From NCBI RefSeq assembly GCF_027923385.1, contig NZ_BSEC01000001.1, positions 3,198,001-3,262,000 of the forward strand: a DNA stretch of 64,000 nt. Reading direction: 5' to 3'. The notes beneath the pieces were generated by a model that searched no databases, was not told the origin of the DNA, and was given only the letters and a program-made list of their open reading frames with translations. Shown here in pieces: positions 1 to 64,000 of this stretch. Made by a program: the position numbers and the translations under genes. Position 1 is the stretch's first letter; the number at the start of each line of letters is the position of its first letter. The stretch comes from Methylocystis echinoides (GTDB taxonomy: Bacteria > Pseudomonadota > Alphaproteobacteria > Rhizobiales > Beijerinckiaceae).

Positions 1-1196
1 AGCTCCATCGCATGCTGTGCAAAATAGCCCATCTTCACGCTGGCCCCGATGGTCACGTCGCCCGAGTCCGCCGTGGCGGCGCCCGCGATGAGTTTCAGCA
101 GAGTGGACTTGCCGGCGCCGTTGACGCCCATGACGCACCAGCGCTCTTTCCGGCGCACCGAAAAATCGAGGCCTTCATAGATGCGCCGGCTGCCGTAGCT
201 CTTGTGAACATTTTTCAGCGTCGCCACGTCGTCGCCGGACCGGGGCGCGGGCGGGAAATCGAACAGGATCGTCTGCCGGCGACGCGGCGGCTCCACCTTG
301 TCGATCTTCTCGAGCTTCTTCACGCGGCTCTGCACCTGCGCCGCATGGGAGGCGCGCGCCTTGAATCGCTCGATGAACTTGATTTCCTTGGCGAGCATCG
401 CCTGCTGACGCTCATATTGCGCCTGCTGCTGCTTCTCGGAGAGCGCGCGCTGCTGCTCGTAAAATTCGTAATTGCCCGCATATGTCGTCAGCGAACCGCC
501 GTCGATCTCGATGATCTTGTCGACGATACGGTTCATGAACTCGCGATCATGCGAGGTCATGAGCAGCGCGCCCTCATAGCCCTTGAGGAAGGACTCGAGC
601 CAGATTAGGCTCTCGATGTCGAGATGGTTGCTCGGCTCGTCGAGCAGCATGGCGTCGGGGCGCATGAGCAGAATGCGGGCGAGCGCGACGCGCATCTTCC
701 AGCCGCCGGACAATGCGCCGACGTCGCCGTCCATCATCTCCTGCGTGAAATTCAGCCCCGCGAGCACCTCGCGCGCGCGCCCCTCGAGGGCGTAGCCGTC
801 GAGCTCCTCAAACCGCGCCTGCGCCTCGCCATAGCGCATGATGATGTCGTCCATGTCGTCGGCCTGGTCCGGATCGGCCATGGCGGCTTCGAGCGTCCGC
901 AGCTCGCTCGCCACGGCGCTCACCGGTCCGGCGCCGTCCATGGCCTCCGTCACCGCGCTGCGGCCGGACATTTCGCCGACATCCTGGTTGAAATAGCCGA
1001 TGGTGACGCCGCGCTCGACGGAGACCTGTCCCTCGTCGGGCGGCTCCTGCCCGGTCATCATTCGGAACAGGGTGGTCTTGCCAGCGCCGTTCGGGCCGAC
1101 GAGCCCCACTTTTTCACCTTTCAGCAGCGCGGCCGAAGCCTCGATGTAAAGGATCTGGGAGCCGTTCTGCTTGCTGACATTGTCGATACGAATCAT
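1..1196 (-). CDS. ABC-F family ATPase (C-terminus cut by window edge)
   Basis: A soluble protein with two ATP-binding cassettes and no membrane segments, as in ABC-F factors that act on ribosomes. The visible 398 codons hold a first Walker A (GPNGAGKTT), the signature LSGGWKMRVALAR, the Walker B region LLDEPSNHLD, a charged Q/E/K-rich linker typical of the ABC-F inter-domain arm, and a second Walker A (GVNGAGKST) near the left edge. The rest of the second cassette lies outside the window. The start chosen is the ATG beginning MIRIDNVSK. The family is clear. The subfamily (Uup-, YheS- or YbiT-like) and the substrate cannot be decided from this fragment. Confidence 0.9.
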   Translation of the reverse strand, partial: MIRIDNVSKQNGSQILYIEASAALLKGEKVGLVGPNGAGKTTLFRMMTGQEPPDEGQVSVERGVTIGYFNQDVGEMSGRSAVTEAMDGAGPVSAVASELRTLEAAMADPDQADDMDDIIMRYGEAQARFEELDGYALEGRAREVLAGLNFTQEMMDGDVGALSGGWKMRVALARILLMRPDAMLLDEPSNHLDIESLIWLESFLKGYEGALLMTSHDREFMNRIVDKIIEIDGGSLTTYAGNYEFYEQQRALSEKQQQAQYERQQAMLAKEIKFIERFKARASHAAQVQSRVKKLEKIDKVEPPRRRQTILFDFPPAPRSGDDVATLKNVHKSYGSRRIYEGLDFSVRRKERWCVMGVNGAGKSTLLKLIAGAATADSGDVTIGASVKMGYFAQHAME

Positions 1197-1294
1197 GGGA
1201 CCGCGGCGCAGGAGAATGAAGGACCGCGCCCCATACGCCAGTCAGCCCGACAGCGAAAGGGGGCGCGGCGCCCGGTCCGACGCGGCGGGCCGGC

Positions 1295-1669
1295 TCAGGC
1301 CTGGAATTCCTCCGAGGCCTTGAACTGCTCGATGGTCCAGCCACGCTCAGCGAGGATCGACCTCACCCACTGCGGCGGACGCGCTCCGCGACCCGACCAG
1401 CTGTCGCCGCTCGCGTGGTTCTTGTATTTCGCCGGTACAGGTCTCGTCGCGCGCGCCGACGCTTTCCCGTCCGGTCCAGCGGCGTCGTCCCTGTCGCCAA
1501 GCTCGGGAAAAAGATCCGCAAGGTCGAGACCCGCCTTCCTGAGCTTCTGCTCGATGTCGGCCTTGAGCGTCTCCTTATGCATTTCCTTGCGACGCGCGAG
1601 CTCCTCATTCGCCCTGTGGATCAGGGACACAATTTCAAGATCGGACAGATTGGCGAACTCGTCGCTCAT
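1295..1669 (-). CDS. H-NS family histone-like nucleoid protein
   Basis: A 124-residue protein. It has an acidic/basic coiled-coil N-terminus (MSDEFANLSDLEIVSLIHRA), a charged linker, and the conserved C-terminal H-NS DNA-binding core with WSGRGARPPQW. H-NS proteins oligomerise through the N-terminus and bind AT-rich DNA, usually silencing it. The start was placed at the ATG giving the typical family length; an open frame continues upstream but has no H-NS similarity. It sits about 1.6 kb from nifA at the edge of the nif island. A regulatory link to nif is only a possibility. The family call is firm from the core motif. Confidence 0.88.
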   Translation of the reverse strand: MSDEFANLSDLEIVSLIHRANEELARRKEMHKETLKADIEQKLRKAGLDLADLFPELGDRDDAAGPDGKASARATRPVPAKYKNHASGDSWSGRGARPPQWVRSILAERGWTIEQFKASEEFQA

Positions 1670-1828
1670 GTTTTTCCATACTCCTGCAAGGCCTCGCCCC
1701 TTAGTATCCGTAACGGGTTGAAAGGCAACACTCCTTCGAGGGCCAAAGTGTCGCGTTTCCGCTGGCGTCTTCGCCGGAGCCGGAATATCTGTCTGTGACA
1801 GCCGGGCCGCCGCGTGGAGCTGCTGAAC

Positions 1829-3232
1829 ATGAAGTGCATGGATTTGCAGCTCTTTGTCGAAGACGCGCCCGTCGCCGTCGCCCTGTTCGATCGCGACATG
1901 CGTTATGTCGCCGCAAGCGCGCAGTGGCGCGCCGATCGAAAGCTTGACAATTTCGACGTCGACGCTTGCATGGGCGATGCAGACGAACAGGCGCAAATGC
2001 GCGAGGGATTCCGTCGCGCCCTGAGCGGAGAAACCATCATCCTCCCCGCCGCGCGACTCGCTCTGCCCGGCGGCGGCGCGCGCTGCGCGCGGTTGCACAT
2101 GCGGCCGTGGCGCCGTCAGCGAGACGAGATCGTCGGCGTCGTGGTCTGCGTCGAAGACGCGTCGCCTGATTTCCATCAGCGCCTCATCGACGCCGCGCCG
2201 CTCGGGATATGCCTCCTCGACATCAAGGGGAACATCGTCTTCGCGAACCCGCGTATGGGCGCCATGCTCGGCGCAGGGGCCGAGGCGTTGCCGGGACGCC
2301 CCCTGATCTCGTTTCTCGCGCCGGAGCACGTCGCCGCCGCGCGCGAAAGGCTCGAGTCCGGCATGGAACAGGCGTTCGATGCGCGTCTTCAGCATAGGGA
2401 CGCGACGCAATCATGGGTCTCACTGAGCTTCCGCCCGCTGCTGGACAACGGCGCCCGCACCGGCGTTCTCGCCACACTGACCGACATCACCGAACGCGCG
2501 GCGCGCGACACGCGCATACGCGCGCAGCTCCGCAGCGCCGAAGAAAGCGACCGCCGCAAGAACCGGTTCCTCGGGGTGCTGGCGCATGAACTGCGCACGC
2601 CTCTCGCCACAATCGTTCTCACCGTTGAGACGCTCGTCGCGGACGCGCCAACGGACCATTTTCGGACGGCGCTCGACCGGGTCATCCGGCAAGGCCGCCG
2701 CCTCTCCCGGCTCGTCAGTGAACTCGCGGGGGTCACCTCTCTCTGCGAAGGCGAGACTGACCTGCGTCAGCAGCGCGTCGATCTCGTCGCGCTGCTGACG
2801 CAGGTCGTCGAACTCGTTCGCGACCAGATCGACGAGAAAGGCTGCACGCTCGTCTTGCGCCTGCCGGACGCCCCCCTGCCGATCATGGGCGACGCCGCGC
2901 TTCTCGTTCAGGCCTTCCGCACGCTGCTCGAAAACGCCGTGACATTCTCGCCATCGGGCGGACGGATCACATTGGCAGCGCAGCGCAGCGGAACGGATGC
3001 GGTCGTCACGGTGCGCGACGAGGGGGCCGGGATCACGGCGGACCTGCTGCCGCTGATTTTCGAGCCTTTCGAACGGAAAGCGACGCCGGGACGAAAAGGC
3101 GAGGGCCTGGGCGTGGCGCTTGCGCTCGCGCGTGGCTGGATGCGTCTGCACGGCGGCGACATGCGCGCGGAGAGCGGCGGCAAGGACAAAGGCAGCCTGT
3201 TCGAGGCGCGACTGCCCCTGACGCGCGCCTGA
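1829..3232 (+). CDS. PAS-domain sensor histidine kinase, orphan
   Basis: Predicted soluble two-component kinase of 467 residues with no membrane segment. Two PAS-like regions lie in roughly the first 230 residues. They are followed by a HisKA domain with phospho-accepting His253 in HELRTP and an HATPase domain (N box LENAVTFSPSGG, G1 DEGAGI, G2 KGEGLGVALA). A GTG five codons upstream is possible, but GGAG lies about nine bases before the ATG chosen here. No response regulator is adjacent. The gene converges on nifA with a four-base gap. The ligand or redox cofactor of the PAS domains is unknown. A role in nitrogen or oxygen sensing would be inference from position only. Confidence 0.85.
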   Translation: MKCMDLQLFVEDAPVAVALFDRDMRYVAASAQWRADRKLDNFDVDACMGDADEQAQMREGFRRALSGETIILPAARLALPGGGARCARLHMRPWRRQRDEIVGVVVCVEDASPDFHQRLIDAAPLGICLLDIKGNIVFANPRMGAMLGAGAEALPGRPLISFLAPEHVAAARERLESGMEQAFDARLQHRDATQSWVSLSFRPLLDNGARTGVLATLTDITERAARDTRIRAQLRSAEESDRRKNRFLGVLAHELRTPLATIVLTVETLVADAPTDHFRTALDRVIRQGRRLSRLVSELAGVTSLCEGETDLRQQRVDLVALLTQVVELVRDQIDEKGCTLVLRLPDAPLPIMGDAALLVQAFRTLLENAVTFSPSGGRITLAAQRSGTDAVVTVRDEGAGITADLLPLIFEPFERKATPGRKGEGLGVALALARGWMRLHGGDMRAESGGKDKGSLFEARLPLTRA

Positions 3233-3236
3233 TCGA

Positions 3237-4982
3237 TCAGAACTTCTTCACCATGATCCCGTGCTTCTGCAGCGCGTAGCCGATCTGCCGCGGCGTGAGA
3301 CCCAACAGGCGCGCGGCCTTCGCCTTGACCCAGCCGGCGCGCTCCATCGCCTCGACGAGCTTTTCGTAATCCGTCCGCGGGTCCTTGTCGATCACCTTGC
3401 AGTTGACCGCTCCGGGGCAGGTTTCCCCCGCGCCCGGGGGCGCGAAGCTCTCCTCCTCGGGAGCAGGCCCGGACTGCGCCGGCGGCGCCGGCGGCGCCGG
3501 TTGCGGCGCGACGATTGGCAAGGGCGTGACGTTCCCCGGCCATTTCGACGACGTGCCGCCCCATAGAATGGCGGACAGGCAGCCATCCTTGCGACAGGAG
3601 AAATCCTTGTCGACGATGACCTCGCCATTTGCGAGCGTCGCGGTTCGATTGATGCAGTTTTCGAGTTCGCGGATGTTGCCGGGAAAACCGCATTCGTTGA
3701 GCACGCCGAGCGCGGATTCCGACAGTTTCAACTTGACGCCCTGCTCGTCGTTGTAGCGACGCAGGAATTCATTCGCGAGCAGGCCCAGATCGCCCTTGCG
3801 GTCGCGCAGCGGCGGCAGGAAAATCGGCACCACGCTGATGCGGTAGTAGAGATCGGCGCGAAACTCTCCGCGCTGGACCGACTGTTCGAGATCCTTGTTC
3901 GTCGCGCAAACGATCCGCACGTCGACCTTGATCGTCCGCGCGCCGCCGACGCGCTCGAACTCGCCCTCCTGCAGGACGCGCAGGAGCTTGGCCTGGAAGG
4001 CGGGCGTGATCTCGCCAATCTCGTCGAGGAAAAGCGTGCCGCCATGCGCGAGTTCGAAACGACCTTTCCTGAGATTGGCCGCGCCGGTGAAGGCGCCGCG
4101 TTCGTGGCCGAACAACTCCGACTCGAGCACGCTCTCCGGAAGGGCGGCGCAATTGAGCTTGACGAAAGGCTGGTTTCGCCGCGGCGACTGGTCATGGATC
4201 GCCGCCGCGAACAATTCCTTGCCGGTGCCGGATTCACCGCGCAACAGCACCGTCGCCTTGGATTTCGCGACAATGCGGATCTTGTCGACGACCGCGCGCA
4301 CCGCCGGGCTGTTGCCGACAATGCCCTTCAGCCCCTCCGCCCGCACTTCCGGCGGAACGGTCCGGTCCGACTTCTCGCGCCAGGCGCTTTCCAGCATCAG
4401 CCGCTCGCGGTCGCGCGCGATCAGCTTGTGCAGCCGCAGCGTCTGCCCCACGAGATTGGCGATCATCGTCAGGAAGCGGACATCATGATCGAACAGCATC
4501 GACGACCGGCTGTTGCGCGAACGGTCGACGGTGAGCGTGCCGACAACGGCGTCGCCATCCTTGATCGGAACGCCGATCATCGAAAAGGATTGTCCGTCCT
4601 CCGTGCCCCAGTCCGAGAGATCGACGCCCTCGAAGAGCGGCGACGATGCGACGTCATCGACCACCACAGGCATTTTTGTCGCGATGATCTGACCGACCGC
4701 ACGCTCCGGCAGCCGCTCGAAGAAGACCTTCGCGGCGCCTTCGCTCCAGCCCGAGCCGACCACCACCTCCGGCGCGCCCTTGTCGTCGAGCAGGGCGATC
4801 AGGCCATGACGCATGTCGAGGAAACTCGACAAAAGCGTCAACACCCCCGCCAGAACATTCTCCAGCCGAGCAGGCGACGCGAGCAGCTTGGATATCTCAT
4901 AGATGCCGACGAGCGCCGTTTCCCCGGAGACCGTCGCGCGCGGGGGCGCAGCGATGATGTCGCCGCCGAGTTCAAGACCCAT
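3237..4982 (-). CDS. nifA: NifA, sigma-54-dependent activator of nif genes
   Basis: A 581-residue bacterial enhancer-binding protein that activates sigma-54 promoters of nif genes. It has an N-terminal GAF domain (about 25-185), then an AAA+ domain with Walker A GESGTGKE (249-256), the sigma-54-contact loop GAFTGA (296-301) and Walker B GGTLFLDEIGE. A proline-rich linker leads to a C-terminal helix-turn-helix (about 540-581). Cysteines 431, 443, 463 and 468 give exactly the C-x11-C-x19-C-x4-C pattern of oxygen-sensitive alphaproteobacterial NifA proteins. It is transcribed divergently from nifB, and its own promoter resembles a sigma-54 site, so autoregulation is likely. Identity is very secure. 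Confidence 0.97.
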   Translation of the reverse strand: MGLELGGDIIAAPPRATVSGETALVGIYEISKLLASPARLENVLAGVLTLLSSFLDMRHGLIALLDDKGAPEVVVGSGWSEGAAKVFFERLPERAVGQIIATKMPVVVDDVASSPLFEGVDLSDWGTEDGQSFSMIGVPIKDGDAVVGTLTVDRSRNSRSSMLFDHDVRFLTMIANLVGQTLRLHKLIARDRERLMLESAWREKSDRTVPPEVRAEGLKGIVGNSPAVRAVVDKIRIVAKSKATVLLRGESGTGKELFAAAIHDQSPRRNQPFVKLNCAALPESVLESELFGHERGAFTGAANLRKGRFELAHGGTLFLDEIGEITPAFQAKLLRVLQEGEFERVGGARTIKVDVRIVCATNKDLEQSVQRGEFRADLYYRISVVPIFLPPLRDRKGDLGLLANEFLRRYNDEQGVKLKLSESALGVLNECGFPGNIRELENCINRTATLANGEVIVDKDFSCRKDGCLSAILWGGTSSKWPGNVTPLPIVAPQPAPPAPPAQSGPAPEEESFAPPGAGETCPGAVNCKVIDKDPRTDYEKLVEAMERAGWVKAKAARLLGLTPRQIGYALQKHGIMVKKF

Positions 4983-5004
4983 GTGAGAGCCTCATACTAG
5001 TTCG

Positions 5005-5026
5005 TTGCATAATTTCATTAATGCAA
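5005..5026. promoter_or_regulatory. Palindrome 1 over the nifA -12/start region
   Basis: A perfect inverted repeat TTGCAT-N10-ATGCAA. It overlaps the -12 element of the proposed nifA sigma-54 promoter and the expected transcription start. It shares the GCAT...ATGC half-site with the palindrome at 5054-5079. It looks like an operator, but the binding protein is unknown. Confidence 0.5.
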
Positions 5027-5037
5027 TTGACGGGCCA
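5023..5037 (-). promoter_or_regulatory. Sigma-54 (-24/-12) promoter for nifA
   Basis: On the minus strand the sequence reads TGGCCC-GTCAA-TTGC, one mismatch from TGGCAC-N5-TTGC, with correct GG/GC spacing. Its -12 element lies about 41 bases before the nifA ATG, giving a leader near 30 bases. The NifA box at 5193-5208 is about 155 bases upstream, a usual enhancer distance. The motif is seen directly; its use by nifA is inferred. Confidence 0.65.
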
Positions 5038-5053
5038 CCCGCACGCAACTCAC

Positions 5054-5079
5054 ATAAAGCATATCCATCAATGCTTTAT
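5054..5079. promoter_or_regulatory. Palindrome 2 upstream of nifA promoter
   Basis: A perfect inverted repeat with 9-base arms, ATAAAGCAT-N8-ATGCTTTAT, lying just upstream of the proposed nifA -24 element. Its centre is 51 bases from the centre of palindrome 1, close to five helical turns. It resembles neither the NifA box TGT-N10-ACA nor an FNR/FixK box. The regulator is unidentified. Confidence 0.55.
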
Positions 5080-5192
5080 AGATCGGTTGCGCCTCGTCGC
5101 GCGGAAGCGCGGATAAGCAATGCTGGCGTGATTTTGCTCAGGCGCCCATTCGGCCGGCGCCCATTCCGCGCGGCCTGCAACACCCTCCCGAA

Positions 5193-5208
5193 TGTCGCGT
5201 TGCGAACA
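5193..5208. promoter_or_regulatory. NifA upstream activator sequence between nifA and nifB
   Basis: An exact TGT-N10-ACA match (TGT-CGCGTTGCGA-ACA), the established NifA binding consensus. It lies 103 bases before the nifB -24 element and about 155 bases from the nifA one, so a single site could serve both divergent promoters. Confidence 0.75.
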
Positions 5209-5311
5209 CATCTCCGACGGCTTTGCGACAAGTCCAACGGCGCCCCCGGCCGCCGCCTGCCGACCCCATAAATACTGATTTTCCAATTGGTTATCGATGC
5301 AAATCGGTCCA

Positions 5312-5326
5312 TGGCACGCTTGTTGC
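5312..5326 (+). promoter_or_regulatory. Sigma-54 (-24/-12) promoter for the nifB operon
   Basis: An exact TGGCAC-GCTTG-TTGC match, 88 bases before the nifB ATG, with a NifA box 103 bases upstream. Transcription would start near 5338, leaving a leader of about 77 bases. It probably drives the nifB-to-ferredoxin operon that ends near 12.9 kb. Confidence 0.9.
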
Positions 5327-5414
5327 GGTCGAACGGTCAACGCCACCGGCAAATCTTGGAATTGTTCCAGACGCCCTTCCCGCCGGGTCCAACTTCAAGC
5401 CTGTGAGGTTCAGC

Positions 5415-6977
5415 ATGGACGACTCTCACTCCTTCGACGCCTATCAGTCCGAGCCGGCCGCGCTCGACGACATCATGCAGAAGATCGCCGAGCACAAAGG
5501 CTGCGGAACCACCGGCGGCAGCGGCAAGGCGAGTTGCGGCTCCGGCGCCGGAGAAGGCGACATGCCCGCCGATATCTGGGAGAAGGTGAAGAACCATCCC
5601 TGCTACAGCGAGGAAGCGCATCACCATTATGCGCGCATGCATGTCGCCGTCGCGCCGGCCTGCAACATCCAGTGCAATTACTGTAACCGCAAATATGACT
5701 GCGCCAATGAATCGCGCCCAGGCGTCGTCAGCGAAAAGCTGACGCCCGAACAGGCCGCGAAGAAGGTGCTCGCCGTCGCCTCCGCGATTCCGCAGATGAC
5801 GGTTCTCGGCATCGCCGGCCCCGGCGATCCGCTGGCGAACCCCGGCAAGACGTTCAGGACCTTCGAGCTGATCTCCGAGGCCGCGCCCGACATCAAGCTC
5901 TGCCTGTCGACAAATGGCCTGGCCCTGCCCGACCACGTCGAGACGATCAAGCGCTTCAACGTGGACCATGTCACGATCACGATCAACATGACCGATCCCG
6001 ACATTGGCGCGGAAATCTATCCCTGGGTGTTCTGGAAGCATAAGCGCGTCACCGGCAAGGAGGCCGCGAAAATCCTCACCGACCGCCAGTTGCAGGGGCT
6101 CGAGATGCTGACTGCGAACGGCATTCTCTGCAAGGTGAACTCGGTGATGATCCCCGGCATCAACGACGACCACCTCGTCACGGTGAACCGCGAAGTGAAG
6201 TCGCGCGGCGCCTTTCTGCACAACATCATGCCGCTCATCTCGGCCCCGGAGCACGGCACGGTCTTCGGCCTCAACGGCCAGCGTGGTCCGTCCGCGCAGG
6301 AGCTCAAGGCCCTGCAGGACAGCTGCGAAGGCGAGATGAACATGATGCGTCACTGCCGCCAGTGCCGCGCCGACGCGGTGGGCCTGCTCGGCGAAGACCG
6401 CAGCGCCGAGTTCACGACCGACAAGATCATGGAGATGGACGTCAACTACGATCTCACCGCGCGTCAGGCCTATCAGGAGAAGGTCGAGGAAGAGCGTCTG
6501 GCCAAGGTCGCCGCGCGCAACGCCGAGCTTGAAACGCTTGCGGGCGAAAACGCGGATCTTTCGATCCTCGTCGCCGTGGCGACCAAGGGCAGCGGCCGCA
6601 TCAACGAACATTTCGGCCATGCGACCGAGTTCCAGATCTACGAACTCTCCAGCGCCGGCGCGAAATTTGTCGGCCACCGCCGCGTCGACCTCTATTGCCA
6701 GGGCGGTTACGGCGAAGAGGACGCGCTCGAGACCGTCATCCGCGCGATCAACGACTGCACCGCCGTCTTCGTCGCCAAGATCGGCCATTGTCCGAAGGAC
6801 GATCTGATCAAGGCCGGCATCGATCCGGTCGATCAATACGCCTACGAGTTCATCGAACAGTCGGCGATCGCCTATTTCAAGGATTATCTCGCCAAGGTGA
6901 AGAGCGGCGAGATCGCCCATGTCACGCGCGGAGACGCCGACATCCGTCAAGGCGCCTTCGTCCCCGTGAACGCGTAA
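5415..6977 (+). CDS. nifB: NifB, FeMo-cofactor core (NifB-co) synthase
   Basis: A 520-residue radical-SAM enzyme that fuses two [4Fe-4S] units and inserts the central carbide to make NifB-co, the precursor of FeMo-co. The SAM-cluster motif is C83-x3-C87-x2-C90 (CNIQCNYC). A NifX/NafY-like domain occupies roughly residues 400-500 ([18 protein letters not shown]). The ATG follows a GAGG ribosome site; an open frame continues 64 codons further upstream but would contain the sigma-54 promoter, so it is rejected. First gene of a tightly packed operon, with fdxN 23 bases downstream. Identity is secure. Confidence 0.97.
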
Positions 6978-7000
6978 ACGCCAGCAAAGGAGCGGAAAAT

Positions 7001-7225
7001 ATGGCCTACAAGATCGTCGCTTCCCAATGCACGTCGTGCTCCGCCTGCGAAGCGGAATGCCCGAACGTCGCCATCTCCGAGAAAAACGGCACCTTCGTGA
7101 TCAACCCGAAGAAGTGCACCGAGTGCATCGGCCACTTCGACATTCCGCAATGCGTGGCCGTCTGCCCCGTCGACAACACCTGTGTCATCGACACGTCCTA
7201 TCCTCGTTATCAGCCGAGCGCCTAA
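7001..7225 (+). CDS. fdxN: FdxN-type 2[4Fe-4S] ferredoxin
   Basis: A 74-residue ferredoxin directly after nifB. Cysteines 10, 13, 16, 20 form a classical C-x2-C-x2-C-x3-C site. Cysteines 39, 42, 51, 55 form a second site with the long insertion (C-x2-C-x8-C-x3-C) typical of NifB-linked ferredoxins. FdxN-type proteins feed electrons to nitrogenase or to NifB itself. The ATG is preceded by AAAGGAG. The stop codon is immediately followed by the next gene's ATG, so the two are translationally linked. Confidence 0.93.
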
Positions 7226-7567
7226 ATGAAGATCGAATTCACCGCCGCCGCCGAGAAATTCATCCGTCGCCTCGTCACCTTCGATGGCGGGCCTGGATAT
7301 GGTCTCCGCCTGCTCGTGTCGCCTGGCGGATGCTCGGGCATGTCAGCCGAGTTCTCCGTCGAGCCCACGCCGAAAGAGGGCGAGGAGGTCTATCCGCATG
7401 GGCAGTTCAAGCTGTTCCTGCCGGCGCAGAGCCGCCTGCTCCTCGACGGCGTGACGATCGACTTCAAGGAGACCGCCACCTCCACCGGCTTCGTCTTCAT
7501 TGATCCGAAAGCGAAGAGCTGCGGTTGCTCGACGACCGACGCGCCCGCTTTCGAGGAAGCGAACTGA
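7226..7567 (+). CDS. HesB/IscA-family Fe-S carrier (nifB-linked)
   Basis: A 113-residue A-type Fe-S carrier. The family's conserved cysteines are visible in PGGCSGM and in SCGCS near the C-terminus. The start codon abuts the fdxN stop. Such proteins hold or hand over iron or [4Fe-4S] clusters. In this position it may supply clusters to NifB, which is inference from context. The middle region is more divergent than in the second IscA-like protein of the window (23720-24040), so the two are probably not interchangeable. In some genomes this gene is annotated only as an iron-sulfur assembly accessory protein. Confidence 0.85.
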   Translation: MKIEFTAAAEKFIRRLVTFDGGPGYGLRLLVSPGGCSGMSAEFSVEPTPKEGEEVYPHGQFKLFLPAQSRLLLDGVTIDFKETATSTGFVFIDPKAKSCGCSTTDAPAFEEAN

Positions 7568-7576
7568 GATCAGAAC

Positions 7577-8113
7577 ATGGACCATGGCGCGGCAGTTCAG
7601 ACAGAGGCGATCGGCGCGCAGGATTTCCCTGCCGCAGCCATCCTTGGAGAGGGCCTTCCCGAGGAAGCCAATCGCCTCCTGCACGCCGCCGCCATGTCCT
7701 ATGACGAAGACGACGTCGCGCTGAAACATCTGATGGCGGCGCGGCTCCTCGCGCCCACACATCCGGCGACGCTCATTGGCCTCTACCGTTTCTATTTCTA
7801 CAAGGGCCGCCTGGCGGAGGCGCTCGCCATCGCCCGCACCTGCCTGACGCGCGCGGCGATCGACCATTCCCTGCCGCTCGACTGGCGTCTTGTCCGCCCG
7901 TCCGACGCCGCCTTTGGCGATTACGACGCGATTGGTCCGCGCTTCTTCATGTTCTCTCTCAAGGGCTACGCCTATCTGAACATGCGCCTCGGCGAACTTG
8001 CGGAAAGCGCCGCCGCCATCGACAAGCTTCTTGAGCTCGATCCAAAGGACAAGGTCGGCGCCCAGGTTCTCCGGGATGTGCTTGAACGCAAGGGGCTTGA
8101 AGATGTCGACTGA
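7577..8113 (+). CDS. TPR-repeat protein of the nif operon
   Basis: A 178-residue, probably cytoplasmic, helical protein. Tetratricopeptide-like pairs are visible around residues 45-90 (ALKHLMAARLLAPTHPATL, then YKGRLAEALAIARTCL) and 125-165 (GYAYLNMRLGELAESAAAI, then KLLELDPKD). There is no signal peptide, no cysteine cluster and no catalytic motif. TPRs usually mediate protein contacts. Its end overlaps the start of the LRV gene by 11 bases, so the two are probably co-translated and may work together. Specific function unknown; it is not one of the classical named Nif proteins. Confidence 0.75.
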   Translation: MDHGAAVQTEAIGAQDFPAAAILGEGLPEEANRLLHAAAMSYDEDDVALKHLMAARLLAPTHPATLIGLYRFYFYKGRLAEALAIARTCLTRAAIDHSLPLDWRLVRPSDAAFGDYDAIGPRFFMFSLKGYAYLNMRLGELAESAAAIDKLLELDPKDKVGAQVLRDVLERKGLEDVD

Positions 8114-8903
8114 CGACATTGACGAAGCCATCGACTGGCAGGGCGCCGCCGTCGACTGCGCGACATGTCCGCATCAGGACCGGCTTGCCGACGGCCGCTG
8201 CAAGCCTTTGCGCGCCTGCGTGCAGGATCGCTATGCGCGCCGGATTGATCGCTTCTTCGACTGGAACGCGGATCTCGCCCGCGATTATGTCGCGCATCCC
8301 TATTTCGAGGTCCGCGCCTGCGCCGCAAAGGCCGCGGAAATCTTTCTTCTGCCGGCCATGCTCGACGATCCGGAAGAAGCGGTGCGCTGGAGCGCCGCCC
8401 ACCGGCTCCCGCGCCGCTACATTCTCAGGCTCCGGAACGATCCCCATCGTGAAGTCCGCATCCGCATCGCGGGCCGGCTGGAGGGAACCGACCTCCTGCC
8501 GATGCTCTCGGATGAAGACTATGCGGTGCGTCAGGCGGTGGCCAAGCGGCTGCCGGCGGACATGCTGGTCCTGATGATCAATGACGCCGACGCCAGCGTG
8601 CGCCGCATCGTCGCGAGCAGGATCGCGCAGGATGCGCTGATGCGGCTCGCACGCGACAAGGACCCCGTGGTGCGGCTCGAAGCGGCGAAGCGTCTCGAAC
8701 CGCCGGATCTAGGCGGACTTCTGAAGGACGCAGACTGGCGCGTCCGTTATGAGGTCGCGCAACGCGCGGAACCGAAGATCATCGCGCCGCTTGCGCACGA
8801 CGCGGACCCGCTCGTGCGCGAATGCGCGATCGAACGACTTGCCGCCTGCGGCAGGGAGCCGCCTTCCAACGTCATCTTCGCACAGAAGCGGAGCGATCCA
8901 TGA
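8103..8903 (+). CDS. Leucine-rich-variant (LRV) repeat protein with N-terminal [4Fe-4S] site
   Basis: A 266-residue protein with cysteines 19, 22, 33 and 39 near the N-terminus, followed by about eight degenerate helical repeats rich in LPxD, VRxxVA and LARDxDPxVRxEAA motifs. This matches the LRV protein found near nifB in Azotobacter vinelandii, where the N-terminal cysteines bind a [4Fe-4S] cluster. The reaction or partner is not established in the family. A structural or assembly role in FeMo-co or Fe-S maturation is inferred from constant nif linkage. It overlaps the TPR gene by 11 bases and nifZ by 4 bases (ATGA). Confidence 0.88.
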   Translation: MSTDDIDEAIDWQGAAVDCATCPHQDRLADGRCKPLRACVQDRYARRIDRFFDWNADLARDYVAHPYFEVRACAAKAAEIFLLPAMLDDPEEAVRWSAAHRLPRRYILRLRNDPHREVRIRIAGRLEGTDLLPMLSDEDYAVRQAVAKRLPADMLVLMINDADASVRRIVASRIAQDALMRLARDKDPVVRLEAAKRLEPPDLGGLLKDADWRVRYEVAQRAEPKIIAPLAHDADPLVRECAIERLAACGREPPSNVIFAQKRSDP

Positions 8904-9193
8904 CGAACATCAGCCGAGACAGCGACCACGTCGAACTCGATGGCCCGCCCTATTTCGATTACGGCGACAAGGTGCGCGCGCGTCGCACCGTGCGAAATGA
9001 CGGCACCTTTCCGGGCAAGGACATTGGCGAGATTCTCGTGAACAAGGGCGAGATCGGCTATGTCGTCAACATCGGCACCTTTCTCCAGCAGTTCTACATC
9101 TATGGCGTGGAATTTGAATCGACCGGCAACCGCGTTGGAATGAAACGCAGGGAGCTGGAGGCGCTCGAACTCGCCGACGAGGAGGATGATTGA
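8900..9193 (+). CDS. nifZ: NifZ, first copy
   Basis: A 97-residue NifZ-domain protein. The conserved features are YGDKVRARRTVRNDGTFPGKDIGEILVNKGEIGYVVNIGTF, split here across residues 21-60, then a short beta-rich region ending in FESTGNRVGMKRREL. NifZ acts as a chaperone-like factor in formation of the second P-cluster of NifDK. Its ATG overlaps the LRV stop (ATGA), and its own stop overlaps the next ATG (TGATG), so translation is coupled. The start matches family length. Confidence 0.9.
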   Translation: MTNISRDSDHVELDGPPYFDYGDKVRARRTVRNDGTFPGKDIGEILVNKGEIGYVVNIGTFLQQFYIYGVEFESTGNRVGMKRRELEALELADEEDD

Positions 9194-9423
9194 TGACCCA
9201 AGCAAGATATGACTGGGGCATGCGCGTGCGCGCGACGACCGACCTCGTCAATGACGGCTCCTATCCCGAACGGGCCGAAGACGAGCTTCTCGTCAAGAGC
9301 GGCGACGTCGGCGAAATCGTCAACATCGGCGCCCATGTCGAAACCGAGACGACGATCTACCTCGTTGAGTTTTCGCCGCAGCTCGTCGTGGGCTGTCTGG
9401 AGGAAGAGATCGAACCAGCTTAA
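9193..9423 (+). CDS. nifZ: NifZ-domain protein, second copy
   Basis: A 76-residue protein that again shows the NifZ pattern: GMRVRATTDLVNDGSYP, then LVKSGDVGEIVNIGAHVE, then YLVEFSPQLVVGCLEEEI. It begins at the last base of the preceding nifZ stop codon, so the two are tandem and translationally coupled. The two copies differ enough (basic K/R-rich tail in the first, acidic tail here) that they are unlikely to be a recent duplication. They may act as a heterodimer or at different stages of P-cluster formation, which is speculation. Confidence 0.87.
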   Translation: MTQARYDWGMRVRATTDLVNDGSYPERAEDELLVKSGDVGEIVNIGAHVETETTIYLVEFSPQLVVGCLEEEIEPA

Positions 9424-9457
9424 CCCCGCGGGCCAGGCCAGAGAAAGTAGGCGCAAC

Positions 9458-9670
9458 GTGAAAGTCATGATCCGAAGAGACTCCGACGGCATCCTGTCGG
9501 CCTATGTCCCAAAGAAGGATCTCGAAGAGCCCATCGTCGCGGTCGAAAATCCGCAGATGTGGGGCGGCTCGGTGACGCTCGCCAACGGCTGGAAGCTCCA
9601 GCTTCCTGAGATGGCCGCCGAAACGACGCTCCCCATCACTGTCGAAGCCAAGAAGATCAGCGGAGAGTAG
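9458..9670 (+). CDS. nifT: NifT/FixU family protein
   Basis: A 70-residue protein with the NifT hallmark MIRR...GxLSAYVPKKDLEEPIV followed by WGGSVTLANGW. The GTG start gives the standard N-terminus MKVMIRR; the internal ATG three codons later is less likely. NifT is widespread in nif operons, usually beside nifZ, but mutants have little phenotype and the biochemical role is unknown. It lies 34 bases after the second nifZ and one base before the next gene. Confidence 0.92.
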   Translation: MKVMIRRDSDGILSAYVPKKDLEEPIVAVENPQMWGGSVTLANGWKLQLPEMAAETTLPITVEAKKISGE

Positions 9671-9671
9671 G

Positions 9672-9944
9672 ATGACCATCGCCCCGGCGCAGCTCACCCA
9701 ACTGGACACGGCGCTGACCGGCGCCGAGGCGAATGCGCAGACGCTCGCAGCCATCAAAAAGCTGACGCCGGGGCTCATGGTCACGCGTTGCGACGCCATC
9801 GACATGCGCGAGGAGACGCCGTTCCGTGTTTACGAGCGGGTTTCGCTTTATCTCGTCGACGGACGCGACCACTGCTGGAAAATTACACAGGACCCGACAT
9901 TCGCGACCGGCGTCGCCATTGCGCCAAATGGAGTCGCATCATGA
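9672..9944 (+). CDS. Small nif-operon protein, DUF6129-like
   Basis: A 90-residue soluble protein, with an Ala/Leu-rich helical first half and a second half with alternating hydrophobic strands (TPFRVYERVSLYLVDGRDHCWKI split over residues 49-71). It resembles the uncharacterised small proteins annotated as DUF6129 in proteobacterial nif clusters. I recall this family only tentatively. It starts one base after the nifT stop, and its stop overlaps the ATG of the DegT-like gene (ATGA). One cysteine (about residue 40) and one His-Cys pair (about residue 67) are visible but no metal motif. Function unknown. Confidence 0.7.
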   Translation: MTIAPAQLTQLDTALTGAEANAQTLAAIKKLTPGLMVTRCDAIDMREETPFRVYERVSLYLVDGRDHCWKITQDPTFATGVAIAPNGVAS

Positions 9945-11092
9945 AGACCACGCTCCTGCCCCTCAACGATCCCGATCTCACGCAGAGCGATCTCGACGCC
10001 GTGATGGAGGTGCTGCAATCGCAGCGGATTTCCATGGGCGCCGTGGTCGAGATGTTCGAGACGGAGTTCGCGCAATATGTCGGAAGAAAGCACGCTGTCG
10101 CGGTTTCCAGCGGTACGGTCGGGCTTCTTCTCATTCTGCGCGCGCTGGGCGTCGGCCCAGGAGATGAAGTCGTCACCTCCGCCTATTCCTTCCGCGAGGC
10201 GGCGCATGCGATCGCGCTCACCGGCGCGCGGCCGGTGTTCGCCGATATCGACTATTGGGCGGGCACGCTCGATCCCGAAAAGGCGCGCGGCAAACTGACA
10301 GAGAAGACGCGCGCGATCGTCGCCTCCAACACCAACGGCCATCCGGCCGCCTGGGGTCCGCTCCGCGCGCTCGCAACCGAGGCGAATGTCGCCCTCATCG
10401 AGGATTCGACCGAAGCCATTGGCTCCGTCTATCAGGGAAAACTCGTCGGGTCCTTCGGAGACTGCGCATTGTTCGATTTCTCCCAACCGGGGGCGCTGAC
10501 CTGTGGCGAAGGCGGCATGATCGTCACGGATAACGACGACACAGCGGCCATGCTGCGCCGCCTGCGCAGCCGCCGGACAGAGGAGCGCGCGTCGGTGGTT
10601 CTGGGCGGCTGGGCGCCCCTGCAGGCCGGACTGAGCGATATGGCGGCGGCGCTGGGCCTCGCGCAATTGCGCCGGATCGAGCTGCTGCTTGCGCGACGCA
10701 AGCGCGTCGAGCGCTGGTTTCTCGAATATGTCCGCTCCTTCGAGGGCATCAAGGACCCCTACATCACGCCGGAAGTCGAGCAGTGCCACTGGTTCCTTTA
10801 TGTGGTCCATCTCGGCACGCGCTTCACGCGCTCCAGCCGCGACGCGATCATCGAGGATCTGCGCCAGGAAAAGCTCGACGCCTGCGCCTACGCCCATCCA
10901 CTCCATCTGACGCGCTATTATCACGATCTCGGATATCGCCGCGGCGACCTCTTCGTGACCGAGAAGGTCGCGGAACGCGCCGTCGCGCTCCCCTTCCATG
11001 CGCATCTGACCGAAGAGCAGGTCGCCTTCATCGTCGGCACGATGAAGGACGCCTCGATCAACGTCGGCGCAGGAACCGCCATTTACCTCTAG
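9941..11092 (+). CDS. DegT/DnrJ/EryC1/StrS-fold protein lacking the PLP lysine
   Basis: A 383-residue member of the sugar-aminotransferase/AHBA-synthase fold: SGTVGLLLILRALGVGPGDEV, the PLP-ring aspartate in ALIEDSTEAIGS, and GEGGMIVTDND. In active members a lysine lies eight residues before the end of the GEGG motif (typically FHxTKNxTTGEGG). Here that segment reads FSQPGALTCGEGG, so Gly184 replaces the Schiff-base lysine. It is therefore unlikely to be an ordinary aminotransferase. It is translationally coupled to the gene before it. Possible roles are a PLP or PMP sensor, a dehydratase-like enzyme, or a scaffold. The fold call is secure, the activity unknown. Confidence 0.85.
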   Translation: MKTTLLPLNDPDLTQSDLDAVMEVLQSQRISMGAVVEMFETEFAQYVGRKHAVAVSSGTVGLLLILRALGVGPGDEVVTSAYSFREAAHAIALTGARPVFADIDYWAGTLDPEKARGKLTEKTRAIVASNTNGHPAAWGPLRALATEANVALIEDSTEAIGSVYQGKLVGSFGDCALFDFSQPGALTCGEGGMIVTDNDDTAAMLRRLRSRRTEERASVVLGGWAPLQAGLSDMAAALGLAQLRRIELLLARRKRVERWFLEYVRSFEGIKDPYITPEVEQCHWFLYVVHLGTRFTRSSRDAIIEDLRQEKLDACAYAHPLHLTRYYHDLGYRRGDLFVTEKVAERAVALPFHAHLTEEQVAFIVGTMKDASINVGAGTAIYL

Positions 11093-11126
11093 CGGCCGCC
11101 GCCGCGCACATGACCAGGAGCATCCC

Positions 11127-11432
11127 ATGCCAACGATAACGATCCTTCCTTCTGGAAAATCCGTCGAGGCCGAGACCGGCAGCCGCCTGCTCGACGCCCT
11201 GCTGGCCGCCGGCGAACCGATCGTCAGCAAATGTGGCGGCGAGGCGAACTGCGGGCAATGCCACGTCTTCGTTCAGGAGGGGAGAAAGAGCCTCTCCAAG
11301 ACGACGCGCACCGAAAACGAGAAACTCGATTCAATCGTCGGCGTGAGCTCGAAATCGCGCCTCGCCTGTCAGGCTCTTCTCGGCGCCGAAAATGTAACTG
11401 TCGAATTACTGGGGTTCGGCTCGGGCTTCTAA
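11127..11432 (+). CDS. Plant-type [2Fe-2S] ferredoxin
   Basis: A 101-residue ferredoxin with cysteines 36, 42, 45 and 81 in the C-x5-C-x2-C...C arrangement of adrenodoxin/plant-type [2Fe-2S] proteins (CGGEANCGQC). There is no signal peptide, so it acts in the cytoplasm. It lies in the nifB operon, 34 bases after the DegT-like gene. It may serve as an electron donor in cofactor maturation or to nitrogenase; the context supports a nif role but not a specific partner. The ATG follows an AGGAG site nine bases upstream. Confidence 0.9.
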   Translation: MPTITILPSGKSVEAETGSRLLDALLAAGEPIVSKCGGEANCGQCHVFVQEGRKSLSKTTRTENEKLDSIVGVSSKSRLACQALLGAENVTVELLGFGSGF

Positions 11433-11452
11433 CACCAACAAAGGAGACAATC

Positions 11453-11665
11453 ATGACCGACAAAGTTCTCATTCACGTCCGCTTCAACAACGACGGCACG
11501 GTTCTCGAAATCGGCGAGCGTCCGGCGGGACTCACCCCTCAGCAATGGTTCACCAAGCTGAGCGAGAAGGCCGGCAACGCCTTTCAGGCGCTGACCGGTG
11601 GACGCGGCATCTTCCGCATCTCGGCAGATGAGGTCACCGCGCTGAAAGCGGCGGTTCTTCAATAG
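11453..11665 (+). CDS. Uncharacterised 70-residue nif-operon protein
   Basis: I do not recognise this family. The product is 70 residues: a beta-rich first third (VLIHVRFNNDGTVLEIGERP), a helical middle (TPQQWFTKLSEKAGNAFQAL) and a C-terminal FRISADEVTALKAAVLQ. It has no cysteine, so it is not a ferredoxin. It has a strong AAGGAG ribosome site and sits 20 bases after a ferredoxin and 37 before the Sir2-like gene, clearly inside the operon. It may be a small binding partner of one of its neighbours. Codon use fits the flanking genes, so I regard it as real. Confidence 0.7.
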   Translation: MTDKVLIHVRFNNDGTVLEIGERPAGLTPQQWFTKLSEKAGNAFQALTGGRGIFRISADEVTALKAAVLQ

Positions 11666-11702
11666 CGGATAGCGACGCGCGTCTGGCGAAAGGATTGACA
11701 GC

Positions 11703-12587
11703 ATGATCGGTGAAATCGTTACAGCCTTTCGTCAAGGCGACGTCATTCCCTATCTGGGGCCGGGCGTGACGGCCCTGTCGGGGGAGGGCGCTCCCCCGGC
11801 TCAACCGGAAAAACTCGTCGCCGAACTCGTCGCCGGCGCCACGGTGCCGCACAAGATTCGCAACAATCTCACGGCGGCCGCGCAATACATCGAGAACTTC
11901 AAGCATCGCAAGACGCTGACCTGTCTCATGGCGAAGGCCTTCTCCGGCTCGCCCGAGCCGGGTCCCTTCCTTCAATGGCTCGCCGCACAGGACAGCATCC
12001 CCCTCGTCGTCCATGCGTGGTACGATGATCTACCGCTCAAGGCGTTCGCCCATCGCACGGATTGGGGCATTGTCCAGGGCGTGACGCAAAGTGAACATTT
12101 CGGCGACTGGGTGAACTGGTTCCGGCCGGACGGCTCTGTGGCGCCGACGCGGGAATTCATTCGCGACGGCTCCGGCGCCAAGGCGCCTGCGGAAGCGCCG
12201 GCGGAGACACGATCCTGGCGCACGCTCGTCTATCAGCCGCTCGGCTGTGTGACCCCGGGGTCCAATTTCATCGTGTCCGACTCCGATTATGTCGAGGTTC
12301 TGACGGAAATCGATATCCAAACCCCCATCCCGGACACGGTGCAGGATATCCGCAAGGGACGCCATTTCCTCTTCCTCGGCTGTCGCTTCGCGAACCAGCT
12401 GGAGCGCAGCTTCGCGCGTCAGATCATGAAGCGCTCCTCGGACCGGCATTGGGCGGTGATCGAGGGCGCCATCACGCGCAATGAGGAGAAGTTCCTTCGC
12501 GAGCAGAATATCACGCGGATCGACGCCAATCTCGCCGACTTCGTCGAGTCGCTGACGCAGTCGAGTCCGGCAGCCGCCGCAGCCTGA
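11703..12587 (+). CDS. Sir2-like (SIR2_2-type) protein of the nif operon
   Basis: A 294-residue protein with the Rossmann start of SIR2-like proteins (IPYLGPGVTALSGEGAP) and a C-terminal half with FLFLGCRFANQLERSF followed by a segment (WAVIEGAITRNEEKFLREQNI) like the NAD-fold end of the SIR2_2 family. The GAGxSxxSGIPxFR and catalytic HG motifs of true sirtuin deacylases are not intact, so NAD hydrolysis or deacylation is not assured. Similar proteins occur in nif clusters of other diazotrophs, with unknown function. A role in NAD(P) sensing or protein modification of nitrogenase would be speculation. Confidence 0.72.
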   Translation: MIGEIVTAFRQGDVIPYLGPGVTALSGEGAPPAQPEKLVAELVAGATVPHKIRNNLTAAAQYIENFKHRKTLTCLMAKAFSGSPEPGPFLQWLAAQDSIPLVVHAWYDDLPLKAFAHRTDWGIVQGVTQSEHFGDWVNWFRPDGSVAPTREFIRDGSGAKAPAEAPAETRSWRTLVYQPLGCVTPGSNFIVSDSDYVEVLTEIDIQTPIPDTVQDIRKGRHFLFLGCRFANQLERSFARQIMKRSSDRHWAVIEGAITRNEEKFLREQNITRIDANLADFVESLTQSSPAAAAA

Positions 12588-12608
12588 ACCTGTTTCGAAA
12601 GCGCACGA

Positions 12609-12941
12609 ATGATCGAGGATCTTCCCGTCGTCTTCAAATATCACGTTTTCACCTGCTTTCAGCAGCGTCCGCCGGGACATCCGCGCGGCAGCTGCATGAG
12701 TTCAGGCGCAAAACCGCTCTGGGATCGCCTGCAGGCAAAACTCAACGCGCAGCCAAACCCGGATGTCTCCGTCACGGCGACAGGCTGCCTTGGATTTTGC
12801 CGCGCGGGCCCGTTGATGGTCGTTTATCCGGAAGGCGTCTGGTACACGCCACGCACGGAAGCCGACATCGATGAGATTCTCCAGTCTCATTTCGTCGAGG
12901 GCAAGCCCGTGGAATGGCTCATCATCGTGCCACAGCTTTAA
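12609..12941 (+). CDS. Thioredoxin-fold [2Fe-2S] ferredoxin
   Basis: A 110-residue protein of the (2Fe-2S) ferredoxin group with a thioredoxin-like fold, related to NuoE and to the small [2Fe-2S] ferredoxins of Azotobacter and clostridia. Four cysteines (16, 29, 60, 64) fit the C-x12-C...C-x3-C pattern, the last pair in GCLGFC, followed by GPLMVVYPEGVWY typical of the family. Probable cytoplasmic electron carrier. It is the last gene of the nifB operon, followed within 30 bases by a strong hairpin terminator. Confidence 0.88.
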   Translation: MIEDLPVVFKYHVFTCFQQRPPGHPRGSCMSSGAKPLWDRLQAKLNAQPNPDVSVTATGCLGFCRAGPLMVVYPEGVWYTPRTEADIDEILQSHFVEGKPVEWLIIVPQL

Positions 12942-12967
12942 AGCTTCCATCGGCTCGAGAAATCAAA

Positions 12968-13018
12968 ATGGCCTCCTGGTGTCGCCCGAGCCGTGCTCGC
13001 GTCTCACCAGGAGGCCAT
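12968..13018. terminator. Bidirectional terminator hairpin
   Basis: A perfect 14-base inverted repeat (ATGGCCTCCTGGTG at 12968-12981 and its complement at 13005-13018) with a 23-base loop. It is preceded by AAAA and followed by CTCTTTT. It separates the convergent nifB operon and the globin gene and can terminate both. Confidence 0.85.
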
Positions 13019-13058
13019 CTCTTTTGGCTGGTAGCGGCGAAATCTCGCGCGCCAGTTT

Positions 13059-13478
13059 CTAAGCCGGAACGCGCGAAGGCCGTCCTTCCCCGTCCTTGAA
13101 AGGAAACAGGCCGGATTGGAAGCACTGCGTCATATGTTCGGCGCGCGCAATTGCGGAAGCTGACAGCGTCTCCGGCATCGTCTCCTTCGCCGCGACCCTG
13201 AAAATCTCGATCCAGCGCGCGAAATGCTGCGGTTCGACGGGCAGATTCACATGAACGCCGAAAGGCGTACCCTGATAGCGCGTCGTTCCGAGCAAGGCGT
13301 GCGACCAGAAATTCGCGACAATTTCCAGATGCGGCTCCAGTTCGGAGATCGTCTTTTCGAAGATCGGCCCTAGCAGGGGGTCCACGCCCCCCAATTCATA
13401 AAACCGTCTGACGCAGGCCCGTATCGCCGCCTCGGCGGCCGCCGCATCAACATCCGTATGATTGATTTCCGCCTGCAT
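13059..13478 (-). CDS. Group III truncated hemoglobin
   Basis: A 139-residue globin of the trHb3 class. The recognisable pattern is IFEKTI...NFWSHALLGTTRYQG and HVNLPVEPQHFARW, with the proximal heme histidine in QHFARW. Truncated hemoglobins bind oxygen or nitric oxide. Here it lies 14 bases after a receiver-like gene on the minus strand, divergent from nifHDK, so an oxygen- or NO-related role during nitrogen fixation is a reasonable inference. A longer frame upstream adds an Arg/Ser-rich stretch and is rejected; the ATG beginning MQAEINHTD gives family length. Confidence 0.88.
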   Translation of the reverse strand: MQAEINHTDVDAAAAEAAIRACVRRFYELGGVDPLLGPIFEKTISELEPHLEIVANFWSHALLGTTRYQGTPFGVHVNLPVEPQHFARWIEIFRVAAKETMPETLSASAIARAEHMTQCFQSGLFPFKDGEGRPSRVPA

Positions 13479-13492
13479 GGTTCGCGCACTCC

Positions 13493-13930
13493 TCAACGCA
13501 CATTGAGCACTGTCAGCGGAATTGTCACGCCGCCCGTGCTGCGACCAAGCATCGCGTCGACCTTCTGACGCACGAACTCGATCTTCAGCGGCTTGGCGAG
13601 ATAGCCATGCGCCCCGGCGGCCACGCACTCCTTGCCGAAGGCGTTGTTTCCGGCTTCGACGACGATCAGGATTTTGGCCGCGTCCATCTTCATCCTGATC
13701 GCCTCGATCAGATCGAGCCCGTCGGCGGTCACGATCGCTTCCGAAAGCAGGATCAGGTCGGGCGGCTGCATCTTCGCCTTTTGGAACGCACGACCAATGT
13801 CGGGCACCTCATGCGCCTCGAATTCGTCATGAAGCATGAACTGCAGGGCCGCTCGGGTGATCTCGTCCTCATCCACGACGAAGACACGCTTGTTTTCGAG
13901 CGCCTTCGACATTTCTACGCCAATCTGCAT
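13493..13930 (-). CDS. Receiver-domain protein lacking the phospho-acceptor aspartate
   Basis: A 145-residue single-domain receiver. The acidic pocket (D20-E21-D22 in VVDEDE) and the conserved lysine (K113 in LAKPLK) are present. The phosphorylation site, normally the Asp in LLDxxMPxxDG, is Ser63 in LLSEAIVTADG, and the Thr/Ser switch position appears to be Glu92. It should be unable to take up phosphate in the standard way, so it probably acts as a pseudo-receiver controlled by protein or ligand contacts. GAGG before the ATG at 13930 decides the start; an internal ATG at 13912 is possible. It is co-transcribed with the globin. Confidence 0.82.
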   Translation of the reverse strand: MQIGVEMSKALENKRVFVVDEDEITRAALQFMLHDEFEAHEVPDIGRAFQKAKMQPPDLILLSEAIVTADGLDLIEAIRMKMDAAKILIVVEAGNNAFGKECVAAGAHGYLAKPLKIEFVRQKVDAMLGRSTGGVTIPLTVLNVR

Positions 13931-13968
13931 GTCCCGCCTCGCTGGAATGTGTCGTGCTGCGAGGGAAA

Positions 13969-13983
13969 GCAAGCGACATGCCG
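13969..13983 (-). promoter_or_regulatory. Sigma-54-like promoter for the receiver-globin pair
   Basis: The minus strand reads CGGCAT-GTCGC-TTGC. The invariant GG and GC are correctly spaced and the -12 half is perfect, but the -24 half has two mismatches. It would give a leader of about 27 bases, as for nifA. The NifA box at 14035-14050 is about 51 bases upstream. Candidate only. Confidence 0.4.
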
Positions 13984-14034
13984 GTGCGACGGAACCGAAC
14001 TCAAGGAGCAGATCAGTTCGCTTGCGAACAAGTC

Positions 14035-14050
14035 TGTCGGCTTTGACACA
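14035..14050. promoter_or_regulatory. NifA upstream activator sequence before nifH
   Basis: An exact TGT-N10-ACA match (TGT-CGGCTTTGAC-ACA), 70 bases before the nifH -24 element. It lies between nifH and the divergent receiver gene and could act on both. Confidence 0.75.
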
Positions 14051-14120
14051 TGCAGAACGACCTGCCCCAGCAAAGACCTAACTACATGATTTTACGCGTG
14101 CTTCCCATATTTTTCGGCGT

Positions 14121-14135
14121 TGGCACGCGCTTTGC
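14121..14135 (+). promoter_or_regulatory. Sigma-54 (-24/-12) promoter for nifHDK
   Basis: An exact TGGCAC-GCGCT-TTGC match. The expected start is near 14147, giving a leader of about 130 bases before the nifH ATG. With the NifA box just upstream this is the main nitrogenase promoter. Confidence 0.93.
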
Positions 14136-14269
14136 GCAACAGGGCTCGCAAGGCTTTTGGCTCCCGGCTCAACCACTCTCGGAAACGCCCGGTCGCCCGC
14201 GCCTCGTCGCAAGTGAAACAAGATCGGCCTGCTATGGCGCGCGCCGAGAATTCTAACGGTCCAAACTAG

Positions 14270-15160
<891 letters not shown>

Positions 15161-15170
15161 TTCGACAACC

Positions 15171-15194
15171 GCCCGGCTCTTGCGAGAGCCGGGC
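15171..15194 (+). other. nifH-nifD intergenic hairpin
   Basis: A perfect 10-base stem, GCCCGGCTCT with its complement, around a TGCG loop, 10 bases after the nifH stop. No T tract follows, so it is more likely a 3'-end stabilising or attenuating structure that raises nifH transcript over nifDK than a full terminator. Confidence 0.7.
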
Positions 15195-15222
15195 CTACCA
15201 CCAGAAATGAAAGGCCTCCGTC

Positions 15223-16689
15223 ATGAGTGTGGCGCCAGCAGAATCCATTGAAGACCTCAAGGCCCGCAACAAGGAACTGATCCAGGAAGTTCTCAAGGTC
15301 TATCCCGAGAAGACCGCCAAGCGTCGCGCCAAGCACCTTGGCAATTTTGAGGATGGCAAGCCGGATTGCGGCGTCAAGTCGAACATCAAGTCCATCCCGG
15401 GCGTCATGACCATTCGCGGCTGCGCTTACGCCGGCTCGAAGGGCGTGGTGTGGGGTCCGATCAAGGACATGATCCATATTTCCCACGGCCCCGTCGGCTG
15501 CGGTCAGTATTCCTGGGCGTCGCGCCGCAATTATTACATCGGCACGACCGGCGTCGACACATTCGGCACGATGCAGTTCACATCCGACTTCCAGGAAAAG
15601 GACATCGTGTTCGGCGGCGACAAGAAGCTCGCCAAGATCATTGACGAAATCGAGGAACTGTTTCCCCTCAACAAGGGCATCTCGATCCAGTCCGAATGCC
15701 CGATCGGCCTCATCGGCGACGACATCGAAGCCGTTTCCAAGGCGAAGTCCAAGGAATATGAAGGCAAGACGATCGTCCCGGTTCGCTGCGAAGGCTTCCG
15801 CGGCGTCTCGCAGTCGCTCGGCCACCATCTCGCGAACGACGCCATCCGCGACTGGGTTTTCGACAAGACCGAGGGCAAGCCGGCCCGCTTCGAATCGACT
15901 CCCTACGACGTCGCCATCATCGGCGATTACAACATCGGCGGCGACGCCTGGTCTTCGCGCATTCTGCTCGAGGAAATGGGTCTGCGCGTCGTGGCTCAGT
16001 GGTCCGGCGACGGCACGATCGCGGAGCTGGAAGCGACGCCCAAGGCGAAGCTCAACGTCCTGCACTGCTACCGCTCGATGAACTACATCTCCCGCCACAT
16101 GGAAGAGAAGTACGGGATTCCGTGGTGCGAATACAACTTCTTCGGCCCGTCCAAGATCGAGGAGTCGCTGCGCAAGATTGCTTCGCATTTCGACGACAAG
16201 ATCAAGGAAGGCGCCGAGCGGGTCATCGCCAAGTATCGTCCGCTGATGGACGCGGTGATTGCGAAGTATCGTCCGCGCCTCGAAGGTAAGAAGGTCATGC
16301 TCTATGTCGGCGGCCTGCGTCCGCGCCACGTCATCGGCGCTTACGAAGATCTCGGCATGGAAGTCGTCGGCACGGGCTATGAGTTCGCGCATAACGACGA
16401 TTATCAGCGCACGACCCATTACGTGAAGGACGGCACGCTGATCTATGACGACGTCACGGGCTATGAGTTCGAGAAGTTCGTCGAGAAGATCCAGCCCGAT
16501 CTCGTCGGCTCCGGCATCAAGGAAAAATACGTCTTCCAGAAAATGGGCGTGCCTTTCCGCCAGATGCACAGCTGGGATTATTCGGGCCCCTATCACGGCT
16601 ACGACGGCTTCGCGATCTTCGCGCGCGACATGGACATGGCGATCAACGCGCCTGTCTGGAAAATGGCCAAGGCGCCCTGGGCCGCCTGA
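15223..16689 (+). CDS. nifD: NifD, nitrogenase MoFe protein alpha chain
   Basis: A 488-residue alpha subunit that holds FeMo-co and shares the P-cluster with NifK. P-cluster cysteines lie in [17 protein letters not shown] and [11 protein letters not shown]. The region [15 protein letters not shown] is written here with [11 protein letters not shown], also typical. The FeMo-co histidine is in the C-terminal [16 protein letters not shown]. The ATG follows AAAGG. NifK lies 72 bases downstream, separated by a hairpin. Full length, with no sign of a frame problem. Confidence 0.98.
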
Positions 16690-16705
16690 TCCCGAAACAT
16701 GAGAC

Positions 16706-16733
16706 GTCTCGCCTCATCCCCCTGAGGCGAGAC
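16706..16733 (+). other. nifD-nifK intergenic hairpin
   Basis: A perfect 11-base stem, GTCTCGCCTCA with its complement, around a TCCCCC loop. No following T tract. It occupies most of the 72-base gap and probably affects transcript stability or relative dosage. Confidence 0.65.
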
Positions 16734-16761
16734 CGGCTCGCGGAACACATGAGGAATAGCC

Positions 16762-18321
16762 ATGCCACAGAATGCTGACAACGTTCTCGACCACTTCAAT
16801 CTGTTCCGCCAGCCGGAATACAAGGAGATGTTTGAGAACAAGAAGAAGAACTTCGAAAACCCGGTCGCGGACGATGCTCTTGAGCAGGCGCGCGAATGGA
16901 CCAAGACCGAAGAGTACAAGGAAAAGAACTTCGCTCGCGAAGCCTTGACCGTGAACCCGGCCAAGGCCTGCCAGCCGCTCGGCGCCGTTTTCGCGGCCGT
17001 CGGCTTCGAAAGCACGATCCCCTTCGTGCACGGCTCGCAGGGCTGCGTCGCCTATTACCGCTCGCATTTCTCGCGTCACTTCAAGGAGCCGACCTCCTGC
17101 GTCTCCTCCTCGATGACGGAAGACGCGGCGGTGTTCGGCGGCCTCAACAATATGATCGACGGCCTGGCCAACACCTACAACATGTACAAGCCGAAGATGA
17201 TCGCCGTCTCCACCACCTGCATGGCGGAAGTCATCGGCGACGACCTGAACGCCTTCATCAAGACGTCCAAGGAAAAAGGCTCGGTTCCGGCCGAATTCGA
17301 CGTTCCCTTCGCCCATACCCCGGCCTTCGTCGGCAGCCACATCACCGGCTACGACAATGTCATAAAGGGCGTCCTGGAACATTTCTGGGACGGCAAGGCC
17401 GGCACGGCCCCCAAGCTCGACCGGACGCCCAATGAAAGCATCAATTTCCTTGGCGGCTTCGACGGCTACACTGTCGGCAATCTGCGCGAAGTGAAGCGTA
17501 TCTTCGCGTCGATGGGCGTCGACTACACCATCCTCGGCGACAACAGCGACGTGTGGGACACGCCGACCGACGGTGAATTCCGCATGTATGACGGCGGCAC
17601 CAAGCTCGACGACGTGGCGGCGGCGCTCAACGCCAAAGCGACGATCTCGATGCAGGAATACTGCACCGAAAAGACGCTGCCCTATATCGCCTCCAAAGGG
17701 CAGGAAGTCGTTGCGCTCAACCACCCGGTGGGCGTTGCGGCGACCGACAAGTTCTTCATGGAGATCTCGCGCCTCAGCGGCAAGCCGATTTCCGAGGAGC
17801 TCACCAAGGAGCGCGGTCGTCTGGTCGATGCGATTGCCGACTCTTCCGCCCATATTCACGGCAAGAAGTTCGCAATCTATGGCGATCCGGATCTGTGCTA
17901 CGGCCTCGCGGCCTTCCTGCTGGAGCTCGGCGCCGAGCCGACTCACATTCTCGCCACCAACGGCGGCAAGAACTGGGCGGAAAAGGTGCAGGCCCTGCTC
18001 GACTCCTCGCCTTTCGGCAAGGACTGCAAGGTCTATCCCGGCAAGGACCTGTGGCACATGCGTTCGCTGCTCTTCACGGAGCCGGTCGACTACCTTATCG
18101 GCAACACCTACGGTAAGTATCTCGATCGCGACACGGGCACGCCCCTGATCCGCATCGGCTTCCCGATCTTCGATCGCCACCACAAGCATCGCTACCCGGT
18201 GTGGGGCTATCAGGGCTCGATGAACGTGCTGGTCTGGATCCTTGACGCGATCTTCGAGGATATCGACCGCAACACCAACGTCGTCGCGAAGTCGGATTAC
18301 TCCTTCGACATCATTCGCTGA
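16762..18321 (+). CDS. nifK: NifK, nitrogenase MoFe protein beta chain
   Basis: A 519-residue beta subunit. The N-terminal region has the NifK-specific helical extension ([15 protein letters not shown]), then P-cluster ligands in [25 protein letters not shown] and the [12 protein letters not shown] segment. It pairs with NifD to form the alpha2-beta2 MoFe protein. Length and motifs are standard. The start follows GAGGAATAGCC. It is transcribed with nifH and nifD from the sigma-54 promoter at 14121, with nifE next. Confidence 0.98.
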
Positions 18322-18334
18322 CGTCTTGCGCCTT

Positions 18335-18358
18335 CGCCGGGCCTTCATTGGCCCGGCG
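18335..18358 (+). other. nifK-nifE intergenic hairpin
   Basis: A perfect 9-base stem, CGCCGGGCC with its complement, around a TTCATT loop, 13 bases after the nifK stop. It is the third such GC-rich hairpin in successive nif gaps. A T tract is absent, so partial attenuation or 3'-end protection of nifHDK mRNA is more likely than full termination. Confidence 0.65.
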
Positions 18359-18406
18359 TATGCATGAATGAGCCGCAACCGCTCGAAAGCTTGCAGGAGG
18401 CCAACA

Positions 18407-20068
18407 ATGTCGACGCTCTCGGAAAAGGTTCAGGACGTCTTCAACGAGCCCGGCTGCGACAAGAACCAGCACAAATCCGAAAAAGAACGCAAGAAGGGCT
18501 GCACCAAGCAGCTGGCGCCCGGCGCCGCCGCCGGCGGTTGCGCCTTCGACGGCGCGAAAATCGCCCTGCAGCCGATCACTGACGTCGCCCATCTCGTTCA
18601 CGGCCCGATCGCCTGCGAGGGCAACAGCTGGGACAATCGCGGCGCGAAATCGTCCGGATCGTCGCTTTATCGCACCGGCTTCACAACCGACATCACGGAA
18701 AACGACGTCGTCTTTGGCGGCGAGAAGCGCCTCTACAAGGCGATAAAGGAAATTCTCGACAAATACGACCCGCCGGCCGTCTTCGTCTATCAGACCTGCG
18801 TTCCCGCCATGACAGGTGACGACATCGAGGCCGTCTGCAAGGCCGCGGCGACGAAATTCGGCAAGCCGGTCATCCCGGTGATCTCGCCCGGCTTTGTCGG
18901 CCCGAAGAACCTCGGCAACAAGCTCGCAGGCGAAGCCATTCTCGATCATGTGATCGGCACGCAGGAGCCGGAATACACGACTCCCTACGACATCAACATC
19001 ATCGGCGAATACAATTTGGCCGGCGAACTCTGGCAGGTGAAGCCATTGCTCGACGAGCTGGGCATTCGCATCCTCGCGTGCATATCGGGTGACGCGAAAT
19101 ATCACGAGGTCGCTTCCTCCCATCGCGCCCGCGCGGCGATGATGGTTTGCTCCAAGGCGATGATCAACGTCGCCCGCAAGATGGAGGAACGCTACGAGAT
19201 CCCCTTCTTCGAGGGGTCCTTCTATGGCATTGGCGACATGAGCGACAGCCTGCGCGAGATCGGGCGGCTGCTGATCCAGCGCGGCGCCGATCCGGAATTG
19301 ATGACGCGCATCGAAGCCGTCATTGCACGGGAAGAGGCGCGGGCCTGGGCGCGCATCGCGCCCTATCGCGAGCGCCTCGGTGGCAAGCGCGTCCTGCTCA
19401 TCACCGGCGGAGTCAAGAGCTGGTCCGTCGTCGCCGCGCTTCAGGAGGCGGGGCTCGAAATCGTCGGCACCAGCGTCAAGAAGTCGACAAAGGAAGACAA
19501 GGAAAAGATCAAGGAACTGATGGGCCAGGACGCCCATATGATCGACGATATGACGCCGCGCGAAATGTACAAGATGCTCAAGGAAGCGCGCGCTGATATC
19601 ATGCTGTCCGGCGGACGGTCACAGTTCATCGCGCTCAAGGCGAAGATGCCCTGGCTCGACATCAATCAGGAGCGACATCACGCCTATGCCGGATATGAGG
19701 GCATGGTCGAGCTCGTTCATGAAATCGACAAGGCGCTCTCCAATCCCGTCTGGGAGCAGGTCCGCCGTCCCGCGCCATGGGACGAGGAGAGCTGGGAGGA
19801 CCGCGCCGACGCAGCGATCGCCGCCGAAGCAGCCGCTCTCGCCGCGGATCCCGTCGCTGCCGAGGCCGCGCGACGCAGCGCCAAGATCTGCAACTGCAAT
19901 GCTGTCTCGATCGGGGCGATCGAAGACGCAATAAGTGACGGCGCCGACTCCGTCGCCGCCGTTGGCAAGGCGACAGCCGCCGGAACCGGATGCGGAAATT
20001 GTCAGGAACGCATCGCCGCCATCATCGAGCAAACCAGAATTGGCGCTGCGGCGCCGCAGGCGGCGTGA
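18407..20068 (+). CDS. nifE: NifE with C-terminal BFD-type [2Fe-2S] extension
   Basis: A 553-residue NifD homologue that with NifN forms the scaffold on which NifB-co becomes FeMo-co. The NifE core (to about 470) shows [17 protein letters not shown] and [18 protein letters not shown]. About 80 extra residues follow. They carry C495-x-C497 and C529-x2-C532, the spacing of bacterioferritin-associated-ferredoxin-like [2Fe-2S] domains, also seen in the NifU of this window. The ATG is six bases after AGGAGG; an upstream in-frame GTG/ATG is rejected. The tail may carry electrons for cofactor maturation, which is inference. Confidence 0.95.
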
Positions 20069-20075
20069 GGCGACC

Positions 20076-21470
20076 ATGGCGCGAGTCACCATCTCCAAAA
20101 AGGCCTGCACGGTCAATCCGCTGAAAATGAGCCAGCCGATCGGCGGCGCCCTCGCCTTCATGGGCCTCTCCGGTTGCATGCCTGTGCTGCATGGCTCACA
20201 GGGCTGCACATCCTTTGGTCTCGTTCTTTTCGTGCGTCATTTCCGCGAGGCGATCCCGCTGCAAACGACAGCCATGAACGAAGTGGCGACCATTCTGGGT
20301 GGATTGGAGAATATCGAACAGGCGATACTGAACATCGTCAAGCGCGCCAATCCCAGCGTCATCGGCATTTGCTCGACCGGCGTCACGGAAACCAAGGGCG
20401 ACGACGTCGAAGGCTACCTCAAATCGTTCCGCAAGCGTCACCCTGAACTCGCGGAGCTCGGCATCGTTTATGTTTCGACGCCCGATTTCAAGGACGCCTT
20501 CCAGGATGGCTTCGGCAAGACCGTCACGAAGATCATTGAGGCTTTCGTGCCCGAGCAGACGCTCACGCGTCGCGCCCCGCAGCGAGTCAACGTCCTGGCA
20601 GGCTGTCATCTGACGCCCGGCGATATTGACGAATTGCGCGACGTCATCGAATCCTTTGGCCTTGAACCGACGTTCCTGCCAGATATTTCCGGCTCGCTCG
20701 ACGGACATATACCGGAGGATTTCACGCCAACGACGCTTGGCGGCGTCACGAAGGAAGACGTCGCCGAAATGGGCTCGGCCGCGTGGACGATCGCCCTCGG
20801 CGAACAGATGCGGGAGGCCGCAGCCACTCTCGAAGCGCGCGCCGGCGTTCCTTTCGAGCTGTTCGACCGGCTCACCGGCCTGGCGCCCAATGACGCATTT
20901 GTCGCCTTTCTGTCGCGCATCAGCGGGCGTCCGGTTCCCCGGAAGCTGCGCCGACAGAGGGGCCAACTCGTCGACGCCATGCTCGATGGACATTTTCATT
21001 TTGGCGGCAAGCGCGTTGCGATCGGGGCTGAACCGGACCTTCTGTTCGCGCTTTGCCAATGGTTGACGGAAATGGGCGCCGAAATCACGGCCGCGGTCAC
21101 GACCACGACGTCCCCCGTGCTCGAAAAGATCATGGCTGAGGAAGTGCTGGTCGGCGATCTGGAAGATCTCGAGACGCGCGCGAAGGACTGTGATCTCCTT
21201 GTGACCCATTCGCACGGGCGGCAGGCGGCCGAACGACTGCAGGTTCCACTTTATCGGATGGGCCTCCCCATGTTCGACCGCCTTGGCGCCGCTCACGAAG
21301 TCAGCGTCGGCTATCGCGGGACGCGTGACCTGATCTTCAAGATTGGCAACATCTTTGTCAATCGCGTGGCGGAGCCGAACATTGATAGCTGGCGGCAATC
21401 CAACGCTGGCGACGACTTCCAGGCCGGGCACGCGCCCGATCCAATCTCGCCGCCTTCCAGCGGACACTGA
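20076..21470 (+). CDS. nifN: NifN, FeMo-co assembly scaffold subunit
   Basis: A 464-residue NifK homologue that partners NifE. Typical sequences are KACTVNPLKMSQPIGGALAF, LHGSQGCTSFGLVLFVRHF (residues within one conserved block), STGVTETKGDD and MGLPMFDRLGA. It starts seven bases after the nifE stop, ATG chosen, preceded by GAGG. The last 20-30 residues are Pro/Ser-rich and probably disordered. The nifX gene follows within 16 bases. Confidence 0.96.
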   Translation: MARVTISKKACTVNPLKMSQPIGGALAFMGLSGCMPVLHGSQGCTSFGLVLFVRHFREAIPLQTTAMNEVATILGGLENIEQAILNIVKRANPSVIGICSTGVTETKGDDVEGYLKSFRKRHPELAELGIVYVSTPDFKDAFQDGFGKTVTKIIEAFVPEQTLTRRAPQRVNVLAGCHLTPGDIDELRDVIESFGLEPTFLPDISGSLDGHIPEDFTPTTLGGVTKEDVAEMGSAAWTIALGEQMREAAATLEARAGVPFELFDRLTGLAPNDAFVAFLSRISGRPVPRKLRRQRGQLVDAMLDGHFHFGGKRVAIGAEPDLLFALCQWLTEMGAEITAAVTTTTSPVLEKIMAEEVLVGDLEDLETRAKDCDLLVTHSHGRQAAERLQVPLYRMGLPMFDRLGAAHEVSVGYRGTRDLIFKIGNIFVNRVAEPNIDSWRQSNAGDDFQAGHAPDPISPPSSGH

Positions 21471-21486
21471 CGGCAAAGGAGGGGTT

Positions 21487-21897
21487 ATGAAAGTAGCTTT
21501 CGCCACTCAGGACCTCGAAAGGGTCGACGCGCATTTCGGCTGGGCGAAGAACATCGCCATCTACGATCTCTCGCCGGATTCCTACACTTTCGTTGAGGCT
21601 GTTCAATTCGCCGGCGACCTGCAGGAAGACGGCAATGAGGACAAGCTTCAACCGAAGCTCGAAGCGATCAAGGATTGCGCGATCCTCTATGTCGCCGCCA
21701 TCGGCGGATCGGGCGCGGCGCGCGTGGTCGCGCAGAACATTCACCCCATGAAAGTGGCCCAGCCCGAGAAGATCACCGATCTCCTGGAGAAGCTCCGCGT
21801 CGTCCTCAACGGCGCCCCGCCGCCCTGGCTGCGCAAGATTCTCTCAAAGAGCGGCGAGCGCAACTTTGATTTCCAAGAGGAGAGCGAAAATGTCTGA
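21487..21897 (+). CDS. nifX: NifX, FeMo-co precursor carrier
   Basis: A 136-residue NifX/NafY-type protein that binds NifB-co and the VK-cluster and passes them between NifB and Nif[22 protein letters not shown] at the N-terminus and the following IAIYDL are diagnostic, as is [13 protein letters not shown]. The start follows AAAGGAGG. The last eight bases overlap the next gene, which suggests coupled translation. A NifX-like domain is also present at the end of NifB in this window. Confidence 0.95.
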
Positions 21898-22357
21898 AGC
21901 CGTCGCGGAAGTCGCGAGCAAACCCGAAGAGACTCTCTTCATCAAGGAGCTGATCAAGGTCTGGCGCGCCCAGGACACTCACGGAACATGGGAAAAGAAG
22001 AGCGACGTGAGCCTGCTCGATCCCTACATCGTGACCAAGGAGCAGCGCCGGGAAATCCCCATCATCGGAGACCCGGACCCTGAAATCCTCTGGCGTCTCG
22101 AACTCTTCTACAATGCCGTCGGTCTTGCGATCGAACGCCGGACCGGCTGCATGGTTCAGCCGATGATGAAGATGAGCCACGAAGGCTTCGGCCGCCTGAT
22201 TCTGACGACCGGCCGTCTGATCGTTGTCAACAAGCATCTGCGCGACGTGCACCGGTTCGGCTTCGAGTCTCTCGAGAAGCTTGCGGCCGAGGGCACGAAA
22301 TTCGTCGACGCCGGCGTCGAGATGATCGAGAAATTCCCCGAGGTGGCCCGCTACTAA
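21890..22357 (+). CDS. NifX-associated nitrogen fixation protein (DUF269)
   Basis: A 155-residue protein of the DUF269 family, which almost always follows nifX. Recognisable features are [19 protein letters not shown] and [19 protein letters not shown] (separate blocks) and [18 protein letters not shown]. No cofactor has been shown for the family. Co-occurrence suggests an accessory role in FeMo-co delivery. It overlaps nifX by eight bases and is 12 bases from the next gene. Confidence 0.9.
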
Positions 22358-22369
22358 GGAGGCGTGACG

Positions 22370-22570
22370 ATGAGCAGCGTCGATGAACTCAAGGCCGAGA
22401 TCAAGAAGCTTTCGGCCAAGGCGATGAATATGAAGATGAACCTGCATGACCTGTCGGAGGAATTGCCGGTCAACTGGACGACGGTCGTCACTGTCGCGCA
22501 GGAAACCTATGACGCCTATGCGGCGCTCGAGGCCGCGCGCAAGCGACTCAAAGAACTCGAGGCGGCGTGA
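22370..22570 (+). CDS. CCE_0567-type small metalloprotein (DUF683)
   Basis: A 66-residue helical-hairpin protein (ELKAEIKKLSAKAMNMKMNLHDLSEELP, written in two parts, then ALEAARKRLKELEAA). It matches the DUF683/CCE_0567 family that follows the DUF269 gene in nif operons; a structurally studied homologue binds metal. The ATG at 22370 is seven bases after AAGGAGG. A GTG two codons upstream is too close to that site. Its stop overlaps the fdxB ATG (TGATG). Confidence 0.88.
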   Translation: MSSVDELKAEIKKLSAKAMNMKMNLHDLSEELPVNWTTVVTVAQETYDAYAALEAARKRLKELEAA

Positions 22571-22887
22571 TGTCAGAATTCAAAACCCGCGCCGGGTCAC
22601 CCTACACGCCGCTGTACCTTACCGATATCAATGGCGAAACCTGCATCGGTTGCGGTCGATGCTTCAAGGTCTGTCCGCAAGGCGTCATGGCGCTGTATGG
22701 CGTCAATGACGAAGGCGAGATTCTCGGCATCGTCACCGACGACGACGATGACGATTTCGACGGCGATCTCAATCGCAAGATCATGAAGGTGGAGAACGCC
22801 GGCGCGTGCATTGGCTGCAACGCCTGCGCGCGAGTCTGCCCGAAGAACTGCCAGACGCATGTTCCGGCGGATCAGGTCGCGGCCTGA
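22570..22887 (+). CDS. fdxB: Nif-specific ferredoxin III
   Basis: A 105-residue 2[4Fe-4S] ferredoxin with CIGCGRCFKVCP and CIGCNACARVCPKNC, separated by an acidic loop containing a run of Asp (about residues 57-64). This layout is that of FdxB/FdIII proteins found with nifX and nifQ. Likely role: electron supply to nitrogenase or to FeMo-co synthesis. Translation is coupled to the DUF683 gene, and nifQ starts six bases after its stop. Confidence 0.92.
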   Translation: MSEFKTRAGSPYTPLYLTDINGETCIGCGRCFKVCPQGVMALYGVNDEGEILGIVTDDDDDDFDGDLNRKIMKVENAGACIGCNACARVCPKNCQTHVPADQVAA

Positions 22888-22893
22888 CGGCAG

Positions 22894-23553
22894 ATGACCG
22901 CGCTCGCACCTTCACGTGAGCTTGCGGTGGACGCGAAGACGGCGCCCACCGCCGAGTCCATTTATGTGTCGATACTGTCCGAGCCGACCAGTCTCGCGAC
23001 CGCTCATCCTTTTGCGGCGCATGTCCTCGCCTGCGCGCTGACCATGGGCGTGATGGAATCCCTCGAGACAGGCGCGACGATCTCCTGCGCGCTCGGGCTC
23101 GACAGGAGGGCGCTGAATCAGCTGACCCTGCAATGGGCGCCCGCCGCGCGCGACCTCTTCGATCTGGTCCGGGAGCCGCAGGACTGCGCGCGGGACGAGG
23201 AAGAAGAGCAACTCCACCGGCTGCTCACCCGCTTTCGCGCCGACCCCTCGCCGCTTTGCGCCTGGATGACCGCCATTGTGGCGCGCCGCGCCATGTCGCC
23301 GCGTCACTTATGGCAGGATCTGGGTCTCCTCGAGCGAAGCGAACTGACCCGGCTCATGAATGAATGGTTTCCGACGCTCGCCGCGGCGAACACGGACAAT
23401 ATGAAGTGGAAGAAGTTTTTCTATCGCAAACTCTGTGAGCTCGAAGGCTTCTCCCTCTGCGTGGCGCCGACCTGCGGCGAATGTGGCGACTTCGACAATT
23501 GCTTTGGCGAAGAGCATGGCGCAAGCGCCCTCGCCCGTTTGACGCGTCGCTAG
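22894..23553 (+). CDS. nifQ: NifQ, molybdenum donor for FeMo-co
   Basis: A 219-residue NifQ, which carries an Fe-Mo-S cluster and donates Mo during cofactor synthesis on NifEN. The C-terminal cysteine motif CVAPTCGECGDFDNC (C-x5-C-x2-C-x5-C) is present together with the family pattern MKWKKFFYRKLCE just before it. Last gene of the nifHDKENX unit. No obvious terminator hairpin follows in the 35 bases before the next NifA box. Confidence 0.93.
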   Translation: MTALAPSRELAVDAKTAPTAESIYVSILSEPTSLATAHPFAAHVLACALTMGVMESLETGATISCALGLDRRALNQLTLQWAPAARDLFDLVREPQDCARDEEEEQLHRLLTRFRADPSPLCAWMTAIVARRAMSPRHLWQDLGLLERSELTRLMNEWFPTLAAANTDNMKWKKFFYRKLCELEGFSLCVAPTCGECGDFDNCFGEEHGASALARLTRR

Positions 23554-23588
23554 CCAGCCAAAAGCCTGCGGAAGCCGAAAGACTTCAT

Positions 23589-23604
23589 TGTCCGTTCTCG
23601 GACA
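23589..23604. promoter_or_regulatory. NifA upstream activator sequence before iscA-nifUSV
   Basis: An exact TGT-N10-ACA match (TGT-CCGTTCTCGG-ACA), extended by flanking symmetry (TTGTCCG...CGGACA). It lies 60 bases before the -24 element of the next promoter. Confidence 0.78.
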
Positions 23605-23664
23605 TTGAAGCTTTACCGACAACCTCATATGGTAAAAGACACGATATTTCAGCACTTTGATGAT

Positions 23665-23679
23665 TGGCACACCCGTTGC
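23665..23679 (+). promoter_or_regulatory. Sigma-54 promoter for iscA-nifUSV-cysE-nifW-fixABC
   Basis: An exact TGGCAC-ACCCG-TTGC match, with the expected start near 23691 and a leader of about 29 bases before the IscA-like ATG. The genes downstream are closely spaced through fixC, so this probably drives the whole unit. Confidence 0.9.
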
Positions 23680-23719
23680 TAGCCTCTTTGGTGAGACGTT
23701 CAACCAGGGAGCTGTCGAC

Positions 23720-24040
23720 ATGATCCAGTTGACGGATAGCGCGGTCACTGCGGTTCGCTCTGCGATGGCCGGCGCCGGACAGGAAGTCGAGGGACTGCGC
23801 ATCATGGTGGAGGCCGGCGGTTGTGCGGGCCTGAAATACATGATGGGCCTCGTCAACGAAATCGATCCGAACGATCACGTCTTCGAGAACGACGGCGTGA
23901 AGATTTTCATCGAAGAAGGATCACTTTCCTTCCTCGATGGCACGAAGATTGACTTCGTCATTGGTCTCGAGGGTTCGGGATTCACTTTCGACAATCCGCA
24001 AGCCAAATCCAGCTGTTCCTGCGGAAAATCTTTTGGCTGA
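23720..24040 (+). CDS. Nif-type IscA/HesB Fe-S carrier
   Basis: A 106-residue A-type carrier with the three conserved cysteines in GGCAG and CSCGKSFG, as in the IscA-nif of Azotobacter, which sits before nifU. It holds [4Fe-4S] clusters or iron for transfer to nitrogenase proteins. The start ATG lies 41 bases after the promoter -12 element; an upstream in-frame ATG falls before the predicted transcript start and is rejected. NifU begins 16 bases after the stop. Confidence 0.92.
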
Positions 24041-24056
24041 GCACGTGGAGGCGGCA

Positions 24057-25037
24057 ATGTGGGACTATTCGGACAAGGTCAAGGATTACTTCTTCAACCC
24101 CAAGAACGCGGGCGTTCTCGGCGAGGCGAATGCGGTCGGCGAGGTTGGCGCGATCTCCTGCGGCGACGCGCTGAAATTGATGCTCAAGGTCGATCCGGAC
24201 ACTGAAGTGATCCAGGAGGCGAAATTCCAGACCTTTGGTTGCGGATCGGCCATTGCCTCATCCTCCGCGCTCACGGAACTCATCATCGGCAAGACGCTTC
24301 AGGAGGCTGTTACCCTCACCAATCAGGACATTGCTGATTTTCTCGGCGGCCTGCCGCCGGAAAAGATGCATTGCTCGGTGATGGGATACGAGGCGCTCCA
24401 GGCTGCGATCGCCAATTTCCGCGGCGAGGAGTGGCACGACGACCATGAAGAGGGCGCTCTGGTCTGCAAATGCTTCGGCGTCGATGAAGGCATGATCGAG
24501 CGCGCCATTCGCATGAACAAGCTGACGTCGATCGAACAGGTGACGGACTACACGAAAGCCGGCGGCGGTTGCCTGACCTGCTTCGACAAGCTCGAAGAAG
24601 TGCTTGCAAAGGTGAATGCGGAGCTTGTCGCCGAGGGGATTCTCGCCGATCACGAAGCCTATCGCACCGGCGTCGTGGACGCCGCCGAAATCAAGGCGAA
24701 GGCGAAGGCCAAGAAGGAGGCCGAGCGTGACGCCGCGCCGCCGACTTCGCCATTGACTCCCGCCTCTCCCCTGCCCCCGCCCTCAGCCGGATTGACCAAT
24801 CTGAAGAAGATGCGGCTGATCGAGGAAGCGATCGAGGAGATGCGTCCGTTCCTGCGCAAGGACGGCGGCGACTGTGAGCTTATCGACGTCGACGGGTCGA
24901 ATGTGCTCGTCAGCCTGACGGGCGCCTGCACAGGCTGCCAGATGGCGAGCGTCACCATCTCCGGCATTCAGGAGCGCCTGATCGCCAAGCTCGGCATGCC
25001 CATCCGTGTCATCCCCGTGAAATCCCACGTCCACTGA
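24057..25037 (+). CDS. nifU: NifU, Fe-S cluster scaffold
   Basis: A 326-residue modular scaffold. The IscU-like N-domain has Cys35, Cys62 and Cys106. The central [2Fe-2S] domain has C137-x-C139 and C172-x2-C175. The C-terminal Nfu domain has CTGC in [12 protein letters not shown]. These positions match the Azotobacter protein. Between the central and Nfu domains lies a Lys/Ala- then Pro-rich linker of about 60 residues. NifU receives sulfur from NifS and builds clusters for NifH and NifB. The ATG follows GGAGG. Confidence 0.97.
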
Positions 25038-25046
25038 GGAGCGACC

Positions 25047-26249
25047 ATGCGCCCTGTCTATCTCGACAATAATGCGACGACGCGAGTCGATCCCCTGGTG
25101 GTCGACGCCATGCTGCCTTTCTTCACGGAACAGTTCGGCAATCCGTCCTCGATCCACTCCTTCGGCGCAAGCGTCGGCGCTTCGGTGAAGAAGGCGCGTC
25201 AGCAGTTGCAACAGCTCCTCGGCGCCGAACATGATCACGAGATCATCTATACGGCAAGCGGCACGGAATCGGACAACACCGCGATCCTGTCGGCGCTGGA
25301 GGCGATGCCGGGCCGCACGGAAATCATCACCAGCGCCGTGGAGCATCCCGCGGTTCTGGCGCTGTGCCAATATCTCGAAAAGGCAGGCCGTGCGAAGGTT
25401 CATTACATCGGCGTCGACTCTCTCGGTCGGCTCGATCTCGAGGCCTATCGCGCCGCCCTCAGCGACAAGGTGGCGCTTGTCACCTTCATGTGGGCGAACA
25501 ACGAGACGGGAACGATCTTCCCGGTCGAGGCGCTCGCGGAACTGGCGAAGGAAGTCGGCGCGCTGTTTCATACGGATGCCGTGCAGGCCGTCGGCAAGGT
25601 GCCGATCACGCTCAAGGGCAGCGCCATCGACATGCTGTCCCTCTCGGGCCACAAGCTGCATGCGCCCAAGGGCGTCGGCGCGCTCTACGTCAAGCGCGGC
25701 GCGCGTTTCAAACCGCTGCTGCGCGGCGGTCACCAGGAACGCGGCAGGCGCGCGGGCACCGAAAACACGCCCGGCGTCATCGGCCTCGGCAAGGCGGCGG
25801 AACTCGCCATCGCGCATATGGCGGACGAACAGACGCGGGTGAAGGCGCTGCGCGACAGACTCGAGTCCGCTATCCTCCAGCGCGTTCCCAATTGCTTCGT
25901 CAATGGCGATCCGCGCGAGCGCCTGCCGAACACGACCAACATCGCTTTCGAATATGTGGAAGGCGAGGCCATTCTCCTTCACCTCACACGCCAGGGCATT
26001 GCCGCTTCTTCCGGCTCCGCCTGCACCTCCGGCTCGCTCGAGCCGTCGCATGTGATGCGGGCGATGAATGTGCCCTTCACCGCCGCGCATGGCTCGATCC
26101 GCTTCTCCTTCTCGCGGGACAATGTGCCGGAGGATGTCGATCAGGTGATCGAGGTCTTGCCGAAGATCCTCGAAAACCTGCGCGAATTGTCGCCTTTCTG
26201 GGCGGGCGCCAACAAGGGACCCAACGCCTTCAACCCCGTTTATGCGTGA
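25047..26249 (+). CDS. nifS: NifS, cysteine desulfurase
   Basis: A 400-residue PLP enzyme that supplies sulfur for NifU. Lys203 in SGHKLHAPKG binds PLP, and Cys326 in SSGSACTSGS forms the persulfide. Length and start (MRPVYLDNNATTRVDP) are standard. It starts nine bases after nifU and its stop overlaps the GTG start of nifV, so it is translationally linked. The cysteine substrate is likely supported by the cysE gene three genes on. Confidence 0.97.
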   Translation: MRPVYLDNNATTRVDPLVVDAMLPFFTEQFGNPSSIHSFGASVGASVKKARQQLQQLLGAEHDHEIIYTASGTESDNTAILSALEAMPGRTEIITSAVEHPAVLALCQYLEKAGRAKVHYIGVDSLGRLDLEAYRAALSDKVALVTFMWANNETGTIFPVEALAELAKEVGALFHTDAVQAVGKVPITLKGSAIDMLSLSGHKLHAPKGVGALYVKRGARFKPLLRGGHQERGRRAGTENTPGVIGLGKAAELAIAHMADEQTRVKALRDRLESAILQRVPNCFVNGDPRERLPNTTNIAFEYVEGEAILLHLTRQGIAASSGSACTSGSLEPSHVMRAMNVPFTAAHGSIRFSFSRDNVPEDVDQVIEVLPKILENLRELSPFWAGANKGPNAFNPVYA

Positions 26250-27397
26250 GTGAAGCCGTGAACGCCGACCATCCTCGGATTTATCTCAACGACACGACGC
26301 TGCGGGACGGCGAGCAGGCGCCGCGCGTCGCCTTCACGCCGCGCGACAAGGTTGTCATCGCCCGGGCGCTTGTCGAAGCGGGCGTCGATGAGATCGAGGT
26401 TGGGACGCCGGCGATGGGCCGCGACGAAATCGAGGCGATCGCCGGCGTGGTCGCCGAGGCGCTGCCCTGCCGGGTGATGGCGTGGTGCCGGCTGAGCAAG
26501 TCCGACGTTGACGCGGCGCTCGACGCGGGCGTCTCGCACGTCAACATCTCCGCCCCTATGTCGCGGCTGCAGATGTCCGTCAAGCTGAACGCGGACCTTC
26601 ATACCGTCGCGGAACGTGTGAGGATGGTTGTCTCCTATGCGCGAGAGAAGGGTTTGACCGTCGCTTTGGGCGGCGAGGACTCTTCCCGGGCGGACCCTCG
26701 CGACATAGGAGTCATTCTGCGCGCCGCGACACAGGCGGGCGCATGGCGGTTTCGCTTCGCCGACACGCTCGGCGTGCTCGACCCCTTCTCCACTTTCGAG
26801 GCGATCACGCGGATCAGGCAGGAAACAGATCTGCCGATCGAATTTCATGGCCACGATGATGTCGGGCTCGCAACCGCAAATACGCTCGCCGCGGTTCGCG
26901 CCGGCGCCACCCATGCGTCGGTCACGGTTCTCGGCCTCGGCGAGCGCGCCGGAAACGCCGCCCTGGAGGAGGTTGCCGTCGCGCTCGGTCACGTCGCGCG
27001 CGGCCGCAGCAATGTCTCGATCGATAAGCTTCATCGCCTCGCGAAGCTGGTCGCCGTCGCCGCGCGCCGGCGCATCGGACGCGCCAAGGCTGTTGTCGGC
27101 GCCGATGTCTTCACCCATGAGTCCGGCATCCATGTCGCGGCGCTCCTGAAGGATGCGCGCACCTATCAGGGCATCGATCCCGCGCGGCTGGGCCGCAAGA
27201 ACACAATCGTTCTCGCCAAGCATTCGGGCGTGAGCGCGCTCAAGCGCAAATGCGCCGAACTTGGATTTGACATCGATCGCGACCTGGCGACCGCCCTGCT
27301 CTCGCAGATCAGACAGCGCGCCAACGAAAAGGCGGCGCCGATGACGCGTCGGGAATTGCAAAGCTTCTTCAAGAGCGCATGCGGGAGAACGTCATGA
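26246..27397 (+). CDS. nifV: NifV, homocitrate synthase
   Basis: A 383-residue enzyme of the isopropylmalate/homocitrate synthase family. It condenses acetyl-CoA and 2-oxoglutarate to homocitrate, the organic ligand of FeMo-co. Catalytic-barrel motifs are [35 protein letters not shown] and HESGIHV (metal-binding His residues in the latter two). The GTG chosen overlaps the nifS stop by four bases; a second in-frame GTG four codons later is possible. Its stop overlaps the cysE ATG. Confidence 0.95.
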
Positions 27398-28140
27398 CCC
27401 TCGCCGACGCCGCCGCCATGGCCCACGCGCCCGCAAGATGGACCCTCTTCAGCCGCGTGCGCGGCGATGTGGTCTGCGTGCTGCAACGCGATCCGGCCGC
27501 CCGCAACGCGCTCGAAGTGGCGCTGCTCTATCCCGGCGTTCACGCCCTCGTGATTTACCGGCTCGCCAATTGCCTCTGGCGGCGCGGATTCAAGTTTCCG
27601 GCGCGGTTCCTCTCCTGGTTCGGCCGGCTGGTCACCAATATCGACATTCATCCCGGCGCCGCCATTGGCGAACGCCTGTTCATCGATCACGGCGCGGGGG
27701 TCGTCATCGGGGAGACAGCGGTGATCGGGAATGACGTGACGCTCTATCACGGCGTCACGCTCGGCGGCACGTCATGGTCATCCGGCAAGCGCCATCCCAC
27801 GATCGACAACGGCGTTCTGGTTGGCGCGGGCGCGAAGATTCTCGGCCCGATCACGGTCGGCGCGCGGGCGAGGGTCGGCGCGAACTCCGTCGTCATCGAA
27901 GACGTCGCGCCGGAAATGACCGTCGTTGGCATACCGGCCCGCATCGTCAAGATCGAACGGCGACGCACGGGTCCGGACGGCCGGATTGATCTCGAACATC
28001 ATCTCATTCCGGATCCGGTGGGCGACGCCATCTCCGTCCTCATCGACCGCATCGACTTTCTCGAGGCGCGACTGGCGCATCTTCAGGGACGCCGACTCGA
28101 CGCCAGCTCGAGAAACAATGGAAAGGAGCACAGGCCATGA
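27394..28140 (+). CDS. cysE: Serine O-acetyltransferase, nif-linked (NifP-like)
   Basis: A 248-residue CysE-type left-handed beta-helix enzyme making O-acetylserine for cysteine synthesis. The active-site area [17 protein letters not shown], then HGVTLGGTS, and hexapeptide repeats ([20 protein letters not shown]) are clear. Linked copies are called nifP and boost cysteine supply to NifS. The ATG overlaps the nifV stop and has GGGAG seven bases before it; an ATG five codons upstream is less likely. A second, longer CysE lies at 47028-47861. Confidence 0.93.
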
Positions 28141-28472
28141 GCGTGTTCGACGAATTGCGCAAGCTTTCCTCTGCGGAGGATTTCTTCGAGACGCTCGGGG
28201 TCGATTACGATCCGGCCGTCGTCCGTGTCGCGCGTCTGCATATCCTGCGGCGGATGGGCGAATATCTCGCGAAAAACGAACTGGACGGCGCGACGGACGA
28301 CGAGGCCCGCGCAGCCTGCCAGGAGACGCTCTCCCGAGCCTATGAGGATTTCGTCGCCTCTTCGCCGATCGCGGAGCGCGTGTTCAAGGTGCACAAGGAC
28401 GCCGTGAAGCCCAAGGCGGAGCCGGCGAAGCCCTTCGTCCCCCTCACGACGCTGACCGGCAATCCCGGCTGA
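28137..28472 (+). CDS. nifW: NifW, nitrogenase protective/stabilising protein
   Basis: A 111-residue NifW with the family signature [17 protein letters not shown] and [12 protein letters not shown], then [21 protein letters not shown] in separate blocks. NifW associates with the MoFe protein and helps its maturation or oxygen protection. It overlaps the cysE stop by four bases (ATGA). The C-terminus is Lys/Pro-rich. FixA starts 15 bases later. Confidence 0.94.
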
Positions 28473-28487
28473 TCGAGGAGCAGAGAC

Positions 28488-29339
28488 ATGAAGATCCTCG
28501 TTTGCATCAAGCAGGTTCCCGACAGCGCGCAAATTCGCGTGCATCCGGTCACCAATACGATCATGCGGCAGGGCGTGCCGACGATCATCAATCCTTATGA
28601 TCTCTTCTCGCTCGAAGAGGCGCTGCGTCTGCGCGACAAATTCGGCGGCGAGGTGACGGTTCTCACAATGGGACCGCCCATGGCGTCGGAGTCGCTCCGC
28701 AAGGCGCTCGCCATTGGCGCCGACAGGGCCGTGCTCCTCACCGACCGCTTCTTCGCGGGCTCCGACACGCTCGCCACCACCTATGCGCTCGCACAGGCGA
28801 TCCGCAAGGTCGAGCAGACCTTCGGCAAGCAGGATATCGTCTTCACCGGCAAGCAGACGATCGACGGCGACACGGCGCAGGTCGGCCCCGGCATCGCGAA
28901 GCGGCTGGGGCTCCTCCAGCTCACTTACGTCTCGAAGCTCGTCGAATGCGATCCGGAAAAGCGCGAGGTCGTCGTCGAGCGCCGCGCGGAAGGCGGCGTG
29001 CAGGTTCTCAAGACGTCCATGCCCTGTCTGATCACCATGATCGAGGGCTCCAACGAGGTGCGCCGCGGCGCCTTCGAGGACTCGCTTCGCGCCGCGCGGG
29101 CGGAGATCGTCACCTGGAGCGCCAAGGATGCGGAGATCGAGGATCTCACCAAATGCGGCCTGAAAGGGTCGCCGACGATCGTGAAGAAGGTTTTCGCGCC
29201 GGCGCCACGTTCGGAGAAGGCGGCTTTCGTCGAGCCGGAGAAGACCGCGCCCGACTCCGCCGAGGCGCTCATCACGGCGATCTTCGCGCGTCATCCCTCG
29301 CTTGAATCCGACCTGACCAAGCTCGCTTCGGGACTCTAA
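28488..29339 (+). CDS. fixA: FixA, electron-transfer flavoprotein beta chain
   Basis: A 283-residue ETF-beta-type subunit. With FixB it forms the bifurcating flavoprotein of FixABCX, which uses NADH to reduce both quinone and a low-potential ferredoxin or flavodoxin for nitrogenase. Typical motifs are [19 protein letters not shown], and [18 protein letters not shown] follows GAGGAG. It is the first of four genes in conserved order fixA-B-C-X, directly after nifW. Confidence 0.96.
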
Positions 29340-29350
29340 AGGAGCCGACA

Positions 29351-30445
29351 ATGTCTGCAACCCCGCCGCCCGCCACACGCGCCGCCGCGAAAAAGGAATT
29401 GCCGGAGCATTTCCGCGATTACAAACATGTCTGGGTGTTCGTCGAGCTCGAGCGCGGCGAGGTCCATCCGGTTTCATGGGAGCTGCTCGGCGAAGGCCGC
29501 AAACTGGCAGACAAGCTCGGCGTCGAGCTCGCGAGCGTGATCCTCGGCGGAGGTGACGGCGGAGCGCGTGCGGCGGCCGCGGAGTCGTTTTGCTACGGCG
29601 CCGATGTGGCCTATCTCGTCGAACATCCGGTGCTCGAGGATTACCGCAACGAATCCTATGCGAAGGCGATGACGCAGCTCGTCAACACGCATAAGCCGGA
29701 GATTCTGCTGCTTGGCGCGACGAATCTGGGTCGCGACCTCGCCGGCTCGGTGGCGACGACGCTGCTGACGGGCCTTACGGCCGACTGCACCGAGCTCGCG
29801 GTCGACGCGGATGGCTCGCTCGCCGCCACGCGGCCGACCTTCGGCGGCTCCCTGCTCTGCACGATCTATACGCTGAACTATCGCCCGCAGATGGCGACAA
29901 TCCGCCCGCGGGTGATGGCCATGCCGGAACGCGCCGCGGATCGCGTCGGGCGCGTTGTACCCTTCACCCCCGATCTCTCGGAAGATGACATCATCACCAA
30001 GCTGCTGCGCTTTGTTCCGGATCGCGACTCCAACAAGAGCAACCTCGCCTTCGCCGATGTCGTCGTCGCCGGCGGCATCGGTCTGCAGAGCGCGGAGAAC
30101 TTCCAGCTGGTGCGCAATCTCGCCTCGGTGCTGGGCGCGGAATTCGGCTGCTCGCGGCCGCTGGTGCAAAAGGGCTGGGTTCCGTCCGAGCGTCAGATCG
30201 GCCAAACGGGAAAGACGATCCGTCCGAAGCTTTATATCGCCGCCGGCATATCTGGCGCGATCCAGCATCGCGTCGGCGTCGAGGGGGCCGATTGCATCGT
30301 CGCCATCAATACCGACAAGAACGCGCCGATCTTCGACTTCGCTCATGTGGGAATCGTCACCGACGCCATCAGACTCCTCCCGGCGCTAACCGAGGCGTTC
30401 CGTCAGCGGCTTTCGCCCCACCAGCGTGACCGGCTTGCAGGCTAA
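29351..30445 (+). CDS. fixB: FixB, electron-transfer flavoprotein alpha chain
   Basis: A 364-residue ETF-alpha subunit. The C-terminal FAD-binding domain is recognised from [28 protein letters not shown], and [18 protein letters not shown]. The N-terminal part begins with a short Ala/Pro-rich extension. It starts 12 bases after fixA with AAAGGAG before the ATG. A gap of 56 bases follows before fixC with no strong structure. Confidence 0.96.
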
Positions 30446-30501
30446 GTGAGAGAAGCGGGCGCCTTGCGCGGCGTCGTTCCGAATTGTGAATGGAGACAGC
30501 C

Positions 30502-31809
30502 ATGATCGAAGAAAAATTCGACGCGATCGTGATCGGCGCCGGGATGGCCGGGAACGCCGCGGCGCACACCATGGCGTCCCGCGGCCTCAAGGTGCTGCAA
30601 CTGGAGCGCGGCGAATATGCCGGCTCGAAGAATGTGCAGGGCGCGATCCTCTATGCGGACATGGTCGAGAAGATCATCCCGAATTTCCGGGAAGAGGCGC
30701 CGCTTGAGCGTCATCTGGTCGAACAGCGCTTCTGGATGATGGGCGATCGTTCGCACACCGGCCTTCAGTATCGCAACGATGATTTCAACGAGGACAAGCC
30801 GAACCGCTACACCATCATCCGCTCGCAATTCGACCGCTGGTTCTCGAAGGAAGTGCAGGCGCAGGGCGCGCTTGTCATTTGTGAGACAACGGTCACGGAA
30901 CTCGTCAGCGACGCCTATGGCAAGGTGATTGGCGTGCGCACGGATCGACGGGGCGGCACGATCTTCGCCGATGTCGTCATCCTCTGCGAGGGCGTGAACG
31001 GCCTTCTCGGCGCCCGCGCCGGCCTCCGCGACACGCCGAAAGCCGAGCATGTCGCGCTGGCCGTGAAGGAAATGCACTTCCTCCCGCGTGAAACCATTGA
31101 ATCGCGCTTCAATCTGCATGGCGATGAAGGTGTGGTCATCGAGGCGGCGGGCGTCATCTCCAAGGGCATGACGGGCATGGGCTTCGTCTATACGAACAAG
31201 GAGAGCGTCTCTGTCGGCATGGGTTGTCTGGTTTCCGACTTCGCGACGAACAATGACACGCCCAACGGCCTGCTTGAAGCCTTCAAGAACCATCCCTCGA
31301 TCAAGCCGCTGCTCGAAGGCTCGGAAGTGAAGGAATATGCGGCGCATCTCATCCCCGAGGGCGGATATAAGACAATTCCGCAACTTTTCGGCGATGGCTG
31401 GGTAGTTTGCGGCGACGCCGCGCAGCTCAACAACGCCATTCATCGCGAGGGCTCCAATCTGGCCCTGACATCCGGACGCCTCGCCGGCGAGGCGATCTTC
31501 CAGATCAAATCCCGCCGCGAGCCGATGACGAAGCAGAATCTGGCGCTGTACAAGCAATATCTCGACGACAGCTTCGTGATGAAGGACCTCAAGAAATACA
31601 AGGATATGCCTGCGCTTCTGCACGCCAACTCGCAAAACTACTTCCTCGCCTATCCGCAGCTCGTGTCCAAAGCCATGGAGAACTTCCTGCGCGTTGACGG
31701 CACGCCGAAGCTCGACAAGGAGAAGGCGACCGTTGCGTCCTTCGTCAAGGAGCGTCGTTGGACGGGACTCTTTGGCGACGCCTGGCGGCTGGCGCGCGCC
31801 TGGCGGTAA
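30502..31809 (+). CDS. fixC: FixC, ETF-quinone oxidoreductase-like flavoprotein
   Basis: A 435-residue FAD protein that accepts electrons from FixAB and passes them to quinone. The dinucleotide-binding start is [19 protein letters not shown], followed by [16 protein letters not shown] and, later, [19 protein letters not shown]. The ATG at 30502 has GGAG seven bases before it; the ATG four codons upstream is less likely. Fixed gene order with fixA, fixB and fixX supports the call. Confidence 0.95.
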
Positions 31810-31811
31810 AC

Positions 31812-31826
31812 TGGCGCTATTCTTGC
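31812..31826 (+). promoter_or_regulatory. Possible sigma-54 promoter for fixX
   Basis: TGGCGC-TATTC-TTGC has one mismatch from TGGCAC-N5-TTGC, with correct spacing, and lies just after the fixC stop. It gives a predicted leader of about 26 bases, similar to the leaders predicted for nifA and iscA. No NifA box is evident nearby, so it remains a candidate. Confidence 0.4.
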
Positions 31827-31863
31827 GTAACCACCGATAGAAGGTAGCGACAGGAGAACTCCA

Positions 31864-32154
31864 ATGTCCCTGGCAATGAGAGTTGAAGAAAAGCTCTATC
31901 AGAACCGCTATATCGTGGACGCGGGCAAACCCCACATCGCCATTCGTCCGCACGACAAGCCCTCGGAAAATCTGCTCGCCATGACGCGGATCTGCCCGGC
32001 GGGGTGTTATGCGGAGACGAGCTCCGGTCAGGTTGAAATCACGCCTGACGGATGCCTCGAATGTGGAACCTGCCGTGTGCTGTGTGAAGCCTCGGGCGAC
32101 ATCACATGGAATTATCCGCGCGGCGGCTTCGGCGTGCTGTTCAAATTCGGCTAG
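31864..32154 (+). CDS. fixX: FixX, ferredoxin-like partner of FixABC
   Basis: A 96-residue ferredoxin-like protein with [11 protein letters not shown] near the C-terminus and a single CPAGCY earlier, the FixX pattern for one [4Fe-4S] cluster. It connects FixC to the membrane quinone pool. The ATG follows ACAGGAG. It is the last gene of the nif/fix island on this strand, 54 bases after fixC. Confidence 0.94.
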
Positions 32155-32284
32155 CCCTAGGCGGCAAGCGGTCCGGCGCAGGAAGGCGCAGGCAGATAAC
32201 TGCCCGTACGCGTTCTGCGCAGTCGGTCCCTGCCCGCTTAACGCGACTTGCGTGATCGCCCCGTTATCGTGAGGCATGCAGAAA

Positions 32285-32326
32285 CAAAGCGACCCAGAGC
32301 CAACATCACGGCTCTGGGTTGCTTTG
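32285..32326. terminator. Terminator hairpin after fixX
   Basis: A two-part stem: CAAAGC pairs with GCTTTG and CCCAGAGCC with GGCTCTGGG around an 8-base loop, with a 2-base internal bulge. It sits between fixX and the convergent RND operon. The rest of the 221-base gap (32155-32375) holds no gene I can support. Confidence 0.65.
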
Positions 32327-32375
32327 CGTCAGGGGCAATGTGAGGGGAGCGCGTTCCGTCGCGCCCTACCCCTTC

Positions 32376-35300
32376 TCATGAAGCATGCGCGCGACCAGGA
32401 GCGGCCTCGCCCTCCGGACCCGGCGCCTTCTCTTTCCGTCCCTTTCGATTTTCGTCGATTTGCTGCAACAGAACAAAAAAGGCTGGAACGAGCACTACGG
32501 CCAGAAAGGTGGACGACAGCATCCCCGTCAGCACGGTGACGCCGAGCGAGCGGCGCGCATTCGCGCCGGCGCCGGTCGCGATTGCGAGCGGAAGAACGCC
32601 GAGAATGAAGGCGAAGGACGTCATCAGAATCGGGCGGAAGCGGATGCGCGCGGCGTCGATCGCCGCTTCGAGGATGGGCTTCCCGGCGAGCCGGTGCTCG
32701 CGCGCCACCTCCACGATGAGGATGCCGTTCTTCGCGGAAAGGGCGATCAGCAACATCAGCCCGATCTGAACATAAAGATTATTGTCCACGCCCACGCTCG
32801 TCAGCGTGACCATTGGCCCGATCAGGGCGAGCGGCACGGCGGCGATGACGGCAAGCGGCAGGATCCAGCTCTCGTATTGACCGGCAAGGACGAGATAGAC
32901 GAGCAGCACCGAGAGGGCGAAGCACCAATAGAGCAGATTGCCGGTGATCTTCTCCTGATAGGAGATCGCGCTCCACTGGAAGGCAAAATCCGACGGCGAC
33001 AATCTCTTGGCGAGCGAGGCCATCTCGTCCATCGCCTGTCCCGAACTGAACCCTTTCGCGGGCGATCCGACGATCGTCGCGGAAGGATAGAGATTGTAAA
33101 GCGTGATGAGCGGCGGCGCGGCGCGTTCCGTCAGGCGCGAAAGCGTCCCTAGCGGAATCATATTGCCGTCCTGACTGCGCACATACATGTGCATCAGATC
33201 GTCTGGATTGAGACGAAAGCGCGAATCCGCCTGCACATAAACCTGCAGGGGCAGGCCGAATTTGACGAACTGGTTGACATAGGTCGAGCCCACGAAAGAC
33301 GTCAGCGCCGAAAAAACGTCGCCGACCGGAACCTTCAGGGTCTCCGCCTGCACACGATCCACCTCGAGACCGACATGCGGGGACGCTTCGCGGAACGTCG
33401 TCAGCACGCGCTGCAATTCGGAGCTGCGCTGCGCCGCATCAACGATGGCGTTGGTCGTTTCCGCGAGGCGGGGATAGCTGAAGCTGCCGCCGAGCATTTC
33501 GATCTGCATCTGAAAGCCGCCGGCATTGCCGATGCCCTGGATCGGCGGCGGCACAAGCATGAAGGCCCGGCCGTCGGAAAGGGTTTCGACCTTCTTCTGC
33601 ATGCCAAGCACGAGCGAGATCAGATCCTGACCCTTCTCCTTCGCGCGCTTGTCCCAGTCCTCGAACATCACATAATTGACGCCGGCGTTGGCCAGCGTCG
33701 CGCTATTGTCCAGAACAGAAATGCCGGCGATGGTGATGACTTTCTTGACGCCCGGCGTCTCCAGCGCGATCTTGCCGGCCTCCCGCAGGGAGGCGATGGT
33801 CCGCCCGAGCGCGGCGCCCTCCGGCAATTGCACGGCCGTCATGGCGTAACCCTGATCCTCATTGGGGATGAAGGCGGTCGGTAGCCGGGCGATCCCCGCG
33901 ACGCCAGCGAGCGAGATCGCCACCCCGGCCATGACGACCAGACGGCTGCGTTGCACGAGCCAGTTCACCAGCCGAACATAGGCCGCTTCGATCCTGTCGT
34001 AGATCGCGTTGAACGCACGATAGATCGCGTTGCGTTGCTCAGGCGGGACGGCGGGCTGCAGCCAGAGCGCGCATTGGGTGGGCTTCAGGGTCGCCGCATT
34101 GATCGCGCTGATGAGCGCCGTCGCCGCGATCACGACGGCGAATTGCGCCAGCATCTTGCCGGTGAGGCCAGGGAGAAAGGCGGCCGGCAGAAAAACCGCC
34201 GTCAGCACCAGCGTAATGCCGATGATGGGGCCGATCAGCTCCGCCATCGCCTTGATGGCGGCGTCGTGGCTCGACATGCCGAGTTCGATGTCGGCCGACA
34301 CAGCTTCTGTAATGACGATGGCGTCATCGACGACGATGCCGATCGCAAGCACGACGCCGAACAGCGTCGAGAGATTGATCGTGTAGCCGAGGCCGTACAT
34401 CGCGGCAAAAGCGCCGATGATGGTGATCGGCACGGTGGTCGCAGGCACGAGCGTCGCGCGGAAGTTCTGGAGAAAGAACAGAATGACGACAAGGACGAGG
34501 AAACCGGCCTCGTAGAGCGTCTGGTACACCTCGTCGATGGAGGCCTTGACGAAGATGGTCGTGTCATAGGGAATGTCGTAGCGCAGGTCCTTGGGGAAAC
34601 GGCGCGCCAGCTCCTCCATCTTCGCCTTGACCTCCTTGCCGACCTGCAGGGAGTTGGCGTCGGGCGTCTGATAGATGGCGATCAGCGACGCCGGCTTGTT
34701 ATTGACGAAGGTCTGCTGCGAGTAATTCTGCGAACCGAGTTCGATGCGGCCGATATCCTTCACCCGGACCAGCCGCCCACCCTGCGCGGTCTGCGCCTTG
34801 ACGATGATGTCTTCAAATTCCCGCGGGTCGTCGAGCCGCGACTGGATGTCGATGGTGTATTGGAAATCCTGCGACGACGGCGCGGGCGGCATGCCGGTCT
34901 GGCCGGCGGCGACGATCTGGCTCTGTTGCTGAATGGCCTTGACGACATCCGATGGCTGCAGCCCGAAACTGTGCAGTTTCTCCGGATCCATCCAGACGCG
35001 CATCGCATATTTGCCGGCGCCGAACACCGTGACATTGCCGACGCCGGGAAGGCGCGCGAGTTCATTGACGAGATTGATGGTGGCGTAATTGCTCAGGAAC
35101 AGCGCGTCGAGGGAGCCGCCCGGCGAGTCGAGCGTCACGATCTGCAGGATGGCCGTGGATTTCTTGTTGACCGTGACGCCCTGCATCTGCACGGCCATGG
35201 GCAGCGAGGCGAGCGCGTTGGAGACGCGGTTTTGCACCAGCACCTGCGCGGTGTCGGGATCCATCCCGATCCTGAACGTCACCGTCAGCGTATAGGTGCC

Positions 35301-35558
35301 GTCGGCGGCGCTGGTCGACTGCATGTAGAGCATGCCGTCGACGCCATTCACCTGCAATTCGATCGGCAGGGCGACCGTGTCGATCACCGTCTGCGGACTG
35401 GCGCCCGGATAGCGTGTGGTGACCTGCACCGTCGGCGGCACGATGTTGGGATATTGAGAAACCGGCAGGCCATAGAGCGCGACGGCCCCGATGACCACCA
35501 TCAATATGGCGATGACATTCGCCAGAACCGGCCGCTCAATGAAGAATTTCGACATCAT
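32376..35558 (-). CDS. RND efflux permease (HAE1/AcrB family)
   Basis: A 1060-residue inner-membrane drug/proton antiporter of the resistance-nodulation-division superfamily. The N-terminus [37 protein letters not shown] (in pieces) is the first membrane helix and AcrB-type porter start. VDDAIVI..EA in helix 4 and the later TM blocks ([26 protein letters not shown]) fit the family. The ATG overlaps the stop of the adaptor gene. Substrates cannot be told from sequence; AcrB-like, not CusA-like metal, porters are the closest match. Confidence 0.95.
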
Positions 35559-36772
35559 GGCCGGGCGCCCTCTCCGGCGGAAGGCTCGAGGGTCTTGACG
35601 CGCGGCGCAATCTTCATTCCCGGGTTGGCGCGCCACAGGTCGGTGGTCACCACGCGTTCCGTCGGTTCGAGTCCCGAGAGGATGACGCGCAGTTCTCCAT
35701 CGAGTTCCCCCATCTCGACGTAGCGCTTTTCGAGAACATCGTCGGGTCCGACGATGATGAGAAAGCGGCCGCCCTGATCGGTCTGGATGGCGCGGTTGGG
35801 AACGAGCAGCGCGTTGGGAATGACCTTGCCCGCCGGAATGCGGATGCGGACGAAATAGCCCGGCAGGAGTCGGCGATCCGGATTCTGGAGCAGGCCGCGG
35901 ACAAGCAATGTGCCGGTCTTCGGATCGAGCGCCGGCGCCACATATTGGATGAAGCCGTGATAGGGATAGTCCTGTCCGGCCTCGAGCCCGACATCGACCG
36001 GCGTGTCATGGAGTTCCGCGAGCGTGAGCAGGCGATTGCCCAGCGCGCGGCGCACCCGCTGCACTTCCTGCTCGCTCAGATTGGCGACCACGTAAATGGG
36101 ATTGAGCTGGAGGATTTCAGCGAGCGTTTGCGGCTGGCCCGCGCCGCCAACCGTATTGCCGGGGTCGACAAGATGTTTGCCCATCTGGCCGTCGAACGGC
36201 GCGCGGACCTGGGTATAATCCAGATTAAGCTTGGCGATTTCCACTTGCGCCTTCGCCGAGGCGAGCTCCGCGGCGGATTTCTGCGCCTGGAAATTCCAGT
36301 TGTCGACGACAACCTGCGCCGCCGCGCCCTTGCGCCTCAGCCCCTTGTAGCGCTCGACCTCAATTTGCGCATAGGCCAGCGCGGCGCTCTGCGCGCGCAC
36401 CTGCGCCTCTGCCTGAATGAGCTGCGACTTGTACTGATCCTGCTGGATGGTGAAGAGCAGGTCGCCCTTCTTGACGATTTGCCCGTCCTGAAAATGGATT
36501 TTTTCCAGATACCCTTCGACGCGTGCGATCAGGGCGACCGTCAGCGTCGAGGCGGCGTTGCCGGTCAGCTCGATATATTCGGTCACCTTCTGCCGCAGCG
36601 GCTGGGCGACCGGCAGCGACGGAAGCGCCTTCTCGGTCTCGGCGGCCGCATGCGCCTTTCCAACCAACAGAACGCACAGCGACAGGAGAAGACTTACCAC
36701 CGCCCCGCGCATGGCCCGGCGGGACGCCGTCAACGATCCTGCCACCCTGGACACGAAAACGCTCTTCCGCAT
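35555..36772 (-). CDS. RND periplasmic adaptor (membrane fusion protein)
   Basis: A 405-residue adaptor linking the RND pump to the outer-membrane channel. It has a signal-like N-terminus ([22 protein letters not shown], internal to the start MRKSVFVSR), a biotinyl-lipoyl half-motif ([23 protein letters not shown]), a coiled-coil hairpin and a beta-barrel end. AAAGGAC precedes the ATG. Longer upstream open frame is rejected. Its stop overlaps the pump's start codon. Confidence 0.93.
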
Positions 36773-36813
36773 GTCACAAAGTCCTTTTGCCGACGAGAGC
36801 GGCGCGCGCCTCA

Positions 36814-38475
36814 TTACCATTCGGGGGGTCGAATATTCGAATTGACATCCTGCGCCGCGGGCAGGCCCGCTGGCGTCTCGGGATCGACAGGCTGCTCGGT
36901 GGTGAGAAGCAAATTCCCCCAGTTCGTCCTGTTGCGCATCTGGATCGCCGTCGCGGCGGTGATGAAAGGCTTGCCGTCGCGGATCTGCCATCCCCCGCCG
37001 AGCGCGCGATAGAGCGACACAAGGCCCGAGGCGGTGTTGCCCGTCGCGATGGCGAGATTGTTTTCGGAGGCGTAGAGATTCTGCTCCGCTGTCAGCACCG
37101 TTGTGAAATCGCGCGTGCCCTGCTGATATTCCAAGGTCGCGATGTCGAGCGCGCCCTTTGCTTCCGTCACGCTGCGGCGGAGATAAAAAGCCTCTGACGC
37201 GGAAAGCGTGTAGGTCGCAATGCCGTTTTCGACTTCCTGCTGCGCGGTCAGAACCTTGTTCTGATAATCCACCAGCAATTGCTGCAAGGTGGCGTCCTGC
37301 AGCCGCACATTATTGGTGATCTGCCCGTAATTCAGCAGATTCCACTGAAAGGACGGTCCAATCGAAAAGACGCGGCCAACCGGATGCAGCATTTGCGCAA
37401 GATTATGCACGCCGACATTGCTCGCCTGTCCGCCGAGCAGGCCGGTGATGCTGACCGCCGGATAAAGCTCGGCCTGCGCCACGCCGATCTGCGCGCTTTG
37501 CGCCGCGGCGCGCAGTTCCGCCGCGCGAATATCGGGGCGCCGCCGCAGGAGATCGGCGGGTATGCCGATCGCGACCTTTCCCGACGCGGCGGGGATTTTC
37601 CCTGCGCCGCGCGCGAGCAGGAAACCCAGCGGCTCCGGCGCCATGCCGAGCAGAACGCGGAGGGCGTTCTCGCCGCGCTTGAGCTGCAGGGTCAGCCGGG
37701 GGATCGTCGCCTCGGTGGAGGCAAGCACATTCTGCGCCTGATGGACGTCGAGCATGCTCGTGGCGCCGCCTTCGTAGCGGTCTCGCGCAATACGCACCGC
37801 TTCCCGCTGGCGCACGACATTGGCCTGCGCGATGGAGATCTGTCGTTCGAGCGTCCGAATGCCGACATAGGTGCTGGCGACATCGGAGAGCAGCGTCACG
37901 AGCACGTCGTCATAGGACGCGATCGATCCGAGATAGGCGGCGTCGGCGGCTTCGATGCCACGCCGGAACTTGCCCCACAGATCGATTTCCCACGACGCCG
38001 CGACAAACCAGCGATCCGCCCAGAAGTTTCCCAGCGTCCCGGAGTTGCCGCCCTGCGACGCCGGGGTGGCGTTGCTCGCGCGATTATAGGAGACGGCGCT
38101 CGAGGCCGTCTGCGCCTGCGGAAAAAACTCGCCAACCGCAACGCCCAGTTCGGCGCGGGCCTGCAGGACCTTGGTCCCGGCGCTCAACAGAGTGAGATTT
38201 TGCTGATAGGCGGTCTCGATCAGGCGATCGAGCACGGGATCGTGGAAGACCCGCCACCAGTCCCAGGGATTTTCTCCATGGGTCTTGAGCGACTTGTTCC
38301 GCCACTCGAGCCATGTGTCCGTGACTGTTGGCTCGGGAGTCGCGAAATCCGGGCCGACCATGCAGCCCGACGAAACGGCCGCCATCATCAGCAGCGCAAG
38401 AAAGGGCCCCGAAGCACGAATGCTGCGACGACGGGCGCCATGGCTGTTCCGCAATTTGCCACCCCACCGACACAC
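36814..38475 (-). CDS. NodT-family RND outer-membrane lipoprotein channel
   Basis: A 553-residue TolC/OprM-like channel, first gene of the efflux operon. A signal peptide with lipobox (AVSSGC) is near the N-terminus, then MVGPDFATPEP, typical of NodT. Two long repeat halves follow with helical segments such as VASTYVGIRTLERQISIAQ. The start is uncertain: the GTG used here gives a signal peptide with a long basic part, and a TTG seven codons on is also possible. The adaptor gene begins 41 bases downstream. Confidence 0.9.
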   Translation of the reverse strand: MCRWGGKLRNSHGARRRSIRASGPFLALLMMAAVSSGCMVGPDFATPEPTVTDTWLEWRNKSLKTHGENPWDWWRVFHDPVLDRLIETAYQQNLTLLSAGTKVLQARAELGVAVGEFFPQAQTASSAVSYNRASNATPASQGGNSGTLGNFWADRWFVAASWEIDLWGKFRRGIEAADAAYLGSIASYDDVLVTLLSDVASTYVGIRTLERQISIAQANVVRQREAVRIARDRYEGGATSMLDVHQAQNVLASTEATIPRLTLQLKRGENALRVLLGMAPEPLGFLLARGAGKIPAASGKVAIGIPADLLRRRPDIRAAELRAAAQSAQIGVAQAELYPAVSITGLLGGQASNVGVHNLAQMLHPVGRVFSIGPSFQWNLLNYGQITNNVRLQDATLQQLLVDYQNKVLTAQQEVENGIATYTLSASEAFYLRRSVTEAKGALDIATLEYQQGTRDFTTVLTAEQNLYASENNLAIATGNTASGLVSLYRALGGGWQIRDGKPFITAATAIQMRNRTNWGNLLLTTEQPVDPETPAGLPAAQDVNSNIRPPEW

Positions 38476-38627
38476 GCGCAGCCAACGATATGCGCGCGGG
38501 GCCCCGATGTGAAAATGTTAAGCTCAAGATCGCCTTGCTGCGAATCGAGAGATTTGCGCGACTCTAGCGCCGGGGCGCCGGCAGGGCTAGGGTCAAGGCG
38601 CTCGCGCGCCGGTTTCCACTATCTTAT

Positions 38628-39875
38628 TCATTCAGCGGCGCGGAAGGCGGCGGTAATCTTTCGCGCAAGGACGGCAAGAGCGACAGGCGACGACGCCGGC
38701 TCACGCGAAAAGATGGCGGCGTCCATCGCAGCGAGTCCGGACGCGATGTCGGCGCGCGCGGCGACACGGCGCCAGCGCTCGGGCTCCGCCTTCGACAGTT
38801 TCCGGAGCGCTTCACGGAAACCGCTGGCGTCCGCCCGACGCGCCCGCACGCGCAGCGTGAGAAGCAGCCCCCAAGTCCTTGCGCGGCGACGCCACGAACG
38901 ACGACCGGAGCCGGTTTCGGTTGCGGCGGCGAGATAGGCGGCGGCTCCCGCAGATATGAAGCCCAGCAGCGATGCAAGGAGTGGCTGCGGAGAGAAGAAT
39001 CCGCGCGATTTTCCTGCGTCATCCGACTGCGGCGCCGGCAGGGCGTCGATGAAAGCGACGCGCCTTTCCGGGACCGAGGAATCGCGCATCCTCCGCGCGG
39101 CGATGTCGAACCAGCGCAGATGAATCGCCGGGGCGACCGCGGGGGTGGTCGACACCGGTCGGACCGTCCACTGATAGACGGCGCGCGCTATGGGGCCCTG
39201 ATCCGTCACGATCGTCTGACGCTCGACAGGCCCCGCGAAGGTGATGACGCCCGGCGCGCGGAAACGCGGCAGCGGCGGCAGACGGTCGGCGGTGAGGCCT
39301 TCAGCCTCCACGGTGACGGTGCGTTTCGACATCTCGCCGACCGGAATTTTGTCCGGCTCGGGGTCCCAGCGGTCGATGACGCGCAGGGATGTCGCCGGCA
39401 GCCAGAAGTCCGAGTCGCCAAGGCTCTCGCGGCTGCGCACATCGACTGTGAGCGGCTCAGAGACCATTTCCATCTCGGTCCGCGCGCCGTCGTCGCTGAA
39501 ATAGGCGAGCCGCCACTTGAAGGGCTCGATGGTCAGCCGCCCCGCGCGAAGCGGGTAGATCATGAGCGTGCGTGTGTGGACCGGCATCCAGAACCCGTCG
39601 ATGAACGCCTCGCTGGAGGCGTCGACGCCAAACTGCTGCCAGTCGAAATCGGTGAGCCCCGGTTGCACGATCCTGTCGGTGGCGACGCGAGCGTGAATTG
39701 CCGAGCGCAGCCTGAGCCGAAGCGGCTCGCCGACATAAGGCCCTTCCTTCGGCAGTTCGACCGTGGCCTCGAAGCGGCCGAGCGGCGTTTCCTCGGCGCG
39801 CGCGCCGGCGCGACCAAAGATCGTCAGCAGGACCAGAACCGGGATGCAGAGACGGGCGGCCGTCACGTCAGTCAT
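38628..39875 (-). CDS. BatD-like membrane protein of the MoxR/Bat operon
   Basis: A 415-residue exported protein: an N-terminal signal segment (CIPVLVLLTIFGRAGA), a beta-rich periplasmic region (about 30-280, with YVGEPLRLRLRS), one central membrane helix (LLASLLGFISAGAAAYLAAA) and a cytoplasmic basic tail of about 90 residues. This is the architecture of BatD proteins. Last gene of a seven-gene operon; its ATG overlaps the preceding gene. Function in such operons is tied to envelope stress or to complex maturation by the MoxR ATPase. Sequence match is moderate. Confidence 0.72.
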   Translation of the reverse strand: MTDVTAARLCIPVLVLLTIFGRAGARAEETPLGRFEATVELPKEGPYVGEPLRLRLRSAIHARVATDRIVQPGLTDFDWQQFGVDASSEAFIDGFWMPVHTRTLMIYPLRAGRLTIEPFKWRLAYFSDDGARTEMEMVSEPLTVDVRSRESLGDSDFWLPATSLRVIDRWDPEPDKIPVGEMSKRTVTVEAEGLTADRLPPLPRFRAPGVITFAGPVERQTIVTDQGPIARAVYQWTVRPVSTTPAVAPAIHLRWFDIAARRMRDSSVPERRVAFIDALPAPQSDDAGKSRGFFSPQPLLASLLGFISAGAAAYLAAATETGSGRRSWRRRARTWGLLLTLRVRARRADASGFREALRKLSKAEPERWRRVAARADIASGLAAMDAAIFSREPASSPVALAVLARKITAAFRAAE

Positions 39876-40692
39876 CCTCCGGAATCGGACCGCCGGCCGC
39901 GCGCAGGCGCCGCGCCTTTTCGGCGAGAATTCTGAGCTTCAGAAACCGGCCGGGATCGTCGGGGAGCGTCTGCAGCCAGTCGGCGCTCGGATGGACGCCG
40001 CCCGTCTGAAGGCGCCGTCTTGCGCGGCTCGCATGTTCACGCAGCAGTTCGGCGACGAGCGACGTCAGGTCGCCCGAAAAGGCTGCGCCTTGCGAAACGC
40101 CCGCGCCGGGGCCGCTGCTGGCGCTGCCGGAGTTTCCCGGCGCGCTGTCGCCTGTCCCCTCCTTGCTCGCGGCGGCGCTCGTCCCGCCGCGAGACTCGGT
40201 TTCACGACCGCTCGCGAGGCCGTCGCCGACGCCGCCGGTGTGTCCCTCCGTCGACGGCCGGTCGCGTGAGCCGCCGGCCTTCGATGCGGGAGAGTTTGCG
40301 ACCACGCCCTCGGCGCCGCCGCCTGCGGGGCCGGGGTCGCGTCGCAGGGACGCTTCCAGCAACGCCTTGTTATACGCCGCGTCCGCATCGTCCGGATTCG
40401 AGATCAGAGCGCGATCGAAAGCGGCGATGGCCTCTTCCAATCTGCCCGCCCGCGCCAGAGCGTCGCCGAGGTTGTAGGCGTTCCGCGCATCCGTCGCGAA
40501 GGCCTTCGCGGCCGCGTTCCAGTCTCCGGCGGCGTAAAGCGCCGCGCCTTTCCAGGCCGGGTCGTCGAAGACGTGCGCCGCCGTCGATGGCGCGCCGAGC
40601 GACAGCAGCAGATGGCCGAGGGTCTGCGGACCGAAAAGGACACATGCGATCAGGCCGGGTGTGATCGCAAGGAAGAGCGCAATCCGTCTCAC
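39868..40692 (-). CDS. TPR protein of the MoxR/Bat operon (BatE/BatC-like)
   Basis: A 274-residue membrane-linked protein: a hydrophobic N-terminus (IALFLAITPGLIACVLF), two or three TPR-like motifs (AWKGAALYAAGDWNAAAKAF, then AYNLGDALARAGRLEEAIAAFDRAL, then NPDDADAAYNKALLEASL), a long Gly/Ser-rich disordered stretch (about 125-210), and a C-terminal helical block. The GTG overlaps the previous stop (GTGA) and is preceded by GAGGAG. It likely bridges the VWA proteins of the operon to BatD, which is inference. Confidence 0.75.
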   Translation of the reverse strand: MRRIALFLAITPGLIACVLFGPQTLGHLLLSLGAPSTAAHVFDDPAWKGAALYAAGDWNAAAKAFATDARNAYNLGDALARAGRLEEAIAAFDRALISNPDDADAAYNKALLEASLRRDPGPAGGGAEGVVANSPASKAGGSRDRPSTEGHTGGVGDGLASGRETESRGGTSAAASKEGTGDSAPGNSGSASSGPGAGVSQGAAFSGDLTSLVAELLREHASRARRRLQTGGVHPSADWLQTLPDDPGRFLKLRILAEKARRLRAAGGPIPEDD

Positions 40693-41588
40693 GACCTCGC
40701 TCCTCTCAACGTCAGCAGCAGCGGCGCGGCGGCGAGAAGCAGCAGCAGGCGCCCGTAGTCGCGCCACTCGAGCGCGCGACGCGCGCCCTGTTCGACCCGC
40801 GCGATGCGACGGTTGGCGATGGCCAGCGCGACAGTCGCGGCGCGTGCGGCGTCTTCCGTCACGCCGTGGCCATCGGCGGCGAGAGCAGCCATCTCCGCGC
40901 GACCCGTGGCGCCAGCCGGACCGGAGACGACGACCGTATTGAGCGCGTGGCCCTCGGCCGCGAGCGTGACGGCTTCCGCGTGGGCCCGCGCATCCACGCC
41001 GCCGCCGTCGGAAACGAGCGCGACGTCGCCCGACAAGGCGCCGACGTCGCGCAGAACGCCGCGCGCGAAGCGAAGCGCACGATCCGGTCGTGCGCCGCCG
41101 TCCGGCACGGTCTTGTCGTCCACCGCGAAGAGCAGCGCTTCGAGCGCACCGCCGTCGTCGGTCAGCGGGCTGGCGAGATAGGCGTCGCCGGCATAGAGCA
41201 CGAGGCCCTTCTGTCGCGCGCCGCTGTTTTCGAGAATGAGTTGCGCCGTCGCCGTGACCTGCGGCAGGTTTTCGCTCCGTGACACGTCAAGAACGATCAG
41301 CGCGGCGTCGAGATTGCGGAATTGACCGCCATTGGCCGATCTTACCGCCGGACCGCTCAGCGCAAGCGCGATCAACACGACGCTCCAGTAGACGGCTCCG
41401 TCACGCGGCGTCTCGCGCGCCCCGCCCTGCCGGCGCAACAGCACGGCGAGCAGCGGCGCATCGAACGCCCGCGGCCAGTCGCCGAGCGACGCATCCCTGC
41501 GCTGCGAGACTCGCAGCAGCAGAAGCAGCGCCGGTGGCGCGAGAAGCCAGAGCGGCCGCAGCAGCGCAAAGGAGCCGAACGAGATCAT
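40689..41588 (-). CDS. von Willebrand factor A-type membrane protein, second of pair
   Basis: A 299-residue membrane protein with N-terminal (PLWLLAPPALLLLL) and C-terminal (GRLLLLLAAAPLLLTL) helices around a VWA-like domain. Its metal-site sequence is VLDVSRSEN, so the DxSxS pattern is altered after the first serine (S-R-S) and the usual GS is missing. The domain may still bind metal weakly or only pair with the intact VWA protein upstream. The ATG overlaps the upstream stop, and RBS-like GAGAA precedes it. Confidence 0.82.
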   Translation of the reverse strand: MISFGSFALLRPLWLLAPPALLLLLRVSQRRDASLGDWPRAFDAPLLAVLLRRQGGARETPRDGAVYWSVVLIALALSGPAVRSANGGQFRNLDAALIVLDVSRSENLPQVTATAQLILENSGARQKGLVLYAGDAYLASPLTDDGGALEALLFAVDDKTVPDGGARPDRALRFARGVLRDVGALSGDVALVSDGGGVDARAHAEAVTLAAEGHALNTVVVSGPAGATGRAEMAALAADGHGVTEDAARAATVALAIANRRIARVEQGARRALEWRDYGRLLLLLAAAPLLLTLRGARS

Positions 41589-42553
41589 CGCCTCATTCTC
41601 GATGTCAGCGCGATCGCCGCACAGGCCGCGAAGGCGACAGTCGCCGGATAGATCCACAGCTCGTGGAAGATCACCGTCGACGGCGCGGGCGCGTCGCCCG
41701 CCGCCAGCGCTTCGATCGCACGCGCCGCCGCATCGAGATCGTCGCCGGTGCGCGCGCGAAAGGCCGAGCCGCCGCCAATGCGCGCCACATTCTGAAGCGC
41801 GTCGAAATCCACCGCATCATATTTGTTGGGATTGGTCGTCGTATCGTCGACGCCGAGGCCGATCGTGTAGACGCGGACGCCGAGGCTTTTCGCGAGCGCG
41901 GCCACGGACACAGGATCAACAGAACCGGCCGTATTCGCGCCGTCGGACAGGAGAATGACGACACGGGAGGGCGACGCCGACTCGGCCAGCCGTTTCAGCG
42001 CGAGGCCGAGACCTTCGCCGATGGCGGTCGAGCGGCCGACGAGTCCGATTTCCATTTCGTCGAGCGCGCGGGCGACGGCGCGGATGTCGAAGCTGAGCGG
42101 CGACGCCACAAGCGCGGTCTCGGCGAAGACGACAAGGCCAATGCGATCGCCCTCGCGTCGTCGGATCAGTTCCGAGCCGACATGTTTGACGAGATCGAGA
42201 CGGCTCACGAGCGCCCCGTTGAGCCTGAAATCCTGTTTCGTCATGCTGCCGGAAAGATCGAGCACGAACATGATGTCGCGGCCGGAGGCCGGCAGCGCCG
42301 CGACCGCATCGGCGACGCGCGGTCCGGCCAGCGCCAGAACAAGGCTGACCCACGCGATGCTCGCGGCGATGAGGGGCCAGGCCATGTCGGCGCGGCTGAC
42401 GCGGGCGGACTGCGCATGGAGCCTGTCGCGAATGGATGCGGGGAGCGTCAGCGCGCCGCCGGACTGCGGCGCAGGCTTCGCCAACGCCAGCAGCAGGAGG
42501 GGCGCGGGCAAGAGCGCGAAAAACAGCGGCGCTGCAAATTCAACTCCGGTCAT
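41585..42553 (-). CDS. von Willebrand factor A-type membrane protein, first of pair (BatA-like)
   Basis: A 322-residue BatA-like protein. It has an N-terminal helix region (LFFALLPAPLLLLALA), a second helix (MAWPLIAASIAWVSLVLALAG), a VWA domain with intact metal site DLSGSM and later LLSDGANTAG, and a final helix (LWIYPATVAFAACAAIAL). It probably docks to the MoxR ATPase complex at the inner membrane. Its ATG is four bases inside the DUF4381 gene end, so translation is coupled. Confidence 0.87.
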   Translation of the reverse strand: MTGVEFAAPLFFALLPAPLLLLALAKPAPQSGGALTLPASIRDRLHAQSARVSRADMAWPLIAASIAWVSLVLALAGPRVADAVAALPASGRDIMFVLDLSGSMTKQDFRLNGALVSRLDLVKHVGSELIRRREGDRIGLVVFAETALVASPLSFDIRAVARALDEMEIGLVGRSTAIGEGLGLALKRLAESASPSRVVILLSDGANTAGSVDPVSVAALAKSLGVRVYTIGLGVDDTTTNPNKYDAVDFDALQNVARIGGGSAFRARTGDDLDAAARAIEALAAGDAPAPSTVIFHELWIYPATVAFAACAAIALTSRMRR

Positions 42554-42999
42554 TTTTCAAGTCTCGCCAGCAGCCGCCCAAGCGCGGCGTCGAGCGCCTC
42601 GGTCGGATCGTCCTGACGCGGCTGATACAAGGCGTCGCCATAGGCGCGCCCAAGTCCCTCACTGAAGAGCCGCGTCTCGAAGACACCGTCCAGATGCGTC
42701 AGCCACGCCTCTCCGCGAAGCGACCGCGCGCCGTCATGCAGCGCACAGGCGACGTCACGCAGCAGCCTCGCCTGCGCGGCGAGGCGGTCAGGCGCCGGGA
42801 GCGCGCGCGAGGCGGCCAATGCGTCGAGCGCGGCGCGCCGAAGCGGGCGACGCCGCGCGAGGAAATGACGCACGGCCATCGACAGAACCACTCCGGCGAC
42901 ACAGCCGACAAGGGTCATGATGAGAATGTCCGCCGTTCCGTCCGGGACCGGCGGATGCAGCGGACGCAGCTTGTCGACGACGCTAGAAGCCTCGGGCAT
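42550..42999 (-). CDS. DUF4381 family membrane protein
   Basis: A 149-residue protein with one N-terminal membrane helix (ADILIMTLVGCVAGVVLSMAV) followed by a basic, helical cytoplasmic domain. This fits DUF4381, which usually sits between DUF58 and VWA genes in MoxR operons. The ATG is 17 bases inside the end of the DUF58 gene. Function unknown. In the methanol-oxidation cluster the corresponding place is taken by mxaA, but this protein is much shorter. Confidence 0.78.
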   Translation of the reverse strand: MPEASSVVDKLRPLHPPVPDGTADILIMTLVGCVAGVVLSMAVRHFLARRRPLRRAALDALAASRALPAPDRLAAQARLLRDVACALHDGARSLRGEAWLTHLDGVFETRLFSEGLGRAYGDALYQPRQDDPTEALDAALGRLLARLEK

Positions 43000-43885
43000 C
43001 GAAGCGCTCCAGCGCCCGCGCCGTCGCCGCCGCCTCGAGACCCGCATCGATCTGCAGGACGCGCGCGCCGATCAGCCGCAACCTTGTCGCACGATTGTCC
43101 TCGGCCCGCGTCTCATGCGCGCGGGCGATGCGCAGCCGGCCCGCGTCGCCCTCGCGGGTGCGATAGGGATAGGCGCCGGGGGGCGGCGCGATTTCGAAAC
43201 GATCGGCGATCAGCAGGACGTCCAGATTGCGGCGTCGGGCGACGCCGCCCGCGACAGCGTCGAAACACTCTCCGGGCGCGTCGAGCGCCGTCGCGACGGT
43301 CATCGCCGCTGCGCCAGCCGCGCGCTCCATCTCCTCGAGCGCCTCGGCGAGCGGCGGCTCCGGATCGTCGATCTTGTCGAGAGCGGTTCGATGGGCGGCG
43401 GCGAGCTTGTCGAGAAGCGACGCGAAGGCGCCCCCATTCGCGGCCCAGCCAAGAAACTGCGGCCCTGATGCGGTGGCGACGGCGAGGCCTGCCCGGCCAT
43501 AGGCGTCGAGGGTTCGCCAGGCGCAGGCGACGATGGCTTCCGCCGCAGCGACGGATCGAAAGGCGCGGCGCGTGCCGAACAGCATCGAGGGACGCAGATC
43601 GACGAGGTACAGAACATTGCGCTCACGCTCCTCATGGAAGGTGCGCACATGCGGCGCGCCCGTGCGGGCGGTCACGTTGCGGTCGAGGAAACGGATGTCG
43701 TCTCCATCTGACCAGGATCGCACATCATAGGTTTCGATGCCGCGTCCGCGCCGCCGTCTCGGGATGCCGCCGCTCGGCGGCGCCGTGCATATCTGTCGCG
43801 CGGCGCTTCGTGTCAGCAGGCGTCGCAACCGGATCAGGGCTTCGACATCCAGATCCACGCCAGGACGGACCGCAGGCTCGATCAT
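42983..43885 (-). CDS. DUF58 domain protein (MxaS-like)
   Basis: A 300-residue protein with the DUF58 pattern RRGRGIETYDVRSWSDGDDIRFLDRNVTARTG (in parts), then HVRTFHEERERNVLYLVDLRPSM. These proteins accompany MoxR ATPases and have a VWA-like fold. There is no membrane helix, so it is probably peripheral. The ATG overlaps the MoxR stop (ATGA). Longer upstream starts are rejected because they lie inside MoxR. Confidence 0.9.
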   Translation of the reverse strand: MIEPAVRPGVDLDVEALIRLRRLLTRSAARQICTAPPSGGIPRRRRGRGIETYDVRSWSDGDDIRFLDRNVTARTGAPHVRTFHEERERNVLYLVDLRPSMLFGTRRAFRSVAAAEAIVACAWRTLDAYGRAGLAVATASGPQFLGWAANGGAFASLLDKLAAAHRTALDKIDDPEPPLAEALEEMERAAGAAAMTVATALDAPGECFDAVAGGVARRRNLDVLLIADRFEIAPPPGAYPYRTREGDAGRLRIARAHETRAEDNRATRLRLIGARVLQIDAGLEAAATARALERFDARGF

Positions 43886-44883
43886 GCGGGTTCGACCGCG
43901 TCGAGATAGGCGCGCACGACCCGGCGCGCCGTCTCGCCTTCGGCCTGAGCGCGCCACGACAGGATGGTGCGATGCGACAGCACGTCGACGGCCAGTTCCG
44001 CGACATCGTCGGGAACGACGTGATCGCGCCCCGCGAGATAGGCGCGCGCCTTCGCGGCGGCGGCGAGCGCCAGGGTCCCGCGCGGCGACGCAGGATGTTC
44101 GATCCGGGCCGCAAGCTCGGGCGCGAAGCTCCTGTCGCGCGGCGCGGTCACGAGCCGCACGATGTAATCCTTCACCGCGGGCGACAGAAACACGGCATTC
44201 GCCTCCGCCCGCGCCACGCCAATCTCGCGGGCGTTCAGCAAAGCCGGCGGCGCCGGCGGGTCGTGGAACGCCTCCCGCTCAACGAGATCGAGGATACGCC
44301 GCTCGGACGCCGCGTCGGGAAGCGTGAGTTCGACATGCAGCATGAAACGGTCGAGCTGGGCCTCCGGCAGGGGAAACACGCCCTCCTGCTCGATCGGATT
44401 TTGCGTCGCGACCGTCATGAAAACATCGGGCAGCGCGCGCGTCTCGCCCCCGACGGTGGCCTGTCGCTCGGCCATCGCCTCGAGCAGCGCGGATTGCACT
44501 TTCGGCGGCGCGCGGTTGATCTCGTCGACGAGAAGAAGCGAATGGAATATGGGGCCGGCCGCGAATTCGAAGACGCCGCGGTCGGGCCGCCAGATCGATG
44601 TGCCCGTGATGTCCGCCGGCATGAGATCGGGCGTGCACTGGATGCGCGCGAAGGAAAGATCGAGCGCGCGCGCGAGCAGCTTTGCGGCGCGCGTCTTGGC
44701 GAGGCCGGGCGCGCCCTCGAGGAGAATGTGACCGTCGGCGATCATGCCGATCAGCAGCCGCTCGACGAGCGCATCCGCGCAGACAAGATGGTCGAGCAGG
44801 AACCGCTTGACGTCGGCGAGGCGCGTGCTCACGGCGCTGGATTGAAGGTGTTCGCTGGATTGAAGCGACTCAGGCAACGTCAT
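43882..44883 (-). CDS. MoxR-family AAA+ ATPase
   Basis: A 333-residue AAA+ chaperone-like ATPase: Walker A-type EGAPGLAKTR, Walker B LLLVDEINRAPPKVQSALLEAM, and sensor-1 ATQNPIEQEGVFPLPEAQLDRF, all MoxR signatures. First gene of the seven-gene minus-strand operon MoxR, DUF58, DUF4381, VWA, VWA, TPR, BatD. The start is uncertain; the ATG used lacks a strong ribosome site, and a GTG 11 codons upstream is possible. MoxR proteins assist maturation of metal enzymes or envelope complexes. Confidence 0.92.
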   Translation of the reverse strand: MTLPESLQSSEHLQSSAVSTRLADVKRFLLDHLVCADALVERLLIGMIADGHILLEGAPGLAKTRAAKLLARALDLSFARIQCTPDLMPADITGTSIWRPDRGVFEFAAGPIFHSLLLVDEINRAPPKVQSALLEAMAERQATVGGETRALPDVFMTVATQNPIEQEGVFPLPEAQLDRFMLHVELTLPDAASERRILDLVEREAFHDPPAPPALLNAREIGVARAEANAVFLSPAVKDYIVRLVTAPRDRSFAPELAARIEHPASPRGTLALAAAAKARAYLAGRDHVVPDDVAELAVDVLSHRTILSWRAQAEGETARRVVRAYLDAVEPA

Positions 44884-45240
44884 CCGGTCATCTATCTGTT
44901 TGCGCAGGCATCGCACTCCCGAACTGGCTCAAGCGTTATTAGTACGCCCCGGCGCCGCGCCTGTCGAGGGAGATTTTTTTGCGGGTCTCCCGCAGTTTCC
45001 CGGCTTTTAAGAAACGCCAATTTGCAAGCAGAACGACCAGCAAGAGACTATCGGCTTTTTCGCCATCAGCCTTCCAATCCTTGTCAGGCGCGTCACTCTC
45101 CAATCAATGCGCTGGCTCGTCTTTCACCTGATGAAAATAACGGAACTGGCGCAGGGTTCGAGATGTGCGCCCGCGCATCTCTTTATGAAGTCAAACAGCC
45201 GATAAACATTGTGTCGTTGAAAACGGCATAGGAGGGCAGA
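44884..45240. other. Intergenic region between divergent MoxR operon and VHL-like gene
   Basis: No convincing gene. It must hold the promoter of the minus-strand MoxR operon and of the plus-strand secreted protein. An imperfect inverted repeat (GAGATGTGCG with CGCGCATCTC, 45160-45181, one mismatch) is followed by TTTATG. I could not identify a sigma-54 or other named site. Confidence 0.5.
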
Positions 45241-45672
45241 ATGTCCAAATCGGTTTGCTTGACGGTGTTCACGGTCGCCCGGTCAGAGCGCGGCGGTCCT
45301 GCATCTGGCGCGGAGAAAAAGGTCGCGAGGCGCATTGCGGCTCTTGTTGCGGCAGGCGTGCTTTCGCTGACCGCCTTCGCGCCCCTGCCGGCGCTCGCCA
45401 ACAGCTCTTGCGCGGAAGCCCGCCGTCTCCACTCACTGAATTCCGAGAATCCGACAACCATCACTTTCGTCAATGACTCGCCGGCGCCACGCAGTATCTG
45501 GTGGATCGACTTCGACGGAGGTCAGAAGAGCTATGGCGAGGTCGATCCCGGCGAACAGAAGACGATCGAGACGTTCCTCACCCATCCATGGGTCGTCTCG
45601 AATGAGACAGGCGCCTGCGTCAAAGTCGTCGTTCCGCAGCCCGGCGGGTCGATGATCCGGATCGCGCGCTAA
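45241..45672 (+). CDS. Secreted VHL beta-domain protein
   Basis: A 143-residue exported protein. A basic N-terminus and hydrophobic stretch (IAALVAAGVLSLTAFAPLPALA) form a signal peptide with likely cleavage near residue 53. The mature part from about 64 reads like the beta domain of the von Hippel-Lindau protein: LHSLNSENPTTITFVNDSP, then WWIDFDGGQKSYGEVDPGE, then TFLTHPWVVS. The VHL alpha (elongin-binding) part is absent. Bacterial members are known but of unknown function. It stands alone, with AGGAGG before the ATG. Confidence 0.82.
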   Translation: MSKSVCLTVFTVARSERGGPASGAEKKVARRIAALVAAGVLSLTAFAPLPALANSSCAEARRLHSLNSENPTTITFVNDSPAPRSIWWIDFDGGQKSYGEVDPGEQKTIETFLTHPWVVSNETGACVKVVVPQPGGSMIRIAR

Positions 45673-45986
45673 CGCCCGCGCGACATGGAAGCGAAACGCC
45701 GGCGACACGCGCCCGACCTCGCGGCGGGCGCGACGTCATTCGCGATGAAACAGCTGCCTCGGCGCGCTTCGACCGACGTGGCGAACAGGAGCCGAGGCGC
45801 GATCAACCTCTGCGAGGCTGGCGGCCTCGAGGCGTGCGAGCGGAGGCGCGCCGATTGTCTTCCCGACGCCTGAATGGAAGCGGGCTCGGCAAGCATCGTC
45901 AATGCGCCGCCATAGCTCGGCGCGCGGAACATGCTGCTTTATAGAGAATGGAAACCCGGGGAAACTTCGTCCAAACCGGTGTTTGC
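45673..45986. other. Intergenic region without a supported gene
   Basis: Short open frames on both strands here are Arg/Ala-rich with no motif, ribosome site or family resemblance, and I do not call them. No terminator with a T tract is visible. The tRNA-Arg gene begins at its right end. Confidence 0.5.
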
Positions 45987-46063
45987 TGGCGCGCCCGAAA
46001 GGATTCGAACCTCTGACCCCCAGATTCGTAGTCTGGTGCTCTATCCAGCTGAGCTACGGGCGC
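45987..46063 (-). tRNA. tRNA-Arg (anticodon ACG)
   Basis: A 77-base cloverleaf on the minus strand. The acceptor GCGCCCG pairs with CGGGCGC, discriminator G and an encoded CCA. The D arm is GCTCAGCTGGATAGAGC. The anticodon stem CCAGA/TCTGG holds the loop CTACGAA, with ACG at 46027-46029. The T arm has the GGTTCGAATCC core. A34 is normally changed to inosine by TadA to read CGN codons. Confidence 0.97.
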
Positions 46064-46227
46064 CCGCCGCGTCTGCCTTGGCCCGCGCGAGGGGGCCGCG
46101 CCGTCGCGACTGGGCTTCGTTTAGCGGCAAGCGAGGCGAATGGCAAGCGGGTTATTTTTGCCGCCCCGCGGCCCTTGCGGCGACTACGCGAGCCTTTACT
46201 TAGAAAATGTGTCAGACAGGATTTGCG

Positions 46228-46995
46228 ATGGAAACTTTCGTCTCTGGTGGCGTTGAGATTGCCTATTCGGATTTCGAGCCGCTCTCCGAAGACAGGCGCG
46301 AACCGATTGTGCTCGTTCACGGTTTCGCCTCGACCCACGCCGTGAACTGGATGTTCACCCAATGGGTCAAGACCCTGACGGAAGACGGCCGCCGCGTCAT
46401 CGCCTTCGACAACCGTGGCCATGGACGATCCCAAAAACTGTATGACCCGGCGCAATATGCGCTCGACCTCATGGCGCAGGACGTCGCCAACCTTCTCGAT
46501 CACCTCTCCATCGCCCGCGCCGACGTCATGGGCTATTCGCTCGGCGCCCGGATCGCGACCGTCCTGACGCTCACCCGCCCCGAGCGGGTCCGTTCGCTCG
46601 TTCTGGGCGGGATCGGCCAGTATCTCGTGCAGGAAGCCGGCCTGCCGGGCGGCCTCGCCGAAGCCATGGAGGCGGAGCGAATCGAGGATGTGGAAAACCC
46701 CATGCTGAAGATTTTCCGGGGCTTCGCGGAATCCACCCGCAGCGATCTGCGGGCGCTCGCGGCCTGCGTGCGCGGGGCGCGCAAGGCGATCGACCCCGGC
46801 CTGCTCGCCCAGATCGCGTGCCCGGTGCTGATCTGCGTCGGCACGCGGGACGATGTCGCCGGCGACCCCTCCCCGCTCGAACCCCTGTTCCGCGACGTCC
46901 GGCTGGTCGACATTCCCGGGCGCGACCATAACCGCGCCGTCGGCGACCGCATCTACAAACAGGCCGTGCTGGAGTTTCTGGCGACGCGGCCGTGA
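46228..46995 (+). CDS. Alpha/beta hydrolase
   Basis: A 255-residue cytoplasmic hydrolase. Visible elements are the oxyanion strand VLVHGFAST, the RGHGRS loop, the nucleophile elbow GYSLGAR (Ser in the centre), an acid residue region (VGTRDDVAGD) and the catalytic histidine in PGRDHNRAVG. Substrate unknown. The ATG at 46228 is six to seven bases after AGGA; an ATG seven codons upstream is less likely. It overlaps nothing; the cysE gene starts 32 bases after its stop. Confidence 0.88.
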   Translation: METFVSGGVEIAYSDFEPLSEDRREPIVLVHGFASTHAVNWMFTQWVKTLTEDGRRVIAFDNRGHGRSQKLYDPAQYALDLMAQDVANLLDHLSIARADVMGYSLGARIATVLTLTRPERVRSLVLGGIGQYLVQEAGLPGGLAEAMEAERIEDVENPMLKIFRGFAESTRSDLRALAACVRGARKAIDPGLLAQIACPVLICVGTRDDVAGDPSPLEPLFRDVRLVDIPGRDHNRAVGDRIYKQAVLEFLATRP

Positions 46996-47027
46996 TGCCG
47001 CTATATAGGCCGGCGCAGGAGGAACTC

Positions 47028-47861
47028 ATGGCCGCCGACCCGCGGGAAACAGCCGCGTCCGTCATCGACTTCGACCCGCTTCTGGCCCGGCTGCGGGCGG
47101 AGGCGGAGGAGGTGCTGCGCCGCGAGCCGGAGCTCGGCGGCTTCATTTACCCGGCGATCCTCGCGCAGGACTCGGTGGCGGGCGTCATCATCCACCGCGT
47201 CGCCCAGCGCCTCGAGCGGCCCGAGGCGAGCTATGCGGCCATCCGGCAGGCCTACGACACCTGCCTCGCCCGCGAGCCGGCGATCCTCGACGCCTTCCGC
47301 GCCGATCTTCTGGCCGTCGTCGAGCGCGACCCGGCCTGCACCCGGCTTCTGGAGCCCGCCCTCTATTTCAAGGGCTTTCACGCTTTGCAGACCTACCGTC
47401 TGGCGCATTGGCTGTGGCGGAACGGCCGCAGCGACTTCGCCCTGACCTTGCAGAGCCTGTCCTCACAGATCTTCCAGACCGACATTCACCCTGCGGCGCG
47501 GATCGGCAAGGGCGTGTTCATCGACCACGCGACCGGCGTCGTCATCGGCGCGACGAGCGTGATCGAGGACGACGTGTCGATGCTGCACGGGGTGACGCTC
47601 GGCGGCACGGGCAAGGCGCGCGGCGACCGGCATCCCAAGGTCCGGCGGGGCGTGCTGATCGGCGCGGGCGCAAAGGTTCTCGGCAATATCGAGATTGGCC
47701 GCTGCGCCATGATCGCGGCCGGTTCCGTGGTGCTGGAGTCGGTTCCCGCCAACAAGACGGTCGCGGGCGTCCCGGCGCGGATCGTCGGCGACTCGAAATG
47801 CGCGGAGCCGGCTCTGGCCATGGACCAGATGCTCGCTGTATTGGATGCGGCGCGGATATGA
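47028..47861 (+). CDS. cysE: Serine O-acetyltransferase
   Basis: A 277-residue full-length CysE with the helical N-terminal domain (EPELGGFIYPAILAQDSV) needed for hexamer formation and the beta-helix catalytic domain ([33 protein letters not shown]). It makes O-acetylserine for general cysteine synthesis. The ATG is five bases after AGGAGG. It is probably the housekeeping copy, the nif-linked one at 27394-28140 being dedicated to nitrogenase. Confidence 0.94.
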   Translation: MAADPRETAASVIDFDPLLARLRAEAEEVLRREPELGGFIYPAILAQDSVAGVIIHRVAQRLERPEASYAAIRQAYDTCLAREPAILDAFRADLLAVVERDPACTRLLEPALYFKGFHALQTYRLAHWLWRNGRSDFALTLQSLSSQIFQTDIHPAARIGKGVFIDHATGVVIGATSVIEDDVSMLHGVTLGGTGKARGDRHPKVRRGVLIGAGAKVLGNIEIGRCAMIAAGSVVLESVPANKTVAGVPARIVGDSKCAEPALAMDQMLAVLDAARI

Positions 47862-47877
47862 AGACGGGGCTCTCACA

Positions 47878-48474
47878 GTGAAGAAACTTCTGATCGGCGC
47901 GGCGTTATCTCTTGTCCTGGCCGCGGGCCTCTCGATGCGCGAGGCGCGCGCGGCCGGCTGGCACTATTACGACCCCGAATGCCCCATCGCGGTCGGGGAA
48001 AAGTCCATGAAGTTCGTGGCCATGCAGCCCAAGAAGAGCGTCGACCGCGAATGCGTGGCGCTGCCGGACACGGGCCCCTCCGTGATTGTGCTCGACGCCG
48101 CCGACAATGAGCTGCGCGACATGAACTGGGACATTCGCGTCCTGCGCGCGAAGGACGAAACCGGCGCCGCTGACCCCGAGGCCGACTCGATCAATCGCCT
48201 GCCGTTGCAGAAGTTCCGAAACGGCATGGTCAATTTCGATCAGGATTTCAAACAGGCGGGCAATTACGTCCTCTATGTCAGGCTCTCCAGCGACGACGGC
48301 GCCAAAAGCTTCGAGGGGCGCCATCCCTTCTCCGTGGGGCTGATCACGGAGGAGGAGAAATATCTTTACATGGCCTTCGGCGTCTTCGCCGTGGTCGCCG
48401 GCGGCGTCGCCTTCGTCCTGTGGCGACAGGGCAAGCTCGGCTTCAAGATCCCGAATTTCTCCAAGCCGTCATGA
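47878..48474 (+). CDS. Uncharacterised exported membrane-anchored protein
   Basis: I do not recognise the family. A 198-residue product with a signal peptide ([24 protein letters not shown]), a periplasmic beta-rich domain of about 130 residues with two cysteines (in DPECPIAVG and DRECVALPD) that could form a disulfide, and a C-terminal membrane helix ([19 protein letters not shown]) with a short basic tail. The GTG start gives a standard signal peptide. It sits between cysE and pdxJ on the same strand, 13 bases before pdxJ, so may be co-transcribed. Confidence 0.75.
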
Positions 48475-48487
48475 GCGGCCAGGGGCG

Positions 48488-49240
48488 ATGACCAAACCCT
48501 TGCGCCTCGGCGTCAACGTCGATCACGTGGCCACCATCCGCAACGCGCGCGGGGGGCCGCGGCCCGACCCGGTGCGCGCGGCGCTGCTCGCCATCGAGGC
48601 CGGCGCCGACGGCATTACCGCCCATCTGCGCGAGGATCGCCGCCACATCACCGACGCCGACATGGCGCGGCTCAAGGCGACGATTTCAAAGCCGCTGAAT
48701 TTCGAAATGGCGGCGACCGGACAGATGCTCGACATCGCGCTCGCCACGGCCCCCCATGCGGTCTGCCTCGTGCCGGAAAAGCGCACCGAGCGCACCACCG
48801 AGGGCGGGCTCGATGTGGTCGGCGGGCATGATTATCTCGCCCCCTATGTCGATCAGCTGAAGCGCGGCGGTATCCGCGTGTCGCTGTTCATCGAGCCGTC
48901 GCGCGAGGCGATCGACGCCGCCGTCTCGATCAAGGCGCCGGTCGTCGAGCTGCACACGGGCGCCTGGTGCCATGCGGTGGAAGTGGGCGACGACGCCCGC
49001 GCGGCGCGCGAATTCGCCCGGGTAGTCGCCGCCGCAACCCATGCTGGCGCGTGCGGTCTCGAAGTGCACGCCGGTCATGGGCTCGACTATGAGACGGCGC
49101 GGCAGGTTGCGGCCCTGCCGGAGGTCGTGGAGCTGAACATTGGCCATTTCCTCATCGGCGAGGCCGTATTCGTGGGGCTGGCCGAGGCCATCCGGACCAT
49201 GCGCGAGGCCATGGACGAGGGGCGCGCGGCGGCGGGCTGA
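48488..49240 (+). CDS. pdxJ: PdxJ, pyridoxine 5'-phosphate synthase
   Basis: A 250-residue TIM-barrel enzyme that condenses deoxyxylulose phosphate with aminoacetone phosphate in vitamin B6 synthesis. Diagnostic sequences are [49 protein letters not shown] and [10 protein letters not shown]. Normal length and start. In many alphaproteobacteria acpS follows; here lepB follows after 91 bases. Confidence 0.97.
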
Positions 49241-49331
49241 ACAGAGGGCGCCGCAGGTTCTCATCCCTGCGCGGGCGTGGTAAGCGGGGGTCGGCGCGGC
49301 TTTCGCCGCCCATTGTCAAGGAGCAGTCGGC

Positions 49332-50120
49332 TTGAGCAGGAACGTCCCGGTGGCCCAGAATCAGGAAGAAGGCGGAGTTCTGGAGACCATCAAGGTCATC
49401 ATCCAGGCGCTCGCCATCGCGCTCGTCATCCGTACGCTGCTGTTCCAGCCCTTCAACATTCCGTCCGGCTCGATGATCCCGACGCTGTTGATCGGGGACT
49501 ATGTTTTCGTCTCGAAATATTCCTACGGCTATTCCAACTACTCCATGCCGTTTGGCCCCAATGTCTTCTCCGGCCGCGTGCTCGCCTCGCCGCCCAAGCG
49601 CGGCGACGTGGTCGTGTTCAAGCTGCCGCGCGATAATGAAACCGACTATATCAAGCGCGTCATCGGCCTGCCGGGCGACCGCATCCAGATGATCGAGGGC
49701 CGCCTCTATCTCAACGGCGTCGTCGTGCCGCGCGAGCCCATCGAGAAGGCGATCACCGAAAATCGCGATGGCCGCGAGGCGCCGGTCGCGACTTACAAGG
49801 AGACGCTGCCCGGCGACGGCCAGCACCCCGGCGTCGAGCACACGATCATCGAGATCGAGGGCGATCACGGGATCAACGACAGCACCGAGCTCTTCGTCGT
49901 GCCGCCGGACCATTATTTCATGATGGGCGACAACCGCGACAACTCCACCGACTCGCGCATCGCGCCGGAGCTGGGCGGCGTCGGATATGTCCCCTTCATC
50001 AATCTCGTCGGCCGGGCGGAAATCATCTTTTTCTCGGTGAAGAAGGACGAGTCCGCGCTCGCTTTCTGGCGCTGGCCCTGGTCCGTGCGCTGGAACCGTC
50101 TTTTCAAGCCGGCCCACTGA
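49332..50120 (+). CDS. lepB: LepB, signal peptidase I
   Basis: A 262-residue membrane-bound serine-lysine protease that removes signal peptides. It has one N-terminal membrane helix (VIIQALAIALVIRTLLF), catalytic Ser47 in IPSGSMIPTL, the Lys in YIKRVIGLPGD, and the C-terminal box GDNRDNSTDSR. TTG is the start, eight bases after AAGGAG. A GTG six codons on is possible. It leads the conserved block lepB-rnc-era-recO. Confidence 0.95.
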   Translation: MSRNVPVAQNQEEGGVLETIKVIIQALAIALVIRTLLFQPFNIPSGSMIPTLLIGDYVFVSKYSYGYSNYSMPFGPNVFSGRVLASPPKRGDVVVFKLPRDNETDYIKRVIGLPGDRIQMIEGRLYLNGVVVPREPIEKAITENRDGREAPVATYKETLPGDGQHPGVEHTIIEIEGDHGINDSTELFVVPPDHYFMMGDNRDNSTDSRIAPELGGVGYVPFINLVGRAEIIFFSVKKDESALAFWRWPWSVRWNRLFKPAH

Positions 50121-50129
50121 GCGCGCGCC

Positions 50130-50819
50130 ATGGCGCGGGGAAAGCCCGATCCGGCTGCGCTGGAAGCGCGTGTCGGGCATTCATTCAGGGACAAGGATCT
50201 CCTGCACTGGGCGCTGACGCATGTCAGCGCCTCGTCGCATCGGCCGGACTCCTATGAGCGGCTCGAGTTTCTCGGCGACCGCGTGCTCGGACTCGCCGTC
50301 GCCCACATGATCTACGAGAGCTTCCCGGGCGACAGCGAGGGCGAGCTTTCTCGCCGGCTCGCGGCGCTGGTGCGCAAGGAAACCTGCGCCGAGGTCGCGG
50401 AGCACTGGGGCGTCGGCCCGCATATCCGGCTCGGCGAGGGCGAGGCGCAGGCGGGCGGGCGCAAGAAGCGCGCGATTTTGGGCGACATCTGCGAGGCCAT
50501 CATCGGCGCGGTGTTTCTCGACGGCGGCGCGGAGGCGGCCGAACGCGTCGTGCGCGAGGCCTTCGGGCCCAAAATGATGGAGGCGGGACGCAATCTGCGC
50601 GACGCCAAGACAGCCTTGCAGGAGTGGGCGCAGGCCAGGCGGCTTGCGCCGCCGCGCTACCGTCTCGTCTCGCGCAGCGGTCCCGACCATGCGCCGGCGT
50701 TTGAACTTGCCGTCGAGATCGAGGGCTTTGCCGCGGCGATGGGCGCAGGAAGCTCCAAGCGCGCCGCAGAACAGGCGGCCGCCGCGGCGTTCATCGCGCG
50801 CGAGGGCGTCGAGGCCTGA
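50130..50819 (+). CDS. rnc: Ribonuclease III
   Basis: A 229-residue double-stranded RNA endonuclease for rRNA and mRNA processing. The catalytic signature ERLEFLGDRVLGLAVA is near residues 43-58. A C-terminal dsRNA-binding domain is seen in TALQEWAQARRLAPPRYRLV and GAGSSKRAAEQAAAAAF. Begins nine bases after lepB. Confidence 0.97.
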   Translation: MARGKPDPAALEARVGHSFRDKDLLHWALTHVSASSHRPDSYERLEFLGDRVLGLAVAHMIYESFPGDSEGELSRRLAALVRKETCAEVAEHWGVGPHIRLGEGEAQAGGRKKRAILGDICEAIIGAVFLDGGAEAAERVVREAFGPKMMEAGRNLRDAKTALQEWAQARRLAPPRYRLVSRSGPDHAPAFELAVEIEGFAAAMGAGSSKRAAEQAAAAAFIAREGVEA

Positions 50820-50854
50820 CGCGCGCGCCCATATTTCATGTTACAGGAGACGCG

Positions 50855-51787
50855 GTGAGCGACGAGACACACGACGAGACCCCGATGGAAGAGGAAACGC
50901 GCTGCGGCTTTGCGGCGCTCGTCGGCGCGCCCAACGCCGGCAAGTCGACGCTGCTCAATCAGCTCGTCGGCGCCAAGGTTTCCATCGTTTCCCGCAAGGC
51001 GCAGACGACGCGCGCGCTCGTGCGCGGCATCGCCGTCGACGGCCCCGCGCAGATCATCCTCGTCGACACGCCCGGCATCTTCAAGCCTAAGCGGAAACTC
51101 GACCGCGCCATGGTGGCGAGCGCGCTCTCGGGCGCGGCGGACGCCGACGTCGTCGCGCTGCTGGTCGACGCGCGCAAGGGGCTCGACGAAGAGGTCGAGG
51201 CGATCCTCGATCGGCTGAAGGAGGTGCGGGCGCCCAAGCTCCTCATCCTCAACAAGGTCGACATCATCGCCCGCGAGAAGCTGCTGACGCTCGCCGCAAA
51301 GCTCAACGAACGCGAGACGTTCGAGGAGACCTTCATGGTCTCGGCGCTCACCGGAGACGGCGTCGCTGATCTGCGCCGCGCGCTCGCCCGGCGCATGAAA
51401 CCCTCGCCATGGCTCTATCCGGAAGATCAGCTCTCGGACGCGCCGCTGCGGCTGCTCGCGGCCGAGATCACCCGCGAGCAGATCTACGAGCGGCTGCACG
51501 ACGAATTGCCGTATCAATCGACGGTCGAGACCGACTCCTGGACCAACCAGAAGGACGGTTCGGCGCGGATCGAACAGACGATCTATGTCGCCCGCGACGG
51601 CCAGAAGCGCATCGTCATCGGCGAAGGCGGGCGCACCATCAAGGCCATCGGCCAGGCCGCGCGACGCGAGATCGCCGAGGCCGCCGAGCAGACCGTGCAT
51701 CTATTCCTGTTCGTGAAGGTGCGAGAAAACTGGGCCGACGATCCCGAGCGCTATCGCGAAATGCGGCTGGATTTCCCCAAGGAATAG
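50855..51787 (+). CDS. era: Era, GTPase for 16S rRNA/30S maturation
   Basis: A 310-residue Era GTPase. G1 GAPNAGKST, G3 DTPGI, G4 NKVD and the C-terminal KH domain (GQKRIVIGEGGRTIKAIG) are all present. GTG start nine bases after CAGGAGA. Follows rnc in the common order. A short acidic N-terminus precedes the G domain. Confidence 0.97.
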   Translation: MSDETHDETPMEEETRCGFAALVGAPNAGKSTLLNQLVGAKVSIVSRKAQTTRALVRGIAVDGPAQIILVDTPGIFKPKRKLDRAMVASALSGAADADVVALLVDARKGLDEEVEAILDRLKEVRAPKLLILNKVDIIAREKLLTLAAKLNERETFEETFMVSALTGDGVADLRRALARRMKPSPWLYPEDQLSDAPLRLLAAEITREQIYERLHDELPYQSTVETDSWTNQKDGSARIEQTIYVARDGQKRIVIGEGGRTIKAIGQAARREIAEAAEQTVHLFLFVKVRENWADDPERYREMRLDFPKE

Positions 51788-51795
51788 GGCGCGCC

Positions 51796-52020
51796 ATGTC
51801 GAAGAAGAAGAAACTGACGGTCTATCGCTATCTCACAGGGCCCGACGACGCGGCCTTCTGCCATCGCGTGACAGAGGCGCTGAGCAAGGGCTGGGAGCTG
51901 CATGGCGGCCCCACCCTGACCTTCGACTCGGCCCAGAACCGCGTGATCTGCGGACAGGCCGTCACCAAGGAGGTCGACGGCGTGGACTACAGCCCGGAAA
52001 TGAAGCTTTCCGAGCAGTAA
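51796..52020 (+). CDS. DUF1737 domain protein
   Basis: A 74-residue soluble protein with the DUF1737 pattern KLTVYRYLTGPDDAAFCHRVTEAL then GWELHGGPTLTFD. The family is widespread in proteobacteria and has no known function. It starts eight bases after era and comes before recO on the same strand, so is probably co-transcribed with both. Confidence 0.85.
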   Translation: MSKKKKLTVYRYLTGPDDAAFCHRVTEALSKGWELHGGPTLTFDSAQNRVICGQAVTKEVDGVDYSPEMKLSEQ

Positions 52021-52026
52021 GAGACT

Positions 52027-52052
52027 CCCTCTCCCCGCTTGCGGGGAGAGGG
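52027..52052. repeat. GC-rich palindromic repeat before recO
   Basis: CCCTCTCCCC with its exact complement, extended by GC/GC to a 12-base stem with a two-base TT loop. It is of the same family as the copies near 55.5 and 55.6 kb, so it is a dispersed extragenic palindrome rather than a unique terminator. Confidence 0.7.
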
Positions 52053-52069
52053 AAAGCAGGAATCGTTCG

Positions 52070-52822
52070 ATGGAATGGCAGGACGAAGGCCTCGTCATCG
52101 GCGCGCGCAAATACGGCGAGGCCGCCGTGATTCTCGAACTCGTCACACGCGTCCACGGCCGACACCTCGGCGTCGTGCGCGGCGGGCGGTCAAAAGCCAT
52201 GCGGCCCGTACTGCAACCCGGCAATCTCGTTTCCGCCGCCTGGCGCGCGCGGCTCGAAGATCACATGGGCGCCTTCGTGGTCGAGCCGCTCGCCAATCGC
52301 GCCGCCCGCTACCTCGACCGCGCCGCCGCCCTCCATGGCGTGACCCTGCTGGCGACGCTGCTGCGGCTGCTTCCCGAGCGCGATCCCCACCCGCAGCTCT
52401 TCGAAATGGCCAATTTCATCGCCGCCGGACTGGACCGGCCAGACGCCGCCGCGCCGCTGATGGCGCGCTTCGAGCTGTCGCTGCTGGCGGCGCTCGGCTT
52501 CGGACTCGACCTCAAGTCCTGCGCCCTCACCGGCGCCTGCGAAAATCTGGCTTTCGTCTCGCCGAAGTCGGGCCGCGCGGTCAGCCGCGACGCGGGCGCG
52601 CCCTGGGCTCCCCGGCTCCTGCCCTATCCGCAATTCCTGCAGGAAGACATCGACGTTGCGCCGCCAGAAGCGGCGATCGCCGAGGCGTTCAGGCTGACGG
52701 GATATTTTTTGACGCGCAACGTGCTGGGACCGCGCGGCGCGGCCATGCCGGCGTCACGCGCGCTCTACCTCGACGCCCTGGCGAATCAGCGCAGATCGTC
52801 GCAAACGACCCGGGCTTCATGA
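52070..52822 (+). CDS. recO: RecO, recombination mediator
   Basis: A 250-residue RecO that helps RecA loading in RecFOR-dependent gap repair. The OB-fold N-terminus MEWQDEGLVIGARKYGE and VTRVHGRHLGVVRGGRS, and the helical C-domain with its residual zinc-site region (CALTGACENLAFVSPKSGRAVS) are typical. It ends inside the 3' end of a small minus-strand gene. Confidence 0.94.
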   Translation: MEWQDEGLVIGARKYGEAAVILELVTRVHGRHLGVVRGGRSKAMRPVLQPGNLVSAAWRARLEDHMGAFVVEPLANRAARYLDRAAALHGVTLLATLLRLLPERDPHPQLFEMANFIAAGLDRPDAAAPLMARFELSLLAALGFGLDLKSCALTGACENLAFVSPKSGRAVSRDAGAPWAPRLLPYPQFLQEDIDVAPPEAAIAEAFRLTGYFLTRNVLGPRGAAMPASRALYLDALANQRRSSQTTRAS

Positions 52823-53022
52823 TTCGTCACGCCGTAGCCCTCGTCCGTGTCCACAAGGATTTCGCGGCAGAGCGCCTGCATGGCGGTGTCGTCCTGACCC
52901 TGGCCAGTGCGTTGAATCGTCGGCGGTTCGTTCTTCGCCACCCGTTTCCCCTCCAGCGCCACGGAACCGCTGGCGGCCAGCGCCGCGCCCATAATCGCTG
53001 CTATTCTCAGGAGTGACGCCAT
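52786..53022 (-). CDS. Small putative exported protein
   Basis: A 78-residue product. The N-terminus (LLRIAAIMGAALAASGSVAL) looks like a signal peptide, then a hydrophilic domain with two cysteines (ALCREILVD and RVVCDDL) that could pair, and a TNHEAR segment. It converges with recO, overlapping by 37 bases. There is no strong ribosome site, and I recognise no family. Composition and signal suggest a real gene, but the evidence is limited. Confidence 0.5.
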   Translation of the reverse strand: MASLLRIAAIMGAALAASGSVALEGKRVAKNEPPTIQRTGQGQDDTAMQALCREILVDTDEGYGVTNHEARVVCDDLR

Positions 53023-53260
53023 GTTCGAAGCCGGGAAAAGTCAGGAGGAAGCGGGAGACGCCAAAGAGCTCTTTGTAACGCTGTAGTCTGCTCTTTTTAC
53101 GTATGGTGACATGTCCCCGCAAGCATCAATCGCGTTATCCAAAGAAAAAAACCGACAAGTCACTGTAATCTTTTTGACATTGTAAACGCCCCCGCGGCCC
53201 GCTTGCGCGGGCGGCTGCGTGCCCATAGGAAACGCTCTGGAACAGACAGGAAATGGCAGC

Positions 53261-55525
53261 ATGGCGCAAAAGGGCGGTCCCGCGGGCAAGGGCAAGGACG
53301 GCGGCGGCGAAAGCGTGATCACCCCGGTCGATCTTCGGGAAGCGCTCGAGGAACGCTACCTGCGCTATGCGCTCTCGACCATCACGGATCGCGCGCTGCC
53401 CGACGCACGCGACGGTCTCAAGCCGGTTCACCGTCGCATCCTCTACGGCATGCATGTGCTGCGGCTCGATCCGGGCGCGCCGTTCAAGAAATGCGCGAAG
53501 ATCGTCGGCGACGTCATGGGCTCCTATCACCCCCATGGCGACCAGGCGATCTATGACGCCCTCGTTCGCCTCGCGCAGGATTTCTCCTCGCGCTATCCGC
53601 TGGTCGATGGTCAGGGCAATTTCGGCAATATCGACGGCGACTCGGCCGCCGCCTATCGCTACACCGAAGCCCGCATGACCGCCGTGGCGCGGTCGCTGCT
53701 CGAGGGCATCGACGAGGACGCGATCGACTTCAAGCCGAATTACTCCGGCGAGGAGAAGGAGCCGATCGTCCTGCCCTCGGCGCTGCCCAACATGCTCGCC
53801 AATGGCGCGCAGGGCATCGCGGTCGGCATGGCGACCTCCATCCCGCCGCATAATCTCTCCGAACTCTGCGACGCGGCGCTCTATCTCATCTCCCATCGCA
53901 GCGCGACGAGCGAGCAGTTGCTCACCTTCGTGCAGGGACCCGACTTCCCGACAGGCGGCGTCATCGTCGACAGGCGCGAGGAGATCGTCGAGGCCTATCG
54001 CACCGGGCGCGGCTCCTTCCGCGTGCGCGCGCGCTGGGTGAAAGAAGAGCTGCCGCGCGGCGGCTGGGTCGCCGTCGTCACGGAAATTCCCTACGGCGTG
54101 CAGAAGTCGCGCCTGATCGAGAAGCTCGCGGAGCTCATCTCCGAGCGCAAGCTGCCGCTGGTCGCCGATGTGCGCGACGAATCGGCGGAGGATGTGCGGA
54201 TCGTGCTGGAGCCGCGCGCCCGCACGATCGATCCGGCCCTGATGATGGAGACGCTGTTCAAGCTCTCGGAACTGGAATCGCGTTTCAGCCTCAACATGAA
54301 TGTGCTGGTCGACGGCGTGACGCCGCGCGTCGTCTCGCTTGACGAAGCGCTGCGGCAGTGGCTCGACCATCGCCGCACCGTGCTCCAGCGCCGCTCGAAA
54401 CATCGCCTCGCCGCGATCCTGCGCCGCATCGAACAACTGGAAGGCATGATTATCGTCTTCCTCAACCTCGACAAAGTGATCCACATCATCCGCGAGGAGG
54501 ACGACGCCAAGGGCGAGTTGAAGCGCGTCTTCAAGCTGACCGATCTTCAGGTCGACTACATCCTCGACACAAGGCTGCGCTCACTGCGCAGGCTCGAAGA
54601 GATGGAGCTGCGCCGCGAACTCGACGAACTCTCGAACGAGCGCGTCGATCTGGAGGCGCTGCTCGCCGACGAAGGCAAGCAGTGGAAGGCCATCGCCGGC
54701 CAGGTGCGCGATCTCAAGAAGCTTTATGGCCCGACGACCCTGATCGGCAAACGCCGCACGACCTTCGAGGACGCGCCCGCCAATGTCGATTTCGATCTCG
54801 CGGAAGCGATGATCGAGCGCGAGCCGATCACGGTCGTGGTCTCGAAGAAGGGCTGGATTCGCGCGCTCAAGGGCCATGTGCAGGATCTCTCGTCGCTGCA
54901 GTTCAAGAGCGACGACGAACTCGACACATCCTTCTTCGCGCAGACGACCACGAAGATTCTGGCGCTGTCGACGAACGGGAAGGCCTATACGCTCGACGCC
55001 TCGAAGCTGCCGGGCGGGCGCGGCCATGGCGAGCCGATACGCCTCTTTGCCGACATCGACGAGGGCGCCGACCTCGCCCGCGTCATGCCGCATACGGCGG
55101 GCGCGTCGCTGCTCCTGATTGCGGACGACGGACGCGGTTTCGTCGCCGGGCAGGACGATCTTCTGTCCTCGACGAAGAAGGGCCGCGCGGTGCTGTCGGT
55201 CGACCCGCCGGCGAAGCTGAAAGTCGTGACCGACGCGACTGGCGACCATGTCGCGATCATCGGCGAGAACCGCAAGCTGCTCGTCTTCCCGCTCGACGAG
55301 ACGCCACGCATGGCGCGCGGCAAGGGTGTGCGCATGCAGCGCTACAAGGATGGCGGCGTGTCCGACGCAAAGGTGTTCGCGCTCGCCGACGGGCTGACAT
55401 GGACGGATTCCGCCGGGCGCGTGTTCACGGTCGCGGCGGCGGAGCTGGCCGAATGGATGGGCCACCGCGCGGAAGCGGGACGGCTGCCGCCGAGGGGCTT
55501 CCCGAAGAACAATCAGTTCGGATAG
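53261..55525 (+). CDS. parC: ParC, DNA topoisomerase IV subunit A
   Basis: A 754-residue type IIA topoisomerase subunit. The winged-helix/tower region has [37 protein letters not shown] and the catalytic tyrosine in [11 protein letters not shown]. The C-terminal beta-propeller is shorter than in GyrA and lacks a clear GyrA box, and the length fits ParC. A Lys/Gly-rich N-terminal extension of 15-20 residues precedes. Start at the ATG after AGGAAATGGCAGC. Confidence 0.95.
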
Positions 55526-55527
55526 GC

Positions 55528-55553
55528 CCCCTCCCCCGCTTCGCGGGAGAGGG
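55528..55553. repeat. GC-rich palindromic repeat after parC, copy 1
   Basis: CCCCTCCCCCGC-TT-CGCGGGAGAGGG, an imperfect palindrome of the same family as 52027-52052. It lies just after the parC stop and may also help end transcription. Confidence 0.6.
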
Positions 55554-55596
55554 AGCAGATGCGGGCCTTCATTGAGAATGCCGATCGTGAGCGATT

Positions 55597-55621
55597 CCCT
55601 CTCCCGCGCAGCGGGGGAGGG
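55597..55621. repeat. GC-rich palindromic repeat after parC, copy 2
   Basis: CCCTCTCCCGC-GCA-GCGGGGGAGGG in near-inverted orientation to copy 1, 44 bases away. The pair bounds a 43-base spacer between parC and the convergent rsh gene. Confidence 0.6.
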
Positions 55622-55652
55622 TCAGGGAGGGGGTTGGGCCGCGCAGGCTTCG

Positions 55653-57860
55653 CTACCCGATCACCCGCTCCACCTTGCTCACCAGCGGGCTCGCGCGCAG
55701 CTTCGACAGCACGCTCGTCAGATGCTTCAGATCCGCGACTTCGAGATCGAAGGTCATCTCACGAAAATCCGACGAATGCGCCTTGAAGCGGATGTTGTCG
55801 ATATTGGCCCCGGTCTCGCCGATCAGCGTCGCCAGCGCGCCAAGGCTGCCGGGCTCGTTGATGGCCGTCGCGACGACGCGCGCCGGGAACAGCGCGCGGC
55901 TTTCCGGATCGATGTCCCAGCGCACGTCCAGCCAGCGCTCGGGCTGATCGTCGAAGGCGGTCAGTGAGGGCGACTGGATCGGATAGATGGTGATGCCCTC
56001 GCCCGGCGTGAAAATACCGACGATGCGGTCGCCCGGCACGGCGCCGCCCTCCGGCGCGAAGCGGACCGGCGCGTCGCCGCGCAGACCGCGAATCGGGATC
56101 GCGCCCGCCTCCGCCTCCGCGCCCGGGGCCTTGAAGACGACATTGGCGTTGGCCTTGACGCCGAACCAGCCAGGCTCGCCGGGGGCCATCGGGGCCTGCG
56201 GGGTTTTCCGCTCCTCTGTGAAATCCGGATAAACCGCCTTCACCACGTCGCCCGAATAGATCTCGCCGCGACCAACCGCCGCCAGCACGTCGTCGATCGA
56301 GGGGCGCGCGAGGCGGGTGAGCGCCGCCTTGAGCCGGTCGTCGGAAAAGGCCCGGCCGGCGCGCTCAAAGGCGCGTTCGACGATCTGGCGGCCGAGACCC
56401 GCATATTGCTGGCGCACGGCCTCGCGCGTGGCGCGGCGAATGGCGGCGCGCGCCTTGCCGGTGGCCACCGCCGATTCCCACGCGGCCGGCGGCACATGGC
56501 CCTCGGCGCGGATGATCTCCACCTCGTCGCCGTTCTGAAGCTGCGACAGCACCGGCGCCACGCGGCCGTTGATCTTCGCGCCCACCGCCGAGTCGCCGAG
56601 CTTGGTGTGGACGGCGTAAGCAAAGTCGATCGGCGTCCCGCCGCGCGGCAGGGCGATGAGGCCGCCCTTGGGCGTGAAGCAGAAGACCTGATCCTGGAAC
56701 AGTTCGAGCCGCGTATGTTCGAGAAACTCCTCGGGACTGTCGCCATGGGCGAGCAGGTCGAGCGTCTCCTGAAGCCAGCGGAAGGCGCGGCTCTCGCGCG
56801 CCAGCTCCTCGCGCCCCTCGTCGCCGGTCGCGTCCTTGTAGAGCGCATGGGCGGCGATGCCGAAGCGGGCGATCTCGTGCATCTCCGCGGTGCGAATCTG
56901 CAACTCCACGCGCTGATGCCCCGGCCCGATCACCGTCGTATGCAGCGAGCGGTAATCATTCTGCTTGGGCGTCGAAATGTAATCCTTGAACCGTCCCGGC
57001 ACGGTTGGCCATTTCGTGTGGACTATGCCCAGCGCGCGATAGCAATCCTCGACCGAGCCGACGATGATGCGAAAGCCGAAGATGTCGGACAATTGCTCGA
57101 AGGAGATGGATTTGCGCTCCATCTTGCGCCAGACGGAATAAGCCGTCTTCTGGCGTCCGGCGACCGCCGCCTCGATGCCGCGCGCCTGAAACTCATGCGT
57201 CAGCTCGTCTTCGATCTTCTTGATGATCCGGCCGTTCTTGGTGCGCAGATCGTGCAGGCGCTGCTCGATGGTCTGATGCGCCTCAGGCATGATGTGGCGG
57301 AAGGCGAGGGCCTCCAGCTCCTCGCGAAGGCGCTGCATGCCCATGCGGCCGGCGAGCGGCGCATAGATGTCGAGCGTCTCCTGTGAGATCCGGGCGCGCT
57401 TGTCTGGCGGCACGAAATGCAGGGTGCGCATGTTGTGGAGACGATCCGCGAGCTTCACCAGCAGCACGCGCACATCGTCCGCGACGGCGAGCAGCAGCTT
57501 GCGGAAATTCTCGCCCTGCCGCGCCTGTTTGGAAACGAGGTCGAGTTTCTCGATCTTGGTCAGCCCGTCGACGAGCTTGCCGATCTGCTCGCCGAAGAGC
57601 CGGTCGATTTCCTCCCGGGTGGTCTCCGTGTCTTCGATCGTGTCATGCAGGACCGCCGCGACGATGGTCGAATCGTCGAGCTTGAGATCGGTGAGGATCG
57701 CCGCGACTTCGAGCGGATGGGAGAAATAGGGATCGCCGGAGGCGCGCGTCTGCTGACCATGCGCCTTCATGGCGTAGACATAGGCGCGATTGAGCAAATC
57801 CTCGTCGACATTCGGATTGTATTTCCGAACACGCTCGACAAGTTCGTATTGACGCATCAT
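55653..57860 (-). CDS. rsh: Rsh, bifunctional (p)ppGpp synthetase/hydrolase
   Basis: A 735-residue RelA/SpoT-family enzyme controlling the stringent response. The HD hydrolase domain (SHPLEVAAIL, HDTIEDTETT), synthetase domain (YRSLHTTVIGPGHQRVELQIRT split), TGS domain (FCFTPKGGLIALPRGGTPIDFAYAVHT split) and C-terminal ACT domain (VARVVATAINEPGSLG) are all visible. Alphaproteobacteria usually have a single such gene. The start is one of two adjacent ATGs. It follows rpoZ, as in many relatives. Confidence 0.96.
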   Translation of the reverse strand: MMRQYELVERVRKYNPNVDEDLLNRAYVYAMKAHGQQTRASGDPYFSHPLEVAAILTDLKLDDSTIVAAVLHDTIEDTETTREEIDRLFGEQIGKLVDGLTKIEKLDLVSKQARQGENFRKLLLAVADDVRVLLVKLADRLHNMRTLHFVPPDKRARISQETLDIYAPLAGRMGMQRLREELEALAFRHIMPEAHQTIEQRLHDLRTKNGRIIKKIEDELTHEFQARGIEAAVAGRQKTAYSVWRKMERKSISFEQLSDIFGFRIIVGSVEDCYRALGIVHTKWPTVPGRFKDYISTPKQNDYRSLHTTVIGPGHQRVELQIRTAEMHEIARFGIAAHALYKDATGDEGREELARESRAFRWLQETLDLLAHGDSPEEFLEHTRLELFQDQVFCFTPKGGLIALPRGGTPIDFAYAVHTKLGDSAVGAKINGRVAPVLSQLQNGDEVEIIRAEGHVPPAAWESAVATGKARAAIRRATREAVRQQYAGLGRQIVERAFERAGRAFSDDRLKAALTRLARPSIDDVLAAVGRGEIYSGDVVKAVYPDFTEERKTPQAPMAPGEPGWFGVKANANVVFKAPGAEAEAGAIPIRGLRGDAPVRFAPEGGAVPGDRIVGIFTPGEGITIYPIQSPSLTAFDDQPERWLDVRWDIDPESRALFPARVVATAINEPGSLGALATLIGETGANIDNIRFKAHSSDFREMTFDLEVADLKHLTSVLSKLRASPLVSKVERVIG

Positions 57861-57977
57861 GCGCGCAACGCCACCGCAAAGCTGCGCGGCGACGGCGCCC
57901 GCGCATCCGCCGTCATGGCGAATGGAAACGGGCGACGACTGACCGCTGGGAACGGAGCGGAAGTGTAGCGCAGCTTT

Positions 57978-57999
57978 GCCGGCGCCTCCAAGCGCCGGC
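57978..57999. other. Hairpin between rpoZ and rsh
   Basis: A perfect 8-base stem GCCGGCGC/GCGCCGGC around CTCCAA. Read on the coding minus strand no T tract follows, so it is not a clear terminator between rpoZ and rsh. It could reduce read-through or stabilise the rpoZ message. Confidence 0.5.
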
Positions 58000-58019
58000 G
58001 GTCGTTTTTCGCGGTGTTT

Positions 58020-58409
58020 TTATTCGCCGTCCTCTTCCACCTCGGCCGGGGGCACGAGCCCCTCGAGGCCGCGCAGAAGATCTTCTTCCGTCATGCGGTC
58101 GAACTGGCCTTCGCTTTCAATGTCCGCGCCCATGGCGGCGGGGGTCAGCGCCGGCGTCGCCTCGGCCTCGGGCTCGTCCACCTCGACGTGGCGCTGCAGC
58201 GAGTGGATGAAATCCTCGGACAGATCGCCGGGCGAAAGCGCCGTTTCAGCGATCTCGCGCAAGGCCACGACAGGGTTCTTGTCGCGGTCACGGTCGACGA
58301 GAAGCGGCTGGCCGGAGGAGATCAGCCGGGCACGATGCGCCGCGAGCAGAACCAGATCGAAGCGGTTCTCGATCTTGTCAATGCAATCTTCGACGGTGAC
58401 GCGCGCCAT
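58020..58409 (-). CDS. rpoZ: RpoZ, RNA polymerase omega subunit
   Basis: A 129-residue omega subunit. The N-terminal [28 protein letters not shown] (in parts) and the segment [11 protein letters not shown] are diagnostic. The acidic C-terminus is longer than in E. coli, as common in alphaproteobacteria. It precedes rsh on the same strand, with a 159-base gap. Confidence 0.97.
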
Positions 58410-58784
58410 CTCTTCGCAGCTCCTTTGATCGGGGAAACCCTGCCTTTATACCAGTAGAGTAAACAAAGCAATCATGAACACGGCAATTCCCCATACCCAC
58501 ATCGGGTTGCATTCGCCCAGAGTGAGCGTATAAGTTGAGTTTTCGGAACTTTTACAATGAGACACGACATGTTTCGCGCATGTTGCTCTTGACCTCGCGG
58601 CATAACGGCGCAATCTAACGCCTATGACGCTCCGGCGCTCGTGTCTCGACGACCCCTTTCTCTCCGCGGAGAAAGAGGTCAACGAATGGCCGCTTCAAAC
58701 GAAAATTGAATTGCGCCCGCAGCCGGAATCCAAGCGCCAGACGCGAGGCAGGCGGCCACCGCCACAAAACAACGCGAGTAGAAG
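58410..58784. other. Intergenic region between rpoZ and NYN gene
   Basis: It must hold the divergent promoters for rpoZ and the NYN gene. An 18-codon minus-strand frame at 58446-58502 encodes a single hydrophobic helix but has no ribosome site, and I do not call it. No other gene is supported. Confidence 0.5.
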
Positions 58785-59402
58785 ATGGCTGATATCGAAC
58801 GTATTGCCTTATTCATTGACGGCGCAAACCTTTACGCCACAGCCAAATCCCTTGGCTTCGACATAGACTATAAACGTCTGCTGCGCGAGTTCCAGGGCAA
58901 GGGCCGACTTATCCGGGCATTTTACTACACCGCGCTGATCGAGGATCAGGAATATTCCTCGATTCGTCCGCTCATCGACTGGCTCGACTACAATGGCTAC
59001 GCCGTCGTGACCAAGCCCACGAAGGAATTCGTGGATTCGCTCGGCCGCCGCAAGGTCAAGGGCAACATGGACATCGAGCTCGCCGTCGACGCGATGGAGA
59101 TGGCCGAGCACATCGACCACATGGTGCTGTTCTCCGGCGACGGCGACTTCCGTTCGCTCGTGGAGGCCGTGCAGCGCAAGGGCGTGCGCGTTTCGGTGAT
59201 CTCGACGATCACCACGCAGCCGCCGATGATCGCCGACGAACTGCGCCGCCAGGCCGATGAGTTCATCGATCTGATTCATCTGGTCGGCAAGATCGGCCGC
59301 GATCCGGGCGAGCGCGCCGAGCGCATGCAGCGCTATCAGGAACGCCGCCCGATGCCCGCCCCGGCCGCAGCCGGCGCCGTGCATGAGGACGACGAGGAGT
59401 AA
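58785..59402 (+). CDS. NYN-domain (LabA/DUF88-type) putative RNase
   Basis: A 205-residue protein with a PIN-like NYN fold. Acidic residues expected in the metal site are visible in ALFIDGANLYATA, KGNMDIELAVDAM and LFSGDGDFRSLVEAV. Such proteins are thought to cut RNA, though few are characterised. The C-terminal 30 residues are Pro/Ala/acidic and disordered. It lies between rpoZ and smpB in a neighbourhood common in alphaproteobacteria. Confidence 0.88.
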   Translation: MADIERIALFIDGANLYATAKSLGFDIDYKRLLREFQGKGRLIRAFYYTALIEDQEYSSIRPLIDWLDYNGYAVVTKPTKEFVDSLGRRKVKGNMDIELAVDAMEMAEHIDHMVLFSGDGDFRSLVEAVQRKGVRVSVISTITTQPPMIADELRRQADEFIDLIHLVGKIGRDPGERAERMQRYQERRPMPAPAAAGAVHEDDEE

Positions 59403-59452
59403 TCCTCTCGCCCTCCAGGTCCCTTTGATCGTTTTGAACCGACGCAATCCGG

Positions 59453-59469
59453 AGCCGCCTCGCGGCTCT
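59453..59469. terminator. Hairpin between convergent NYN and smpB genes
   Basis: A 7-base stem GAGCCGC/GCGGCTC with a 3-base loop in the 105-base gap between two convergent genes. There is no T tract, so termination is likely from position but not proven by sequence. Confidence 0.45.
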
Positions 59470-59507
59470 GGCAGGGGTCGGCGCGAAATGAGGGAAGCCG
59501 TCGGCTT

Positions 59508-59984
59508 TTAGCCCTTTTCGCGCATGAGCCGGCCCTTTTCGCGGCTCCAGTCGCGCTTCTTCTCGACCTCGCGCTTGTCGTGAAGCTTCTTGCCGCGCCC
59601 GAGGGCGATTTGCAGCTTGGCGCGGCCCTTGTCGTTGAAATACAGCTTCAATGGCACGATGGTCATGCCCTCGCGCTCCACCGCCTGCGCCAGCTTCGCA
59701 ATCTCGCGGAGCTTCAGCAGCAGTTTGCGCGGCCGCTTCGGCTCGTGATTGAAGCGGTTTCCCGACAGATATTCCGGAATGTTCGCGTTCACGAGCCATG
59801 CTTCGCCATGTCGGTCGACATGGGCGTAGCTCTCGGCGATGGTCGCCTTGCCGGTGCGGAGCGACTTTACTTCCGTGCCGGTCAGCGCGAGCCCCGCCTC
59901 AAAGGTTTCGCCGATCTCGTAATGGAAGCGCGCCCTGCGATTATCGGCGACGACCTTGTGGTTCGGCTCCTGCTTGGCGGCCAC
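59508..59984 (-). CDS. smpB: SmpB, tmRNA-binding protein
   Basis: A 158-residue SsrA-binding protein for trans-translation. [29 protein letters not shown] (in parts), [18 protein letters not shown] and the basic C-terminal tail ([18 protein letters not shown]) are typical. The ATG begins [10 protein letters not shown]. It follows dapA on the same strand with a 27-base gap. Confidence 0.97.
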
Positions 59985-60011
59985 GAGTTGTCCCTGAAAT
60001 GAGGTCCGGCC

Positions 60012-60905
60012 TTAGGCCGAATACACGCCGGCGTGGATCATGGCGGCGCGGATACGGTCCTTTGTCGGCTGCGTCGACGCCACCAGCGGCAGACGCACCT
60101 CCTCGCGAACCTTGCCAAGGAGCGAGAGCCCGTATTTCGCCCCGGTCACGCCGGCTTCGAGGAAGGTCGCCACCTGCAACGGCACGAGCTTGTCCTGAAT
60201 GTCCAGCGCCGTGGCGTAATCGCCCGCCAGGCAGGCGTTCTGAAGATCGGCGCACAGGCGCGGCGCGATGTTGGAGACGACGGAGATGCAGCCATGCGCG
60301 CCCGCGGCCATGCAGGACAGCGCCGTCAGATCATCGCCGGAAAGCTGAATGAACTCCGGCCCCATCGCGGCGCGCTGAAGGGAGATGCGGCCGATATTGC
60401 CGGTCGCGTCCTTCACGCCGACGATGTTCTTGAGCTCCGACAGGCGCTTCATCGTGTCGACGCTCATGTCGACGACCGAGCGCGGCGGGATGTTGTAGAT
60501 GACGATCGGAATCGACACGGAGTCGTTGATCGCCTTGAAATGCAGAAACATGCCTTCCTGATTGGGCTTGTTGTAATAGGGCGTGACGATCAGCAGCCCG
60601 TCGGCCCCCGCCCGCTCGGCATGGCCCGCGAGGGCGATGGCCTCGCGCGTATTGTTGGAGCCGGCGCCCGCGATCACCGGCACGCGGCCCTTGGCGGCGC
60701 GAATGGTCTCCGTGACGACGCGGCCATGTTCTTCGTGGCTCAGGGTCGGGCTTTCGCCGGTCGTGCCGACGGGCACCAGCCCATGGGTGCCCTGCGTGAT
60801 CTGCCAGTCGACGAGGGCGTGCAGCGCCTCATAATCGACCTCTCCATTGGCGAAAGGCGTGACGAGAGCGGTGATCGACCCGTGGAAAATCGGCTTTTTG
60901 CTCAT
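60012..60905 (-). CDS. dapA: DapA, 4-hydroxy-tetrahydrodipicolinate synthase
   Basis: A 297-residue TIM-barrel aldolase in lysine and peptidoglycan precursor synthesis. [36 protein letters not shown] and the Schiff-base lysine in [10 protein letters not shown] are visible. The ATG beginning MSKKPIFHG is used; a longer open frame upstream lacks similarity. It is the first gene of the dapA-smpB pair. Confidence 0.96.
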
Positions 60906-61114
60906 AGATTCAGGAACTTCCCTACGCCTCACAGCCGCCGTATTCGCGCCCGTATCATGGAAGCGTCTTTCATAGCCGCTGGGCGCTTGTGAGAAAAGCC
61001 CCACCTGACGCACTGGGGCGCGGCAAAGCGCCAATCGGCCAATGACGCCTTTGGTTGACGATTCGTAAACGAATGACCGGCAGCCTCCGAGCAAAAGACG
61101 AAAGCGAAACAGGG

Positions 61115-63382
61115 ATGATTTTACCGAACCGGGTTTCGATGCGCCTCAAGCTCCTCGCCACGGCGACCGCCGTCGCCCTTGTCACCCCCGCCTTCACGGG
61201 TTTCGGAACCGTCGGCGACGGCGAGGCCCGTCGCGGTGATGCAAACCTCCTCTCGCATGTGCCCTTCAGCATGGGCGCCTGGCGCGCGCGCGTCGTCGGG
61301 CTGGAGGAGGCGGTGCGCGGTTTTGTGACCGGCGAACCGCCGAACACGGAAGCGGCCCATCCGCTCCGAGAATCGGTTTTCGAGCGCGACGACGCCACTT
61401 TGTCCCCGCTCGCGCGCTATGCGCCGTCGGAAGGATGGCCGCGGGCCAAACCGGCCGCCGCGACGGCCGCCGCCGATCCCGCGAAGCTGCTCGGCCCCGA
61501 CGCCGAAAATTTCTACCCGGCCCTCGCGGCCTTCCGAGCCGGCGATTTCGCCAGCGGCGAGGAGGCGGCGGCGGCCTTGCAGACCAATCTCGCCGACACC
61601 GCCGCGCGCTGGGTCGGTCTCAAGCTGCATTCGCATGAAGCCGGCTTCAAGCGCATCACCGCCTTTCTGGAGGCGCACCCCGACTGGCCCGCCGCCGACT
61701 GGCTGCGCCGCCGCGCCGAGGAGGCGCTCGTCTCCGAGCATCACCCCGACAGGGTCGTGAAGGGCTGGTTCGCGCAGACCCGGCCGCAGACAGCCTATGG
61801 CAAATATGCGCTGGCGCGGGCGCTTTCGCGCGACGGCGACTTCGAGGACGCGGCGGCGCTGGCCCGCGACGCCTGGCGCGAGGACGATCTTCCGCAAAGC
61901 TTCGAGACGCAGTTCCTGCGCGAACTCGGCGAACTGCTGACCACTCAGGATCACAAATACCGCGCCGACCGACTGCTCTACGCCGGCAAGAACGGCCCCG
62001 GCCTGCGCGCCGCTGAACTCGCCGGCAAGGATGTCGCGCTTCTCGCCCGCGCCCGCGCGGCCGCCAATAGCGGCGGCGGCGGCGACCGGCTGTTCGCCGC
62101 CGTGCCGGCGTCGATGCAGAACGATCCCGGCCTGCTCTTCTCGCGCATCCGCAGTCTCAACACCGCCAAGAAATACGCCGAGGCCGGCGCGTTGTTCCGC
62201 AAGGCGCCGACCGATCCCGCCAGGGTGATCGACGGCGACGCCTGGTGGTCGGAGCGGCGCCAGACGGCGCGCAAACTGCTCGATGCGGGCGACGCCGACA
62301 CGGCCTATCTCGTCGCCGCGCAGCACGCCGCGGAATCGACGAGCAACCGGGTCGAAGCCGAATTCCTGGCCGGCTGGATCGCGCTGCGCTTCCTCGACGA
62401 TCCGTCGCGCGCGTCACGCCATTTCGCGGCGCTGGACCAGGCGGCCGAGACGCCGTTGCAAAAGTCGCGCGCGCTCTATTGGCGCGGCCGCGCCGCGGAG
62501 GCCTATCGCACGCTCGACGACGAGGCCAAGGCGCGCGATTTCTACCGCCAGGCGGCGGCGCATTCGACGACCTTCTACGGCCAGCTCGCCAGCGCCAAGC
62601 TCGGCGCCGACGATCAGCCGATCCGCCCCGCGCCCGAGTCGGCGCAGGAACATGAGCGTCACGAAGCCGTGCGCGTCGCCGAACTGCTGCTTGCGACCGG
62701 CGACCGGGACGTGGCCGCGCCGCTCGCGCTGGATACGGCGAAAAACATGGGCGATGCGAAGCAGATCGCCGCGCTGGGCGAAGCCGTCGCGAGCCAGCAC
62801 GACGCCAAACTTTCGCTCATCTTCGGCAAGGCGGCGTCCTATCGCGGCGTGCCGCTCGACGACGTCGCCTTCCCTTCCTACGGCGTGCCGAATTTCGACG
62901 CGCTGCCGAATTCAGCCTCGCGCTCGGTCGTCTACGCGATCGCGCGGCAGGAGAGCGCCTTCGATCCGAAAGCGGTTTCCTCCGCCGGCGCCATGGGTCT
63001 GATGCAGATGATCGCCTCGACGGCGCGTCACACCGCCTATCAGCACGGCGTCGGCTTCGATCTGTCGCGCATGATCAGCGAGCCCGCCTTCAACGCCAAA
63101 CTCGGCGCGGCGCATCTCGGCATTCTGCTCGGCGAATACAAGGGCGCCTATCTGCTCACCTTCGCCGCCTACAACGCCGGCGGCGGGCGCGTGAAGCAGT
63201 GGATGGACGCCTATGGCGATCCGCGCAAGCCCAATGTCGATCCGATCGACTGGGTGGAGCGCATCCCGATCACCGAGACGCGCAATTACGTGCAGCGCGT
63301 GATGGAGAACTTCGTCGTCTATCGCGCCAAATTCGGAGACACCAACACGCCGGCGCCACAAGTGCAGCTCGCGCGTTACTGA
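61115..63382 (+). CDS. Soluble lytic murein transglycosylase (Slt70-like)
   Basis: A 755-residue exported enzyme that cleaves peptidoglycan to anhydro-muropeptides. A signal peptide is near the N-terminus ([19 protein letters not shown]). A long helical superhelix (about 130-590) leads to a goose-type lysozyme domain with catalytic Glu613 in [21 protein letters not shown], and [12 protein letters not shown]. The start is uncertain between this ATG and one eight codons on. It is divergent from dapA. Confidence 0.92.
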
Positions 63383-63391
63383 CGGCCTCGT

Positions 63392-64000
63392 TCAGGAAAG
63401 CGCGACGGATTCCATCTGCTCGGGCGCCGTCGCACGCCAGCCGAGTTCGTCCTGTATCCGCCGCCGCAATGTGTCTGCGGCGGTCGGCTCGCCATGCGTC
63501 ACGAAAGTCATGCGCGGCGGATGGGTGAAATTGCGCAGCCAGCGCATGATTCCGTCGGCGTCGGCGTGAGCCGAAAGCATGTCCAGATTCTGCACGTCGG
63601 CGCGTAGCGGCACATATTCGCCGTGTATCTTTATGGTTTCGGCCCCCGCAACCATCGCCGCGCCGCGCGTGCCCGCCGCCTGAAAGCCGGAGAACAGGAT
63701 CGTGTTGCGCGGGTCCGGCGCATATTTCTTCAGATGATGCAGCACGCGCCCGCCCGTCGCCATGCCGCTCGCGGAAATGATCACCTTGGGCGTCGCGTCC
63801 TCGTTCAGCGCCTTGGACTCGTCGACGGAGTCGACATATTTCGCAACCTCGCAGGCGCGCCGCCGTTCCTCGTCGGAAAGCCTCTGATCCGCGCTGTGGC
63901 GCAGGAACACGTTGCTCGCCTGCGCCGCCATCGGGCTGTTGAGATAGAGCGGGACGTCGGCGAGCCGACCGGCGGCCTTCAGCCGCTCGAAATAATACAA
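63392..64000 (-). CDS. MBL-fold beta-CASP metallohydrolase, C-terminal part
   Basis: The C-terminal 202 residues of a metallo-beta-lactamase-fold protein of the beta-CASP group, which act on RNA. SPMAAQASNVFLRHSAD and VIISASGMATGGRVLHHLKKY (in parts), LFSGFQAAGTRG and LDMLSAHADADGIMRWL, FVTHGEPTAA are characteristic of the RMMBL/beta-CASP C-terminal motifs. The N-terminal HxHxDH metal site lies beyond the right edge, so the start is not in the window; the codon at 64000 is not the true start. It converges with the transglycosylase gene. Confidence 0.88.
   Translation of the reverse strand: MYYFERLKAAGRLADVPLYLNSPMAAQASNVFLRHSADQRLSDEERRRACEVAKYVDSVDESKALNEDATPKVIISASGMATGGRVLHHLKKYAPDPRNTILFSGFQAAGTRGAAMVAGAETIKIHGEYVPLRADVQNLDMLSAHADADGIMRWLRNFTHPPRMTFVTHGEPTAADTLRRRIQDELGWRATAPEQMESVALS

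Follow-up and report, generated by a model that had tools for sequence, protein, structure and literature searches.

A Lysine-Free DegT-Fold Protein Encoded in nif Operons as a Candidate Nitrogenase Maturation Factor

Introduction

DegT enzymes are dimers whose active sites lie at the subunit interface, and the aminotransferases among them need a lysine that holds the cofactor pyridoxal phosphate (PLP) as an internal aldimine. The ColD and RfbH/E1 dehydrases carry histidine at the lysine column and use pyridoxamine phosphate (PMP) chemistry. The cysteine desulfurase NifS is also a protein of PLP fold-type I.

The proteins studied here are named aminotransferases in the databases and in one paper from 2011. 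In the passages of PMC3899966 considered here, BRADO5411 is given as a putative DegT aminotransferase beside genes for NifZ, LRV, TPR, and SufA-like proteins, and BRADO5414, 5416, 5418, and 5424 are described as a conserved operon of Azorhizobium and Nod-independent bradyrhizobia. According to the same passages, this operon is absent from B. japonicum USDA110, S. meliloti 1021, and M. loti MAFF303099, three rhizobia without nitrogen fixation in the free-living state. Up-regulation of the cluster in bacteroids of Azorhizobium is also reported there, and a symbiotic role was inferred (PMC3899966). The fold family and lysine-less PLP-fold proteins are already known; no description was found of a lysine-free DegT subfamily that is dedicated to nif and has a reversed pocket. 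Full-text literature searches returned no account of the lysine loss, and the suggestion of an undescribed activity in an earlier note on this locus holds as far as the literature was searched.

Results and Discussion

The window analyzed is a stretch of 64,000 nucleotides from Methylocystis echinoides. The gene of interest occupies exactly positions 9941–11092 of its forward strand, starts with ATG, and encodes 383 amino acids. It overlaps the stop codon of a 90-codon reading frame (s90, 9672–9944, +) as ATGA, confirming the overlap with an upstream gene inside a nif operon described previously. The DegT fold was likewise borne out, the Pfam family DegT_DnrJ_EryC1 (PF01041) matching residues 13–368 with 297.8 bits (cut-off, 19.8). 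At the lysine site, the protein reads FDFSQPGALTCGEGG; residues 180–190 (FSQPGALTCGE) are encoded by positions 10478–10510 (+), and residue 184 by 10490–10492. Gly184 aligns with Lys186 of the solved GDP-perosamine synthase (GNK at the site), and the column is anchored by the K186A mutant of that enzyme, which shows GNA there, so that the replacement of the PLP lysine by glycine noted earlier was confirmed. Beyond the family level, none of the curated NCBIfam cut-offs (PseC, ArnB, DesI, WecE, and others) was reached by the window protein, the best value being 229.7 bits against 423.5; the RfbH equivalog cut-off was missed as well (142.4 against 423 bits). The AlphaFold2 model, calculated as a monomer, has a pLDDT of 85.9, with low confidence in the C-terminal tail and in residues 211–230. 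Pocket geometry was thus deduced from alignment and not from model coordinates.

The gene lies in a compact operon encoded entirely on the forward strand, in which no intergenic gap exceeds 37 bases. It begins with nifB (5415–6977; TIGR01290 with 678 bits, cut-off 344; start chosen by reading), followed by genes for a 4Fe-4S ferredoxin (7001–7225), a HesB/IscA-type Fe-S assembly protein (7226–7567), a TPR-like protein below the Pfam cut-offs (7577–8113), an LRV protein with an Fe-S domain (8103–8903), two NifZ-domain proteins (8900–9193 and 9193–9423), and NifT (9458–9670; TIGR02934 with 108.8 bits on the longer reading frame 9209–9670). The s90 and DegT genes come next, succeeded by those for a 2Fe-2S ferredoxin (11127–11432), a 70-amino-acid protein without a family match (11453–11665), a SIR2-like protein (11703–12587; PF13289), and a thioredoxin-like 2Fe-2S ferredoxin (12609–12941). 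A candidate NifA/sigma-54 signature precedes the operon, consisting of a NifA-type upstream site, TGT-N10-ACA (5193–5208, +), and an exact sigma-54 promoter match, TGGCACGCTTGTTGC (5312–5326, +), both scored against the usual consensus forms. Window-wide counts of the two motifs are not above chance, and the argument is their placement before nifB. The nifA gene is oriented divergently to the operon. A second NifA-type site (14035–14050) and an exact sigma-54 match (14121–14135) were also seen before nifH.

To follow the lysine column beyond the window, 214 relatives were found in a genome scan and the best 80 of them kept; together with the window protein and seven further copies, these form an alignment of 88 sequences. 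One row with a broken frame (L073) was counted in the tallies over 88 sequences and left out of the 87 rows used for entropy, charge, and lysine counts. The motif F-D-[FL]-[SAT]-[QE]-[PA], mostly FDFSQP or FDFAQP, stands at the lysine site in 80/80 kept relatives (best 80 of 214). Column 184 holds lysine in 0/88 sequences; its residues are Gly (39), Ser (32), Leu (7), Phe (6), and Met, Ala, Val, and Gln (one each), and its entropy is 1.90 compared with a core mean of 1.02. Lysine is also missing there in 20 further loci of the family, which may repeat species already among the 80 (13 Gly, five Ser, one Met, and one Cys), and in three intact plasmid-borne copies (L124–L126; two from Paraburkholderia and one from Methylococcus). 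Since the motif stands in all 80 kept relatives and lysine in none of the 88 sequences, Gly184 is not a sequencing error. A set of nif-operon homologues mostly retaining the lysine, which the earlier note had named as an outcome that would reduce the case to a local change, was not what was found. The alignment thus confirms that the loss is more than a local mutation, the lysine being absent from every clade member examined.

In a phylogeny built from 42 clade members together with 22 DegT proteins from outside it, the clade formed a single branch (100/100) with a long stem of 2.11 changes per site; its nearest sister is unsure, because several outgroup branches are long. Lysine occupies column 184 in 21 of the 22 outgroup proteins and histidine in the remaining one. 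A search of 16 genomes with the clade profile separated eight members (466–697 bits) from the best outsider (257 bits). Values of dN/dS ranged from 0.005 to 0.205 over 46 pairs within five groups, some dS values being near saturation, and the clade is under purifying selection. Two Bradyrhizobium records carry broken DegT frames, one with an in-frame stop (L073, between 8675 and 8682) and one with a frame change (L127, 3829–4044 and 4031–4954). They are what might suggest a pseudogene or local mutation; however, with lysine missing in 88/88 sequences and dN/dS far below 1, this explanation retains practically no probability and is ruled out for the clade as a whole. In a contig labelled Chitinivibrionia and probably misbinned (L008), a DegT protein 67% identical to that of the window was observed in the same gene order.

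ArnB and GDP-perosamine synthase served as alignment references for placing the pocket columns. In such enzymes, a serine binds the PLP phosphate, an aspartate faces the pyridine nitrogen, and the partner subunit contributes an asparagine and an arginine. The ring aspartate, reported earlier as still present, is Asp155 and was found in 88/88 clade sequences, as was Glu158; a stacking aromatic residue (F/W/Y) at position 84 occurs in 87/88, and the SGT loop is kept, with Thr59 in 79/88. The serine that binds the PLP phosphate is replaced by Asp179 in 88/88 sequences compared with serine in 22/22 outgroup proteins, and the pocket histidine by Asn130 in 88/88 compared with His130 in 21/22. The partner-subunit asparagine column is glutamine in 82/88 sequences and the arginine column is variable, while His134 (86/88) and Cys188 (83/88) are largely constant. 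Over 12 pocket columns, the residues K, R, D, and E sum to a net charge of −3 in 38 of the 42 clade rows, the other four having −2 or −4; among the 22 outgroup proteins, 21 have +1 or 0 and one has −1. As a set, the 12 columns show no significant excess of conservation over the remaining positions (p = 0.09); the ten without the drifting columns 184 and 230, an exclusion chosen after the data had been seen, have a mean entropy of 0.39 (p = 0.005). Conservation above the average was also seen at 42 loop positions located where the central strands end (p = 0.0016). By alignment, the pocket is rebuilt rather than merely decayed.

The sequence excludes transamination via an internal aldimine, barring a lysine contributed from another position; Lys271 (87/87 rows), Lys342 (85), or Lys369 (86), all conserved specifically in the clade, could be a migrated catalytic lysine. 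Phosphate binding beside the invariant Asp179 seems unlikely though not impossible. Lys-to-Ala mutants of relatives have been solved with PLP, judging by the titles of 4oca and 3nys, so that the loss of the lysine alone does not stop PLP binding; moreover, PLP binding would explain the retention of Asp155 and the aromatic residue at 84, which counts against a PLP-free reading. These points, the SGT loop, and GDP-perosamine synthase as the best PDB match (TM about 0.87) speak for an enzyme that binds PLP or PMP without an internal aldimine and acts, like ColD, on an amino sugar or another amino compound in diazotrophs. However, the histidine replacement of ColD, which the earlier note had considered, was not encountered (His in 0/88 sequences at column 184, where the residue varies); the phosphate-site serine and the partner arginine are lost as described above, and no sugar gene is present among the identified genes of the nifB operon. 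Lysine-less use of PMP is weakened accordingly, and a ColD-like enzyme is considered unlikely. A vitamin B6 or amino-donor sensor that adjusts the assembly of nitrogenase would account for the kept fold and the kept part of the ring pocket; it is weakened by the invariant aspartate in place of the phosphate-site serine and by the changed partner-subunit columns, and the reversed pocket charge and the lack of any added output domain by Pfam make this earlier suggestion very unlikely.

The conserved residues may instead serve a new enzyme in which the pocket Asp, Glu, His, and Asn, together with the mostly conserved Cys188 and perhaps a metal, carry out PLP-free chemistry. The near-invariance of these residues and the conserved strand-end loops favor this main rival, but the cysteine occupies the same column in ArnB and is not invariant in the clade, no substrate is suggested by the operon, and we know of no fold-type-I enzyme of such a PLP-free kind; it is therefore regarded as rather doubtful. 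A dead subunit complementing the active site of a DegT partner that bears the lysine, in the way LCB1 completes that of LCB2, would agree with the dimeric architecture of DegT enzymes and their interface sites. However, two clade-bearing genomes (G127 and G114, with 14 and 11 first-look candidates, all scored) yielded no further DegT protein at E 1e-20, and the sole further match at this threshold in the window genome (L081; G000:C1:286787–287935) is of the RfbH type, with 673.6 bits to the RfbH equivalog and histidine at the lysine column. As a lysine-bearing partner was thus not found at E 1e-20 in any of these three genomes, a dead subunit is highly improbable.

Outside the catalytic core, the tail at about residues 372–382 (SINVGAGTAIY in the window protein) has a mean entropy of 0.35 compared with 1.02 for the core, and matches to solved DegT proteins stop by profile position 372 (60 rows shown); the conserved tail is clade-specific.

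At least one of nifB, nifZ, nifT, nifH, and nifD was found in 79 of 80 DegT loci (best 80 of 214), the exception (L026) being a short contig on which other genes of the operon are present. Among these 80 loci, s90 accompanies the DegT gene in 80, NifZ in 79, nifT in 75, the SIR2-like gene in 75, and the gene for the 70-amino-acid protein in 62. A structural partner, which had been proposed with respect to NifZ/NifT, is the likeliest kind of role among the three guessed at before, but s90 is as constant a neighbor as NifZ or NifT. In five loci inspected (L022, L028, L045, L068, and L029, the last labelled Beijerinckiaceae), nifZ is separated from the nifT–s90–DegT segment by a cysteine-desulfurase-like gene. 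For the genes of this kind in L022 and in a Paraburkholderia locus (L125), NifS was the best NCBIfam fit, with 510.5 and 381.9 bits, both below the cut-off of 530.75.

The relatives of s90 match DUF6129 (PF19624) in 46 of 53 cases at E up to 1 (best 1.7e-7), and the copy beside the DegT-clade gene in L100 scores 26.3 against a cut-off of 23.6, whereas s90 of the window itself has no match to PF19624 above threshold. The RefSeq name of the L127 copy is DUF6129, and the AlphaFold2 model of s90 reaches a pLDDT of 90. The s90 profile was found in nine of 43 nifB-positive genomes; the DegT clade accompanies it in five of these and is missing from the other four. One genome (G114) contains a clade member and no s90; s90 is thus not always tied to the clade. 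In two nif clusters without DegT (L097 and L099), s90 stands between an LRV protein and a NifX/NafY-like protein that matches NifB weakly. As reported in PMC8305402 for Paraburkholderia phymatum nodules, mutation of nifA lowers the hypothetical gene Bphy_7748 next to nifT by 5.88 log2 units, and an IS630 transposase gene (Bphy_7749) follows it. Bphy_7748 is possibly an s90 gene whose DegT neighbor has been lost.

To evaluate prevalence, genomes were sampled at three taxonomic levels, with four to five candidates scored per genome in the phylum and class samples and up to 13 in the family sample, so that misses are possible; related genomes in the samples are not independent events. In the phylum sample (398 genomes), nifB exceeded its cut-off in 43, and the clade (at least 466 bits) was found in six, all nifB-positive, and in 0/355 others; one further match at 257 bits was a lysine-bearing outsider (L095) from a genome without nifB over the cut-off. 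The class sample contained the clade in 4/385 genomes, two of them new and both with the gene beside nifT and SIR2-like genes. Among the 149 genomes of the family sample, nifB was detected in 27 and the clade in 22, namely in 21 of the 27 nifB-positive genomes versus one of the 122 without nifB, and in this one the contig ends in a nifB fragment. As 37 of 43 (phylum) and six of 27 (family) nifB-positive genomes do without it, the clade is not generally needed; it is linked to nif but optional.

Overall, the protein is best explained as a repurposed, PLP-independent DegT-fold protein that serves, together with the DUF6129-like protein, as an assembly or chaperone factor for nitrogenase, a reading to which we assign a probability of about one half. 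As the lysine needed by such enzymes is lost, the pseudo-aminotransferase probably has a different job. It would keep the fold-type-I dimer, perform no transamination, and work with the DUF6129-like protein, perhaps through the clade-specific tail, as a non-catalytic factor in the maturation of the nitrogenase clusters. The conserved pocket counts against a pure scaffold, which need not keep it, and the acid-lined cavity would bind a ligand other than PLP. More specifically, and only tentatively, the old PLP pocket may now be a metal, Fe-S-precursor, or cation site, making the protein a PLP-free fold-type-I metallochaperone that serves nitrogenase cluster assembly with its DUF6129-like partner in free-living, oxygen-exposed diazotrophs. 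Several versions of the operon have a gene for a NifS-like cysteine desulfurase close upstream.

The role may perhaps lie mainly in nitrogen fixation in the free-living state, for which the distribution reported for the neighboring operon genes in PMC3899966 speaks. However, the link to this state is weak, because the considered passages of PMC3899966 read a symbiotic role and because intact copies occur in Bradyrhizobium (L061 and L066) and in the root-nodule species P. sprentiae (Paraburkholderia); the bacteroid up-regulation reported there speaks against a purely free-living role.

The clade is conserved in alpha-, beta-, and gammaproteobacterial diazotrophs and is annotated as an aminotransferase despite its lost lysine and charge-reversed cofactor site; it offers a clear example of a PLP fold that has apparently been turned to a new use. 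As a candidate nitrogenase maturation factor, the protein bears on moving nitrogen fixation into other hosts. The predictions that it holds no PLP, that its loss gives a nif phenotype, and that it forms a complex with the DUF6129-like protein are testable in diazotrophs.

Comparison with Known Systems

By name and neighbors, BRADO5411 (matched without sequence comparison) and the RefSeq entries 'DegT/DnrJ/EryC1/StrS family aminotransferase' in nif operons are the same gene as that described here, and the plasmid records L124–L126 under this RefSeq name are clade members. In the parts of these sources considered, the entries are named aminotransferases and the missing lysine is not mentioned. 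DUF6129 (PF19624) is the family of the s90 relatives, and the s90 profile extends to the four nifB-positive genomes without the DegT clade. The ColD and RfbH/E1 dehydrases share with the clade a DegT fold without the lysine; however, they hold histidine at the lysine column, whereas this column drifts in the clade. ArnB (PDB 1mdo and 4oca) has the same fold, the ring aspartate, and a cysteine in the same loop (TCAEGG), but its Lys188, its Ser183, and the asparagine and arginine of its second subunit are all changed in the clade. GDP-perosamine synthase (PDB 3bn1, 3dr4, and 3dr7) is closest in both sequence (about 33% identity) and fold; it is a sugar aminotransferase with Lys186, the phosphate-site serine, and histidine at column 130, all of which the clade lacks, and its match ends before the tail that distinguishes the clade.
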